A stretch of DNA of 42,583 nt, from the IMG/VR virus record IMGVR_UViG_3300032896_000074, positions 1-42,583 of that record. One strand, written 5' to 3'. This document shows positions 1 to 42,583 of the stretch, in pieces (the first letter of the stretch is position 1; the number at the start of each line of letters is the position of its first letter). Origin of the DNA: a virus. The notes below the pieces were generated by a model. That model ran no database searches. It had not been told where the DNA came from and saw nothing but the letters and a program-made list of their open reading frames with translations. Made by a program: the position numbers and the translations under genes.

Positions 1-1
1 T

Positions 2-688
2 AGTGGATCAACCCTCTTCAACACTGTCGTCGTCATCGGATCCGACGGGCGGCTTCTGAACAAGCACCGAAAACTGATGCCGACAAATCCAGAGCGCATG
101 GTTTGGGGTCAAGGAGACGCGAGTGGACTTCGCGTTGTCGAAACGCCTGTCGGCCGCATCGGCTGTCTGATCTGCTGGGAAAGCTACATGCCGCTGGCTC
201 GTTTCGCCCTCTATGCGCAGAAACTCGACATTTACGTCGCACCGACATGGGACAACGGCAAGACTTGGCTGTCGAGCATGAGCCATATCGCGCGCGAAGG
301 TGGATGCTGGGTGCTCGGAACTGCAACGGCCTTGAACGAGCGGGATATCCCGGCGGATTTTCCCGAGCGAGACAAACTCTTTTCCAGTGGCGAATGGGTG
401 AACCCTGGCGATGCCATAGTGGTGCAGCCCAATGGCGCTGTAGCCGCGGGGCCGCTCCATGAAGAGGTTGGCGTTCTTTATGCGACGGTTGACGTCGAAA
501 CCGCTCGTGCAGCCCGGAAATCGCTGGACGTAGCCGGGCATTACGGCAGGCCCGACATCTTCAGGCTTGAAGTCGATCGCAGGGGATTGCCACCAGCCAT
601 ATTTCTCGACGATCAGGACTCAAATGTGGTTCCGTTGAAGGAATACGACCGACTGGACACTGAGAACTGGCGATCAGTATCGGGCTGA
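2..688 (+). CDS. Nitrilase / carbon-nitrogen hydrolase, 3' part only
   Basis: The gene is cut by the left edge of the window; the reading frame is open from base 2, so 228 codons of the C-terminal part are seen. Nitrilases hydrolyse nitriles or amides with a Glu-Lys-Cys triad. Here the Lys lies in HRKLMPT (local residue 24) and the nucleophile in CLICWESY (local residue 58). The catalytic Glu must lie upstream of the window. The stretch around VAPTWDNGKTW and the length after the Cys fit aliphatic or aryl nitrilases. The substrate cannot be told. It converges on the MFS gene and has no visible functional link to the ars genes. Confidence 0.9.
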   Translation, partial: SGSTLFNTVVVIGSDGRLLNKHRKLMPTNPERMVWGQGDASGLRVVETPVGRIGCLICWESYMPLARFALYAQKLDIYVAPTWDNGKTWLSSMSHIAREGGCWVLGTATALNERDIPADFPERDKLFSSGEWVNPGDAIVVQPNGAVAAGPLHEEVGVLYATVDVETARAARKSLDVAGHYGRPDIFRLEVDRRGLPPAIFLDDQDSNVVPLKEYDRLDTENWRSVSG

Positions 689-965
689 TGTGTTGCGACT
701 GTCGCTGCCACGCTTGCGATGGCGCCTTCAGTTCGCTCTTCGTTCGTCAGATGCTTAAGGCAGACCCTTTTGCTTTGAGCACCATTTCAGACCTATTGGC
801 TGAGCAGTCGGCGTTACGCATGGATCAGCACGACCCGGTGGTTCTCGCCACGCCCAGTCCGAGTAGTTGCAAACAACAGCCCATGGTCCGTCCTGTTGGG
901 AGAAGGCTGTTATGTTTTCCCGATTTTACGGGATACATCAGCAAGGAGATTGCCGACTTGGGTCC
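689..965. other. Gene-free spacer between convergent genes
   Basis: I see no credible gene between the nitrilase stop and the MFS stop. A short inverted repeat (TCCCG, 6-nt loop, CGGGA) lies at 918-933, but it lacks a good T-run on either strand, so I do not call it a terminator. Confidence 0.5.
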
Positions 966-2192
966 TCACAACATCTCTGAACCGGCTGAGGGCGTCGTTT
1001 CAACCGTCGCCAGTTTTCTGCTCGCGAGCGCCACGACAACTCCAAAGACAAACACGCCAGTCAGACCGAACGCAAGGAAAAAGCCTAGCGTCGGAAACAC
1101 GCCAGACGCATCCATGATCGCCGTGACGGCAAAGGGAGCGATGGCGGTGGCCAGTTGGCGCGCCGCCGTGATCCAGCCGACAGAGGTCCCGTATGATCGG
1201 CGGCCGAACAATTCGAGCGGCAGTGTTCCACCGACGATGCTCATCAAGCCTGACCCTACGCCAAAGAGGACCGAGAACGCGACGGCACCTGCTAGGGATG
1301 GCGCACTGAGAAGAAGTACCGCAAGGCCAGACGCCAAAGCAGCCGTTGCGCCTGCGGCAAGCCAAGTCTGCGGGAGGTTTGAGCCAAAGACCATGTTGAG
1401 AAGGCGGCTGGCGACCTGAGCCGGTCCAAACAGCGCTCCTACAGCGACGGCCGCTGTGCCAAGCCCCACCGCCGTCAACAGCGGGACCATTTGAACGAGG
1501 ACTGCGCCAAGGACGAAACCCTCAAGCGCGAAGCCGACAAGCAGCAGCACAAAAATGGGCGACCATTTCGACGGCCGCGCCACTGCGTGCGAAGTGGCTG
1601 CCACTCGCGAAGCTTTTCGAGTCGAGCCGTGACGTGGAAGCAGGTAATGCAAAGGCATGCAAATGAGCAGGTGCATGGCGGCAAAAATCAGCAATATCTC
1701 CCGCCATGTGAAATATCCCTGCAGCTCCGTTGTGAGCGGCCAGAACACCGTCGAGGCGAAACCGCCTATCAAGGTCAGATGCGTGATGCTCCGCTGCGCG
1801 TACGAACCGCCAAATTGCACGATGGCAATGAACGCCGAGCTGTAGAGGACAAAGCAGGACGAGACCTGCATCGCGACGATGCCGATTGCGAATGCCGCAG
1901 TGCCTGGCACCAGCGCGGTCCACAACAACGAGACCGTCGCTGCGAGCGACCCGGCTGCCATCAAGACCGGCGCGCCGTGCCGGTCGGTCCAAGTCCCGGC
2001 GCTTGGCGCGAGAAAGGCGCTGAGCAGCAAAGCGCCCGAAAGAAAAGCAAAAAGCAGCGAGAGGGGAAGACCTAGCTCCCGCGCCGCGTCTGGCGCGAGA
2101 AGACTGTAGCTGTAGTAGAGTGTGCCATAACCAATGATCTGCGTGAGACCGAGCGCCCAAATAGCAAGCGCTGGCGCTTTTTGGTCAGTCAT
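966..2192 (-). CDS. MFS transporter of the arsenic locus
   Basis: A 408-residue protein with about 12 hydrophobic segments and an MFS-like loop after helix 2 (TWTDRHGAP, near residues 67-75). Its ATG directly follows the stop of the flavoprotein gene (TGA then ATG), so the two are probably translationally coupled and belong to the arsR operon. From this position it may export an arsenic compound, as MFS proteins such as ArsK and ArsJ do in other ars clusters. There is no GAPDH gene beside it, which argues against the ArsJ pathway. MFS membership is clear; the substrate is inference from context. Confidence 0.85.
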   Translation of the reverse strand: MTDQKAPALAIWALGLTQIIGYGTLYYSYSLLAPDAARELGLPLSLLFAFLSGALLLSAFLAPSAGTWTDRHGAPVLMAAGSLAATVSLLWTALVPGTAAFAIGIVAMQVSSCFVLYSSAFIAIVQFGGSYAQRSITHLTLIGGFASTVFWPLTTELQGYFTWREILLIFAAMHLLICMPLHYLLPRHGSTRKASRVAATSHAVARPSKWSPIFVLLLVGFALEGFVLGAVLVQMVPLLTAVGLGTAAVAVGALFGPAQVASRLLNMVFGSNLPQTWLAAGATAALASGLAVLLLSAPSLAGAVAFSVLFGVGSGLMSIVGGTLPLELFGRRSYGTSVGWITAARQLATAIAPFAVTAIMDASGVFPTLGFFLAFGLTGVFVFGVVVALASRKLATVETTPSAGSEML

Positions 2193-3605
2193 TCAAGCAC
2201 GCAAGGCAACAGTCTCGCGACCTGGCACTGCCGTTGAGCAGCCGCAGCCCGCCTTGCCCTCGTCTTTGGCCACGGCATCGGCAACGCAGCAAGCATCCAC
2301 TGCTGCCGGTGCTGGACCGCCGCAGCAGCCGGCCGAGGCAATTTCAGTGCTCGGGGTCGCGTTGCAGACGCCCGTTTCTGGGAGCACGAGTTGGACCTCG
2401 CGCGCTGCCTTTTGGTCGCCCGCAATTGATGCAACGACGGACCGGGCCTGTTCATAACCGGTTAGCATGAGAAAGGTCGGCGCTCGTCCGTAGGACTTGG
2501 CCCCGACAATCACGAAGCCGCTTTCCGGATGCTCAAGTTCAGCAACGCCATGCGGCGGTACGGTGCCGCAGGAATGGAGATTGGGATCAATCAAAGGCGC
2601 CAGCGCAGGTGGTGCCTCAACGGCCGGGTCGAGCGAGACGCGAAGCTCGCGCAGGAACGACAAGTCAGGCCGGAAGCCGGCTGCTACAATGATCCTGTCA
2701 ACGCCGACGACGAAATCCACGCCATCGCGCCGCGCGTGTACTCTCAAGCCTTGGCCGCTGCGCTCGATGCGCTGGACCGAAAATGACGTAAGCATTGTCA
2801 GCCGACCATCATCCATCGCAGCCTTGGCGGCGAGGCCGAGCGCGCCGCGCTCCGGCAACTGGTCGTTCAATCCACCGCCAAGCAGGCGATCGATGTTCGC
2901 ATGCCTCAGTGCCCACAGGATTTCGGTCGCCTTGTCCTCCTGCTGCAACTCCATAAGCGCGAGCGCCGCGTTGATCGCGGAGTGGCCGCTGCCAATGACG
3001 AGTGTGCTCTTGCCGGCATAGAGCGACCGCTCAGCGCCAATCACGTCGGGAATGCCGTAAGCGATCCTGTCGGCATTGGCCCGCTCTCCTGGTACAGGAA
3101 GTCCGTCCACGCCGATTGGGTTCGGCTGCGTCCACGTTCCAGACGCGTCGATGACTGCACGTACACGCGCCCGCTGGTCCTCACCATTGGCATCTGCGTA
3201 CTGAACTAAGAAAGGCGAGGCCTCACGTTCATTCGAGGACATCTTATCCCTGCCCTCGCGGGTAATGGCTGTTACCTGTGCGCCTAGGCGGAGATTCGGC
3301 GCGATCTGCGGCAATGCCGCGAGCGGTGCCAGATATTGATCGATGATTTCGCAGCCGGTCGGCAGGTGGTCGGGATTCGGTTCCGTCCAGCCAGAAGCCT
3401 GGAGGAGCGCCAAGGCTGCCGGGTCGATATTGTAGCGCCAAGGGGAGAACACACGCACATGCGCCCATTCGCGCATCGCCGCGCCAGCTTCGCGGCCACG
3501 CTCGAAAATTAGCGGCCGGATTCCGCGTTGGACGAGATGTGCAGCGGCTGAGAGGCCGGCAGGCCCGGCACCAATGACCGCGACGGGAAGCTCAGGAGAA
3601 ACCAT
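2193..3605 (-). CDS. ArsO-like flavin-dependent monooxygenase with Cys-rich tail
   Basis: A two-dinucleotide-fold flavoprotein of 470 residues. The FAD-binding motif VIGAGPAGLSAA is near residue 10 and an NAD(P)H-binding VIGSGHSAINAAL lies mid-protein. This is the layout of FMO/TrkA-like enzymes called ArsO in ars operons. The last 60 or so residues are unusual: seven cysteines arranged as C, CC, CC and CGC in an Ala/Gly-rich stretch, possibly a metalloid-binding tail. An ATG at 3611 is also possible, but the AAGGAG site sits 8 nt from the ATG at 3605 and only 2 nt from the one at 3611. Its reaction is not established; oxidation of an arsenical or thiol-arsenical is a guess from context. Confidence 0.8.
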   Translation of the reverse strand: MVSPELPVAVIGAGPAGLSAAAHLVQRGIRPLIFERGREAGAAMREWAHVRVFSPWRYNIDPAALALLQASGWTEPNPDHLPTGCEIIDQYLAPLAALPQIAPNLRLGAQVTAITREGRDKMSSNEREASPFLVQYADANGEDQRARVRAVIDASGTWTQPNPIGVDGLPVPGERANADRIAYGIPDVIGAERSLYAGKSTLVIGSGHSAINAALALMELQQEDKATEILWALRHANIDRLLGGGLNDQLPERGALGLAAKAAMDDGRLTMLTSFSVQRIERSGQGLRVHARRDGVDFVVGVDRIIVAAGFRPDLSFLRELRVSLDPAVEAPPALAPLIDPNLHSCGTVPPHGVAELEHPESGFVIVGAKSYGRAPTFLMLTGYEQARSVVASIAGDQKAAREVQLVLPETGVCNATPSTEIASAGCCGGPAPAAVDACCVADAVAKDEGKAGCGCSTAVPGRETVALRA

Positions 3606-3662
3606 CTTCATTGCTCCTTCGATGTTTCTAAGAAATTCGAATTAGCGAGGCAAAAAAGGGGG

Positions 3663-3986
3663 TCATGCAACCTCCCTTTGCGCGACAGCTGGCGGGCAGG
3701 TCGAGTCTGCGCAGCACTCGTCCGAAAGATAGCCAATCAACCCGTTCATGGCCGGATAATTGGCGCGGCATAAAAGCGTTGTCGCCTGCCGTTCCTGCGT
3801 CACCAACCCGACATCAATCAGCTTTCTGCAGTGATGGGAAAGCGTTGAATTTGGAATGCCCAGCTTTGCCTGGATACGTCCAACGGGCATGCCTTCGTCG
3901 CCCGCACGAACCAGGAGGCGGTAGATGTTTAAGCGTGTCGGATTGCCGAGCGCTTCGAGCTGGGCTGCTGCTTTTTCGAGTTTCAT
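3663..3986 (-). CDS. arsR: ArsR-family arsenic-responsive repressor
   Basis: A 107-residue winged-helix protein. The HTH (IQAKLGIPNSTLSHHCRKL) is at about residues 39-57. Near the C-terminus is DECCADSTC, giving Cys at about 91, 92 and 97. A C-terminal Cys-Cys-x4-Cys arrangement resembles the As(III) site of the Acidithiobacillus-type ArsR rather than the CxC in the DNA-binding helix of E. coli ArsR. The ATG at 3986 is preferred over a TTG at 4022, because that TTG is itself the -35 box of a good promoter. It heads the leftward operon arsR, flavoprotein, MFS and probably represses both directions through the palindrome at 4030-4045. Confidence 0.9.
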   Translation of the reverse strand: MKLEKAAAQLEALGNPTRLNIYRLLVRAGDEGMPVGRIQAKLGIPNSTLSHHCRKLIDVGLVTQERQATTLLCRANYPAMNGLIGYLSDECCADSTCPPAVAQREVA

Positions 3987-3993
3987 GGAAATA

Positions 3994-4022
3994 TAGATAG
4001 ACGCGAAAATTGCATCGGTCAA
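3994..4022 (-). promoter_or_regulatory. arsR promoter
   Basis: On the minus strand TTGACC (4022-4017), 17 bp, TATCTA (3999-3994). The predicted transcript start falls at or next to the arsR ATG at 3986, so the arsR message may be leaderless. Confidence 0.5.
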
Positions 4023-4029
4023 TCCATAT

Positions 4030-4045
4030 TTCGAAAATTCTCGAA
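4030..4045. promoter_or_regulatory. Probable ArsR operator
   Basis: TTCGAAAATTCTCGAA matches its own reverse complement at 14 of 16 positions. It lies just upstream of the arsR -35 box and just upstream of the Pho box for arsC, so one bound ArsR dimer could control both directions. Assignment to ArsR is by position. Confidence 0.5.
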
Positions 4046-4046
4046 A

Positions 4047-4064
4047 CTGTCATATAACTGTCAT
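4047..4064 (+). promoter_or_regulatory. Pho box (PhoB binding site) for arsC
   Basis: CTGTCATATAACTGTCAT: two CTGTCAT repeats with an 11-bp period. It agrees at all 18 positions with the consensus CTGTCATAWAWCTGTCAY. A -10-like CATAGG (4073-4078) follows about 9 bp later, the usual geometry for a PhoB-activated promoter that lacks a normal -35 box. The transcript would start near 4085 and reach the arsC ATG at 4107. Confidence 0.7.
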
Positions 4065-4106
4065 GTCGTGAGCATAGGTCGGGTGCATTTCCATGCGGAC
4101 GGCAAA

Positions 4107-4631
4107 ATGAGCGACCCTCACAATGTTCTATTCCTCTGCACTGGCAACAGCGCCCGCTCGATCCTAGCCGAGTCGATCCTCTTGAAAGACGGCGCTGGCC
4201 GCTTCCGTTCCTTTTCGGCTGGCAGCCATCCCAAGGGCGCGGTGCATCCAATGGCGCTCAAGGTGCTAGCTGCTATGGATTATCCGAGCACTGGCTTCCG
4301 GTCGAAATCGTGGGACGAGTTTGCTGGGCCTGGTGCGCCTCAGATGGATTTCGTTTTCACTGTCTGCGACAACGCTGCAGGCGAAACGTGCCCGCTCTGG
4401 CCTGGGCATCCAATGACCGCTCATTGGGGCATCGAGGACCCGGCAGCCGTAGAGGGAAGCGAGATAGACAAGGAGCGCGCCTTTTCCGACGCTGCGCGCT
4501 TCATGCGCAACCGCATTTCAGCTTTCATCAACCTGCCGCTTTCAACCATTGACCGGATGGCACTCGGCACCAAGCTTCGCGACATTGGGCAGATGGAAGG
4601 CTCAACGTTCGGCAACCCGCAAGCCGGATAG
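4107..4631 (+). CDS. arsC: Arsenate reductase, LMW protein-tyrosine-phosphatase type
   Basis: Reduces arsenate to arsenite in the cytoplasm, normally with thioredoxin. The 174-residue protein opens with NVLFLCTGNSARS, the CX5R oxyanion loop (Cys11, Arg17). The redox pair expected of this ArsC class is seen as Cys87 and Cys95 in VCDNAAGETCP. A GTG at 4068 would add 13 residues, but it lies inside the promoter, and homologues start just before NVLFLC, so the ATG at 4107 is chosen. It overlaps the aquaporin gene by one base (TAGTG). Product arsenite would leave through that channel or the MFS protein. A Pho box and a probable ArsR operator sit upstream. Confidence 0.93.
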   Translation: MSDPHNVLFLCTGNSARSILAESILLKDGAGRFRSFSAGSHPKGAVHPMALKVLAAMDYPSTGFRSKSWDEFAGPGAPQMDFVFTVCDNAAGETCPLWPGHPMTAHWGIEDPAAVEGSEIDKERAFSDAARFMRNRISAFINLPLSTIDRMALGTKLRDIGQMEGSTFGNPQAG

Positions 4632-5299
4632 TGCCCCAGGCGACTCTCTCGCGGCGTCTGGTGGCGGAAGCGCTCGGCACCGCCATGCTCGTCGCAGCCG
4701 TTGTCGGCTCCGGCATCATGGCAACCTCGCTTACGAAAGACGCTGGACTCGCATTACTCGCGAATTCGCTGGCGACCGGCGCTGCACTGGTCGTGCTCAT
4801 AGCGACGCTTGGGCCTCTCTCCGGCGCGCATTTCAATCCGGTAGTGTCGCTTGCTCTCTGGCTCAGGGGGTCGATGCCGCTAGGCGAGCTTGGCCCATAT
4901 GTCTCTGCGCAGTTTGCAGGCGGAATTCTCGGCACGCTGGCCGCCCACGCAATGTTCGAAATGCCGTTGGCCGATCCTTCGCTGACGGCGCGCACCGGGG
5001 TCGGTCAATGGCTCTCCGAAGCCGTCGCGGCCTTCGGCCTCGTCGCAACGATTTTGGCCGGACTCCGCTACCGCGCCGATGCCATGCCCTGGCTGGTCGG
5101 CCTCTACATCACGTCCGCCTACTGGTTTACGGCGTCGACGTCATTCGCCAATCCGGCTGTGACGGTCGCGCGAGCGTTCACAGATACGTTTGCCGGCATT
5201 CGGCCTATTGATGCCCCGATCTTCATTGTCGCTCAAGTCGCCGGCGCGCTCGCCGCCATATTCCTAATCGGTTGGCTGCTGGATGACGCGGAGCGCTGA
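4631..5299 (+). CDS. aqpS: Aquaporin-family (MIP) channel, AqpS-like
   Basis: A 222-residue membrane protein with six hydrophobic spans and two half-helix motifs: NPV at 69-71 (GAHFNPVVS) and NPA at 174-176 (FANPAVTVAR). The residue after the second NPA is Val, not the Arg of the water-selective filter; this is known from AqpS-type channels in rhizobial ars operons that pass arsenite or methylarsenicals. The start is GTG, sharing a base with the arsC stop, so translation is coupled. The role, arsenite leaving down its gradient after ArsC, is inferred from family and context. Confidence 0.85.
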   Translation: MPQATLSRRLVAEALGTAMLVAAVVGSGIMATSLTKDAGLALLANSLATGAALVVLIATLGPLSGAHFNPVVSLALWLRGSMPLGELGPYVSAQFAGGILGTLAAHAMFEMPLADPSLTARTGVGQWLSEAVAAFGLVATILAGLRYRADAMPWLVGLYITSAYWFTASTSFANPAVTVARAFTDTFAGIRPIDAPIFIVAQVAGALAAIFLIGWLLDDAER

Positions 5300-5457
5300 C
5301 TGCTTCCACAACACCTCTGCATTTGCTCTTAGACCAAGTCTGCTTTGCGCCCCCAAGTCAGAAATTTGGTCCGACTCATCGTGAACCTGAAAGCGGACAT
5401 CCAGAAGGACGAAAAGTTGGGCATCAGGTGCAGCGTCGCCACAGAAGTTCGAAGTAG

Positions 5458-5916
5458 TCATGGACACGGCCGAAAGATCAATGCGCTTTTAACCGTGCCG
5501 TGATCACGAGCTGGCTGATTGAGACCGACGCTTCAACGGCCGATGCGGATATGCATCATGTCGACCTGCCATTCGAGATACGCAGGCGGGGTGTTGGACG
5601 GCGGCTGGTGATTGAAGGGCAGGGGGCATCACAGCGCCGTATCGATCAGCCACTGATCGATATGATTGCTCGTGCCCATGCCTACCTCGGCGTGTTGACT
5701 GATGGGCAGGGCCTCGGACGCAAGCAGGTCGCCGAACAGTTCGGCGTGCATCCTGAGGATGTGAGCCGGCTCCTGCCGCTTGCGTATCTCTCACCGCGTA
5801 TCGTTGAAGCGATCATGACCGGCAGGCAGCCCGCCGACCTTTCCGTGCGTCATCTCACCCGCGGCATTGAACTGCCTATCAGCTGGGCCGAACAGGAAAA
5901 GCTCCTCGGCGTCTGA
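5458..5916 (+). pseudogene. Remnant of a large serine recombinase, C-terminal part
   Basis: The frame is open from 5458 and reads through a GTG at 5500. It ends with a stretch typical of the C-terminus of resolvase-type recombinases in alphaproteobacteria: HPEDVSRLLPLAYLSPRIVE, a GRQPADLSVRHLT segment and a final LPISWAEQEKLLGV. The catalytic serine domain and the zinc-ribbon region are missing and no trace of them is seen upstream, so this is a 5'-truncated relic of an older mobile element. Its position next to the prophage attachment site suggests a spot used repeatedly for integration. Confidence 0.7.
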
Positions 5917-6167
5917 CCGTCAGTCACGCTAACAATCGGCCCACGATTGACAGCCGGTCGTGGCTCGCCTCATCGACCCCGCACCATCACCGGTCAACTT
6001 TAGTGGACACCGAAAAGGCCACACAGAGACGCAGCCGCCGAAACCGCCCGAAATCGGCCATTTCAGAGACGCTCGTTCCACTATGCCGGGGCGCGGTTCA
6101 GATAACCCACGGAAGTCGCGTGACAATTTGCGACAGCGAGATAAAGGCCAAGAAAAAAGGGACCGAA

Positions 6168-6213
6168 TGGTGGGCGTGACAGGGATTGAACCTGTGACCC
6201 CTACGATGTCAAC
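6168..6213 (-). other. attL: 3' part of tRNA-Val(GAC)
   Basis: Read on the minus strand this gives the anticodon loop (GTTGACAT with GAC), the 3' anticodon strand CGTAG, a 5-nt variable region, a T arm (ACAGG, loop TTCAATC, CCTGT), the 3' acceptor strand CACGCCC and ACCA. The 5' acceptor and D arm are absent: upstream sequence has no matching D arm, and the 5' anticodon strand does not pair properly. Phages with tyrosine integrases often use the 3' part of a tRNA gene as att core. The left half stays on the host side and the restored full tRNA lies at attR, here beyond the window. Confidence 0.75.
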
Positions 6214-6331
6214 ATTGTTCCCGCCGTCGAAACCCGTGCTCTGCCGGGAAGAGAGCGCTACGTCCGGTGCATCTGTTGTCGTCTGGTTCATCCTGTGTTC
6301 CGATTCCGAGGTTCGCCGAACCTAAAGCACT

Positions 6332-6793
6332 CTACGTATTTCGGTACGTCTGACCGCGAACGATCTTCGTAACGGCCCGTCCGGATATTCCGAAGTCGCG
6401 GCCTACATGAGACCGATATTCGCCATTCGCGACTCGCTGTTTGACCGAACGAGCCTGTTCAACTGTCAGGCGTTGCCGAGCCGGGCGATAGAGCGCTCGC
6501 GTGCCATGAATATCCTTGTGCGCGTCGTTCTCCTTGGCCGTCGCCCACGTCAGATGTCTGCCATTGATGCAGCGGCGATTGCCGCAAAGGTGGGCGGCGT
6601 GATGCTTCGCTGTCGGCGGCATTCCATGCGTTCGCTCACAAACGCGGCGCGTCGGCTTGTAGACGCCAGTCGCATCGCGTGCAGTTGGATAACCCGACGG
6701 GTGAAGACCGTACGGCCAAAGAATGCAGTCGTCTGTCGCCGCCTCAATGGCGGCCTCAACGAACAGTCTGGTGGCCCCGCGTCTGGTACTCAT
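6332..6793 (-). CDS. HNH endonuclease, homing type, coupled to integrase
   Basis: A 153-residue protein with HHAAHLCGNRRCINGRHLTW near the middle and a following ENDAHKDIHG, the HNH_3 zinc and metal motif of phage homing endonucleases. The C-terminal third (VEQARSVKQRVANGEYRS through VGRDFGISGRAVTKIVRGQ) looks like the helix-turn-helix repeat that such enzymes use to grip DNA. Its ATG overlaps the integrase TGA (ATGA), so it is read after int in the same message. It is the last gene before attL. A freestanding homing nuclease is most likely; a role in integration is not shown. Confidence 0.8.
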   Translation of the reverse strand: MSTRRGATRLFVEAAIEAATDDCILWPYGLHPSGYPTARDATGVYKPTRRVCERTHGMPPTAKHHAAHLCGNRRCINGRHLTWATAKENDAHKDIHGTRALYRPARQRLTVEQARSVKQRVANGEYRSHVGRDFGISGRAVTKIVRGQTYRNT

Positions 6794-7785
6794 AGCGACT
6801 TCCTGATATCGAGCGTATCTGTCAGCTTGCGCAGGTAGGTAGGCGAGAAACGGGCATAGACCTTGGCCGTGATCTTCGTGTCGGAGTGTCCAAGGAACTG
6901 CGCTATTTCCTCCATCGAGTGTCCGTCTTCCGCGAGCCAGACTGCCGCCGAATGACGAAGCATGTGAGGCGAGACATCGGGCCTGTTGATGCCCGCTCCT
7001 GCCGCCTTCAAACCGCGCTTTATCGAGCCGATTTGCTTGCCCGCCCACTCTAGCACGAAGGGCGACAGCGCTCCAGCTTTCGCCTCCTGCAAAGCCGAAA
7101 AAAGCATGTCATTCATGGGGACTGTCGCGCGGCCTTTGCGCTTGGTTTTATCGAACGGATTGCGCAACTGAATCATGCGCCGGTCGAAGTCCACACGGTC
7201 CCAGGTTAGTTCGCGAGCTGCGGCCGATCTTGCCCCGGTTCCGATCAGCAACAGGATCGCAAGGCGGATATGCGGCGCGTTCGCCTTGTCGAGCATTCGT
7301 GCGACTTCATCGCGTGTCAGGTAGCCGTCCTTCGGCTCCGGTTTGGCCGGTCGCTCGATTGCCGGCGCCCGATCAATGAGACGATGCTTCTCGGCCCATT
7401 TCAAAACCATGCGAAGGTGGCCGAGCTCGGTGTGTATCGTGCCGTCTTTGATGCCCGCCTTCCGCCTCGCGGCGGTGTGCGCCCGGCAGTCGGCTATTGT
7501 GATCGCTTCACCGTCCATCGGCCCAAACCGTGCTTTCAGCGCTCGCCACGTGTAGACCATCGTGCCAACCACTGCTCTCCCCGCCATATCCTTGACATAG
7601 CCGTCCCATAGATCAGCTACCGTCTTGCCGCGCGGGCGCGTAAGCTCTGAGTATCGAGCCGGGGCGAGGCGGGCCGCCTCTTTTGGATCTGATGTTCCAA
7701 GTCGATAACGTCTCCGGATTCCGGCTTCGTCATCCCATGTGACACAGTACTCTCCACTGAGCCGGGTGAGCCTCCAGACTGACAT
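6790..7785 (-). CDS. int: Tyrosine-family integrase
   Basis: A 331-residue phage integrase that would recombine attP with the tRNA-Val attB. The catalytic set is visible: Arg186 in GTGAR, His274 and Arg277 in HMLRHSA, His300 in FLGHSD and the nucleophile Tyr310 in VYARFSP. The N-terminal 60 residues and the SAM-like core domain (about 55-140) are present. The ATG at 7785 is preferred because the frame further upstream (to 7893) overlaps the excisionase-like gene and is not integrase-like. It lies next to attL at the end of the leftward operon. Confidence 0.95.
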   Translation of the reverse strand: MSVWRLTRLSGEYCVTWDDEAGIRRRYRLGTSDPKEAARLAPARYSELTRPRGKTVADLWDGYVKDMAGRAVVGTMVYTWRALKARFGPMDGEAITIADCRAHTAARRKAGIKDGTIHTELGHLRMVLKWAEKHRLIDRAPAIERPAKPEPKDGYLTRDEVARMLDKANAPHIRLAILLLIGTGARSAAARELTWDRVDFDRRMIQLRNPFDKTKRKGRATVPMNDMLFSALQEAKAGALSPFVLEWAGKQIGSIKRGLKAAGAGINRPDVSPHMLRHSAAVWLAEDGHSMEEIAQFLGHSDTKITAKVYARFSPTYLRKLTDTLDIRKSL

Positions 7786-7943
7786 TCGAACGCCTCCACA
7801 TCTTCCGCGCGAATGCGGAGCAACTTGCCTCCCAAGCGGAACGAAGGCAACTCGCCGCGCTCGATCATGTTGTAGACATGCCGTTCCGAGCATTGCCAGC
7901 GCTCGGCAAGCGTTGTCGGCGTAAACGGGTTCGCCCTACTCAC
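7617..7943 (-). CDS. HTH protein, excisionase-like
   Basis: Begins at a GTG with a GGGGAG site 6 nt upstream. Residues 5-45 (TTLAERWQCSERHVYNMIER and then GKLLRIRAEDVEAF) form the MerR-like winged helix typical of phage excisionases and AlpA-type proteins. The C-terminal half overlaps the start of int by 169 bp in another frame. Location just before int fits a recombination directionality factor, but AlpA-like proteins can also be transcription activators. Confidence 0.7.
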   Translation of the reverse strand: MSRANPFTPTTLAERWQCSERHVYNMIERGELPSFRLGGKLLRIRAEDVEAFECQSGGSPGSVESTVSHGMTKPESGDVIDLEHQIQKRRPASPRLDTQSLRARAARR

Positions 7944-8136
7944 GCTGCTCTCCCCTAGAGAGGCGGGAAGCGGCCCAAGAATTGAAAGCGTCTGGCTGGC
8001 ACCGAGAGCATGGTCGCAGCCCATCCGATATCGACTCCACCCGCCCCGTGCCATTGCAAGCCGCACAAGTCTTCGGCGTGTCGGCCAGCCGGCACCAATA
8101 GCAGTCGCATGGCTGGACGTGGCGGCGCTCAGCCAT
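7936..8136 (-). CDS. Small Cys-rich phage protein
   Basis: 66 residues. CDCYWC near residue 10 and CAACNGTGR followed by CSRC form two CxxC-type pairs, a likely zinc knuckle resembling half of a DnaJ-type zinc domain. Starts inside the end of the preceding gene and ends inside the start of the next, as expected in a packed phage operon. Function unknown. Confidence 0.55.
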   Translation of the reverse strand: MAERRHVQPCDCYWCRLADTPKTCAACNGTGRVESISDGLRPCSRCQPDAFNSWAASRLSRGEQRE

Positions 8137-8593
8137 TGTCATGGGCCTTCTGAGCGAGGGCGGCGAGGGCAGTTTCAGCTTTCTCGGCTCGCTCGCGGAG
8201 CGCCGCCATATCCGAGTCCTTGGCGTAGGCGTCCAGCTCCAGATCGAAGCGAGTTTCGAGCGCGCGGTACGCTTCCCGCGCCTCATCGCGTTCTTTCTCG
8301 ACTCGCTCTATTTGAGAGCGGAGGGCTGTCTTTGCGACCCACGCGGCCCATTTCGCTTCGACCGCTGACTTGGCCTCGTCTTCGCTATCGCGCCAGCCAT
8401 TGCGGTCATCCCTGAAGCCACCGTCGCCGGGCAGGCTGGCTATCTCCCACCGCCAGCGTCCAGAACCGCTGCGCCGGACATTGCCGACCTGAACAGCGCC
8501 GCTGGTCGCAATCTGCGCCCGCTCAAGGTCTGGCCAATCAGCATCGATCGCCCACGCCAGCCGCGCAGCCAGTTCTTCTCGGTCTGCATTCAT
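8129..8593 (-). CDS. Phage protein with C-terminal coiled coil, unknown function
   Basis: 154 residues. The first half has a WRWEIASLPG segment; residues about 85-150 are charged and heptad-like (QIERVEKERDEAREAYRALE and on), a probable coiled coil. The ATG at 8593 overlaps the stop of the DHH gene (ATGA), which fixes the start. I do not recognise the family. Confidence 0.6.
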   Translation of the reverse strand: MNADREELAARLAWAIDADWPDLERAQIATSGAVQVGNVRRSGSGRWRWEIASLPGDGGFRDDRNGWRDSEDEAKSAVEAKWAAWVAKTALRSQIERVEKERDEAREAYRALETRFDLELDAYAKDSDMAALRERAEKAETALAALAQKAHDNG

Positions 8594-9489
8594 GATGCGG
8601 ACTCGCCTTCCCAGCCGAGCGGGGCTTGAAAGCCTGCCGCATTTCGATGTCCGCCGCCGCCATACGCCTTTGCGATTGCCGACACGTCGAGACCTTCGGC
8701 CTTCGAGCGCAGGGAGAACACGCGCGCACCCGGCTTGTCGAAATAGCATGCCGCGAAGGGCTGCCCCTCCGCCATCGTGCCAGCGGCATCCGAAGACATC
8801 GTGTACGGCAAGTTGGCGACGGGAACCGCGTGTCCGCCAATGACCATCGTGCGCTTCGTCTGCTCAAGCAGTTCCGCGATGTCTTTGTGGTGCTTGAGTT
8901 CGATCGCGCCACCACGGTCGGCAACGTCTTGCAGGCCCATATGGTCGCGCGTCATTGCGTCGAGGTAATTCCAATTGCGGAACGTGTACTCGTGCGCAAA
9001 AATGAAGGCGTTGACCTCGCGCGACTGGGGGAGAGCAAACCGCCAAAGGTCGCGGTCGCCAACATAGTTGACGAGGTTCGGACGCTTCTGTCCCGGGTTG
9101 AAATAGTCCCACGCGATCTGCGCACCGCTCCGCTCCATATCGAACAGGGCATGAAGCGCGTTCGGCGAATTGCATTCGCGCTGCCAGTCACGCATGGCGT
9201 TCGGGTTGTATTGGCCGTCGAGCGGCGGCGGCAACTTCGACAGGTCTTCGGCGGCCGTCTTGTGGTGGTCGAGCACGAGCACGGTCGCCGCCGCGCGCGC
9301 CATTTGGTGAAGGACATCGTATTTGTAGGAAAAGTCCACGAGTAGAACGTCTCGACCGGTCACGTCTGGCGGCGGGTTGGCATAAACGCCGGGATGGAAC
9401 TCGAATTCGTCACCGAACCGGCTGTGAACCACCCACGCAGCGGTAAAGCCATCCGCGCAGTTTCCGTGATAAATGCAAAGCGGTCGCAT
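8590..9489 (-). CDS. DHH-superfamily phosphoesterase, NrnB-like
   Basis: 299 residues. The N-terminal IYHGNCADGFTAAW, then LVDFSY, LDHHKT (DHH motif, near residue 78) and a C-terminal GGGGHRNAAG (DHHA1 domain) identify the family COG2404, annotated as oligoribonuclease NrnB or cyclic-nucleotide phosphodiesterase. Such enzymes cut short RNA oligonucleotides or pAp-like and cyclic nucleotides with Mn2+. The ATG at 9489 follows AAAGGA by 8 nt. Within the early operon it could recycle nucleotides from degraded host RNA or destroy a signalling nucleotide used in phage defence; the sequence does not decide between these. Confidence 0.85.
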   Translation of the reverse strand: MRPLCIYHGNCADGFTAAWVVHSRFGDEFEFHPGVYANPPPDVTGRDVLLVDFSYKYDVLHQMARAAATVLVLDHHKTAAEDLSKLPPPLDGQYNPNAMRDWQRECNSPNALHALFDMERSGAQIAWDYFNPGQKRPNLVNYVGDRDLWRFALPQSREVNAFIFAHEYTFRNWNYLDAMTRDHMGLQDVADRGGAIELKHHKDIAELLEQTKRTMVIGGHAVPVANLPYTMSSDAAGTMAEGQPFAACYFDKPGARVFSLRSKAEGLDVSAIAKAYGGGGHRNAAGFQAPLGWEGESAS

Positions 9490-9500
9490 CTCCATTCCTT

Positions 9501-9917
9501 TCAAGCTTCTCTCGTTTCAAACATCGCCCGAGGCGGTAAGGCTGGAAGCCTCTCACGCTCCTGGTTCTTCAGGGTTCGGGTACTCTGGTCGAACGGCTTG
9601 CCCTTCATCTTCGAAACCGGTCGAATGCCCCGATGGGCTTGCCGTATCTTCGCCAGCTTCGACTTCGTGCTGGAATCGATGCCTGTCTTTTCCAGATGGC
9701 AATGAGCATGTATCGGCGCGAGGTTCGTTTCCCGATGCTCGCCGCCGTTGATGAGTGCTACAACGTGATCGGCCTGCCATGACTCGGCCGGTATCTTGAT
9801 GGCGATCTTGCACCAGTGGCAGTGGCCACTGTCGCGGGTGAATATGCGGTCACGGACGCGCGGCGGTATCTTCGCGTCGTCGTGCTTTGCAACCCACTCT
9901 TTGACAGACCGGCTCAA
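9501..9917 (-). CDS. HNH endonuclease
   Basis: 138 residues. RDSGHCHWCKIAI supplies a CxxC pair and WQADHVVALINGGEHRETNL the DH...N core; a second pair is only partly present (HAHCH). This is a classic HNH fold of the McrA type. The gene directly follows another HNH-type gene with an ATGA overlap. Phage HNH proteins nick or cut DNA; the target here is unknown. Confidence 0.8.
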   Translation of the reverse strand: MSRSVKEWVAKHDDAKIPPRVRDRIFTRDSGHCHWCKIAIKIPAESWQADHVVALINGGEHRETNLAPIHAHCHLEKTGIDSSTKSKLAKIRQAHRGIRPVSKMKGKPFDQSTRTLKNQERERLPALPPRAMFETREA

Positions 9918-10273
9918 AGCAAGTCCTCCAAGTCGATCTGTGGAGACTTACGGCGCCGGGTGCGGGCGGCGTTCACCTTACGATGCGGCGCGTCCCACTT
10001 GTTGTGACAGCGTTGGCAGAGGGCGCGGCACCGATCAGGATCGGCATGGCTTTCGTCATGATCCATGTGCGCGATCGTGAGCACGACGATGCCGCCTGTT
10101 TCAGGATGCGGCTTGCCGTTCTCCGCTCGGCAGTCGGGGTGCTGCGGTGTGCCCTCGCATCGGCTATCAGCACGTTCGAGCAACGACGCACGAAACGTTT
10201 TCCACTCGCGGGAGTGCGTGCCACCGCCTGGATAGAGTTTCATGCGTTCGGCCGAGATTGGCATCTCTCTCAC
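9914..10273 (-). CDS. HNH-type nuclease, second of a tandem pair
   Basis: 119 residues. SRCEG near residue 38, then LTIAHMDHDESHADPDRC and RALCQRCHNKWDAPHR: the H..H core and CxxCH pair of small phage HNH proteins. The ATG overlaps the stop of the upstream gene (ATGA). It may act with the neighbouring HNH protein or be an independent homing nuclease. Confidence 0.7.
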   Translation of the reverse strand: MREMPISAERMKLYPGGGTHSREWKTFRASLLERADSRCEGTPQHPDCRAENGKPHPETGGIVVLTIAHMDHDESHADPDRCRALCQRCHNKWDAPHRKVNAARTRRRKSPQIDLEDLL

Positions 10274-10560
10274 CGATCCCCCGGCGCTGAGCCGAGCGCG
10301 TCGCGCGCGTCATACTGAGCGCGCCAAGCGTTGTATCGCGCGACCTTTTTGGAGCGTACTGTCTCGGGGTCGTGAAGCCCACAGTATCCAAGCGACCCAT
10401 ACCAATGCTTCGGGTTTTTCGAGCACTGGTGCGAGCCAAAGCCGCCGTCATAAACAGCAGCGCAACATTTCGCCTCGTTGTGCGCCCGTTTGTCGAAGCG
10501 ACCAGTCCACGGACGCTGTGCTGCTCGTGCCTGTTCCTCAGTGACAATTTGCTCAGCCAT
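10270..10560 (-). CDS. Small phage protein with Cys/His motifs
   Basis: 96 residues. CC near residue 32, HQC and YCGLHDP suggest a bound zinc ion. Its ATG shares a base with the stop of the gene before it (TGATG). Family not recognised. Confidence 0.55.
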   Translation of the reverse strand: MAEQIVTEEQARAAQRPWTGRFDKRAHNEAKCCAAVYDGGFGSHQCSKNPKHWYGSLGYCGLHDPETVRSKKVARYNAWRAQYDARDALGSAPGDR

Positions 10561-10730
10561 CACACCGTCTCCCGTATCGCTGGAACAACATTGCCGAGCG
10601 ACAGCATGTCGAACTCGTCAAACGGATCGTTCTGGTTGTCTGGCTTGAGTTCTGAGCGGAGCTGCTCGAGCTTTTCCTGCTTGCGCTGCCGGCAGAATTT
10701 CTCAGCTTCCGTGCGGGGTTTCGCGGTCAT
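10560..10730 (-). CDS. Small acidic/basic phage protein, 56 residues
   Basis: Short frame that exactly bridges its neighbours: the ATG (10730) overlaps the TGA of the NinB-like gene and its own TGA overlaps the next ATG. Charged N-terminal half (TEAEKFCRQRKQEKLEQLRS) and an acidic NDPFDEFD segment. The tight junctions on both sides are the main support. Function unknown. Confidence 0.5.
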   Translation of the reverse strand: MTAKPRTEAEKFCRQRKQEKLEQLRSELKPDNQNDPFDEFDMLSLGNVVPAIRETV

Positions 10731-11194
10731 GCGGCTTTCCTTTCGCCGGGAAGCCAGCCGAACCGCTTGTCCGGCGGGATGGTGAGGACGACGCCTTGTT
10801 CCGAGTAGTGCTTGAAGATGCGGTCCAGGTAGGTCGTCTTCTGCTTGCTCGTCATCAGCCGTGTCACCGGCATGTCGAGCGGTTCCGACATGATCGCCAG
10901 CTTCTGTTCGTAGGGCAGTTCGCGAACGTGCTTGTCGTAGCGCTCGCGGAAGTGGTCGTTTTCCTCCCGGAGGATCGGGACGCCGATTGTCAGCTTGCAG
11001 AGTGCGCGAACTTCCTCCGGCGTGTCGCCGGTCTGCTGCGAAACCTCATTCATCCACAGCCGCTGCAATTTGTTCTGCTCGACCGAGCGGCGCTTGCCGG
11101 GCGTCAGCTCCGCTACGAACGGCAGCTTGTGCTGTTCGATGAAGCGGATCAGCAACGTCCGGTCGTGCTCTGTCTCGATCGTGCGGGTTCTCAT
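10727..11194 (-). CDS. NinB-like recombination protein
   Basis: 155 residues. The segment RSVEQNKLQRLWMNEVSQQT and the following EEVRALCK resemble the NinB family, lambda's Orf, which helps load recombinases on single-stranded DNA coated by SSB. It sits beside the PD-(D/E)XK nuclease and the Sak4-like ATPase, a natural recombination set. The family call is by motif and context. Confidence 0.65.
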   Translation of the reverse strand: MRTRTIETEHDRTLLIRFIEQHKLPFVAELTPGKRRSVEQNKLQRLWMNEVSQQTGDTPEEVRALCKLTIGVPILREENDHFRERYDKHVRELPYEQKLAIMSEPLDMPVTRLMTSKQKTTYLDRIFKHYSEQGVVLTIPPDKRFGWLPGERKAA

Positions 11195-11763
11195 GCCGCG
11201 TCTCGCAGATATCGGTTGGCGAACACGAGGAAGTCAGCGGCGAGATTAGCGCAGTCCGCCGACATTTCAGGGTAGCGGTAGGCAGTGAGAATTTGGGGAG
11301 CCGCTACGCGATACACCTGCGGCTCGATTTCCGTGATCTCGAAAATGTTCCAGCGGAACGTGTCGGCATGGAACAGATCGAGATAGAAGCGCCACTGGTA
11401 TCCGGCCAGATATCGCTCAGGATCGAAACGGCTCGTGGTCTTGTGATCGGTGACGGTTGTTCCGTGAATGCCGTCCACCTGACCGGTGACTGTCAGTCCG
11501 CCATAGTTGCCGTATCCGCGCAGCTCCCTGGTAGTTGGCAACTCGACCTCGCCACCGGTCAGGTGAAACCGGTAGCCCAGCGCCTCCAGCGTATCGTGCT
11601 CGCCCGGTTCTGCCAGTTCCAGCGCCTTGTGAAAGGCGGTGCCGGCCTTCATGGCCTCGGTCGGCTCGTCGGTCGTGAGGAAGTGAACCAGATCTTCCAC
11701 AGTCTGGTCGTCATCCTCGCGCCAGCGGCGAAACGCATCGATATTCGAGACGCGGGCAAGCAT
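11191..11763 (-). CDS. PD-(D/E)XK nuclease, RecB/exonuclease type
   Basis: 190 residues. AGTAFHKAL (His45), TGQVDGI (Asp97), VTDHKTT (Asp106, Lys108) and AGYQWRFYL (Gln123) are the four motifs of the RecB/lambda-exonuclease-like fold, in the right order and spacing. It would resect DNA ends for annealing by its partner. Its ATG comes 1 nt after the stop of the ATPase gene, and it overlaps the NinB-like gene by 4 nt. Confidence 0.8.
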   Translation of the reverse strand: MLARVSNIDAFRRWREDDDQTVEDLVHFLTTDEPTEAMKAGTAFHKALELAEPGEHDTLEALGYRFHLTGGEVELPTTRELRGYGNYGGLTVTGQVDGIHGTTVTDHKTTSRFDPERYLAGYQWRFYLDLFHADTFRWNIFEITEIEPQVYRVAAPQILTAYRYPEMSADCANLAADFLVFANRYLRDAA

Positions 11764-11764
11764 G

Positions 11765-12670
11765 TTAGGCGGCTTCCTTCTGAGCCTCAGCAGCGTAGGC
11801 GCCGGCCTTCTTGTCGAAGGACAGACCCAGGTCTTTCGCCCTGCCGGCCAGCATGGTCGAGCAGACCTTGCCGCCCTCCTTGGCGCGCTCTATCAAGCCG
11901 TTGATGCCGTCCGCGTCCTTGACCTTCGGCAGTGCTTCGCGGAACCATGCCTGTTCCTCGATCGCGGCCTTCTGGTCCTCGGTGAGTTCGTTCAGCCGGT
12001 CCTTCGTCATCTGAATGACGTTGGCGAGGAAGCCGTCAAAACCGCCGTCACTGAAATGGGGAACCTGCAACGGCTCCAACTGGCCGGGGTTCTTGCCGAA
12101 CGCGGCGTCGGTCGGAGAAAAGCGCAGCCAGCGCTTGCCGTCCGCGATAACGAGCCGACCCATTGCATCGGCGGCCTTGTAGATTTCGCCCTTGGAGCCG
12201 CCCTGAACGTCCAGCCGTTCGATGATGTCGTCACCGTTGCGCTGCTCGTCCATGTGAGCGATCAGCACCACGTCCTTGCCGAAGCTATTGAGTAGTTTCA
12301 GGAAGGCGACGAAGCGGCTTTTCAGTTCGCCGTAGCCCTGCAAGGTCAGCGCTCCACCGCGACCATGCTTCGGGTTCACGCGGATAATGTCGGCGGTGAG
12401 CGCGTCGAGCGCGCGGCCGGCGGTGTCAACGATCACCGTCTTGAACGGTGCCAGGTCGTCAGCGGTGATGTTCGCCACGTCCGACCAGTCGTTCACGCGC
12501 ACCGTGTCTTTGCGGTTCGCGGCGCGGTGGCTACCGTTGTCGAAGTCGAGCAGCAGCGGCGTTTCCGCGGTAAAGGCCAGCGACGACTTCCCGAGGCCGG
12601 GCGGGCCGTATATGACCATGTTGAGCCGTTCGACCGTGATAGGGTCAGACGCGCGGGTGATCTTGAGCAT
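11765..12670 (-). CDS. RecA-like ATPase of phage recombination, Sak4/AAA_24 type
   Basis: 301 residues. Walker A GPPGLGKSS at 22-30 and a Walker B-like TVIVDT follow the AAA_24 pattern of phage nucleotide-binding proteins related to Sak4, a reduced RecA paralogue that anneals single strands. The ATG at 12670 is preceded by GGAGAAG; the longer upstream frame is not similar. Residues after 200 are charged and may bind partners. Together with the exonuclease and the NinB-like protein it forms the phage's own homologous-recombination module. Confidence 0.8.
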   Translation of the reverse strand: MLKITRASDPITVERLNMVIYGPPGLGKSSLAFTAETPLLLDFDNGSHRAANRKDTVRVNDWSDVANITADDLAPFKTVIVDTAGRALDALTADIIRVNPKHGRGGALTLQGYGELKSRFVAFLKLLNSFGKDVVLIAHMDEQRNGDDIIERLDVQGGSKGEIYKAADAMGRLVIADGKRWLRFSPTDAAFGKNPGQLEPLQVPHFSDGGFDGFLANVIQMTKDRLNELTEDQKAAIEEQAWFREALPKVKDADGINGLIERAKEGGKVCSTMLAGRAKDLGLSFDKKAGAYAAEAQKEAA

Positions 12671-12932
12671 GTGTCTTCTCCATTGGGTTTGAGTTGGCTG
12701 GGAGCGCCATGCGATCGAACGCGCAGCGGGCTTTGTAGAAATGCAGCAGGGCCTCGTTCCAAAGCCGATCGGACTCGGAACGCATTTCGCGGTAGACAGG
12801 CAGGTTGCCGCGCCGCTCGTATTCGAGGGCATCGCGTTTGTAGCGGTGAGCAAGCCGCCGTTGCGTCTGCGAAAGGCTCAGCAAGGCAAGAGCGGTATCG
12901 AGCACGGAGCGGCGGGGGACGATGGCGGTCAC
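12645..12932 (-). CDS. Small basic phage protein, unknown
   Basis: 95 residues from a GTG that overlaps the preceding stop (GTGA). The central part (QTQRRLAHRYKRDALEYERR) is strongly helical and charged. Its last 26 bases overlap the ATPase gene. No family recognised. Confidence 0.5.
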   Translation of the reverse strand: MTAIVPRRSVLDTALALLSLSQTQRRLAHRYKRDALEYERRGNLPVYREMRSESDRLWNEALLHFYKARCAFDRMALPANSNPMEKTHAQDHPRV

Positions 12933-13048
12933 GGCAGCCACCAATTCGCGAGAGCAGCCCCGAAGAACCCGACAGTCACCATCAGCCCGACATTCATCAG
13001 CCGGTGACCTTCAGCCCAATAGACCCAGGTGTTGAGAGCGCGTTCCAT
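12929..13048 (-). CDS. 39-residue single-span membrane protein
   Basis: Short frame with one hydrophobic helix (LMNVGLMVTVGFFGAALANW). It is locked between neighbours by a TGATG junction at its start and a GTGA junction at its end, which supports it despite the small size. Function unknown. Confidence 0.45.
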   Translation of the reverse strand: MERALNTWVYWAEGHRLMNVGLMVTVGFFGAALANWWLP

Positions 13049-13317
13049 CAGCGCGTCCCCTCTCCAGCAGCATCTGAATTGCGGGCGAGGACTTTGCGGC
13101 ACTCGCCGCATTCGACCTCGGCCAAAATGCCTTCATGGGCTGAGTTCGAAGGCACATCGTGCCCGCCGCAGCGCGTCCACAGGCAGAAATTCACGTCGCG
13201 CGGCGACGTAAGGTTTGCGCCCTCGCATAGGTGGCCGTTCCAGATGATGAGCTTACCATTTGACAGCGTGCAGAGTTTGCCGTCGTTCCGGTGAAACTTA
13301 ATGTCGAGAGCGGTCAT
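13048..13317 (-). CDS. Small Cys-containing phage protein
   Basis: 89 residues. HLCEGANL, CLWTRCGGHD and VECGECRKV supply several Cys and His residues with CxxC spacing, suggesting a zinc ribbon. ATGA junction with the upstream gene. Not recognised. Confidence 0.55.
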   Translation of the reverse strand: MTALDIKFHRNDGKLCTLSNGKLIIWNGHLCEGANLTSPRDVNFCLWTRCGGHDVPSNSAHEGILAEVECGECRKVLARNSDAAGEGTR

Positions 13318-14252
13318 GGCCGCACCTGTAGAAGCGCGTCGATCTCGGAACGCAGTGTATAAAGGCCGTCATCCTCTGGATTGTAGATGGCATCCAGCCG
13401 GGCCTTTGCTCTCTCCAGCGCCCCTCTAAGCTCCTCTACAGAAGGAGCGGGGGCGGACGAAAGCACGGAGAGGGCCGCTTTGGCCTTTCCTGCGAGCAGG
13501 TTATATGCGTCGGCCGCGCCCTTCGCGTAGCACTTGTCGGCTGCGTCGGGCAGACGCGCGCTGTCTTTATGTCGGCTCAGTGTTTTCCCGGCATAAGAGG
13601 CGATATCCTCCAGCGCCTTCACCGCCACGCCCGTCTGTACCGATAAAGGAGAAGGATGGGCGTAGAGCAAGCCGGCATTGAACAACGCTTCGGCGGCTTC
13701 GGTGCTCTTGCAGTCGGGGGCAGGCCAGCCACAAAGCGCCCCGACTTCGCAGATAACGGAAGCCGCGCGACCTTTGATGGTGTCCGCGTCCACCGGCTGC
13801 TGTCCATTGACGGCGGCTTCGGCTTGGGCGCGCACTTTTTGCAAGTCGCGGATGAACCCGGCGAGTGTCTGATTGAGCGGGATGTCGTCGCAGCAACGAG
13901 CTTCGTTCCATGCATCGGATAAAGCCTGCGCTGCTTCCGCTGAATGAGAAGGATAGAGAGGTTCAACGGTAGAGCCGTCGGCTGCAAACAGTTCGGCATT
14001 TGACTTGTTGACCGTTGCGAACCACTCGCCATCGGTTTTGTCGAAGATGCGCCAAGCCACCGCCTCCCCCGATGGGGAGACGGACAGGGCGGCTTCGAGA
14101 GCGGAACGGATTACATCGCGAGCATTTTCAGACGGCACAAACGGGTCGCGCTGGTCGATCCACACCCATACTTCCGAGCCACCGGGTACACGGCCACGAA
14201 GCGCCACCTCCACCATCTCGTCCGTCACTCTCTGCTTCAGATCGTTTGTCAT
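13314..14252 (-). CDS. Phage hypothetical protein, 312 residues
   Basis: A mixed, mostly helical protein of the sort common in rhizobial prophages: the AVAWRIFDKTDGEWF segment near residue 65 and VEPLYPS near residue 95 recur in variable early phage proteins. The C-terminus (VEELRGALERAKARLDAI) is helical. No catalytic motif is visible. It lies between small early genes with close junctions. Confidence 0.65.
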   Translation of the reverse strand: MTNDLKQRVTDEMVEVALRGRVPGGSEVWVWIDQRDPFVPSENARDVIRSALEAALSVSPSGEAVAWRIFDKTDGEWFATVNKSNAELFAADGSTVEPLYPSHSAEAAQALSDAWNEARCCDDIPLNQTLAGFIRDLQKVRAQAEAAVNGQQPVDADTIKGRAASVICEVGALCGWPAPDCKSTEAAEALFNAGLLYAHPSPLSVQTGVAVKALEDIASYAGKTLSRHKDSARLPDAADKCYAKGAADAYNLLAGKAKAALSVLSSAPAPSVEELRGALERAKARLDAIYNPEDDGLYTLRSEIDALLQVRP

Positions 14253-14255
14253 GGA

Positions 14256-14627
14256 TCAGATCGCCTCAGAACTTGCGGCGGAGACGAACAAGCCCTCAGG
14301 CTCGCTCTCGATGATGCCGGCTATTTCGGAGAAGGAGACGCCTTCGTCGTTTGCGTCGACCAGCGAAGCGTGGCCGTCCACAGTGCTGTAGAACCCTCCG
14401 TCTTCGTCGCGAATGCCATAGAATTCGCGCACGGAATCGAACGGGCTCAGGTTGCCGATCCCTGCTATGTCGTGGTCTTCGAGCCCAGCGATCACGCAGG
14501 CGACGCCCAAGCAGCAATACGCTCCATCGTTGAAAAGGGTGGAGTCGGTCTGCCGATATTTTTCACTCCGCAGTGCCTCTACCCACTTGCGCCGGTTGGC
14601 CTTCATTTCTTCGAGCGTCAGTGCCAT
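14256..14627 (-). CDS. Phage hypothetical protein
   Basis: 123 residues with the segment DGAYCCLGVACV seen in a family of unknown phage proteins. A perfect AGGAGG lies 7 nt before the ATG at 14627; an upstream ATG at 14633 is only 1 nt from it, so the later start is chosen. Role unknown. Confidence 0.65.
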   Translation of the reverse strand: MALTLEEMKANRRKWVEALRSEKYRQTDSTLFNDGAYCCLGVACVIAGLEDHDIAGIGNLSPFDSVREFYGIRDEDGGFYSTVDGHASLVDANDEGVSFSEIAGIIESEPEGLFVSAASSEAI

Positions 14628-14629
14628 TC

Positions 14630-14905
14630 TCATGCCTCCTCAAAGCTTGCTGCTTCTTCGACTTTGCGGAGAAGCTTGGAGTTGCGAACGAGCAATTCGT
14701 CCTCGGCGATATCGACAACCGCCCCCGCAATTTCGCGGTCGATGCGCGTGACATCGGGGGCAAGGAGGTTCTTGCCTTCAAGTGAGTAGATGCCAGCGAC
14801 AATCCAAATGCCGCGCCTGCGCTCGACATCCAGGCGCACTTCAACATCCGTCAGGACAAACCCGCATTCCGTCTTGACATCCGTGGAGTAGCCGACGCGG
14901 ATCAT
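14630..14905 (-). CDS. Phage hypothetical protein, 91 residues
   Basis: Begins at an ATG overlapping the preceding stop (ATGA). Predicted mainly beta in the first half (VEVRLDVERRRGIWIVAGI), helical at the end. Not recognised. Confidence 0.55.
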   Translation of the reverse strand: MIRVGYSTDVKTECGFVLTDVEVRLDVERRRGIWIVAGIYSLEGKNLLAPDVTRIDREIAGAVVDIAEDELLVRNSKLLRKVEEAASFEEA

Positions 14906-15288
14906 GATGCGCGGCCTTCTGCTTTGGCGATGGCGAGGACGACCGCCTGCCATTCTGGGCGAAGGCTGTCGAAGACATCGACTGCATCTTCGGCCACGAT
15001 GCCCTTGAGAGCAGCGAGCATGTCGGGAGCGGCGGCTATCAGGTGGGCGTTGGCCTTAGCGACTTGTGGATCAACGGAGCCGTAAGTGATCTGCTCCATG
15101 TAAGCTTCGGCGCGCCGTTCAAGGCTGTCGCCTACGAGCCGGACAGACGGGTAATCGTCGCCCCACTCACCGCTCACCACCGTAGCTATCGGGTGCTCGC
15201 CGCAACTCACGATCTTGCAGGAGCAGTCGCCCTCGCGACAAGCGCTCCAAGGCCCCGGCGTATGCTTCACTGTCGCTGTAGCGGTCAT
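14902..15288 (-). CDS. Phage hypothetical protein of the HTPGPW family
   Basis: 128 residues. The N-terminal KHTPGPW and the later ANAHLIAAAPDMLAAL are hallmarks of a very common phage protein family with no known function. CREGDCSCKIVSC adds a Cys cluster after the Trp. Coupled by ATGA to the repeat-protein gene before it. Confidence 0.7.
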   Translation of the reverse strand: MTATATVKHTPGPWSACREGDCSCKIVSCGEHPIATVVSGEWGDDYPSVRLVGDSLERRAEAYMEQITYGSVDPQVAKANAHLIAAAPDMLAALKGIVAEDAVDVFDSLRPEWQAVVLAIAKAEGRAS

Positions 15289-16010
15289 GGCTGGACCCCT
15301 GCGAGCGCTGAGAGGATGGCGTCACGCATTTCTTGATACGCCGCCGACCTCGCTGCCGACCACGCCGCCGACCTCGCTGCCGACCACGCCGCCGACCTCG
15401 CTGCCGACCACGCCGCCGACCTCGCTGCCGACTCCGCCGCCGACCTCGCTGCCGACTCCGCCGCCGACCTCGCTGCCGACCTCGCTGCCGACTCCGCCGC
15501 CGACCTCGCTGCCGACCAGAGTTCATCGGAAACGTCCTCGCCCTTCGCAGCGCGTTCGTGTAGATCGATGACGCGATGAACGGCTTCCTGCGCCGAACCG
15601 GAGGTGCGATACGAAACGCGGAGAATGCCGGCGTGTACTCGATGAAGGATCGGCTGCCAGTCAACGCCGTGAGGGAGGGCGGCGATCTTCTCGGCAAGCT
15701 GGACATGCCACTTGGCGCTCTCGCCGTTCGGCAGACCCTCGAAAATGGTGTCCTGCAGTAGCGCCAGCCATTCAGGATAACCGTAGTGCCTCGCGACGAT
15801 GCGGTGTTTGTCGTCCATATCGCCAATCTGGACCGCCGACTTCTTGGGATAGATGCTGTGGAGGAAGCAGCCGACCGAACATCCCTTGAAGTCCTCCGCG
15901 TCGGTATCGGAGTACGTGCCACGAATGAGCATGTCGGCGGCGTAGTGGGCCTTCGCGGCTTCAAGCAATTCGCTGCGGCGGTCGATGGCGGTCTTTCCAG
16001 TAGCGCTCAC
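15285..16010 (-). CDS. Phage protein with SAAR/SAAE/SAAW repeats
   Basis: 241 residues from a GTG with GGAG 8 nt upstream. The first 165 residues form a domain with FKGCSVGCFLHSIYPKK and HGVDWQPILHRVHAG, found in phage proteins of unknown function. Residues about 166-225 are tandem tetrapeptides SAAR, SAAE and SAAW, then YQEMRDAILSAL. Such Ala-rich repeats should form one long helix with Arg, Glu and Trp on repeating faces. Repeat number probably varies between relatives by slippage. Confidence 0.65.
   Translation of the reverse strand: MSATGKTAIDRRSELLEAAKAHYAADMLIRGTYSDTDAEDFKGCSVGCFLHSIYPKKSAVQIGDMDDKHRIVARHYGYPEWLALLQDTIFEGLPNGESAKWHVQLAEKIAALPHGVDWQPILHRVHAGILRVSYRTSGSAQEAVHRVIDLHERAAKGEDVSDELWSAARSAAESAARSAARSAAESAARSAAESAARSAAWSAARSAAWSAARSAAWSAARSAAYQEMRDAILSALAGVQP
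15343..15517. repeat. Tandem 12/24-bp coding repeat
   Basis: Units of 24 bp (two 12-bp halves) repeat about seven times with two variants: ccacgcc halves encoding Trp and ctccgcc halves encoding Glu; one extra 12-bp half breaks the alternation. The array lies wholly within the SAA-repeat gene and keeps its frame. Confidence 0.9.
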
Positions 16011-16040
16011 GGGGCTAGCTCCTTGGGCTTGGTGTGGGGA

Positions 16041-16280
16041 TCAGGCGAGGTACTGAATGGGAGCGCCGAGCAGTTCGCTGGTGCCTTCTAGGTCCAGCTT
16101 TTCGAGGTAAGCGAAGTCCGCACGCGGGAACTTCTCGGGGTTTCCGCAAATCTTGCGAGCGTTCAGCACCGCGTCACGAATGGTTGCCCAGCCGCCACCG
16201 ATGTCTTCGACATAGTCGGCGCAGAAGTGGTTGCGCACAAAGGCATGTTCGATGCGGGTCAGATCAGCGGCGGCGTTCAT
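16041..16280 (-). CDS. First gene of the leftward early operon, unknown
   Basis: 79 residues; ATG at 16280 with GGAGG about 8 nt before it. Helical, with RIEHAFVRNHFCADY at the start. It is the first gene after the operator-controlled promoter at 16346-16374, so it is expressed first on induction. Not recognised. Confidence 0.6.
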   Translation of the reverse strand: MNAAADLTRIEHAFVRNHFCADYVEDIGGGWATIRDAVLNARKICGNPEKFPRADFAYLEKLDLEGTSELLGAPIQYLA

Positions 16281-16345
16281 CGGGGCTTCCTCCATCTCAT
16301 CGGTTTGATGGAGAGGCGGTCTGTGTCTCTCCGATGTATGGGCAG

Positions 16346-16374
16346 AAGGTACGATATGTACCCGGCGCTGTCAA
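16346..16374 (-). promoter_or_regulatory. Leftward early promoter (PL-like)
   Basis: On the minus strand a consensus TTGACA (16374-16369), 17 bp, TACCTT (16351-16346). Operator OL1 covers the spacer and the -10 box. It drives the operon from 16280 to int. Confidence 0.6.
16348..16362. promoter_or_regulatory. Operator OL1
   Basis: GGTACGATATGTACC: perfect 5-bp arms around 5 bp. The same pattern recurs at 16383 and three times between the repressor and Cro-like genes, so it is the probable repressor binding site. Confidence 0.65.
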
Positions 16375-16382
16375 CTGGAGAA

Positions 16383-16397
16383 GATACGAATTGTACC
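16383..16397. promoter_or_regulatory. Operator OL2
   Basis: GATACGAATTGTACC, 35 bp from OL1 and just upstream of the -35 box. One mismatch in the left arm. Confidence 0.55.
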
Positions 16398-16428
16398 CGA
16401 TTTTTTGACAGGAGCAGAATCATATGCC

Positions 16429-16465
16429 AAAAGAAAAGCGCCGGCGGGATGGGTCCGACCGGCGC
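16429..16465 (-). terminator. Terminator of the immunity-region leftward operon
   Basis: Read on the minus strand: GCGCCGG, 14-nt loop, CCGGCGC, then TTTTCTTTT. It would stop transcripts from the 18871-16912 gene group before they enter the early promoter. Confidence 0.7.
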
Positions 16466-16911
16466 TCGAGGCAGGGCTAATGTCGAGATCGTTCTACACA
16501 ATACCGAACCGGTATGCAACGGTTTCCGCTGCCTTGAGGCGTGAAATTCGCATTTTCTTGCGTCTGCTCGGAGGTTCCCGGCAAGAAAGAGCGAATGAAA
16601 GCGCGCAAGGCGACGGTCTTCCAGGGCATTGCCCCGCCGCGCCGACCATCCGGTGCATGAACTCCCTCAGGTTGCCGATTCCCTCACGAATCGGCCGGTC
16701 GGGACGGGTAGGCGCCGTCCGAATGCTTTGGATGCGAGCTGAGGTGTAAACTGCGCAACATACCCTGAAGGCTTCAGACGGCTTGGCCCACCGGTGGAAC
16801 GGGCAGCGCAGGATATCCCGACTTCATAGCATCCCGGCCAGCGTCATACGCGAGGGCCGAGGCGGGCGTTCTTCCCCTTCAGGGTGAACGTCTTGATAAG
16901 GCGAAGTGTGT
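16466..16911. other. Gene-free stretch downstream of the immunity operon
   Basis: I find no convincing gene here. A 15-bp word TTCTTCCCCTTCAGG occurs at 16869-16883 and again at 16925-16939, the second inside the 3' end of the HTH gene; the first copy looks like a leftover of a duplicated or truncated gene end. Confidence 0.4.
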
Positions 16912-17136
16912 CTACTGCACGAACTTCTTCCCCTTCAGGCCCTTCGGTTTCAAACGCTCTGCAGCTTCATGGTAGGCCGCAAGCGTCTTGATCCAGACGC
17001 CGGCTTTCAAGGGGATGTCGAGATTCCCGTCGAGCCAGGCTTGAACGAGCGAGACATGGCACTCCAGCGCGCGGGCAAGCGTATCTGGCGTCCAGCGCAA
17101 GGCATCCAGGCTGCGTTCGAGCTCCAGCGGCGACAT
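16912..17136 (-). CDS. Small helix-turn-helix-like protein
   Basis: 74 residues. LRWTPDTLARALECHVSLVQ and AWLDGNLDIP follow the pattern of an XRE-type HTH (turn between helices 2 and 3), ending in a basic tail. Last gene of the leftward immunity group. A regulator of lysogeny is possible; no target is visible. Confidence 0.55.
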   Translation of the reverse strand: MSPLELERSLDALRWTPDTLARALECHVSLVQAWLDGNLDIPLKAGVWIKTLAAYHEAAERLKPKGLKGKKFVQ

Positions 17137-17224
17137 GGCCTAAGAATAGCGCGGCGCCGCAGATGCGAAAACCCCGGCTCAGTGGCCGGGGCTCTGTTTT
17201 GTCTAGCCGGTAGCAAGAGGCTCG

Positions 17225-17767
17225 TCATGCGTGCAGCAGGTCGCCGCCGGCGTGGTGGTCATCGCCGCCCTTAAAAAGCTGTGCGATTCGAGCCCAGAGC
17301 GACACAGGATCCTGAGCTGCGGCGTCTCTGACCCTTTCAACGCGGATTACGTCGGCCGCATTCAAGAAAACGAGGCTGAACGACAGCGTCGCGAGTACCT
17401 GGTGAGTCTGGCGGGCAAGGGCAGGGTTGTGGCGCCCCAAAACAGTCATAGACTGAGATATCGGGTCCTTTCCGTCAGGTGCCTCCGACCTCTCATCTTC
17501 GAGAATTACCCCTGCAAAGCGCTTGCCAAGTTTCGGGTCCGCATGCGCCGAGAGCAGGAACAGAATTGCTTCGCGGATCGGCTTCGGCAGGTGCTTGTCC
17601 TGCAAAAGATCGTCAACATTATCAAAGGCTAGGTTCAGCCCGGCCCCCATGTCGGTCATGAAGTCGCAGCGCTCCTCGAGCTCAGCCTTGCGCTTCCAGA
17701 AATGAACGCCCGCGCCGGCGGCTAGGCCGACGAACCCGTACGCAATAGCGGTTGGATCGATATTCAT
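17225..17767 (-). CDS. Membrane-anchored protein of unknown function
   Basis: 180 residues. One N-terminal hydrophobic helix (AIAYGFVGLAAGAGVHF), then a soluble mostly helical part and a His-rich end (DDHHAGG). It overlaps the upstream membrane-protein gene by 4 nt (ATGA), so the two are made together. Not recognised; see the finding on this gene group. Confidence 0.6.
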   Translation of the reverse strand: MNIDPTAIAYGFVGLAAGAGVHFWKRKAELEERCDFMTDMGAGLNLAFDNVDDLLQDKHLPKPIREAILFLLSAHADPKLGKRFAGVILEDERSEAPDGKDPISQSMTVLGRHNPALARQTHQVLATLSFSLVFLNAADVIRVERVRDAAAQDPVSLWARIAQLFKGGDDHHAGGDLLHA

Positions 17768-18096
17768 GGTCTATCTCCACCGGCTTCGCGGTCCGTGAAT
17801 AAGTCCCGAAGCATTTCCGGGGTTGCATGCTCTTGTAGCTTTTTTTGCGCTTCGATCGTGGCATGAAGTTGCAGGTCGCGCAATTTTTCCCTGTACTGTA
17901 TGCTAAGTAGGGCGTAGCGCAGCACCACCCAAATTACCGATAAAACTACCGCAATGCCTGCTGACGCGCCGAACCCGGCGCCCGCCGCTAGCGCACCGAC
18001 CGCCAACACAGCGACGAGCGCGAAGGCAATGAAGTCGATATTGCCCTTCCCAGCTTCGACGATCGCCTTAAGCGTATCGCCATAACCCCCACTCAT
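17764..18096 (-). CDS. Two-span membrane protein of unknown function
   Basis: 110 residues, ATG at 18096 after GAAGGGG. Two hydrophobic helices (about 20-40 and 45-65), then a charged helical tail (REKLRDLQLHATIEAQKKLQ). Coupled to the next gene. Lies between the repressor and the PL-like promoter, where lambda-like phages carry exclusion genes, but no known family is recognised. Confidence 0.6.
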   Translation of the reverse strand: MSGGYGDTLKAIVEAGKGNIDFIAFALVAVLAVGALAAGAGFGASAGIAVVLSVIWVVLRYALLSIQYREKLRDLQLHATIEAQKKLQEHATPEMLRDLFTDREAGGDRP

Positions 18097-18197
18097 CTGG
18101 CCCCTTCTCGACTTCCCCAAGCCATCGGCGCTTCGCGCTCGCATTTTAACAATTTGGTAGCAGGTGGGCCTGCCGGCGTCGAGTCGGCGCTGTTTTG

Positions 18198-18374
18198 TCA
18201 GGAGGCTTCACCATCTGCCCTGTGCTCGCCGCAAAACCACGCCGTGTCGCGGCCGCGCGGAAAGCCCCAGCCACCCCATTTCGTGCAGCCGGGATGCTCG
18301 CACCAGTGCTCGAATATGCCCGTTGGGACCGGGCGTGGGGCTATCGTTTCAGGGCGGGCGGGCTCGTCGCTCAT
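18198..18374 (-). CDS. Small Cys/His protein, 58 residues
   Basis: Its ATG shares a base with the stop of the lipoprotein gene (TGATG). HWCEHPGCTKWGGWGF and WFCGEHR give a C-x4-C...C-x2-H pattern, a likely zinc finger of a type common in small rhizobial prophage proteins. Function unknown. Confidence 0.55.
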   Translation of the reverse strand: MSDEPARPETIAPRPVPTGIFEHWCEHPGCTKWGGWGFPRGRDTAWFCGEHRADGEAS

Positions 18375-18871
18375 CACATATCCAGCCCGTTCCGTGGCGG
18401 ATCGGGCAATCGCTTAGGTTTGGTTACTGATGCGGGCACGGTTTGCGGAGGCTGCGCCGTTGGGATCGTAGCCTCGGCAATCGCTGGCGCTGCGGATGGC
18501 ACTGCGTTGACCTGGCAGTTGTAAAGCACCTCCCACTGGGTCTCGATCAGCAGGTAGGTGCGCGTTGCGACGCAGGACCGACCAGTCGAGGCCAGCCATT
18601 CGAGTGCGCCGTTCTCGAACACGATCTCTGGCGCGCCAACGCCGCTGCCGACGAGACCTTTTGCCATGCCTTCCCCGAGCGCCTGGCCGATCGTTGGCGT
18701 GATCATCAGCTTGTTTTCGGCGGGCTTGTCGAAGATGCGGAAGCCCTTGCCGAGAGCCGCGCTCTGGTAGTTGATCGGCTTGATGCCCGAATAATTGTCG
18801 AGCACGTAGTCGACGCCAGCGCAGCCAGCCAAGGCGCCGATTAATGCAATGGCGGCGATCAAACGCTTCAA
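18374..18871 (-). CDS. Prophage lipoprotein
   Basis: 165 residues from a TTG with GGGAGGGA 5-7 nt upstream. It opens KRLIAAIALIGALAGCAG: a lipoprotein signal with lipobox LAGC, Cys at residue 16 from this start. The mature part (GVDYVLDNYSGIKP onward) is not recognised; the C-terminus is Pro-rich. It should be anchored in a periplasm-facing membrane. In the immunity region such a gene may change the lysogen's surface or block superinfection; this is inference. Confidence 0.65.
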   Translation of the reverse strand: MKRLIAAIALIGALAGCAGVDYVLDNYSGIKPINYQSAALGKGFRIFDKPAENKLMITPTIGQALGEGMAKGLVGSGVGAPEIVFENGALEWLASTGRSCVATRTYLLIETQWEVLYNCQVNAVPSAAPAIAEATIPTAQPPQTVPASVTKPKRLPDPPRNGLDM

Positions 18872-18895
18872 TTCATCCCTCCCCAAAGCAATTCA

Positions 18896-18918
18896 CTCCT
18901 GACGGTGCTTGTCAGGAG
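18896..18918. promoter_or_regulatory. Inverted repeat in divergent promoter region
   Basis: CTCCTGAC, 7 nt, GTCAGGAG: perfect 8-bp arms, no T-run, lying 25 bp before the lipoprotein start. A likely operator. Confidence 0.4.
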
Positions 18919-18978
18919 ACACCCTTAGCCGGACACCCGGCGGGCCGTTGACTCTGCGGCATAAGAATCCGTTCCTAT

Positions 18979-19001
18979 TGGCGTTCATAACACCAACGCC
19001 A
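18979..19001. promoter_or_regulatory. Inverted repeat before the 19014 gene
   Basis: TGGCGTT, 9 nt, AACGCCA: perfect 7-bp arms, ending a few bases before the GGGAGG ribosome site. Possible operator or mRNA hairpin at the start of this gene. Confidence 0.35.
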
Positions 19002-19013
19002 CGGGAGGCGACC

Positions 19014-19265
19014 ATGAAAGAACTCTTCGTCGTTCAAAGCTATTCGGCCGGCAGACGCGGGGCCATGCGCCCCGATGTGCCTATCCAGGCGCGCGATCTC
19101 GGTCATGCCCGCGAGGTCGCTAAACGGCTGGCGGTGCGCAAGGCTCTCGTCGTGGCCTTCATGCGCAAAGGCGATGACGATACCGGCGAATGGGACGACG
19201 CCAAGCTGATCGAGGCGATCGGCGCCAATATCCCGGAAGAAGTGCTCGAGATGGAACGGGCTTGA
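19014..19265 (+). CDS. Small protein, unknown
   Basis: 83 residues; ATG preceded by GGGAGG at 5 nt. Starts KELFVVQSYSAGRRGAM; acidic C-terminus. One of two rightward genes facing the repressor. Not recognised. Confidence 0.6.
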   Translation: MKELFVVQSYSAGRRGAMRPDVPIQARDLGHAREVAKRLAVRKALVVAFMRKGDDDTGEWDDAKLIEAIGANIPEEVLEMERA

Positions 19266-19285
19266 TCCGCGGCGGGGAGGGGACA

Positions 19286-19537
19286 ATGGCAATCCGCTAT
19301 CGCGGGAAGCGGGCAGGTTCGCGAAATGCCGACATTGTCGCGGCGCTTCGCGAGGCGGCCGGCGCAAGCGCTCCCGTCGATCCGCACATGGCGATCAAGC
19401 GAAAGGCCGCCGAAATTTCTACTATGATGGCGCTTTTGCACGGGGGCGACTGGTCCGTTTTGGTCGATCATCAGGCTCGGCTGGTGATTGTTGCGCCTTC
19501 GATCCCGCCGGTGGGAGAAGGAACGATATTGAGGTGA
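19286..19537 (+). CDS. Small protein overlapping the repressor's 3' end
   Basis: 83 residues; ATG preceded by GGGGAGGGG. Basic N-terminus (IRYRGKRAGSRNAD). Its last 116 bp overlap the repressor gene on the other strand, so transcription of one would oppose the other. Not recognised. Confidence 0.5.
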   Translation: MAIRYRGKRAGSRNADIVAALREAAGASAPVDPHMAIKRKAAEISTMMALLHGGDWSVLVDHQARLVIVAPSIPPVGEGTILR

Positions 19538-19871
19538 TCACGCGCTGCTGCAGATCTTCTGGGGCGCTTACCAGTCGTGCGAACACGCGCTTCAGTTCGG
19601 GAGTTGCACCGGGGATCTCGGCATCCTTCATCGCGCCGATGCCGAGGTACAGCCAAGTGAGCGGAACGCCGAAAAGATCAGCGTAGACGCGACCTTCGCT
19701 AATGGAATAACCGTTTCGGCCTTGCTCGTGAGCCTTGTAATTGTTGAGCTTCACGGCACCCTTGGCAGCTTCAACTACTGGCGTAGGGCCAGTAAAGCCC
19801 GCCGCGACCCGCGCTTGCCGTAGGCGCTTCGCGCGCTCTGTCTTATCGAATTTTTCGAGGTCACTGGCCAT
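19422..19871 (-). CDS. CI-like prophage repressor, XRE family
   Basis: 149 residues. An XRE HTH spans about 14-75 (RAKRLRQARVAAGF, then YKAHEQGRNGYS and YADLFGVPLTWLYLG). The C-terminal 60 residues are short and end in a basic tail; there is no S24 peptidase-like domain, so RecA-driven self-cleavage is not expected and induction may use another route. It is divergent from a Cro-like gene with three operator copies between them, the layout of a CI/Cro switch. Confidence 0.75.
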   Translation of the reverse strand: MASDLEKFDKTERAKRLRQARVAAGFTGPTPVVEAAKGAVKLNNYKAHEQGRNGYSISEGRVYADLFGVPLTWLYLGIGAMKDAEIPGATPELKRVFARLVSAPEDLQQRVITSISFLLPPAGSKAQQSPAEPDDRPKRTSRPRAKAPS

Positions 19872-19886
19872 GGTACGAAAAATACC
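19872..19886. promoter_or_regulatory. Operator OR3
   Basis: GGTACGAAAAATACC, directly upstream of the repressor ATG. Same pattern as OL1 with one arm mismatch. Occupancy would block repressor translation-start DNA, suggesting autoregulation. Confidence 0.55.
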
Positions 19887-19896
19887 CGGTCATCAG

Positions 19897-19911
19897 GGTA
19901 CAAATCATATC
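19897..19911. promoter_or_regulatory. Operator OR2, weak right arm
   Basis: GGTACAAATCATATC: good left arm, degraded right arm. It overlaps a minus-strand -10 (TATGAT, 19909-19904) that could serve the repressor. Confidence 0.4.
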
Positions 19912-19939
19912 CGACACTCTTGACTAAATCGGGTATTAT
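19911..19939 (+). promoter_or_regulatory. Rightward early promoter (PR-like)
   Basis: CCGACA (19911-19916), 17 bp, TATTAT (19934-19939). Operator OR1 covers the -10 box. The predicted start leaves a leader of only about 10 nt before the Cro-like ATG. Confidence 0.5.
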
Positions 19940-19946
19940 ATGTACC
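19932..19946. promoter_or_regulatory. Operator OR1
   Basis: GGTATTATATGTACC within the longer palindrome CGGGTA-7 bp-TACCCG; overlaps the -10 box of the rightward promoter. Confidence 0.65.
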
Positions 19947-19956
19947 CGTTTGCGAC

Positions 19957-20175
19957 ATGACCCATGTCGACGTCATCAACCTCTGGCCATCTCTTTCGGA
20001 GTTCGCCGCCGATCTCAGTATTGAATACGGCACCGCGAAAGCAATGCGCCGCCGTGGGTCGATCCCCTCTGAATATTGGGTCGCGGTGGTCAAGAGCGCG
20101 GAGCGCCGCGAACTAGCCGGCGTCACTCTTGAAGCTCTCGCACTTGCCGTCGCCTCCGAAGCGAGCGCCGCCTGA
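19957..20175 (+). CDS. Cro-like HTH protein
   Basis: 72 residues, first gene rightward of the repressor. SLSEFAADLSIEYGTAKAMR and RRGSIPSEYW form a compact HTH of the kind found in short Cro-like proteins of rhizobial prophages. It would compete with the repressor for the GGTAC...GTACC sites. Stop and next ATG overlap (TGATG). Confidence 0.7.
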   Translation: MTHVDVINLWPSLSEFAADLSIEYGTAKAMRRRGSIPSEYWVAVVKSAERRELAGVTLEALALAVASEASAA

Positions 20176-20360
20176 TGCGCTCGTCGATCCGAACTCACGA
20201 CGGCACGGTGATCGTCACTGATCCGAAGCGCGGGCTTTCGGTGTCGGGCCGTTCAATCGATGAAGCAGCGCGCGAGATCGACAGGCTTGGGAGCCATCCC
20301 GGAGCGGCAACCCCAAACCCCGCCGCTCCGGGCGCCCCATGCCGCGAGGTGGCGGCGTGA
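20175..20360 (+). CDS. Small protein, 61 residues, unknown
   Basis: Starts in a TGATG junction and ends in a GTGA junction with the methyltransferase gene. GTVIVTDPKRGLSVSGRSID suggests a small beta fold. Not recognised. Confidence 0.5.
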   Translation: MRSSIRTHDGTVIVTDPKRGLSVSGRSIDEAAREIDRLGSHPGAATPNPAAPGAPCREVAA

Positions 20361-21052
20361 GCTTGCTGACTGGTAACAAGACGGCGAGCGCCGCCGTTCG
20401 CGGGGATGACTTCTACGCCTCGCCCTATGCCGCGCTTCCGCCGCTGCTTGTTGCGGAGGGCTGCAAGCTTCCCCGTGTTCTGTGGGAGCCCGCGGCCGGG
20501 AATGGCGCGTTGGCAATCCCGCTGCGCAATCGGGGATTCGAGACTTACGCCACGGATCTCAACGACTGGGGCTGCCCGCATTGCGAAACCCAGGTGGACT
20601 TCCTTGGCGATCTTGCGGCCGCCTTCGGTGACGTCCTGAAACATCGGCACGAGCAGGTCGGCATCGTCACCAATCCGCCATTCAACATCATTGAGGAATT
20701 TGTCGAACGCGCCGTGGCGATGTCGCCCTATGTCGCGCTCCTCTGTCGGCTGGCGTTTCTCGAATCCGAGGGGCGGATGAAATGGTGGAAGCGCGTTGGA
20801 CTTCGCCGCGTCCACATCATCGCCGAGCGGCTGCCGATGATGCACCGCCATAACTACACCGGCCCGAAATTGTCGAACGCCGGCATGTGCTTCGGCTGGT
20901 TCATTTTCGAAAACCAGAAGAAGCCGATGAACACCGTGCCCGTTCGGTGGGTGAGTTGGAAAGAGGCCTGCAGGAAATATCCCGAGACTGATGCAGATCG
21001 CCCGCCCGAGGCGCGGAAACACCAGCCAGGATTGTTCGAGGTCGCGGCATGA
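20357..21052 (+). CDS. DNA adenine-N6 methyltransferase (orphan)
   Basis: 231 residues from a GTG overlapping the preceding stop, with GAGGTGG upstream. WEPAAGNGA (43-51) is the SAM-binding motif I and NPPF (106-109) the catalytic motif IV of N6-adenine methyltransferases. No restriction gene adjoins, so it is an orphan enzyme, perhaps protecting phage DNA from host restriction or marking it for regulation. Target sequence unknown. Confidence 0.8.
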   Translation: MSLLTGNKTASAAVRGDDFYASPYAALPPLLVAEGCKLPRVLWEPAAGNGALAIPLRNRGFETYATDLNDWGCPHCETQVDFLGDLAAAFGDVLKHRHEQVGIVTNPPFNIIEEFVERAVAMSPYVALLCRLAFLESEGRMKWWKRVGLRRVHIIAERLPMMHRHNYTGPKLSNAGMCFGWFIFENQKKPMNTVPVRWVSWKEACRKYPETDADRPPEARKHQPGLFEVAA

Positions 21053-21396
21053 GGCCGATCATCACCTCCGACAAATTCGAGCGGCTCGACCATCCGCGCG
21101 CGATCGCGCCGCTGGTCGAGAAGAATCATCGCATGACCACCGTGCTCGTGACGATGCTGTTTCATCATCCGAGGATATGGAACCGGGCCGAATTGCTCTC
21201 CATCGGTGGTTTCATCGACAACGGCGATCACGTCACCCATCTGACCTCGTTCCATTACTGGATGCTCCGCATCAACGACACGCTGCCGCGCACCGGATGG
21301 CGCGTAAACGATGCTCAGGGGTATCGGCTGGTTCGCGTATCGCTCGAGCAGGAGCGAACGCTTCGTGCGCGGCTTAATGGACCGCTGGCCGCATGA
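21049..21396 (+). CDS. Phage hypothetical protein
   Basis: 115 residues, ATGA junction with the methyltransferase. HHPRIWNRAELLSIGGFIDN and HLTSFHYWMLRIND look like a winged-helix fold, but I do not recognise the family. Confidence 0.55.
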   Translation: MRPIITSDKFERLDHPRAIAPLVEKNHRMTTVLVTMLFHHPRIWNRAELLSIGGFIDNGDHVTHLTSFHYWMLRINDTLPRTGWRVNDAQGYRLVRVSLEQERTLRARLNGPLAA

Positions 21397-21527
21397 CCGC
21401 GTTCCTCATCATCTCAGCATCGCTGATCGGGATAGGTTTGGTCTGGTCCGCTTCGCGCAATCGCGTCGGCGAGAGTCAGCCCGACGGCACCGATACCGAA
21501 TTCTCTGCCTACTGGAGCGACCTTTGA
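21393..21527 (+). CDS. 44-residue single-span membrane protein
   Basis: ATG overlaps the preceding TGA; the N-terminal 20 residues (AFLIISASLIGIGLVWSAS) form a transmembrane or signal helix, followed by an acidic tail. The TTGA junction at its end supports the next gene. Confidence 0.45.
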   Translation: MTAFLIISASLIGIGLVWSASRNRVGESQPDGTDTEFSAYWSDL

Positions 21528-21802
21528 AATCGCTCGCGCCAACCTTTGACCGTTATCGTTCATTGCCTTCGGGCGCCTGGACACCGTGGGGACGGGTCCA
21601 GCTTTCCGATCGAACAATTTCAACTGAACAGGCTGATGCTGTTGTGCTTGGCGGCGCTGACGCATTTTGCCCGTTCCTCGATGTGTCCTTCGATGCCGAA
21701 GGTACTCGATACGTCTCCTCCGACGGTTCCAAGAGTAACCGTGGAGACGAGTTTTGTCCGACATCAGACGTGTCAAATCCGACACCAAACGTGCTGAGGT
21801 AG
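21524..21802 (+). CDS. Probable 92-residue phage protein with TTG start
   Basis: Frame from a TTG that overlaps the stop of the previous gene and ends 2 nt before the next ATG, filling what would otherwise be a 277-bp gap in a packed operon. Contains FDRYRSLPSGAWTPWGR. No strong ribosome site is seen and no family is recognised. Confidence 0.4.
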   Translation: MKSLAPTFDRYRSLPSGAWTPWGRVQLSDRTISTEQADAVVLGGADAFCPFLDVSFDAEGTRYVSSDGSKSNRGDEFCPTSDVSNPTPNVLR

Positions 21803-21804
21803 TA

Positions 21805-22173
21805 ATGCGTGCGTTAGCGGATACAGCCGGAATGGCTACGCCCCAAAGGGCGGCTTTCTGGCTCGAGAAATTGGCTGCCGATCGACACAAAGGCAGGCAC
21901 GACACATGGACGGCAGCGCGGGATCGCGCGGCGGAGGACATTGGCCTTGAACGGTCCCTCGCCAAGCGAATCTGGCAGCGTTGGCAGACCATGAACGATG
22001 TGAGCGGCACACCGCTCCTGACACTGATGCTGGCCTACGAGGCCATGTGCGAGGAAATCGAAGCCTCTGCCGACGCAATGCGCGCCGAGCGGCTCAAACT
22101 AAAGGCAAGAAACGATGAGGCTTTTCAAAGCGCTCCGCCGCTGGTGGCAGGAGTGGAAGGAACTGCGCGCTGA
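21805..22173 (+). CDS. Phage hypothetical protein
   Basis: 122 residues; ATG at 21805 with GAGG 5 nt before. A TTG start at 21754 would add 17 residues but overlaps the previous gene. Helical; LERSLAKRIWQRWQTM suggests a HTH-like end of the first half. Not recognised. Confidence 0.55.
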   Translation: MRALADTAGMATPQRAAFWLEKLAADRHKGRHDTWTAARDRAAEDIGLERSLAKRIWQRWQTMNDVSGTPLLTLMLAYEAMCEEIEASADAMRAERLKLKARNDEAFQSAPPLVAGVEGTAR

Positions 22174-22195
22174 GCGCAATCGGAGGAAGGGATGA
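22115..22195 (+). CDS. Possible 26-residue basic peptide
   Basis: ATG at 22115 with AAAGGC upstream; rich in Arg, Lys and Trp (LFKALRRWWQEWKELRAE). It ends on the TGA that overlaps the next gene's ATG. It overlaps the previous gene for most of its length, so support is only from junctions and composition. Confidence 0.25.
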   Translation: MRLFKALRRWWQEWKELRAERNRRKG

Positions 22196-22743
22196 CCAGC
22201 ATGTCAGGGCATAACGAAAACGGCATCACGGAGCAGGATCGCCGCGTCCTGTTCTTCATCAACCGCAAGGATTACCACGAGGCCCTTGCCGCGAAGAAAG
22301 CTGCCGACGCGAAGATGAAGCTGATCGGCAAGCAGATCAAAGCCGATCTCGGCAAACACGGCCTCGACCAGATCAAGGACTACGACAAGGCGAAGACCGC
22401 CGAAGGCCAGGAAGAACTCAAGGCTCGCGTCGAGGCATCCATGCAGGCGATGCGGTGGGCCGGTGTTCCGGTCGGAACGCAGCTCGACCTTCTGGACGAC
22501 CGCGCCCCGCTCGATGAACGCGCCTATGCGATGGGCGAGGAAGCCGGCCTGCGCGGCGAGACGCTGGTCAATCCCTACAACGAATCCACTGCCGAGGGGC
22601 AAGCCTATGCCAAGGGCTGGCATGACGGGCAGGGCGCGTTGTTCGCCGGCATCAGGAAGAAGCAGGAGGCCGCGGAACTCATCAAGGCCGGCGACGAATC
22701 CGACGACGCCCCGTTCGATGACGAAGATCAGGAGGCAGCGTGA
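22192..22743 (+). CDS. Phage hypothetical protein, 183 residues
   Basis: ATG preceded by GGAGGAAGGG. N-terminal half is helical and Lys-rich (HEALAAKKAADAKMKLIGKQ); the second half contains YAKGWHDGQGALFAGI and an acidic end. Common in rhizobial prophages before the RuvC-like gene; no function known to me. Confidence 0.6.
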   Translation: MTSMSGHNENGITEQDRRVLFFINRKDYHEALAAKKAADAKMKLIGKQIKADLGKHGLDQIKDYDKAKTAEGQEELKARVEASMQAMRWAGVPVGTQLDLLDDRAPLDERAYAMGEEAGLRGETLVNPYNESTAEGQAYAKGWHDGQGALFAGIRKKQEAAELIKAGDESDDAPFDDEDQEAA

Positions 22744-23105
22744 TGGATCGCAGGCTCGCAATGGCACTGGACAACGTCACCGAAGCGATATCCGACGAAC
22801 TGGCGGACAATCTGGCTCCCAAGCCGCAACTGCGCGTGGTGAAGCCCGCAGAGGCATCGGCACCGGAACTCGGCCGGGAGGAGCGGCGCGCTGACATGTT
22901 TCGGCGCGATATCGCGAAACTCAAGCAGGAGATCGCGGACCGCAATCGTCAGTGCAAATCGGAAGACGAGGACGACCGGCGCGGCATCAGGTTCCTGCAG
23001 GACCGGATCGCCGAACGGAAGGCAGGACGGATCGAGGCCAACTCTCGCGATCAACGCCTGATCGATTCCGACAACGCGGCGCTCAAGTGCCTGAAGGACG
23101 AGTAG
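22743..23105 (+). CDS. Coiled-coil phage protein
   Basis: 120 residues. Residues about 45-110 (REERRADMFRRDIAKLKQEI onward) are a charged coiled coil. ATG shares a base with the preceding stop. Function unknown; could be a replication accessory from its position. Confidence 0.5.
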   Translation: MDRRLAMALDNVTEAISDELADNLAPKPQLRVVKPAEASAPELGREERRADMFRRDIAKLKQEIADRNRQCKSEDEDDRRGIRFLQDRIAERKAGRIEANSRDQRLIDSDNAALKCLKDE

Positions 23106-23108
23106 CGC

Positions 23109-23681
23109 GTGATCCTCGCCGGCTTCGATGTCTCCAGCAGCAAGACGGGTGTCGCGATCTACGACACCAGGTCACCTTTGAGCGCGATCATCACCAAGTC
23201 GTTCGCGGCTGAGGGTGATACCCCGCTGGAGAAGATCGAATCCTTCACCGGCCGCATGATCCCGATCCTGAAGGAATACCGGCCGGACTTTGCCGCAGTC
23301 GAGGAACCGCTTCCGATCATCCCTTCGTTCAAGAAGGGCGGCAGTGACGATCTCGGCGGCGAAGCACCGGCGTCCATCGTGGTCAACGCCAGGTCCTCGC
23401 TGATTCTGAATGTCCTCTACGGATCGGCCATGACCGCGCTCGTTGGCATGAAGGTTCCACGTGAAAGCGTCGTGGTCGAAACCTGGCGCAAGGCGTTCCT
23501 CGGCTACGGCCGCAAGCGCGGCATGAAGCGTGTCGACTACAAGCGTGCGGCCAAAGCCCAATGCGACATGCTCCGCATCCCGGTTCGCAATCAGGACGAG
23601 GCGGACGCCGTCGGAATCGTCTGGTGGCTGCACGGCCACTCGCAGAAACTGAAATTGCTCGAGATGGCAAAGGCAGCATGA
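23109..23681 (+). CDS. RuvC-like Holliday-junction nuclease (RNase H fold)
   Basis: 190 residues from a GTG. The acidic set of the RuvC fold is in place: Asp7 in LAGFDVSSSKTG, Glu65/Glu66 in AAVEEPL and DEADA at 163-167. It would resolve branched DNA made during replication and recombination before packaging. Coupled to the helicase gene by ATGA. Confidence 0.8.
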   Translation: MILAGFDVSSSKTGVAIYDTRSPLSAIITKSFAAEGDTPLEKIESFTGRMIPILKEYRPDFAAVEEPLPIIPSFKKGGSDDLGGEAPASIVVNARSSLILNVLYGSAMTALVGMKVPRESVVVETWRKAFLGYGRKRGMKRVDYKRAAKAQCDMLRIPVRNQDEADAVGIVWWLHGHSQKLKLLEMAKAA

Positions 23682-25174
23682 CCGCGTATATGTCGATCGA
23701 ACGCCTGCCCGACAATCTCGAAGCCGAGGCAGGTCTGCTCGGCAGCATCCTTCTCGACAATGCCACCTACTGGCGTGTCGCAGGGTTTCTTAAGGCCGAG
23801 CATTTCCAGGATGGCGCCAAGGGCGCGCACGGGGTTCTGTACGATGTGTTCGGGCAGATGATCGCAGAGGCGAGGCCGGTCACGCCGATCACAGTCAAGC
23901 CCTATATCGAAGCCGATCTGGTCCTCAACAAAGACCCGAGCGACCCGCTGACCTTCTTCGGCTATGTCTGCCGTCTCCAGGCCGACGCCTTCGGCACGAT
24001 GGCAGCTTACGAGAACGGCCGGTCCATCATCGAAATGTGGGCGCGCCGGCAGCTCATCGCCCGGCTTGAGGAAGCGATCAACCTGGCCCGCCACATGCCC
24101 ATCGGCATGACGCCGGACAAGATCATCGGGCAGGTAGCCGACGACCTGACGTCGATCGCGCAGGAAGGCAACGAGCGCGCCGCGGCAAAGCAATACGGTG
24201 TCGTGCTGCCGAATGCAGTCGGGCGCGTGCAAAGAGAGAGCGGATCGACCTCGGCGCGCATCCCGTGGTTCCTGCCAGAGGTCACTCAGGCCCTTGGCGA
24301 TATCCGCCGCGGCAACCTGATCGGGCTCATGTCGGACAGCGGCGGCGGCAAGACCAGCTTCTCGCTCCAGCAATGCCACTACGCGGCCACGCAAGGGTTC
24401 AAGGCCGCGTTCTTCTCGATCGAGATCACCGAGGAGGAAGCCGCGCTGCAAGCGGCGGCGCAGCAGTCCCGCATATCGCTGGAGCGCATCGACGCCTTCA
24501 CGTTGAACACGACCGAGACGTCCAACCTCGAAAAGGAAATGATCCTCGCCGGCGACCTGCCGTTCTTCATTGTCGGGTTCGGCGAGTGCTCGCTGACCGA
24601 CATACGGATTCAGGCCGAGGCCATGGTGAAGCGGCAAGGGCTGGATCTGATCGTCATCGACCACGCCAAGATGATCACGCTACCGAACCCGAAGGATATG
24701 TTCGCGGAGCGGATCAACGCGCTCTATCGCGGGCTGAAAGCTTTGGCGAAGTCGCTCAATGTGGCGATCGTCATCCTGATACAGCGCAATGACGACTGGA
24801 AAAAGCGGTGGCAGACCGGCGGCAACTTCCGGCCCGTCATGGGAGACGCCTACGGCGGCGGCTCGATCAAGCAGAGCCTGGACGTCTGGTTCTCGATCTA
24901 CCGGCCTGAGCCGCTGTACCGAGAACTCATCCCCACGATGCCGCAGGAGTTCATCAGCCAGAAGCAGATCGATGAAGGGAAGCGGACGAAGAAGCAGCAG
25001 GCGCTGCAGAAGCTGGAAGAATCCATCGGCAAGGCCGCGATCATCAACCACAAGCGCAGGCGAGGGGAATCCGGGCGATCGCCGCAGATCGCATTCGATG
25101 CCGAATACACGATGTTCCGGTCGCTGATCTCCGAAGCTGGCACCGAGCCCGATTTCTTTGACGAGGCAGCATGA
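23678..25174 (+). CDS. DnaB-type replicative helicase
   Basis: 498 residues. The N-terminal part (NLEAEAGLLGSILLDNATYW) matches the DnaB N-domain, normally the primase-binding collar. The RecA-like motor has Walker A SDSGGGKTS (219-227) and Walker B LIVIDH (324-329), then an IQRNDDWKKRW segment and a GGSIKQSLDVW element. No phage primase or initiator is seen, so host DnaG and loader proteins are probably used. Confidence 0.9.
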   Translation: MTAYMSIERLPDNLEAEAGLLGSILLDNATYWRVAGFLKAEHFQDGAKGAHGVLYDVFGQMIAEARPVTPITVKPYIEADLVLNKDPSDPLTFFGYVCRLQADAFGTMAAYENGRSIIEMWARRQLIARLEEAINLARHMPIGMTPDKIIGQVADDLTSIAQEGNERAAAKQYGVVLPNAVGRVQRESGSTSARIPWFLPEVTQALGDIRRGNLIGLMSDSGGGKTSFSLQQCHYAATQGFKAAFFSIEITEEEAALQAAAQQSRISLERIDAFTLNTTETSNLEKEMILAGDLPFFIVGFGECSLTDIRIQAEAMVKRQGLDLIVIDHAKMITLPNPKDMFAERINALYRGLKALAKSLNVAIVILIQRNDDWKKRWQTGGNFRPVMGDAYGGGSIKQSLDVWFSIYRPEPLYRELIPTMPQEFISQKQIDEGKRTKKQQALQKLEESIGKAAIINHKRRRGESGRSPQIAFDAEYTMFRSLISEAGTEPDFFDEAA

Positions 25175-25524
25175 GCAAGACCTTCCTGCCGGACTATTCG
25201 TCCATGTCGATAGGCGGCGACCAGCACGTCCCCCTGTTCAAGCTCTTTGCCGGCGAGGGCTGGCGCTACGTCCGAAAGAACAAGGCCAAGGTCATTTGCG
25301 CGTCGGCGCGGGAGGCGATCCAGGCGGCGAAAGATCACGTCGCCGGCATTATCAACCCGCCGCTGAAATCGGAGATCGCTCCGGCTCCTCTGCCCGATGT
25401 TCTCGGCGCCAGCACCCGGCATATCGATCGGGCAGCGCGGGAAGCCGACGGGCAGATCAAGGCGCTGGGTGGCGTCATAGTCAAAGGTCGAGTTGTTCAA
25501 GTCGAGAAGGTGAGCGCGTCATGA
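25171..25524 (+). CDS. Phage hypothetical protein
   Basis: 117 residues, ATGA junction with the helicase. EGWRYVRKNKAKVICASARE then helical. Ends before the winged-helix gene. Not recognised. Confidence 0.55.
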   Translation: MSKTFLPDYSSMSIGGDQHVPLFKLFAGEGWRYVRKNKAKVICASAREAIQAAKDHVAGIINPPLKSEIAPAPLPDVLGASTRHIDRAAREADGQIKALGGVIVKGRVVQVEKVSAS

Positions 25525-25904
25525 GCCTGTCCGTTCAAGAGCTTCAGCGCGAGAACGTCGACCTGAAACATCGGCTCGACACGCTGCTTGCGACTTTGGA
25601 GGAGCGCGAGAAGCCGCTGCCATGCAAGATGACCGCCAGCGAGGAAATCATCGCGCGGGCGTTTCGGGCGAGGTCGCCGCTGGTCGTCAAACGTGAAACC
25701 ATCTACGCGTCGCTCTATGCCTTCCGGCCGGACTGCGATGCGCCCGACATGCGCATCATCGACGTTTATGTCTGCCGGCTCCGCAAGAAACTCTCACTCC
25801 ACGGAATAAGGCTCGATACCGCATGGGGCATGGGCTGGCGCATGTCGCGGGAATCCGCCGAGGCATGGGACCGGGCCATCGAGCCCAAGAAGGACGCAGC
25901 ATGA
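25521..25904 (+). CDS. Winged-helix protein, OmpR/PhoB-type DNA-binding fold
   Basis: 127 residues. A short coiled coil (VQELQRENVDLKHRLDTLLA) is followed by a domain ending IIDVYVCRLRKKLSLHGIRL and TAWGMGWRM, the recognition helix and wing hairpin of OmpR-type output domains such as CtrA and PhoB. The receiver domain is absent. It could bind host or phage promoters independent of phosphorylation, perhaps to drive late genes or interfere with host cell-cycle control. Confidence 0.65.
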   Translation: MSLSVQELQRENVDLKHRLDTLLATLEEREKPLPCKMTASEEIIARAFRARSPLVVKRETIYASLYAFRPDCDAPDMRIIDVYVCRLRKKLSLHGIRLDTAWGMGWRMSRESAEAWDRAIEPKKDAA

Positions 25905-26425
25905 GCAGGAAGAAGCGGAAGCCGGCAAGGGCGAAGTCGCCGGTCATCACGACGACCGTGCAGAACCCCGACTGGCGCCCCGATCTCGAGGGCGTCATGG
26001 GCAGTCCGCGCACCGTGTCGGCAGCGCTGAACACGAAGGAAAGCGCGGTGGAGACGCTCTACCATCGCGGCTTCCTCGCCATCTCGCAAAAGCGGGCAGC
26101 CGATCATTTTCGCGAACTGTGGGAAGCGGCCGGCGGAAAGGTGGGGTCGATCGACTACACGCGCGATCGTGTCGACGGTGGCCGCGGCGAGCCGATCACC
26201 GGCAGGTTGCAGGCAGCCCAGGAACTCGAGCGCGTCCGCTCCCTCGTCGGCCGGCGCAATTACGAGACACTGGAAAAGCTCTGCGGCGAGGGCAGGGCAA
26301 TATCCGAGATCGCGCCCCACAAGCGGGCCAAGCTCACCATGGCCGATAACCTTCGGGGCGATCTGGACGACTGCGCCACGATGTGGGGTTATCAGACGCG
26401 GCAGCGAACCGGGCGCGCAGCATAA
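25901..26425 (+). CDS. Last gene of the rightward early operon; possible late regulator
   Basis: 174 residues, basic N-terminus (RKKRKPARAKSPV). The C-terminal part (ELERVRSLVGRRNYETLEKL with EIAPHKRAKLTMADNLRGDL) is a helical bundle resembling the DUF6456-like or sigma-like region seen in many rhizobial phage proteins. By position, the last early gene before the switch region, it is a candidate activator or antiterminator for the late genes; this is inference. Confidence 0.55.
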   Translation: MSRKKRKPARAKSPVITTTVQNPDWRPDLEGVMGSPRTVSAALNTKESAVETLYHRGFLAISQKRAADHFRELWEAAGGKVGSIDYTRDRVDGGRGEPITGRLQAAQELERVRSLVGRRNYETLEKLCGEGRAISEIAPHKRAKLTMADNLRGDLDDCATMWGYQTRQRTGRAA

Positions 26426-26510
26426 TTTGCACAGTCATTCGGCGTCGTTGTGCGAAAATGTGTTGACGCCGGTAACCGAATATGGCAGCACAACGCCATC
26501 GGAAAAGTTG

Positions 26511-26544
26511 CGCCCGCCCGGAGAAAATTCGCGGCGGGCGTTTT
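26511..26544 (+). terminator. Terminator of the rightward early operon
   Basis: CGCCCGCC, 14 nt, GGCGGGCG, then TTTTCG. Perfect 8-bp GC stem, 85 bp after the last early gene. Confidence 0.75.
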
Positions 26545-26546
26545 CG

Positions 26547-26825
26547 TCAGGCGCTGGACAGCCACTGGTCGAGTTTCTTCGACGCCCGTCCACCGTGCAA
26601 GGCGGCAGCTATCAATTCCTCAAGCCGCGGATCGGCCTTCGCATAAAGGAGTGCGACGCATCCGATGGCGACGCTGGCAGGGATATCGACCGGACGGTCA
26701 TCTTCACGCCGACGGCCGCGCTCGTAGTTCTCGATCGAGCCGCGCGACAGTCCGAGTATTCCGGCTGCCTCGCCTTGCGAAAGCCCCATAGCCCGGCGCC
26801 AGGCTTTGAACTGTTCTGGGGTCAT
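26547..26825 (-). CDS. XRE-family transcriptional regulator
   Basis: 92 residues. TPEQFKAWRRAMGLSQGEAA and LGLSRGSIENYERGRR are a clean XRE HTH with the recognition helix at about 30-40. The C-terminal part may dimerise. ATG preceded by GGAGAAT. It faces away from the late genes and stands beside several palindromes, so it probably controls the early-to-late region. Confidence 0.8.
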   Translation of the reverse strand: MTPEQFKAWRRAMGLSQGEAAGILGLSRGSIENYERGRRREDDRPVDIPASVAIGCVALLYAKADPRLEELIAAALHGGRASKKLDQWLSSA

Positions 26826-26900
26826 GCTATATTCTCCATCAGGAGGTGAGACTTGATCTTCCTTCCGGTGGGAGCCGGCCCGTAGGCCGACCCCCTGTTT

Positions 26901-26969
26901 TCAGCGGCTAATCGTGAGTGTCAGGCGGTAACCGAACATTCTCACGATAACCGTGAACCGGAATTTCAA
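26901..26969 (-). CDS. Possible 22-residue peptide upstream of the XRE gene
   Basis: TTG with a full AGGAGG 8 nt upstream; reads KFRFTVIVRMFGYRLTLTIS, a hydrophobic, beta-like tiny protein of a sort that recurs in phages. Supported only by its ribosome site and composition. Confidence 0.3.
   Translation of the reverse strand: MKFRFTVIVRMFGYRLTLTISR
26911..26956. promoter_or_regulatory. Nested palindromes upstream of the XRE gene
   Basis: ATCGTGAG (26911-26918) and CTCACGAT (26941-26948) form a perfect inverted repeat; TCACG-5 bp-CGTGA (26942-26956) is a second one; CGGTAACCGAA (26925-26935) also occurs at 26470-26480 on the other side of the XRE gene. Likely binding sites of that regulator. 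Confidence 0.5.
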
Positions 26970-27027
26970 TCGTCTCACCTCCTTGCAAACCCGGCCCGAA
27001 TTGGCCGGTGACTTGTTATCGCATATC

Positions 27028-27064
27028 CGTACTGTGTACGCAAGGAAAAAGCGTACTGAGTACG
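27028..27064. promoter_or_regulatory. Two 13-bp palindromes, CGTAC-N3-GTACG
   Basis: CGTACTGTGTACG (27028-27040) and CGTACTGAGTACG (27052-27064), 24 bp apart, arms perfect in both. Spacing of about two helical turns suggests cooperative binding of a dimeric regulator upstream of the late region. Confidence 0.6.
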
Positions 27065-27077
27065 AAATATTCGCAGG

Positions 27078-27106
27078 CCGTCACGCTCCACCCGTGGCGG
27101 TTTTTT
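27078..27106 (+). terminator. Rho-independent terminator before the structured RNA
   Basis: CCGTCACG, 7-nt loop, CGTGGCGG (one T-G pair), then six T. It lies between the tandem palindromes and the candidate RNA, so either late transcription starts after it or is driven through it by antitermination. Confidence 0.75.
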
Positions 27107-27110
27107 CGTT

Positions 27111-27236
27111 TCAGGACGGCAGACGGACGAGGCTAAGGCCGGTGAGTAGGTGGCCCCGCGTGGAAGGCGAAAGCCTCTAGACCACGACGGCTGCCGAACA
27201 GCCCGGATGGGAAGCGAGCGGTCTAGTCCGTCCTGA
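27111..27236 (+). ncRNA. Candidate structured RNA at the start of the late region
   Basis: A gene-free 126-nt block closed by a perfect 9-bp helix (27111-27119 with 27228-27236). Inside are a 7-bp helix CTAGACC/GGTCTAG (27177-27183 with 27220-27226), a hairpin AGGC-GAAA-GCCT (27165-27176) stacked directly on it, and a hairpin GGCTG/CAGCC (27189-27203). A second donor, GACGGAC (27122-27128), can pair with 27226-27232 in place of the closing helix, so two folds compete. Its strand is taken from the GNRA loop and the late-gene direction. I do not recognise the class. A put-like antitermination RNA, a late-operon leader or a packaging RNA are all possible. Confidence 0.5.
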
Positions 27237-27434
27237 TCAGTCTTCGTAGTTAAGGATCATCTGTCCAATTTGGTCGACGTCGTCGCGGACGAGTAGGGTC
27301 ATTGCTCGATCCCCAGCCGAAGCGTTCATCGTGATGGTGGTGAATTCGTTGGCATTCCATCGCTTATAATAGGCGACATTGTGGAAATTAACGTAGACCC
27401 GATCGCCGTTGGTGTCGGTAAGTGAGAGCCACAT
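27237..27434 (-). CDS. Small protein, 65 residues
   Basis: ATG preceded by AAGGAAAG. VYVNFHNVAYYKRW then a beta-rich second half (TTITMNASAGDRAMTLLV). Its stop begins at the base after the structured RNA. Runs against the late genes. Not recognised. Confidence 0.5.
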   Translation of the reverse strand: MWLSLTDTNGDRVYVNFHNVAYYKRWNANEFTTITMNASAGDRAMTLLVRDDVDQIGQMILNYED

Positions 27435-27467
27435 CGCGCTTTCCTTCTTCAAACCCAGTAGAAAACC

Positions 27468-27677
27468 ATGGCAGCACTGCCGAGTAAACCGCCTGTCTGG
27501 CCGGAAGACCCTGTCCGGCGGCAGAGGGCAATGCGCCGCTGGTCCCGCCACTTGGCAGAGATGCATGGCAAAGGCCGCGGCACGGTAGGCGTGTCATGGA
27601 TCGTCATTGCCTACTGCCTGTTCGTCCTCATCGCCGTGCAGGTCGGATGGTTCTCGATCATCGTCGAGTGGAAGTAG
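27468..27677 (+). CDS. Small membrane protein
   Basis: 69 residues: basic N-terminal part with RRWSRHLAEMHGKGRG, then a hydrophobic helix (IVIAYCLFVLIAVQVGWFSI) near the C-terminus. First rightward gene of the late region, divergent from the 65-residue gene. Function unknown. Confidence 0.5.
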   Translation: MAALPSKPPVWPEDPVRRQRAMRRWSRHLAEMHGKGRGTVGVSWIVIAYCLFVLIAVQVGWFSIIVEWK

Positions 27678-27694
27678 GAACGACACCTCTCATC

Positions 27695-28075
27695 ATGGCC
27701 CGCAAGCTTTCGAACCTGAAGCCTCGGATCGGTGGTCTCGGGCATAGGTTCGGCGCAGCGCCTGAAACAGAGCAGCAGCGCAACCGGAATAGGGACAGCA
27801 GCCAAGCCTACCGAGCCTGGTACAAGACGGCACGATGGCAGAAGCTGAGGCTAAGGGTGATCCTTCGGGACCGATACACATGCCAGCGCACCGGTGCCCT
27901 GCTGGTAGGCAAGCACCCGGCACCGGACAGCCCCGTGGTCGACCACATCAGGCCGCACCGTGGAAACGAAGCGCTGTTCTGGGATGAGGCGAACCTTCAG
28001 ACGATAGCCAAGGCCCACCACGACAAGATCAAGCAGGCTGAGGAAGCCAAGGACATCAAGGGAGTGTGGTACTAG
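27695..28075 (+). CDS. HNH endonuclease of the packaging module
   Basis: 126 residues. VILRDRYTCQRTGAL, VVDHIRPHRGNEALFWDEAN and LQTIAKAHHDKIKQAEE are the motif set of the HNH proteins that adjoin terminases in HK97-like phages, where they work with TerS and TerL in cos cleavage. The gene order here (HNH, TerS, TerL, portal) matches. Confidence 0.85.
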   Translation: MARKLSNLKPRIGGLGHRFGAAPETEQQRNRNRDSSQAYRAWYKTARWQKLRLRVILRDRYTCQRTGALLVGKHPAPDSPVVDHIRPHRGNEALFWDEANLQTIAKAHHDKIKQAEEAKDIKGVWY

Positions 28076-28407
28076 ACCGGGTTGTATCGCCAGCTGATCT
28101 CTGTGTTGCCCTTATGCTGGGCGATGTTAAGCCTGAGGTCGATCTCTTCCGGGCAAGCTTCGCATTTGAATGCGACCGTCATGCCCCATCGGCGTCGACT
28201 CGGGTTGTTAAGGGGATCGTGCGGCTTCACCTCCATCTGGACCGTGCCACCATCAACCACCGTGACCGTCTCGGTCTTCTGGTCTTCGCCTCTGTCGTAG
28301 ACCGTGATCGCGCCTTGGTGGAGGTAGGTGCCACCGCAATTCGGGCAGACCAAGTCAGAGGTTTCAGTCCCAGAAGGATCGAGCTTGATGTCGCCGGTCT
28401 TGATCAT
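28072..28407 (-). CDS. Zinc-ribbon protein within the packaging module
   Basis: 111 residues with CPNCGG near residue 21 and CEAC near residue 82, a split zinc ribbon. GGAGG lies 7 nt before the ATG. It is on the strand opposite to the late genes and overlaps the HNH stop by 4 nt, so it may be an independently expressed moron. Not recognised. Confidence 0.6.
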   Translation of the reverse strand: MIKTGDIKLDPSGTETSDLVCPNCGGTYLHQGAITVYDRGEDQKTETVTVVDGGTVQMEVKPHDPLNNPSRRRWGMTVAFKCEACPEEIDLRLNIAQHKGNTEISWRYNPV

Positions 28408-28554
28408 GTGAACGCCTCCATTGGGCCGAGCAATCTACAGCGACGATCACACGATGGTAGGGGGGGCGGGTCGAAAAACCTCAAAACCCCTGCCCAGTTA
28501 GACCCGCGCAGCCCCACATTCGCGCAATTTTTTTGGCTGGAGCCGGATTTCAGC
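28408..28554. other. Putative cos region upstream of TerS
   Basis: A gene-free stretch with a G-run (GGGGGGGCGGG at about 28460), an A-run, a C-run and an eight-T run. HK97-like phages usually carry cos just upstream of the small terminase gene. The cut site itself is not identifiable by eye. Confidence 0.35.
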
Positions 28555-28959
28555 ATGGCAGGAAACAAAAATAGCGGCCGGCCGGCGTTCGAGCCGACGG
28601 AGGAGCAGCGCGAGAAAGTGCGCGTTCTCAAGGCCGGTGGGATGTCAAATGAGGCAATTGGGGTTGCCCTAGGCATTTCCGAGCCGACCCTGACGAAGTA
28701 TTTTTCTTCGGACATCGAAGTGGGGGCCGCAAAGGTCACGGCTGAGATCATGATGGCCCGCTACAACTCCGCGAAGGGCGGGAATGTTGCAGCACAAAAC
28801 AAGGTTTTGGAGTTGGCCGGAGCGGTGAGGGCGCAGGAAAAGCGAGCGCCGGCCGAACCGAAGCCGGGCAAGAAGGAAGAGCGCCAGGCTGCGGCCGAGC
28901 GAGTGTCGGGCAAGTTCGCCCCTCCTGAGCCGCCGAAGCTGGTCGTCAACAACGCCTGA
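28555..28959 (+). CDS. Terminase small subunit (probable)
   Basis: 134 residues. An N-terminal HTH ([19 protein letters not shown] with EPTLTKYF) would bind the packaging site; the middle is helical (oligomerisation) and the end Pro/Lys-rich. The call rests on position directly before TerL (TGATG junction) and the HTH, as small terminases diverge quickly. The ATG at 28555 is chosen because the frame further upstream runs through the putative cos region. Confidence 0.7.
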
Positions 28960-30659
28960 TGGAGTGGACCACCGCCGTTCCTGACTGGGAGCGGAGAATC
29001 GTCGCGCGGCGGTCACTGATCCCGTTCGATCCGCTGTTCCCCGACGAGGCCAAAGCGGCGCTGTCGGTCTTCAAGTCGCTGAAGATCGTCGACGCGCCGG
29101 GGCAGCCGACATTCGGCGAAGCCTGTGAAGAATGGGTCTTCGACTTCGTCCGGGCGATATTCGGAGCCTATGATGCGGAGCACGCCCGCCGGCTGATCCG
29201 CGAGTTCTTCCTGCTCATCAGCAAGAAGAACGCCAAGTCGACGATCGCCGCGGGCATCATGATCACGGCGCTGATCAGGAACTGGCGGCATTCTGCCGAG
29301 CTGCTGATCCTGGCGCCGACCATCGAGGTTGCCAACAATTCGTTCTTCCCGGCGCGCGACATGGTTCGGGCCGACGAGGAGCTTTCGGATCTCCTGCACA
29401 TCCAGGAGAACTTCCGCCAGATCACGCACCGGATCACCAAGGCCGTGCTGAAGGTGGTCGCGGCGGACAGCGACACGGTTTCGGGCAAGAAGGCGGCTTT
29501 CGTGCTCGTCGACGAGCTTTGGCTGTTCGGCAAGAAGCCAAACGCTGATGCGATGCTGAGGGAGGCGACGGGCGGTCTGGTATCGAGGCCGGAAGGCTTC
29601 GTCATCTACCTGTCCACTCAGAGCGATACGCCGCCGGCGGGTGTGTTCAAGGCGAAGCTGGAATATTTTCGCGGTGTGCGCGACGGGTTGATTGATGACT
29701 CGAAGAGCCTCGGGGTGCTATACGAGTTTCCGTCGGCGATGATCGAGGCTGAAGCTTATCTCGATCCTGAGAACTTCTACATCACGAACCCGAATTTGGG
29801 GCGATCGGTTGATGCCGAATGGCTCGCCGAGGAATTGCGGAAGGTCCAGACCGGCGACGGCGATACGCTGCAGACGCACCTGTCGAAGCACCTGAATGTC
29901 GAGATCGGCCTCCGGCTTCGTGCTGATCGCTGGCCCGGCACGGAATACTGGCTCGAGGCGGCGGTACCGCTGACGCTGGAAAGCCTTCTCGCTCGTTGCG
30001 AGGTCGCAACGATCGGTGGTGACGGCGGCGGTCTGGACGATCTATTCGGCGCTTGCGTCATTGGCCGCGAGAAGGTGACGCGCAACTGGCTGGTCTGGTC
30101 CAAGGTTTGGGCTCATCCGATCGTGCTGAAGCGGCGTAAGGAAATCGCCGAGACGCTGAAGGACTTCGCGGCCGACAAAGATCTGATCTTCTGCACGAGG
30201 CCGACGCAGGACATTGAGGAATTTGCCGACATCTGCGTGAGGGTCCGCGATTCCGGGTTGCTGCCTGAGAAAGAGGGGATCGGCATCGACAAGCTGGGCC
30301 TCCCGGCTCTGGTCGACGAGCTCGTGTCACGCGGTTTCGAGACGCACGAAAACGGCGGGACGATCACAGGCATCAGCCAGGGCGGCTTTCTGAACGACGC
30401 GATCATCGGGACCGAGAGAAAGCTTGCTGATGGCACGCTGAAGCATGCCGGGCAGGGCGTCATGCGCTGGGCAGTCGAGAACGCAAAGGTCGAGCTTAAA
30501 GGCTCGTCGCGAGCAATTACGAAGCAGACAGCCGGCAAGGCGAAGATAGACCCGTTCATCGCCATGCTGAACGCGGCAAAACTGATGAGCCGGAATCCGA
30601 TAGCGCAGGGGACGGGCATGGGCGACTATTTTAACAGCCTTCGGAGCGCCGCGGCGTGA
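28959..30659 (+). CDS. Terminase large subunit
   Basis: 566 residues: packaging motor and nuclease of an HK97-like phage. The ATPase has a variant Walker A, SKKNAKST (88-95), Walker B VLVDE (182-186) and coupling STQSD further on. The C-terminal RNase H-like nuclease shows [12 protein letters not shown] and a final [12 protein letters not shown] with the expected acidic residues. Together with TerS and HNH it would cut concatemers and fill heads. GTGA junction with portal. Confidence 0.95.
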
Positions 30660-31888
30660 ACCTTCTGCAGAAGATGGCTCAGTTCTTCGTGCAGGTGCTG
30701 TCACCGCGCGATCCGAACGGCTGGTATCCGCAGGGCGCGCTCGGCGACGCCGGCGAGCAGGTGACAGATCAGAGCGCGCTCGCCATATCGTCGGTGTGGG
30801 CTTGCGTGAATCTTATCGCAGGAACGATCTCGTCACTGCCGCTGATGGTCTACCGAACCGATGCGACGGGCGCGCGGACTGTTGCAGGCGATCATCCGCT
30901 CTATCGGCTGCTGCATGACAGCCCGAATTTCGATCAGACGGCGGTCGACTTCTGGGACTTCGTTGCGGCATCGGTTGAGCTCTGGGGCAATTCCTATGCC
31001 CGGAAGGTGGTCGAGAACGGTCGGGTCGTTTCCATTGTCCCGATCGCGCCGAACATCGTCACCGTCCGCCGGCTGAGGAACGGCACCATTGAATATCGAT
31101 GGACAGAGGACGGCAAGACCTTCGTCGAGACCGACCAGACGATGATGCACATCCGCGGCCCTGGCGGCAATCCGCTGGGAGGCATGTCGACGCTGACGTT
31201 TGGCCGGCATACGTTTTCGCTGGCGCGCGCGCAGGACAAGTCGGCGGGCAAGATGTTTGCCAATGGCCTTCGGCCGCCGGGCGCGCTGAAATTCAAGACA
31301 TGGCTGACGCCCGAGCAGCGGCAAATCGCGCGCGACGAGATCGCGGCGAAGGTCGGCGCCGACAATTCCGGCAAGCCGCTGATCCTCGAAGGCGACACGG
31401 AGTGGACGCCCTTCACGATCAACCCTGATGACGCCCAGATGCTGGAAAGCCGGGCGTTCTCTGTAGAGGAAATCTGCCGGTTCTTTGGCGTGCCGCCCTT
31501 TATGGTGGGTCACACCGAGAAGTCGACCAGTTGGGGCACCGGGCTCGAGCAGCAGACGCTCGGCTTTCTGAAGTTCACGCTGCGCCGCCGGTTGAAACGC
31601 ATCGAGCAGGCGCTCGAAAAGCAGCTTCTAACGGCCCAGGAGCGCGCGCAGGGCATCATCATCGAATTTGCCATTGAAGGCCTGCTGCGGGCCGACAGCG
31701 GCGGTCGCGCGAAGTTCTATCAGCAGATGACGGCCATCGGCGCCATGACGATCAACGAGGTTCGCGGGCTCGAAAACCTGCCACCAGTTGAGGGTGGCGA
31801 CGTGCCGCGGATGCAGATGCAGAACGTGCCGATCACAGAGGCGGGGCAGGACGCGCTGCCGGCCCCGTCAGAGGAGCAAGCCGCATGA
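30656..31888 (+). CDS. Portal protein, HK97 family
   Basis: 410 residues from a GTG overlapping the TerL stop. [20 protein letters not shown] near residue 45 and [19 protein letters not shown] are signatures of the HK97/gp3 portal family, the 12-fold ring at one capsid vertex. C-terminal end is variable. ATGA junction with the protease gene. Confidence 0.95.
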
Positions 31889-32565
31889 AGACCAAGGTTT
31901 CGGAGCCGCTCTTCGACATCAAGAAGATCGCCGACGATGGCGTTTTTTCCGGGTACGGCTCCATTTTCGGCAACAAGGACTCGGGCGGGGATATCGTTGT
32001 TGCAGGAGCTTATGGAAAGAGCTTGGCTGAACATCGCCGCAAGGGCTCGACCGTCAAGATGTTCTGGCAGCACGACCCGCACCAGCCGATCGGCAAATGG
32101 CTGGACATCTCGGAAGACGGTAAGGGGCTCTTTGTCGAGGGTAAGCTGAACATGGGCGTGCAGCGCGCCCGCGAGGCTCACGCGCTCCTAAAGGAAGGGG
32201 ACATCGACGGCCTGTCCATCGGCTATCGCGTGATCGAGGCAGAGCCCGACGAAAAGCGCGGTGCACTGCTGTTGAAGCAAGTGCATCTTTTCGAGGTGTC
32301 CGTCGTCTCCATGGCTATGAACGAGCGCGCGCGCGTCGAGAGCGTGAAACAGGACATCATGTCGGATATCGCCCGTCGCTTTCGCGATGGCGAGCCGATC
32401 ACCATCAAGGAATTCGAGGACGGCTTGCGTGAGGCAGGCTTCCCGAAAAGCGCTGCCGTTGCGATCGCCTCGCACGGTATCGCAAAGGTCATTCGGAGCG
32501 AGTCCGAGGGCGAAAAGGCGAACCAGAATGCCGCGCGCTTCTTGCAGATGCTGAAGGCCGGCTAG
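31885..32565 (+). CDS. Prohead protease, HK97 family
   Basis: 226 residues. The serine protease that trims the capsid's scaffold domain in the prohead. His63 in FWQHDPHQPIG and Ser111 in DGLSIGYRV are the catalytic residues of the U35-type fold. The C-terminal 60 residues are probably removed by self-cleavage. Confidence 0.93.
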   Translation: MKTKVSEPLFDIKKIADDGVFSGYGSIFGNKDSGGDIVVAGAYGKSLAEHRRKGSTVKMFWQHDPHQPIGKWLDISEDGKGLFVEGKLNMGVQRAREAHALLKEGDIDGLSIGYRVIEAEPDEKRGALLLKQVHLFEVSVVSMAMNERARVESVKQDIMSDIARRFRDGEPITIKEFEDGLREAGFPKSAAVAIASHGIAKVIRSESEGEKANQNAARFLQMLKAG

Positions 32566-32594
32566 GCCCCTCTATCCTCCAAAGGATCACTGAA

Positions 32595-33893
32595 ATGAAC
32601 ACCTACCGCACGAAAGCTGCGGGCGGCGTGTCGTGGCTTGCCGCGTCAACGCTCGGCCCGCGCATCGCGTTCGACAAGCCCAATGACGGCAACGGCGTCG
32701 ACGTCGAGGCCTTGGCCAAAGAGGTCACCGAGAAGTTCCAGAAGAGCTTCGACGAGGTAAAGGCCATCGCCGAAAAGGCGGTTGCCGATGCCAAGAAGGG
32801 TATCGACTTGACCGAGGCCGAAAAGGCCAAGGCCGACGAAGCCCTGACGAAGATGAACGGGCTGCAGGCCCAGGTCGCCGAGATCGAGCAGAAGCTCGCT
32901 CGCGGTGGCAAGGGCGAGGACGACAAGGCGAAGTCGATCGGCGAGCAGTTCGTCGAATCCGAGGGCTTCAAGCAGTTCCAGGCGTCAGACTTCTCCAAGT
33001 CGGCGCGTGGAGCTGACATGAAAGTCAAGGCGACGCTCACGTCGGCGATCACCGACTCGGCCGGCTCGGTCGGCGACGCGATCAACCAGACCCGGTTCCC
33101 CGGCATCCTGCCGCTGCCCCAGCGCCGAATGACTGTCCGCGATCTGCTTTCGCAGGGTCGAATGGACGGCAACACGCTCGAGTACGTGAAGGAAACAGGC
33201 TTCACCAACTCGGCCGCGCCCGTGGCGGAAGGTGCAGCCAAGCCGGAATCTGACCTGAAGTTCGATCTCGTCACCACGTCGGCCAAGGTCATCGCGCACT
33301 GGATGAAGGCCTCGAAGCAGGTCCTGTCCGACATCAGCCAGCTTCGTTCTATCATCGACCAGCGCCTGCTCTACGGCCTGGCCTATGTCGAGGAAGGGCA
33401 GTTGCTCAACGGCGACGGCACCGGCCAGAATCTCAACGGCATCATCACGCAGGCGACGGCCTATTCGGCACCGTTCGTTCCTGCCGATGACAACGGCGAG
33501 ATCGACCAGGTTCGTCTGATGATGCTGCAGGCATCGCTGGCGGAATACCCGGCGACCGGCATCGTCATGCACCCGACGGACTGGGCGCGCATCGAACTGA
33601 CCAAGGATGCCAACGGTCAGTACATCATCGGCAACCCGCAGGGCACGGCGCAGCCGACCCTCTGGAGCCTGCCCGTGGTGGCAACGCAGGCGATCGCCGT
33701 CGACAAGGTACTGGTTGGTGCCTTTAAGCTCGGCGCTCAGGTCTTCGACCGTTGGGATGCGCGTGTCGAGACCGGTTACGTCAACGATGACTTCATCAAG
33801 AACCTTGTAACGGTTCTGGCTGAAGAGCGTCTCGCGCTCGCCGTGTATCGCCCCGAGGCATTCATCTACGGCGACCTCGGCAACGTGGCCTGA
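32595..33893 (+). CDS. Major capsid protein, HK97 fold
   Basis: 432 residues; ATG after AAAGGATC. Residues about 25-110 are a charged coiled-coil delta (scaffold) domain, KAIAEKAVADAKKGIDLTEA being typical; the capsid fold follows, with TRFPGILPLPQRRMTVRDLL and a late HPTDWARIELTKD segment. The protease from the gene before would cut at the end of the delta domain near residue 110-140. Confidence 0.95.
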   Translation: MNTYRTKAAGGVSWLAASTLGPRIAFDKPNDGNGVDVEALAKEVTEKFQKSFDEVKAIAEKAVADAKKGIDLTEAEKAKADEALTKMNGLQAQVAEIEQKLARGGKGEDDKAKSIGEQFVESEGFKQFQASDFSKSARGADMKVKATLTSAITDSAGSVGDAINQTRFPGILPLPQRRMTVRDLLSQGRMDGNTLEYVKETGFTNSAAPVAEGAAKPESDLKFDLVTTSAKVIAHWMKASKQVLSDISQLRSIIDQRLLYGLAYVEEGQLLNGDGTGQNLNGIITQATAYSAPFVPADDNGEIDQVRLMMLQASLAEYPATGIVMHPTDWARIELTKDANGQYIIGNPQGTAQPTLWSLPVVATQAIAVDKVLVGAFKLGAQVFDRWDARVETGYVNDDFIKNLVTVLAEERLALAVYRPEAFIYGDLGNVA

Positions 33894-33906
33894 TGATGAG
33901 GTTTGA

Positions 33907-33929
33907 GGGCGAGCTCCGGCTCGCCCTTT
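33907..33929 (+). terminator. Hairpin after the capsid gene
   Basis: GGGCGAGC-TCCG-GCTCGCCC, then TTT. Perfect 8-bp stem with a UNCG-like loop. With only three T it may be a partial terminator or an mRNA end that raises capsid transcript relative to downstream genes. Confidence 0.6.
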
Positions 33930-33954
33930 CCCTTCCACTTCAAGGAGGCCCGAC

Positions 33955-34197
33955 ATGGCCAACCATCGTTACAAGGTTCTTCGTCACTTGATCGGTGACA
34001 AGACCTATGAACCGGGCGACGAGCGCATCGCCGAACCCGGTTCCGTCGCCCACCTTGTTCCTCGCGCTCTCGAGGACCTTGGCCCCGTGAAAGAGGCGAA
34101 GGCTGAAGACGCTCCGAAGAACAAGGCCGAGCCCGCCGCACCGTCCAACAAGGCAGCAAAGCCCGCCGGCAAAGGCGCGAAGAAGGATAAAGCGTAA
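33955..34197 (+). CDS. Small head-region protein with Lys/Ala tail
   Basis: 80 residues; AAGGAGG before the ATG. YKVLRHLIGDKTYEPGDERI then a disordered Lys-Ala-Pro tail. Possibly a capsid-associated or connector accessory protein; not recognised. Confidence 0.6.
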   Translation: MANHRYKVLRHLIGDKTYEPGDERIAEPGSVAHLVPRALEDLGPVKEAKAEDAPKNKAEPAAPSNKAAKPAGKGAKKDKA

Positions 34198-34574
34198 TGC
34201 CTCGCGCTGTTAGCAGCATCGTCTCCGACGCGACGATCACGGTCGGAGCGGAGAACACCAACGTTCGCGCTATCACCATTCAACTCAAGAATGGCTGGGG
34301 CAAGAACATTAACTTCCCGGCCGAAGTCGAACTTGTCGTTCTGCTCGACGCGGCCGGCGCTGATTATGTGGTCACCGGCGGGTCGACCGGCATCGCGATC
34401 GGCGCATCGGGAAAGCTTCAGCAGATCATCGCGAAGAAGCGCTTCGTCGCTCGTAGCACGGCTGCGGGGTTGATCGCCCTGACCTGGACCGACACCGGCA
34501 CGGAAGCCGCCTACCTTGGCGTCATCCTGCCGAACGGCAAGCAGGTAATCAGCTCGGCGCTCACGAACGCCTAG
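34197..34574 (+). CDS. Head-region protein, beta-rich, unknown
   Basis: 125 residues; TAATG junction with the gene before. Beta-rich with VRAITIQLKNGWGKNINF. Its position between capsid and connector genes fits a decoration or cement protein; no family recognised. Confidence 0.55.
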   Translation: MPRAVSSIVSDATITVGAENTNVRAITIQLKNGWGKNINFPAEVELVVLLDAAGADYVVTGGSTGIAIGASGKLQQIIAKKRFVARSTAAGLIALTWTDTGTEAAYLGVILPNGKQVISSALTNA

Positions 34575-34577
34575 GCC

Positions 34578-35144
34578 ATGCTCTCGCCCGTCCGAACCAT
34601 TGCCCCGGCCGTGCCGGTGGTGACGCTGGCCGAAGTCCGGCAAATGCTGCACGTTGACCATCAAGATGATGATCACTTGCTCCAGAGCCTGATCGACGCC
34701 GCGCATAGCCACCTCGACGGCTATTCGGGCATCCTCGGACGGGCGCTTATCACCCAGACGTGGCAACAGGACTTCAAGGATTTCACCTGCGAGCCGCTCC
34801 GGCTGCCGCTGAAGCCGATCCAGGAAGTGTCGACCGTCACCTATTACGACGGCTCGAATGATGAGCAGGAGCTGGACGATACCGTCTGGCAGCTTCTGAC
34901 GGACGCCAGCGGGTCATATCTGGCGCTACAGGCCGATCAGTCGTGGCCCGGCGTCTATGGGCGCTCCGATGCCGTGCGCGTGACTTATGTGGCCGGCTAT
35001 GGCGACGCCGCGAGCGATGTTCCGGCCGCGCTCCATACGGCGATTATCCTCTACGTGCAGATGCACTACGACCCGGAGAGCCGGGCCAGCCTGAAACCCG
35101 CCTTCGACGCTCTCGTCGGGCCTTTCTGGAATCCGTCCATCTAG
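34578..35144 (+). CDS. Head-tail connector protein, gp6-like
   Basis: 188 residues. VTLAEVRQMLHVDHQDDDHL and LIDAAHSHLDGYSG at the start and VPAALHTAIILYVQMHYD near the end are typical of the HK97 gp6/phiE125 gp8 connector family, a ring that sits under the portal. Confidence 0.85.
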   Translation: MLSPVRTIAPAVPVVTLAEVRQMLHVDHQDDDHLLQSLIDAAHSHLDGYSGILGRALITQTWQQDFKDFTCEPLRLPLKPIQEVSTVTYYDGSNDEQELDDTVWQLLTDASGSYLALQADQSWPGVYGRSDAVRVTYVAGYGDAASDVPAALHTAIILYVQMHYDPESRASLKPAFDALVGPFWNPSI

Positions 35145-35153
35145 GAGCCGATC

Positions 35154-35564
35154 ATGACCGACATCTCAATCACCGCGGCGAATGTCCAGCGCTCGAGTTC
35201 ATCGGACGTCGAGGTCGGAACCGCCGCTGCAACGATCACGGCTGGGCAGTGCGTCTATCGCGTCGCCGCAACAGGCCGCTTCAATCTATCGGACAGCAAC
35301 TCCGGCACGGCGGAAGCCAGAGAGGTCTTCGGTATCGCTCTCAACGGAGCATCGGCCGGCCAGCCTCTATCGGTCCAGCGCAGCGGTGACATCACGATCG
35401 GCGGCACACTGACTGCCGGCGTTGCATATTACCTGTCCGACACGCCGGGCGGCATCTGCCCGGTCTCGGACGTGGGGTCGGGCGAATATTCGGTGGTGCT
35501 TGGTGTCGCCAAGTCGGCCTCTGTTCTCGCGCTGAACATCCAGGCGTCCGGCGTCGCCCTGTAA
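35154..35564 (+). CDS. Capsid cement/decoration protein, DUF2190-like
   Basis: 136 residues, Gly- and Ser-rich beta protein (AGQCVYRVAATGRFNLS and TLTAGVAYYLSDTPGGICPV). Resembles the DUF2190 family of capsid-cement proteins. Moderately sure of the family. Confidence 0.6.
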   Translation: MTDISITAANVQRSSSSDVEVGTAAATITAGQCVYRVAATGRFNLSDSNSGTAEAREVFGIALNGASAGQPLSVQRSGDITIGGTLTAGVAYYLSDTPGGICPVSDVGSGEYSVVLGVAKSASVLALNIQASGVAL

Positions 35565-35568
35565 GCCG

Positions 35569-35754
35569 ATGCGCATCCGGCTCACCGACAAGTTCAAGTG
35601 GTCGCCGCCTGAACTCAATGGCACGTGGACGCAGGTCTTCCAACCCGGCGAGCATACGGTGACCACCGCTTGCGGAAACGCGGCGATCGCGGCCGGGAAG
35701 GGGTCCAGGATCGCTGCGCCGAGGAAGAAGGCCGCCGATGAAAAGGCTGACTGA
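35569..35754 (+). CDS. Small head-region protein
   Basis: 61 residues: RIRLTDKFKWSPPELNGTWT, then a Lys-rich tail. Overlaps the next gene by 17 nt. Not recognised. Confidence 0.5.
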   Translation: MRIRLTDKFKWSPPELNGTWTQVFQPGEHTVTTACGNAAIAAGKGSRIAAPRKKAADEKAD

Positions 35755-36082
35755 GCGTTTCCTTTGTCAGAAGAAGTCGATCGCCACCGACGAGTTCGAC
35801 AACCCGGCCCCGGATGACGGTGTGTGGGAGACGCAATTCTCGGTGCGTGCCGAGCTGAAGCCGCGGCTCGGCGGTGAAAGCGTCATGGCTGGTAGGCTGA
35901 ATGGCCGGCAGCCATACGTGGTCACCATCCGGCAGAGTCTGCAGGCGCGCAAGATCATGCCGGATTGGCAGTTGGTCGACGCGAACGATCGGTCACGGGT
36001 GCTGGCGGTTAAGTCGATCATCGATCCTGACAACAGAAACCGCTGGCTCGAGATATTGGCGGAGGAAGGCGTCGCCGCCTGA
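35738..36082 (+). CDS. Head closure protein (SPP1 gp16-like)
   Basis: 114 residues. The ETQFSVRAELKPRLGGESV and LVDANDRSRVLAVKSI segments follow the phage head-tail joining (Phage_H_T_join) family that closes the connector after packaging. Position between gp6-like and gp10-like genes agrees. Confidence 0.8.
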   Translation: MKRLTERFLCQKKSIATDEFDNPAPDDGVWETQFSVRAELKPRLGGESVMAGRLNGRQPYVVTIRQSLQARKIMPDWQLVDANDRSRVLAVKSIIDPDNRNRWLEILAEEGVAA

Positions 36083-36486
36083 TGGCGATCAAGGCGAAAT
36101 TCCTTGGCCGGGACGCGGTGACGCGTAAGCTTCGTAAACTGGTCCCTGATGCCGAGAAGCAGGCAGCGATCGCTCAGATGGAAGCTGCAATGGATCTGGC
36201 TTCAGCCATCCGGCCGCGCGCGCCGCGGCTCACTGGCGAGTACGCAGACAGCATCCAAGGAGACCGTCTCTCGAACCGGCGCGAGGCGGCCGTCGGCGCG
36301 AGGACAAAAGACCCGAATGCGACCGGCATCTTTGCATCGTGGAAATGGCGCTGGCTCGAGTTCGGCACGGTCAAGATGCCGGCAAGGCCCCATATAATGC
36401 CCACATTCCGCGCTGCCCGGAAGCGCATTCGGCGGAAAGTCGCCAACGCGATCAACAAGGCGGTCCGAAAGGCAAAGGCTGGCTGA
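36082..36486 (+). CDS. HK97 gp10-family tail-connection protein
   Basis: 134 residues. APRLTGEYADSIQG near residue 50 and the WRWLEFGTVKMPARPHIMPT segment are the hallmark of the HK97 gp10 family, part of the neck or tail completion. Basic C-terminus. Single-base overlaps with both neighbours. Confidence 0.9.
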   Translation: MAIKAKFLGRDAVTRKLRKLVPDAEKQAAIAQMEAAMDLASAIRPRAPRLTGEYADSIQGDRLSNRREAAVGARTKDPNATGIFASWKWRWLEFGTVKMPARPHIMPTFRAARKRIRRKVANAINKAVRKAKAG

Positions 36487-36896
36487 TGGCGTCTCCCGAA
36501 TACGAACTCGTCGGCAAGGTGCTTTCGCGGCTGCTCGCATATCCCGCGCTTCAAGCGCTGATCGGCCCGCGCGCCTATTACCGGGCGCCGGCGAACGCCG
36601 TGTTCCCGTATGTCACGACGGAGGACACCGACAAGTTGCGCGCGGATGCCACGTGCATCAGCGGCGCCGAAATCTACATGAGGGTTCACGTCTACGCGCG
36701 CGACGGGAACCCGCTGCAAATCGCGCGTCAGATCGCTCACGAGGTGGAGAACGCGCTGCATGGGCATGCGCTCGACCTGCCGAGCAATGAACTGATCGTT
36801 TTCAACCACCGGCAGACACAGGCCTTCTATGACCCGGATGGGCTCACCGGGCATGGCGTCGTTGAGTTCCGAGCCATCACACACGCACCGGCCTGA
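36486..36896 (+). CDS. Tail terminator / DUF3168 protein
   Basis: 136 residues. Starts SPEYELVGKVLSRLLAYPA, with LIGPRAYYRAPANAVFPYVT and QIARQIAHEVENALHG: the DUF3168 (gpU-like) family that caps the tail tube. The order gp10-like, DUF3168, major tail protein is standard. Confidence 0.85.
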   Translation: MASPEYELVGKVLSRLLAYPALQALIGPRAYYRAPANAVFPYVTTEDTDKLRADATCISGAEIYMRVHVYARDGNPLQIARQIAHEVENALHGHALDLPSNELIVFNHRQTQAFYDPDGLTGHGVVEFRAITHAPA

Positions 36897-36921
36897 CCGG
36901 CTTTCCTGAAGGAGAAACACC

Positions 36922-37347
36922 ATGCCAGCTCAGCTCGGCCGCATGCTGCTCATCAAGATCGGCGACGGCGGCTCGCCCTCCGAAGTCTTCGCCATTCTGT
37001 GCGGACTCAAAACCCGCACGTTCAACCTGTCGGCCAATGAGGTCGACACGACTTATCCCGACTGCGACAACCCCGGCGGCGCCGTCCAGCGCACCGCTCG
37101 GCCCGGCATCGTCAACCGGACGTTCTCGGGGTCGGGCACTTTCGTCAGCGGCGGCACGCAGGCGATCCTGATGGGCCATGTCCGCGGCGCGACCGTATTC
37201 AATGCTCAGGTCGTTGTTCCCGGCGAGGGCGAATACGAAGGTTCCTGGATGGTGTCGGACTTCGAGTTCGAAGGAGACATGGAGGACGACATGCAGTTCT
37301 CCGCGACCTTCTCGGCTGCCGGCCCCCTCGAATTCACGGCTGAATGA
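36922..37347 (+). CDS. Major tail tube protein
   Basis: 141 residues after GAAGGAG. FNLSANEVDTTYPDCDNPGG and SGSGTFVSGGTQAILM fit the tube proteins of rhizobial and gene-transfer-agent-like tails. Position before the chaperone genes supports it. Confidence 0.85.
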   Translation: MPAQLGRMLLIKIGDGGSPSEVFAILCGLKTRTFNLSANEVDTTYPDCDNPGGAVQRTARPGIVNRTFSGSGTFVSGGTQAILMGHVRGATVFNAQVVVPGEGEYEGSWMVSDFEFEGDMEDDMQFSATFSAAGPLEFTAE

Positions 37348-37718
37348 TGAGCCTGCCTGTCAATGGCGCGCGCGGCGAGGTTGCCCTGCGCGTCGGGACC
37401 GTCGATCTGGTCATTGCCGCCGAGATCGGCCGGCTTTCGGCGGTGTCCACCGCTCTGGAATGCAAGTCCTTCGCCGATCTCTATCAGCGCCTGCTCGGTG
37501 TCGAGGTCTCGGCGACGATGGCGGCGATCCAGCATCTGACCGTCAAGGGCGACGCCACCCAGGCACTGCTCCAGCTTCGTCTCCGTGACTTTCCAGCATG
37601 CAGCAAGGCCTTCGCCGCGGTGCTCGCGCATCATCTGGGCGAAGACGAGGGAAAAGGCGAAGCCGCCGGCGAGGCGGCCGACAAGACGAGCGACCATTCC
37701 CCTGGTCAGACTGGCTGA
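37344..37718 (+). CDS. Tail assembly chaperone, short form (gpG-like)
   Basis: 124 residues. GARGEVALRVGTVDLVIAAE at the start recalls the GTA tail-assembly family (GTA_TIM). The slippery heptamer GGGAAAA at 37649-37655 lies 21 codons before the stop in the correct register (G-GGA-AAA). Ribosomes that do not slip make this product; those that slip -1 make the long form. Confidence 0.8.
   Translation: MMSLPVNGARGEVALRVGTVDLVIAAEIGRLSAVSTALECKSFADLYQRLLGVEVSATMAAIQHLTVKGDATQALLQLRLRDFPACSKAFAAVLAHHLGEDEGKGEAAGEAADKTSDHSPGQTG
37649..37655 (+). other. Programmed -1 frameshift site
   Basis: GGGAAAA in X-XXY-YYZ register of the chaperone frame: codons GGA (37650-37652) and AAA (37653-37655). After a -1 slip the frame runs open to 37885. 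A GC-rich stretch follows that could form a stimulatory fold. Confidence 0.75.
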
Positions 37719-37885
37719 AGACCGCGCTCGGTCCGCTCGGCTGGCGGCCGGTCGAGTTCTGGTCGGCCACGGTGACTGAGTTTTTCACCGCGATCGAAGC
37801 CTTCAACGAAATGCACGCCGATCCGAAGAAGGTCGACGCGCCGACAGAAGACGAGATGGCAAAGCTGCTGGAGCGCTACGGCTAA
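37655..37885 (+). CDS. Tail assembly chaperone, frameshift extension (gpT-like)
   Basis: The -1 frame entered from the upstream gene at 37655; it adds 76 residues to the first 104, giving a fusion of about 180. The extension has an Arg-rich joint, then PWSDWLKTALGPLGWRPVEF and WSATVTEFFTAIEAFNEM, which is the typical second half of these chaperones. No ribosome site or good start codon is seen for independent translation. Confidence 0.7.
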   Translation, partial: RRSRRRGGRQDERPFPWSDWLKTALGPLGWRPVEFWSATVTEFFTAIEAFNEMHADPKKVDAPTEDEMAKLLERYG

Positions 37886-38127
37886 TCGTCGAACAGGCTG
37901 TCCGGCAGACAGGTGATCGAGCCTTTTCCAGTCGCCTCGCTGTAGGTGCCGAGGGCGGTCGCCACGGCTTTCAGTTCAGCCTTTCGCTTTTCGCACTCCG
38001 CCTTTGAAAGACCCTTGGCGGCAACATGCTCAGCGTTCCCGATGGCTTGAACTAGCCGATACGTCTCCTCTGCATAGGCGGAGGCCGCAGCCATTGTCAG
38101 ACCGACAGTCAAAATCACCCGCATCAT
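37882..38127 (-). CDS. Small secreted protein, opposite strand (moron)
   Basis: 81 residues; ATG at 38127 with AAAGGAAAG upstream. MRVILTVGLTMAAASAYA is a good Sec signal peptide; the mature protein has two Cys (about 45 and 73 of the precursor) that may form a disulfide. It lies against the direction of the tail operon, between chaperone and tape measure, as an inserted gene with its own expression would. Function unknown; periplasmic lysogenic-conversion factor is a guess. Confidence 0.65.
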   Translation of the reverse strand: MMRVILTVGLTMAAASAYAEETYRLVQAIGNAEHVAAKGLSKAECEKRKAELKAVATALGTYSEATGKGSITCLPDSLFDD

Positions 38128-38139
38128 TGGTGCTTTCCT

Positions 38140-40158
38140 TTGGCTCAAGACCTAGAACAACTAGTGCTAAGCATCAGTGCCGATACGGCACAAATGCGAC
38201 GCGCTTTGAAACGGCTCGAGGGAGACGTTTCGAGCAGCACGCGCAGGGTAGAGCAAAGCTTTGGCGCTCTTAGCAAGCGGGTAAGCTCGACTTTCGATGG
38301 CATCGGGCGCAGCGCGCGCGGCGCATTCGCAGGAATTCTCGCTGGTTTTAGCCTCCGCGAAGCGCAAACCTTACTTGATAGCGCTACGCGAATTCAGAAT
38401 GCCCTCAAGGTTGTTGGTCTAGAAGGCGAGGAACTGGCGCGGGTTTATGATCGCCTTTTCGCCAGTGCGCAGAAGAATGCCGCCCCTTTCGAGACGCTGG
38501 TTACCCTCTACACCCGCCTATCTCTTGCACAGAGAGACCTTGGAGTAACCAACGACGAGATCATTGGTTTTACCGACAAGGTCGCTCTCGCGTTGCGCGT
38601 GCAGGGAACGACAGCCGAAGAAGCACGCGGTGCGCTTATCCAGCTTACGCAGGCGCTGGGCGGCGGCATCGTCCGCGCAGAAGAATTCAACAGCATCGTT
38701 GAGGGAGCTCCAACGATCCTCCGTGCCACAGCCGCCGGGTTGAAGGAGGCGGGCGGCTCTGTCGCAGCGCTGCGCAAACTCGTCATCGAAGGCAAGGTGT
38801 CGTCGGAAGCATTCTTCCGGGCATTTGAAGCGGGTTCGGTCGTCCTTGAGGACAAAGTTGCCGGAGCCGAATTGACACTGAGCCAGAGCTTCGCGCGGCT
38901 TCAGAACGTTATGATCGATACTGCGACGCGGTTTAACGACCAGACCGACGCTAGCGGGCTTCTTGCTCGCGCCATTGACAACAATCTCATCCCCGCCATC
39001 CAGGAGTTAGGCGACATCCTCGCGGGCGTCACCGGCGGCCCGCTGGGCGACTTCTACAACCAGATCGGCAACATTATCGATCGAGTTGTGCAGCTCTCAG
39101 CCGATCTTGGCGCGATGACGGGTCTCGATGCCATTGGTGGTAACCCATATATCGGACCCGGCCGCATCCAAGACCGAATTGACGCGGCGTTCGCAGGAAC
39201 TTCGTTTTCCACGCCGAAAGGCGCTCGTAAAGGCGGCGTTGAGCTTACCGTCGACAAGCCAAATTCGGTGGTCAAACCTGTCACCCTTGGCGACTATCCG
39301 GTGTCTGGAGACGGCAAGGGAAAGCGAAAGCGCGAAGACGAGTATGCGCGCGAAACCCGCCAGGTCATTGAACGCACGGCCGCTTTGGTCGCTGAAACAG
39401 AGGCTCAGCGCCAGCTAAACCCGCTGGTCAATGACTACGGCTATGCCGCGGAAAAGGCGCGCATGGAGCGCGAGCTTCTCACGGCGGCCGAAAATGCCGG
39501 GAAGCAGATCACGCCGGAACTCCGGGCGGAGATCGAGGCGCTCGCCGAGCAATATGGGCTGGCGACCGCAGAGTCCGAACGTCTGGCCGAAAGTCAGGAT
39601 CAACTCCGCGAAAGCATGGAGGAGATCAACGAGCTCGGCAAAGACGTCATGGGCGGTTTCATCGACGACATGATCGCGGGAAAGAGCGCATCGGAAGCGC
39701 TTGCCGGCGCACTGCAGAAGGTCGGGCAGAAGCTGATCGACATCGGGTTGAATTCGCTGTTCTCGCCGAAAGGCGGCGGTGGCGGAATCCTGAGCCTGCT
39801 GTTCGGTGGAGGCACGACGGGGTTCAAGGGCGATATTCTCTCGGGCAAGCGCATCGGTCTCTTTGCCAAGGGCACAAACTTCGCCCCAGGCGGGCCTGCG
39901 ATCGTCGGCGAAAAGGGACCGGAACTGATCAACCTGCCGCGCGGCAGCCAAGTCATCCCGACTGCGCCGACGCTGCGAGCGTTGCAGAACGGAGGCGGCA
40001 GCATCTCCGCTCCCGTCCATGTCTCGATCGATGCGCGCGGCGCCGACGAGGCAGGCCTGACCCGTGTCGCGCGCGAGGTGGCGATGCTGAAGGCGACACT
40101 CCCGGGCACGATCGTCTCTACGGTCAAGGAAGCGAAGAAGCGGCGGGTTCTGACATAA
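38140..40158 (+). CDS. Tail tape measure protein
   Basis: 672 residues. DLEQLVLSISADTAQMRRAL starts a long helical region; the tape-measure core (EARGALIQLTQALGGGIVRA and AEEFNSIVEGAPTIL) follows, and the C-terminus has the AKGTNFAPGGPAIVGEKGPE segment common in these proteins. At about 1.5 angstrom per residue it predicts a tail near 100 nm. The best start is a TTG with no clear ribosome site, because the oppositely oriented moron begins just upstream. Confidence 0.9.
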   Translation: MAQDLEQLVLSISADTAQMRRALKRLEGDVSSSTRRVEQSFGALSKRVSSTFDGIGRSARGAFAGILAGFSLREAQTLLDSATRIQNALKVVGLEGEELARVYDRLFASAQKNAAPFETLVTLYTRLSLAQRDLGVTNDEIIGFTDKVALALRVQGTTAEEARGALIQLTQALGGGIVRAEEFNSIVEGAPTILRATAAGLKEAGGSVAALRKLVIEGKVSSEAFFRAFEAGSVVLEDKVAGAELTLSQSFARLQNVMIDTATRFNDQTDASGLLARAIDNNLIPAIQELGDILAGVTGGPLGDFYNQIGNIIDRVVQLSADLGAMTGLDAIGGNPYIGPGRIQDRIDAAFAGTSFSTPKGARKGGVELTVDKPNSVVKPVTLGDYPVSGDGKGKRKREDEYARETRQVIERTAALVAETEAQRQLNPLVNDYGYAAEKARMERELLTAAENAGKQITPELRAEIEALAEQYGLATAESERLAESQDQLRESMEEINELGKDVMGGFIDDMIAGKSASEALAGALQKVGQKLIDIGLNSLFSPKGGGGGILSLLFGGGTTGFKGDILSGKRIGLFAKGTNFAPGGPAIVGEKGPELINLPRGSQVIPTAPTLRALQNGGGSISAPVHVSIDARGADEAGLTRVAREVAMLKATLPGTIVSTVKEAKKRRVLT

Positions 40159-40806
40159 ATGGCGCTGACCTATCCGCTCGACTTCCTGCTCGACTTTCCG
40201 GGCTGGTCGACACGCTTCGAACTGATGCGCCGGCAGGAGCAGTCGCGCCAGGCTGACGGCATCACGCTTGTGAAGGATATGGGCGATCCGCTGTGGATCG
40301 CATCCTACCAGTCGCGCACGCTGTTTCCGAACGAACTCGATCGCTGGCGGGCGACGCTGCAGGCGCTGGAAAACGGCCTGCAACAGTTCAAGGGGCGGCC
40401 GCTGTCACGCTGCTATCCGATCCTCTACCCGAACGGCACATGGCCGACAGGCGGCGGGTTCGATGGCACTAATGCCAGCCTCGACTTCGTGGGCGCCAAC
40501 CGCTCGCTGATCAGGGTCGAGGACCTGCCGGAAGGGTTTGTCCTGTCCGTCGGCGACTATCTCCAGATCGGCGATGCGGACCTGCACCAAGTGGTCGAGC
40601 AGGCAACGTCGAACAGCAGCAACCTCACGGCGATCTTTCAGGTAACGCCGCATATGTGGCCCGGCGTGGTGGCCGGCGACGCGGTGGCGGTCTCGGTCAA
40701 GCAGCCCTTCTGCCTGATGACGGTCGTTCCGGGTTCGGTGAACTCGGAAGCCGACATGTCCACGGGGCGCGGCATCATCTCCTGGCAGGCTGTCGAGAGT
40801 CGGTAG
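40159..40806 (+). CDS. Distal tail region protein, 215 residues
   Basis: Begins FLLDFPGWSTRFELMRRQEQ and contains QALENGLQQFKGRPLSRCYP; a mixed beta protein. Directly follows the tape measure, where distal tail proteins lie in siphophages. I do not recognise a named family. Confidence 0.65.
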   Translation: MALTYPLDFLLDFPGWSTRFELMRRQEQSRQADGITLVKDMGDPLWIASYQSRTLFPNELDRWRATLQALENGLQQFKGRPLSRCYPILYPNGTWPTGGGFDGTNASLDFVGANRSLIRVEDLPEGFVLSVGDYLQIGDADLHQVVEQATSNSSNLTAIFQVTPHMWPGVVAGDAVAVSVKQPFCLMTVVPGSVNSEADMSTGRGIISWQAVESR

Positions 40807-41442
40807 ATGCGTGCGATATCGTCGAACAACCAGGCGGCGCTGGAAGCCAAGCAGCTTGTCGCCAGAGACTTCCTGTGGGTCGAGGCGCGCGAGTTCGTCA
40901 GTCGCGATCCGGTAAGTCAGGGTTTTTGGTCCGGCGTAGGTAACGTCACGGCGCAGGTATTGAACCCGCTGACGGGCCTGTCGAGCGAGCGGTCATGGAC
41001 GGGCTCAGGCTCGCTCATTCAGATCAGCGATATTCCACTGGTCGCCAACGGAACGGTGCAGTCGATCACCATCGAGACCTCGCAGCTTCATGCGCAGGTC
41101 GAAACCGTTTTTCGGGACTATGACTGCAAGCAGGCGCGGATCGAGGTCTATCGCGGCCTGTTCGATCCGACGACGCGCGCGCTGGTTGCCCCGGCGTTCT
41201 GCCGGTTCTTCGGCTTCCTCGACGGCGATCCGATCACGACGCCGAGAGAGGGTGAAGGCGGCAAGATCGAACTGACGGCGAAGTCGCATACTCAGGAGTT
41301 CATCCGGTCGAACCCGGAAACCCGCTCGCAGGTCAGCCAGATCAAGCGCTCGGCGACGGATATTTTCTACAAGGATGCTGGCGTCGTCGGAGACTGGGAA
41401 ATTTTCTGGAACGACAAGCGCGGCAAGGTGCCCAAGAAATGA
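40807..41442 (+). CDS. Distal tail region protein, 211 residues
   Basis: Contains LWVEAREFVSRDPVSQGFWS and FCRFFGFLDGDPITTP; resembles the DUF2163-like tail proteins in layout but I cannot confirm it. It precedes the acetyltransferase and the large tail protein. Confidence 0.65.
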   Translation: MRAISSNNQAALEAKQLVARDFLWVEAREFVSRDPVSQGFWSGVGNVTAQVLNPLTGLSSERSWTGSGSLIQISDIPLVANGTVQSITIETSQLHAQVETVFRDYDCKQARIEVYRGLFDPTTRALVAPAFCRFFGFLDGDPITTPREGEGGKIELTAKSHTQEFIRSNPETRSQVSQIKRSATDIFYKDAGVVGDWEIFWNDKRGKVPKK

Positions 41443-41480
41443 CCGACACGGTTGACGGGCAAGCCGGCGACGAACTGTGA
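41439..41480 (+). CDS. Possible 13-residue relay peptide
   Basis: ATG overlaps the stop of the gene before (ATGA) and its TGA overlaps the GTG of the acetyltransferase (GTGA). Such a micro-frame can carry ribosomes across the gap. It may have no product function. Confidence 0.3.
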   Translation: MTDTVDGQAGDEL

Positions 41481-41908
41481 TCCGCCGCGCACTGTTCACC
41501 GACCGGTTACATGCCGTTCGGATGGCGAGGGACTTTCATCAGGCATCGGGTGCTCCGTTCGCCTTCGATGCCCCGGCGGCGGAGTTCGTGTTCGCGTCCT
41601 CGCTGGAAGCGCCGGCCCGGCTGGTGCTGATCCTCGACGATGGGCGGCCGCGCGGCATCCTCCTGGCCGAGGCCGCCGATCATCCGTTCGGGTGCTTCCG
41701 CATCGCGACGGAACGCATCTGGTGGGTCGATCCCGAGGCGCGCGGACCTGAAGCGATCGAGATGCTCGACGCCTACGAGGCATGGGCGCGCGAGCAGAGC
41801 TGCAAGCTCATCAACATGGCCTGCCTCGGCACAGATCCGGTGCTGGCACGGCTCTACCGGCGGCGTGGCTTCAAGCCCGCCGAGACGCACTTTCTGAAAG
41901 CTCTCTGA
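41477..41908 (+). CDS. GNAT-family acetyltransferase in the tail module
   Basis: 143 residues from a GTG. Central beta strands with IEMLDAYEAWAREQSCKLIN and then ARLYRRRGFKP, the last a standard GNAT end (motif B region). The acetyl-CoA loop is degenerate. Tail-module GNAT proteins are known from rhizobial phages; the target could be a tail protein or a host factor. Confidence 0.75.
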   Translation: MIRRALFTDRLHAVRMARDFHQASGAPFAFDAPAAEFVFASSLEAPARLVLILDDGRPRGILLAEAADHPFGCFRIATERIWWVDPEARGPEAIEMLDAYEAWAREQSCKLINMACLGTDPVLARLYRRRGFKPAETHFLKAL

Positions 41909-42583
41909 TGGCGATCATCACGGCCGGCATCACGTCCCTGCTTGCGGGGACGGCGCTGGGCACATTCTTCGGCACTGCAGTCGGCAGCGCGATCCTGTCG
42001 ACTGTTGTCGGGCTGGGTATCTCGCTGGCGGCGAGCGCCATTGCCGGGCTGTTCACGCCAGAGCAGGCACAGGAGCGTCCGTTCGCGCTGCAGGGCAAGC
42101 TTCAGGCGGCAGGCACCATCGGCCGGTCGATCCTGTTCGGCCTGTGCGCTACCGCCGGATCGCTCGTCTATCACAACACATGGGCGGCGGATTCGTCGAA
42201 GACACCGAACGCCTTCTACACGCAGGTCATCGCCCTTTCGGACTGGCCGGTGCGCGGGCTCAACGAAGTCTGGGTCAACGGCGAGAAGGTCACGCTGCTC
42301 ACCGGGCAGGCGATCAACCGCGGCGCGCCTGTCCAGCAATACCGCGTGGACGGCAAGGACTATCTCTGGGTCAAGTTCTACGACGGCACCCAGACGACGC
42401 ATGACGCATTCCTGAACGAATATGTGAGCAGCACCGATCGGCCGTGGGAAACGACACGGGTCGGGATCGGCGTTTCCTATGCGATCGTCACTGCGCTGGT
42501 GAACGAGGAGTTGTTCGCCTCCTTTCCGGAATATCGTTTCGTGCTCAACGGCGCCAAGCTCTATGATCCGACCCGCGACACGA
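41908..42583 (+). CDS. Large tail tip / host-specificity protein, 5' part
   Basis: Open to the right edge (225 codons). The first 50 residues are hydrophobic with AGTALGTFFGTAVGSAILST, followed by KLQAAGTIGRSILFGLCATA and TQVIALSDWPVRGLNEVWVN, a pattern of gpJ-like central tail proteins of rhizobial phages. ATG shares a base with the preceding stop. The receptor-binding part would lie beyond the window. Confidence 0.75.
   Translation, partial: MAIITAGITSLLAGTALGTFFGTAVGSAILSTVVGLGISLAASAIAGLFTPEQAQERPFALQGKLQAAGTIGRSILFGLCATAGSLVYHNTWAADSSKTPNAFYTQVIALSDWPVRGLNEVWVNGEKVTLLTGQAINRGAPVQQYRVDGKDYLWVKFYDGTQTTHDAFLNEYVSSTDRPWETTRVGIGVSYAIVTALVNEELFASFPEYRFVLNGAKLYDPTRDT

Follow-up and report, generated by a model that had tools for sequence, protein, structure and literature searches.

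A candidate family of small structured RNAs that recurs unannotated in unrelated phages

The element and its surroundings in the window

The element occupies positions 27111 to 27236 (126 bases) on the plus strand of a 42,583-base virus record, which is called the window throughout. It directly follows a terminator-like hairpin with a T run (27075-27110, plus strand; hairpin 27075-27103), which belongs to the flank and lies outside the family. Downstream, HNH, small-terminase-like, TerL and portal genes are found on the plus strand, and the original prediction of an element placed between an intrinsic-terminator-like hairpin and the late genes is confirmed on both sides. Upstream hairpins of the terminator type were detected in five of 64 family members compared with 1.8% of random positions. 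The window phage lacks tRNA genes, and no promoter-like site was recognised directly upstream of the element. Two palindromic, operator-like 11-mers (GTACTGTGTAC and GTACTGAGTAC) are located at 27029-27063 between an HTH gene (26547-26825, minus strand) and the terminator, and a 65-aa open reading frame (27237-27434, minus strand), which is devoid of Pfam or PHROG matches, lies on the opposite strand and terminates at the border of the element. The block folds modestly better than shuffled sequences (z = -2.4; 5 of 200 shuffles as good), and folding alone is therefore no proof of the element.

Homologues and their distribution

The starting homologue was an unannotated stretch of the Microcystis phage Mwe-JY13 (blastn, 70% over 109 bases), which provided a pair of conserved blocks. 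About 60 distinct members were then retrieved from viral and genome contigs with exact gapped patterns. Further blastn searches led to Streptomyces and Arthrobacter phages, and the widest of them returned 97 records (E <= 10). About 64 of the carriers are viral contigs, prophages or host contigs; Mwe-JY13, the Arthrobacter phage Racecar and Streptomyces phages come in addition, and the carriers range from phages of Streptomyces, Arthrobacter and Microcystis to (pro)phages of Hyphomicrobiales. Up to 93 Streptomyces phage records harbor blastn homologues; a covariance model confirms 13 distinct sequences among them (Braelyn, Comrade, Mandalore, Ankus, Wofford, Tomas, Faust, BillNye, Yaboi, Persimmon, NootNoot, Bmoc and Wakanda) together with Racecar, and the remaining records are based on blastn only. 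Both of our covariance models, which include the window sequence, recover the element at 27111-27236 and 27111-27237 (R1, 92.3 bits; R2, 92.2 bits), in agreement with the predicted extent. The 126-base stretch is almost certainly one member of a small structured RNA family, of which many unrelated phages carry further, unannotated copies. The published annotation is empty over the element in nearly all phage records, and an HNH call overlaps part of it in Persimmon and WhereRU.

A comparison with the 4,227 families of Rfam 15 revealed no match for the element in the window, in Mwe-JY13 or at 12 further loci, even with E-value thresholds as loose as 1 to 10, and no description of the family was found in the literature searched (open-licence papers). 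The initial impression that the sequence belongs to no known class was accordingly well founded, and these searches strongly support a new RNA family, without known homologue in Rfam or in that literature.

The element is present as one copy in 48 of 50 records; one exception (G002) has a copy on each strand, and the other (G049) has only a weak second match. Host genomes rarely carry it: it was detected in 3 of 297 genomes of Hyphomicrobiales and, among 398 of Pseudomonadota, in one, the seed genome itself. These counts are lower bounds because only a few first-look candidates per genome were scored. The element is no standard host gene. A plasmid search returned no convincing homologue, and the matches in L078, L079, L087 and L020 as well as the second match in L115 were treated as chance (E >= 0.018). 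A single 35-kb contig carries two copies (L070 and L021) in opposite orientation, which are separated by about 8 kb and have near-identical closing helices. In another contig (L026), a permuted tmRNA gene (1408-1616) is separated from the element by about 1.1 kb; the same element is found in the genome of Aureimonas flava (L034), indicating that L026 is probably a prophage. Two further members (L062 and L063) have the stretch CGGTGAAACTCCG directly downstream of the element in common.

Conserved structure of the family

The consensus of 77 sequences comprises a variable closing helix P1, a GGA bulge, a helix of two pairs (P1.1, C-R with Y-G), a mini-hairpin with a UNNG loop (P2), the 4-bp helix P3 and the joining strand RUGGGAWGCGMG, and direct inspection of the window sequence revealed every one of these features, all on the plus strand. 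P1, P1.1 and P3 covary in a MAFFT alignment of 56 members (score 0.425 versus 0.150 for shuffled partners, a value reached by none of 500 shuffles), and 86% of the cells are paired versus 70% after shuffling; these covariation counts refer to sequences, not to independent events. The corresponding score for 77 members with a revised P3 is 0.490 versus 0.143 (0 of 500 shuffles), but the 56-member test is the cleaner one, because its alignment was fitted to no structure whereas that of the 77 members was fitted to the model. The signal vanishes when the partner strands are slid against each other. G-U pairs (42) and A-C mismatches (39) are nearly balanced, and these counts alone do not fix the strand of the RNA.

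The 5' strand of P1 (27111-27124) consists of the outer closing helix (27111-27119), C27120, which pairs with G27226, and the inner AGAC (27121-27124). Its 3' strand and that of P1.1 extend from 27219 to 27236, with A27225 and U27227 bulged in the window fold, and this arrangement is supported by covariation. Two-sided changes occur at nine of the ten modelled P1 pairs, the columns of 27122-27124 are paired in 76 of 76 sequences, and the inner pairs alternate between G-C, A-U and C-G without exception. The GGA bulge (27125-27127) is near-invariant, each column being kept in 75 to 76 of 77 sequences. The subsequent P1.1 (5' strand 27128-27129; C27128-G27220 and G27129-C27219) has a purine-pyrimidine pair that is A-U in 45 and G-C in 29 sequences with two exceptions. 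P2 is the mini-hairpin C-UAAG-G (27133-27138); its C-G pair is invariant (77 of 77), hence there is no covariation at this helix, and its site holds longer insertions, which are hairpins by inspection, in L059, L075 and L089. P3 is formed by CCGG at 27139-27142 and CCGG at 27203-27206 and exhibits covariation at all four pairs, with the variants CCCG/CGGG, CCGG/CCGG, CAAG/CUUG, CGGA/UCCG, CUCG/CGAG and CCUG/CAGG. It encloses an optional peripheral arm (27146-27200), which in the window folds into 27149-27155/27189-27195, 27159-27163/27182-27186 and a GAAA-capped hairpin. This arm is variable among the members and is substituted by a short loop in L127, L129, L131, L140 and L144, which reduces the core to about 56 nt. 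The form in the Streptomyces phage Braelyn measures 74 nt and that in Comrade 120 nt. The joining strand AUGGGAAGCGAG (27207-27218) is near-invariant, with U, GGG, A and GC unchanged in 77 of 77 sequences, and this conservation makes it the likely functional centre.

Two alternative pairings were discarded in the course of the modelling. An MFE helix GCU/AGC (alignment columns 22-24/141-143) is broken without compensation by an altered U24 in L092 and by GGGAUGC in 11 sequences of actinophages, and a 3-bp GGC/GCC version of P2 was abandoned, as the C common to both helices covaries with P3 (the pair is A-U in L137 and L143).

The helices of the original prediction fared differently. The perfect 9-bp closing helix (27111-27119/27228-27236) is present and shows the expected covariation as part of P1, and the GAAA-capped hairpin (AGGC-GAAA-GCCU, 27165-27176) is also found in the window. 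The proposed 7-bp inner helix (27177-27183/27220-27226), for which compensatory changes had likewise been expected, is complementary in the window but does not covary among 56 homologues (0.120 versus 0.126 for shuffled partners; 312 of 500 shuffles as high), and its 3' strand belongs to P1, since GUCU (27221-27224) pairs with AGAC (27121-27124), exceptionlessly at three of the four pairs. The hairpin with a 5-nt loop, taken as GGCUG-CCGAA-CAGCC (27189-27203), can be formed in the window, but it uses a nucleotide of P3 and is no feature of the family. The strand that was thought to displace the closing helix (27122-27128 versus 27226-27232) shows no covariation either (194 of 500 shuffles as high), and GGA at 27125-27127 within it is the near-invariant bulge. 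With covariation lacking in both the inner and the displacing helix, the data offer no support for a competition between two closing helices.

Genomic context

The element is usually located beside tRNA genes or just ahead of the DNA-packaging genes. Thirteen of the 64 non-Streptomyces members have a tRNA or tmRNA gene within 400 nt (4.0 expected), in all 13 cases on the same strand. The distance to a tRNA end is only a few nucleotides in L024, L058, L089, L094, L096 and L115, and in L058 the element lies between tRNA-Asn and tmRNA. It is found among tRNA and tmRNA genes in the Streptomyces phages; some elements reside within tRNA arrays or at their ends, and others downstream of terL (L002, G026, G030). 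One host genome (L128, 1426-1599) contains an element without its 5' side that starts 6 nt after a tRNA-Gly gene and represents a prophage boundary or a relic.

Two Pfam models located TerL in 23 of the 47 viral records and the annotation located it in Mwe-JY13; the positions in these 24 records were tallied by hand from the result tables. The gene is found within 4 kb downstream of the element on the same strand in 13 of the 24 records (1.1 expected), and both are co-directional in 21 (p = 0.0003). If both sides are counted, 16 of 24 records have a co-directional terminase at a distance of up to about 4 kb. Placement ahead of the packaging genes is common in mid-size phages. PHROG tallies of the neighbours, for which the longest open reading frames were taken as a crude choice in GC-rich DNA, revealed no common gene or family apart from some HNH endonucleases. 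This absence of a conserved neighbour speaks against a gene-specific leader, and cis-regulation of one gene class was rejected on the same tallies.

A strict scan identified promoter-like sites of the TTGACA type with a predicted start at P1 in L132, L138, L139, L140, L144 and L096, and TTGACA is accompanied by a weaker or oddly spaced -10 box in L129, L130 and L131. Such a TTGACA site marks the start of the element in most of the Streptomyces phages that were inspected, and its position is exact in several. In some of them the element opens the predicted transcript, and no terminator was found in the 150 nt that follow. A region of Mwe-JY13 (L002, 2488-3280) comprises about 800 nt after terL without an annotated gene, many hairpins with GAAA- or GCAA-type loops and a tRNA-like 3' arm; it has no Rfam match and could be a larger RNA that holds the element.

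Proposed function and alternative explanations

The direct basis of our interpretation is homology, a structure supported by covariation, single copy, context and orientation, and from these we infer transcription, processing, stability, action in trans and the partner of the RNA. The element would be the gene for a small structured non-coding RNA that is present in one copy per phage in many tailed phages. The closed P1 would lead into a junction of P1.1, the UNNG mini-hairpin and P3, linked by RUGGGAWGCGMG, with the P3 arm being optional. The RNA may be made together with, or at the head of, the tRNA/tmRNA cluster or the late and packaging transcripts, it would probably be trimmed by tRNA-processing enzymes, and as a stable molecule it would most likely act in trans. 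Its invariant strand may bind a host machine that is conserved across bacterial phyla, i.e. the ribosome, tRNA-processing enzymes or RNA polymerase. The single copy, the lack of a common neighbour, the tRNA-like placement near tRNA ends and the conservation of an unpaired strand across phyla favour a stable trans-acting RNA, and we consider the chances that the element works in this way to be about even. The lack of tRNA genes in the window phage counts against this reading. Small stable RNAs of obscure function at the end of the phage tRNA cluster are also represented by rnaC and rnaD (species 1 and 2) of T4, but rnaC ends in a tRNA-like arm that the new family lacks, and the tRNA region of T4 (NC_000866, 69,000-74,000) contains no match to the covariance model. 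GOLLD and ROOL are structured RNAs associated with phages and tRNAs, a setting that they share with the element. In contrast to the element they are hundreds of nucleotides long, and it has no Rfam match to any such family. Two more specific proposals were rejected. Complementarity to the rRNA of E. coli is no better than that of shuffled segments, which places base-pairing to this rRNA at chance level, and a Y RNA partnered with Ro60 was dismissed, because the vWA neighbour in the Streptomyces phages is TerF-like and not Ro60.

The main rival to a trans-acting RNA is a cis-acting, protein-independent antiterminator like put of phage HK022, whose nascent RNA would stay on RNA polymerase and suppress downstream termination. 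Two features keep this explanation alive, namely the position ahead of the packaging genes (upstream of TerL in 13 of 24 records; 21 of 24 co-directional) and the elements predicted to open a transcript, both of which would also suit a cis-acting leader. The element begins at a promoter-like TTGACA site in L096 and several Streptomyces phages, where tRNAs or other genes follow without a terminator found in the first 150 nt. The put RNA measures about 70 nt, which is about the size of the minimal core, and suppresses termination through the zinc-binding domain of the RNA polymerase beta' subunit (PMC9378689). Both are phage RNAs that can sit just after a promoter, put acts without a phage protein, and RNA polymerase would be a conserved partner. 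However, put consists of two stem-loops in series (PMC9378689) whereas the element forms one closed junction, and the covariance model has no match in the whole HK022 genome (NC_002166, both strands). Moreover, put is found in lambdoid phages, while the element has another sequence and occurs in phages of several host phyla. It is also encountered within tRNA arrays, at their ends and after terL. The copy in the window is located after a terminator, on which it cannot act in cis, and on balance we regard a put-like function as rather unlikely.

If the element were a novel self-cleaving ribozyme, or a processing element by which the tRNAs of a phage transcript are separated, this would explain the small compact core, the invariant joining nucleotides, the optional peripheral arm and the members located a few nucleotides from tRNA ends. 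The theta ribozymes of gut phages, which have an HDV-like fold and a cleavage site at the tRNA 3' end and were proposed to separate tRNAs in phage transcripts (PMC10879173), are likewise small structured RNAs adjoining phage tRNAs. This explanation is nonetheless improbable, given that the element matches no Rfam ribozyme, can precede or follow a tRNA and often has none in its vicinity, as in the tRNA-free window phage, and that the terminal sequences of P1 vary freely on both sides.

The enrichment near the terminase (16 of 24 records) would also be compatible with a trans-acting packaging RNA, a phage-encoded structured RNA as in phi29, but the stretches that were read from Streptomyces phages hold the element in the tRNA cluster and not beside the terminase, and neither the phi29 genome (NC_011048) with the covariance model nor the scanned elements with Rfam gave a match. 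To our knowledge, known packaging RNAs serve only phi29-like motors, and this role is very unlikely here. Still less probable is a DNA element, such as a cos, pac or attachment site, that merely resembles an RNA structure. The position upstream of the terminase and the truncated copy that begins 6 nt after tRNA-Gly could be read in this way; the strand agreement with the tRNAs (13 of 13), the promoter-like sites fitting the 5' end, the asymmetric junction with UNNG- and GNRA-type loops and the two-base helix with its purine-pyrimidine covariation argue against it. The RNA switch with two competing closing helices can practically be discarded, because neither alternative helix covaries and no conserved downstream gene exists, even if the window sequence permits both pairings.

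The conservation of the element across actinobacterial, cyanobacterial and alphaproteobacterial phages points to a universal host target. We tentatively envisage, at somewhat less than an even chance, that the RNA alone engages such a machine, either as a protein-free RNA-polymerase antiterminator in at least three bacterial phyla or as a new small ribozyme or processing RNA of tRNA operons. Few structured RNA families with such a conserved core remain unrecognised in well-sequenced isolates, and as teaching laboratories grow Streptomyces phages that harbor the element, without annotation, in their tRNA/tmRNA clusters, its function is directly testable.
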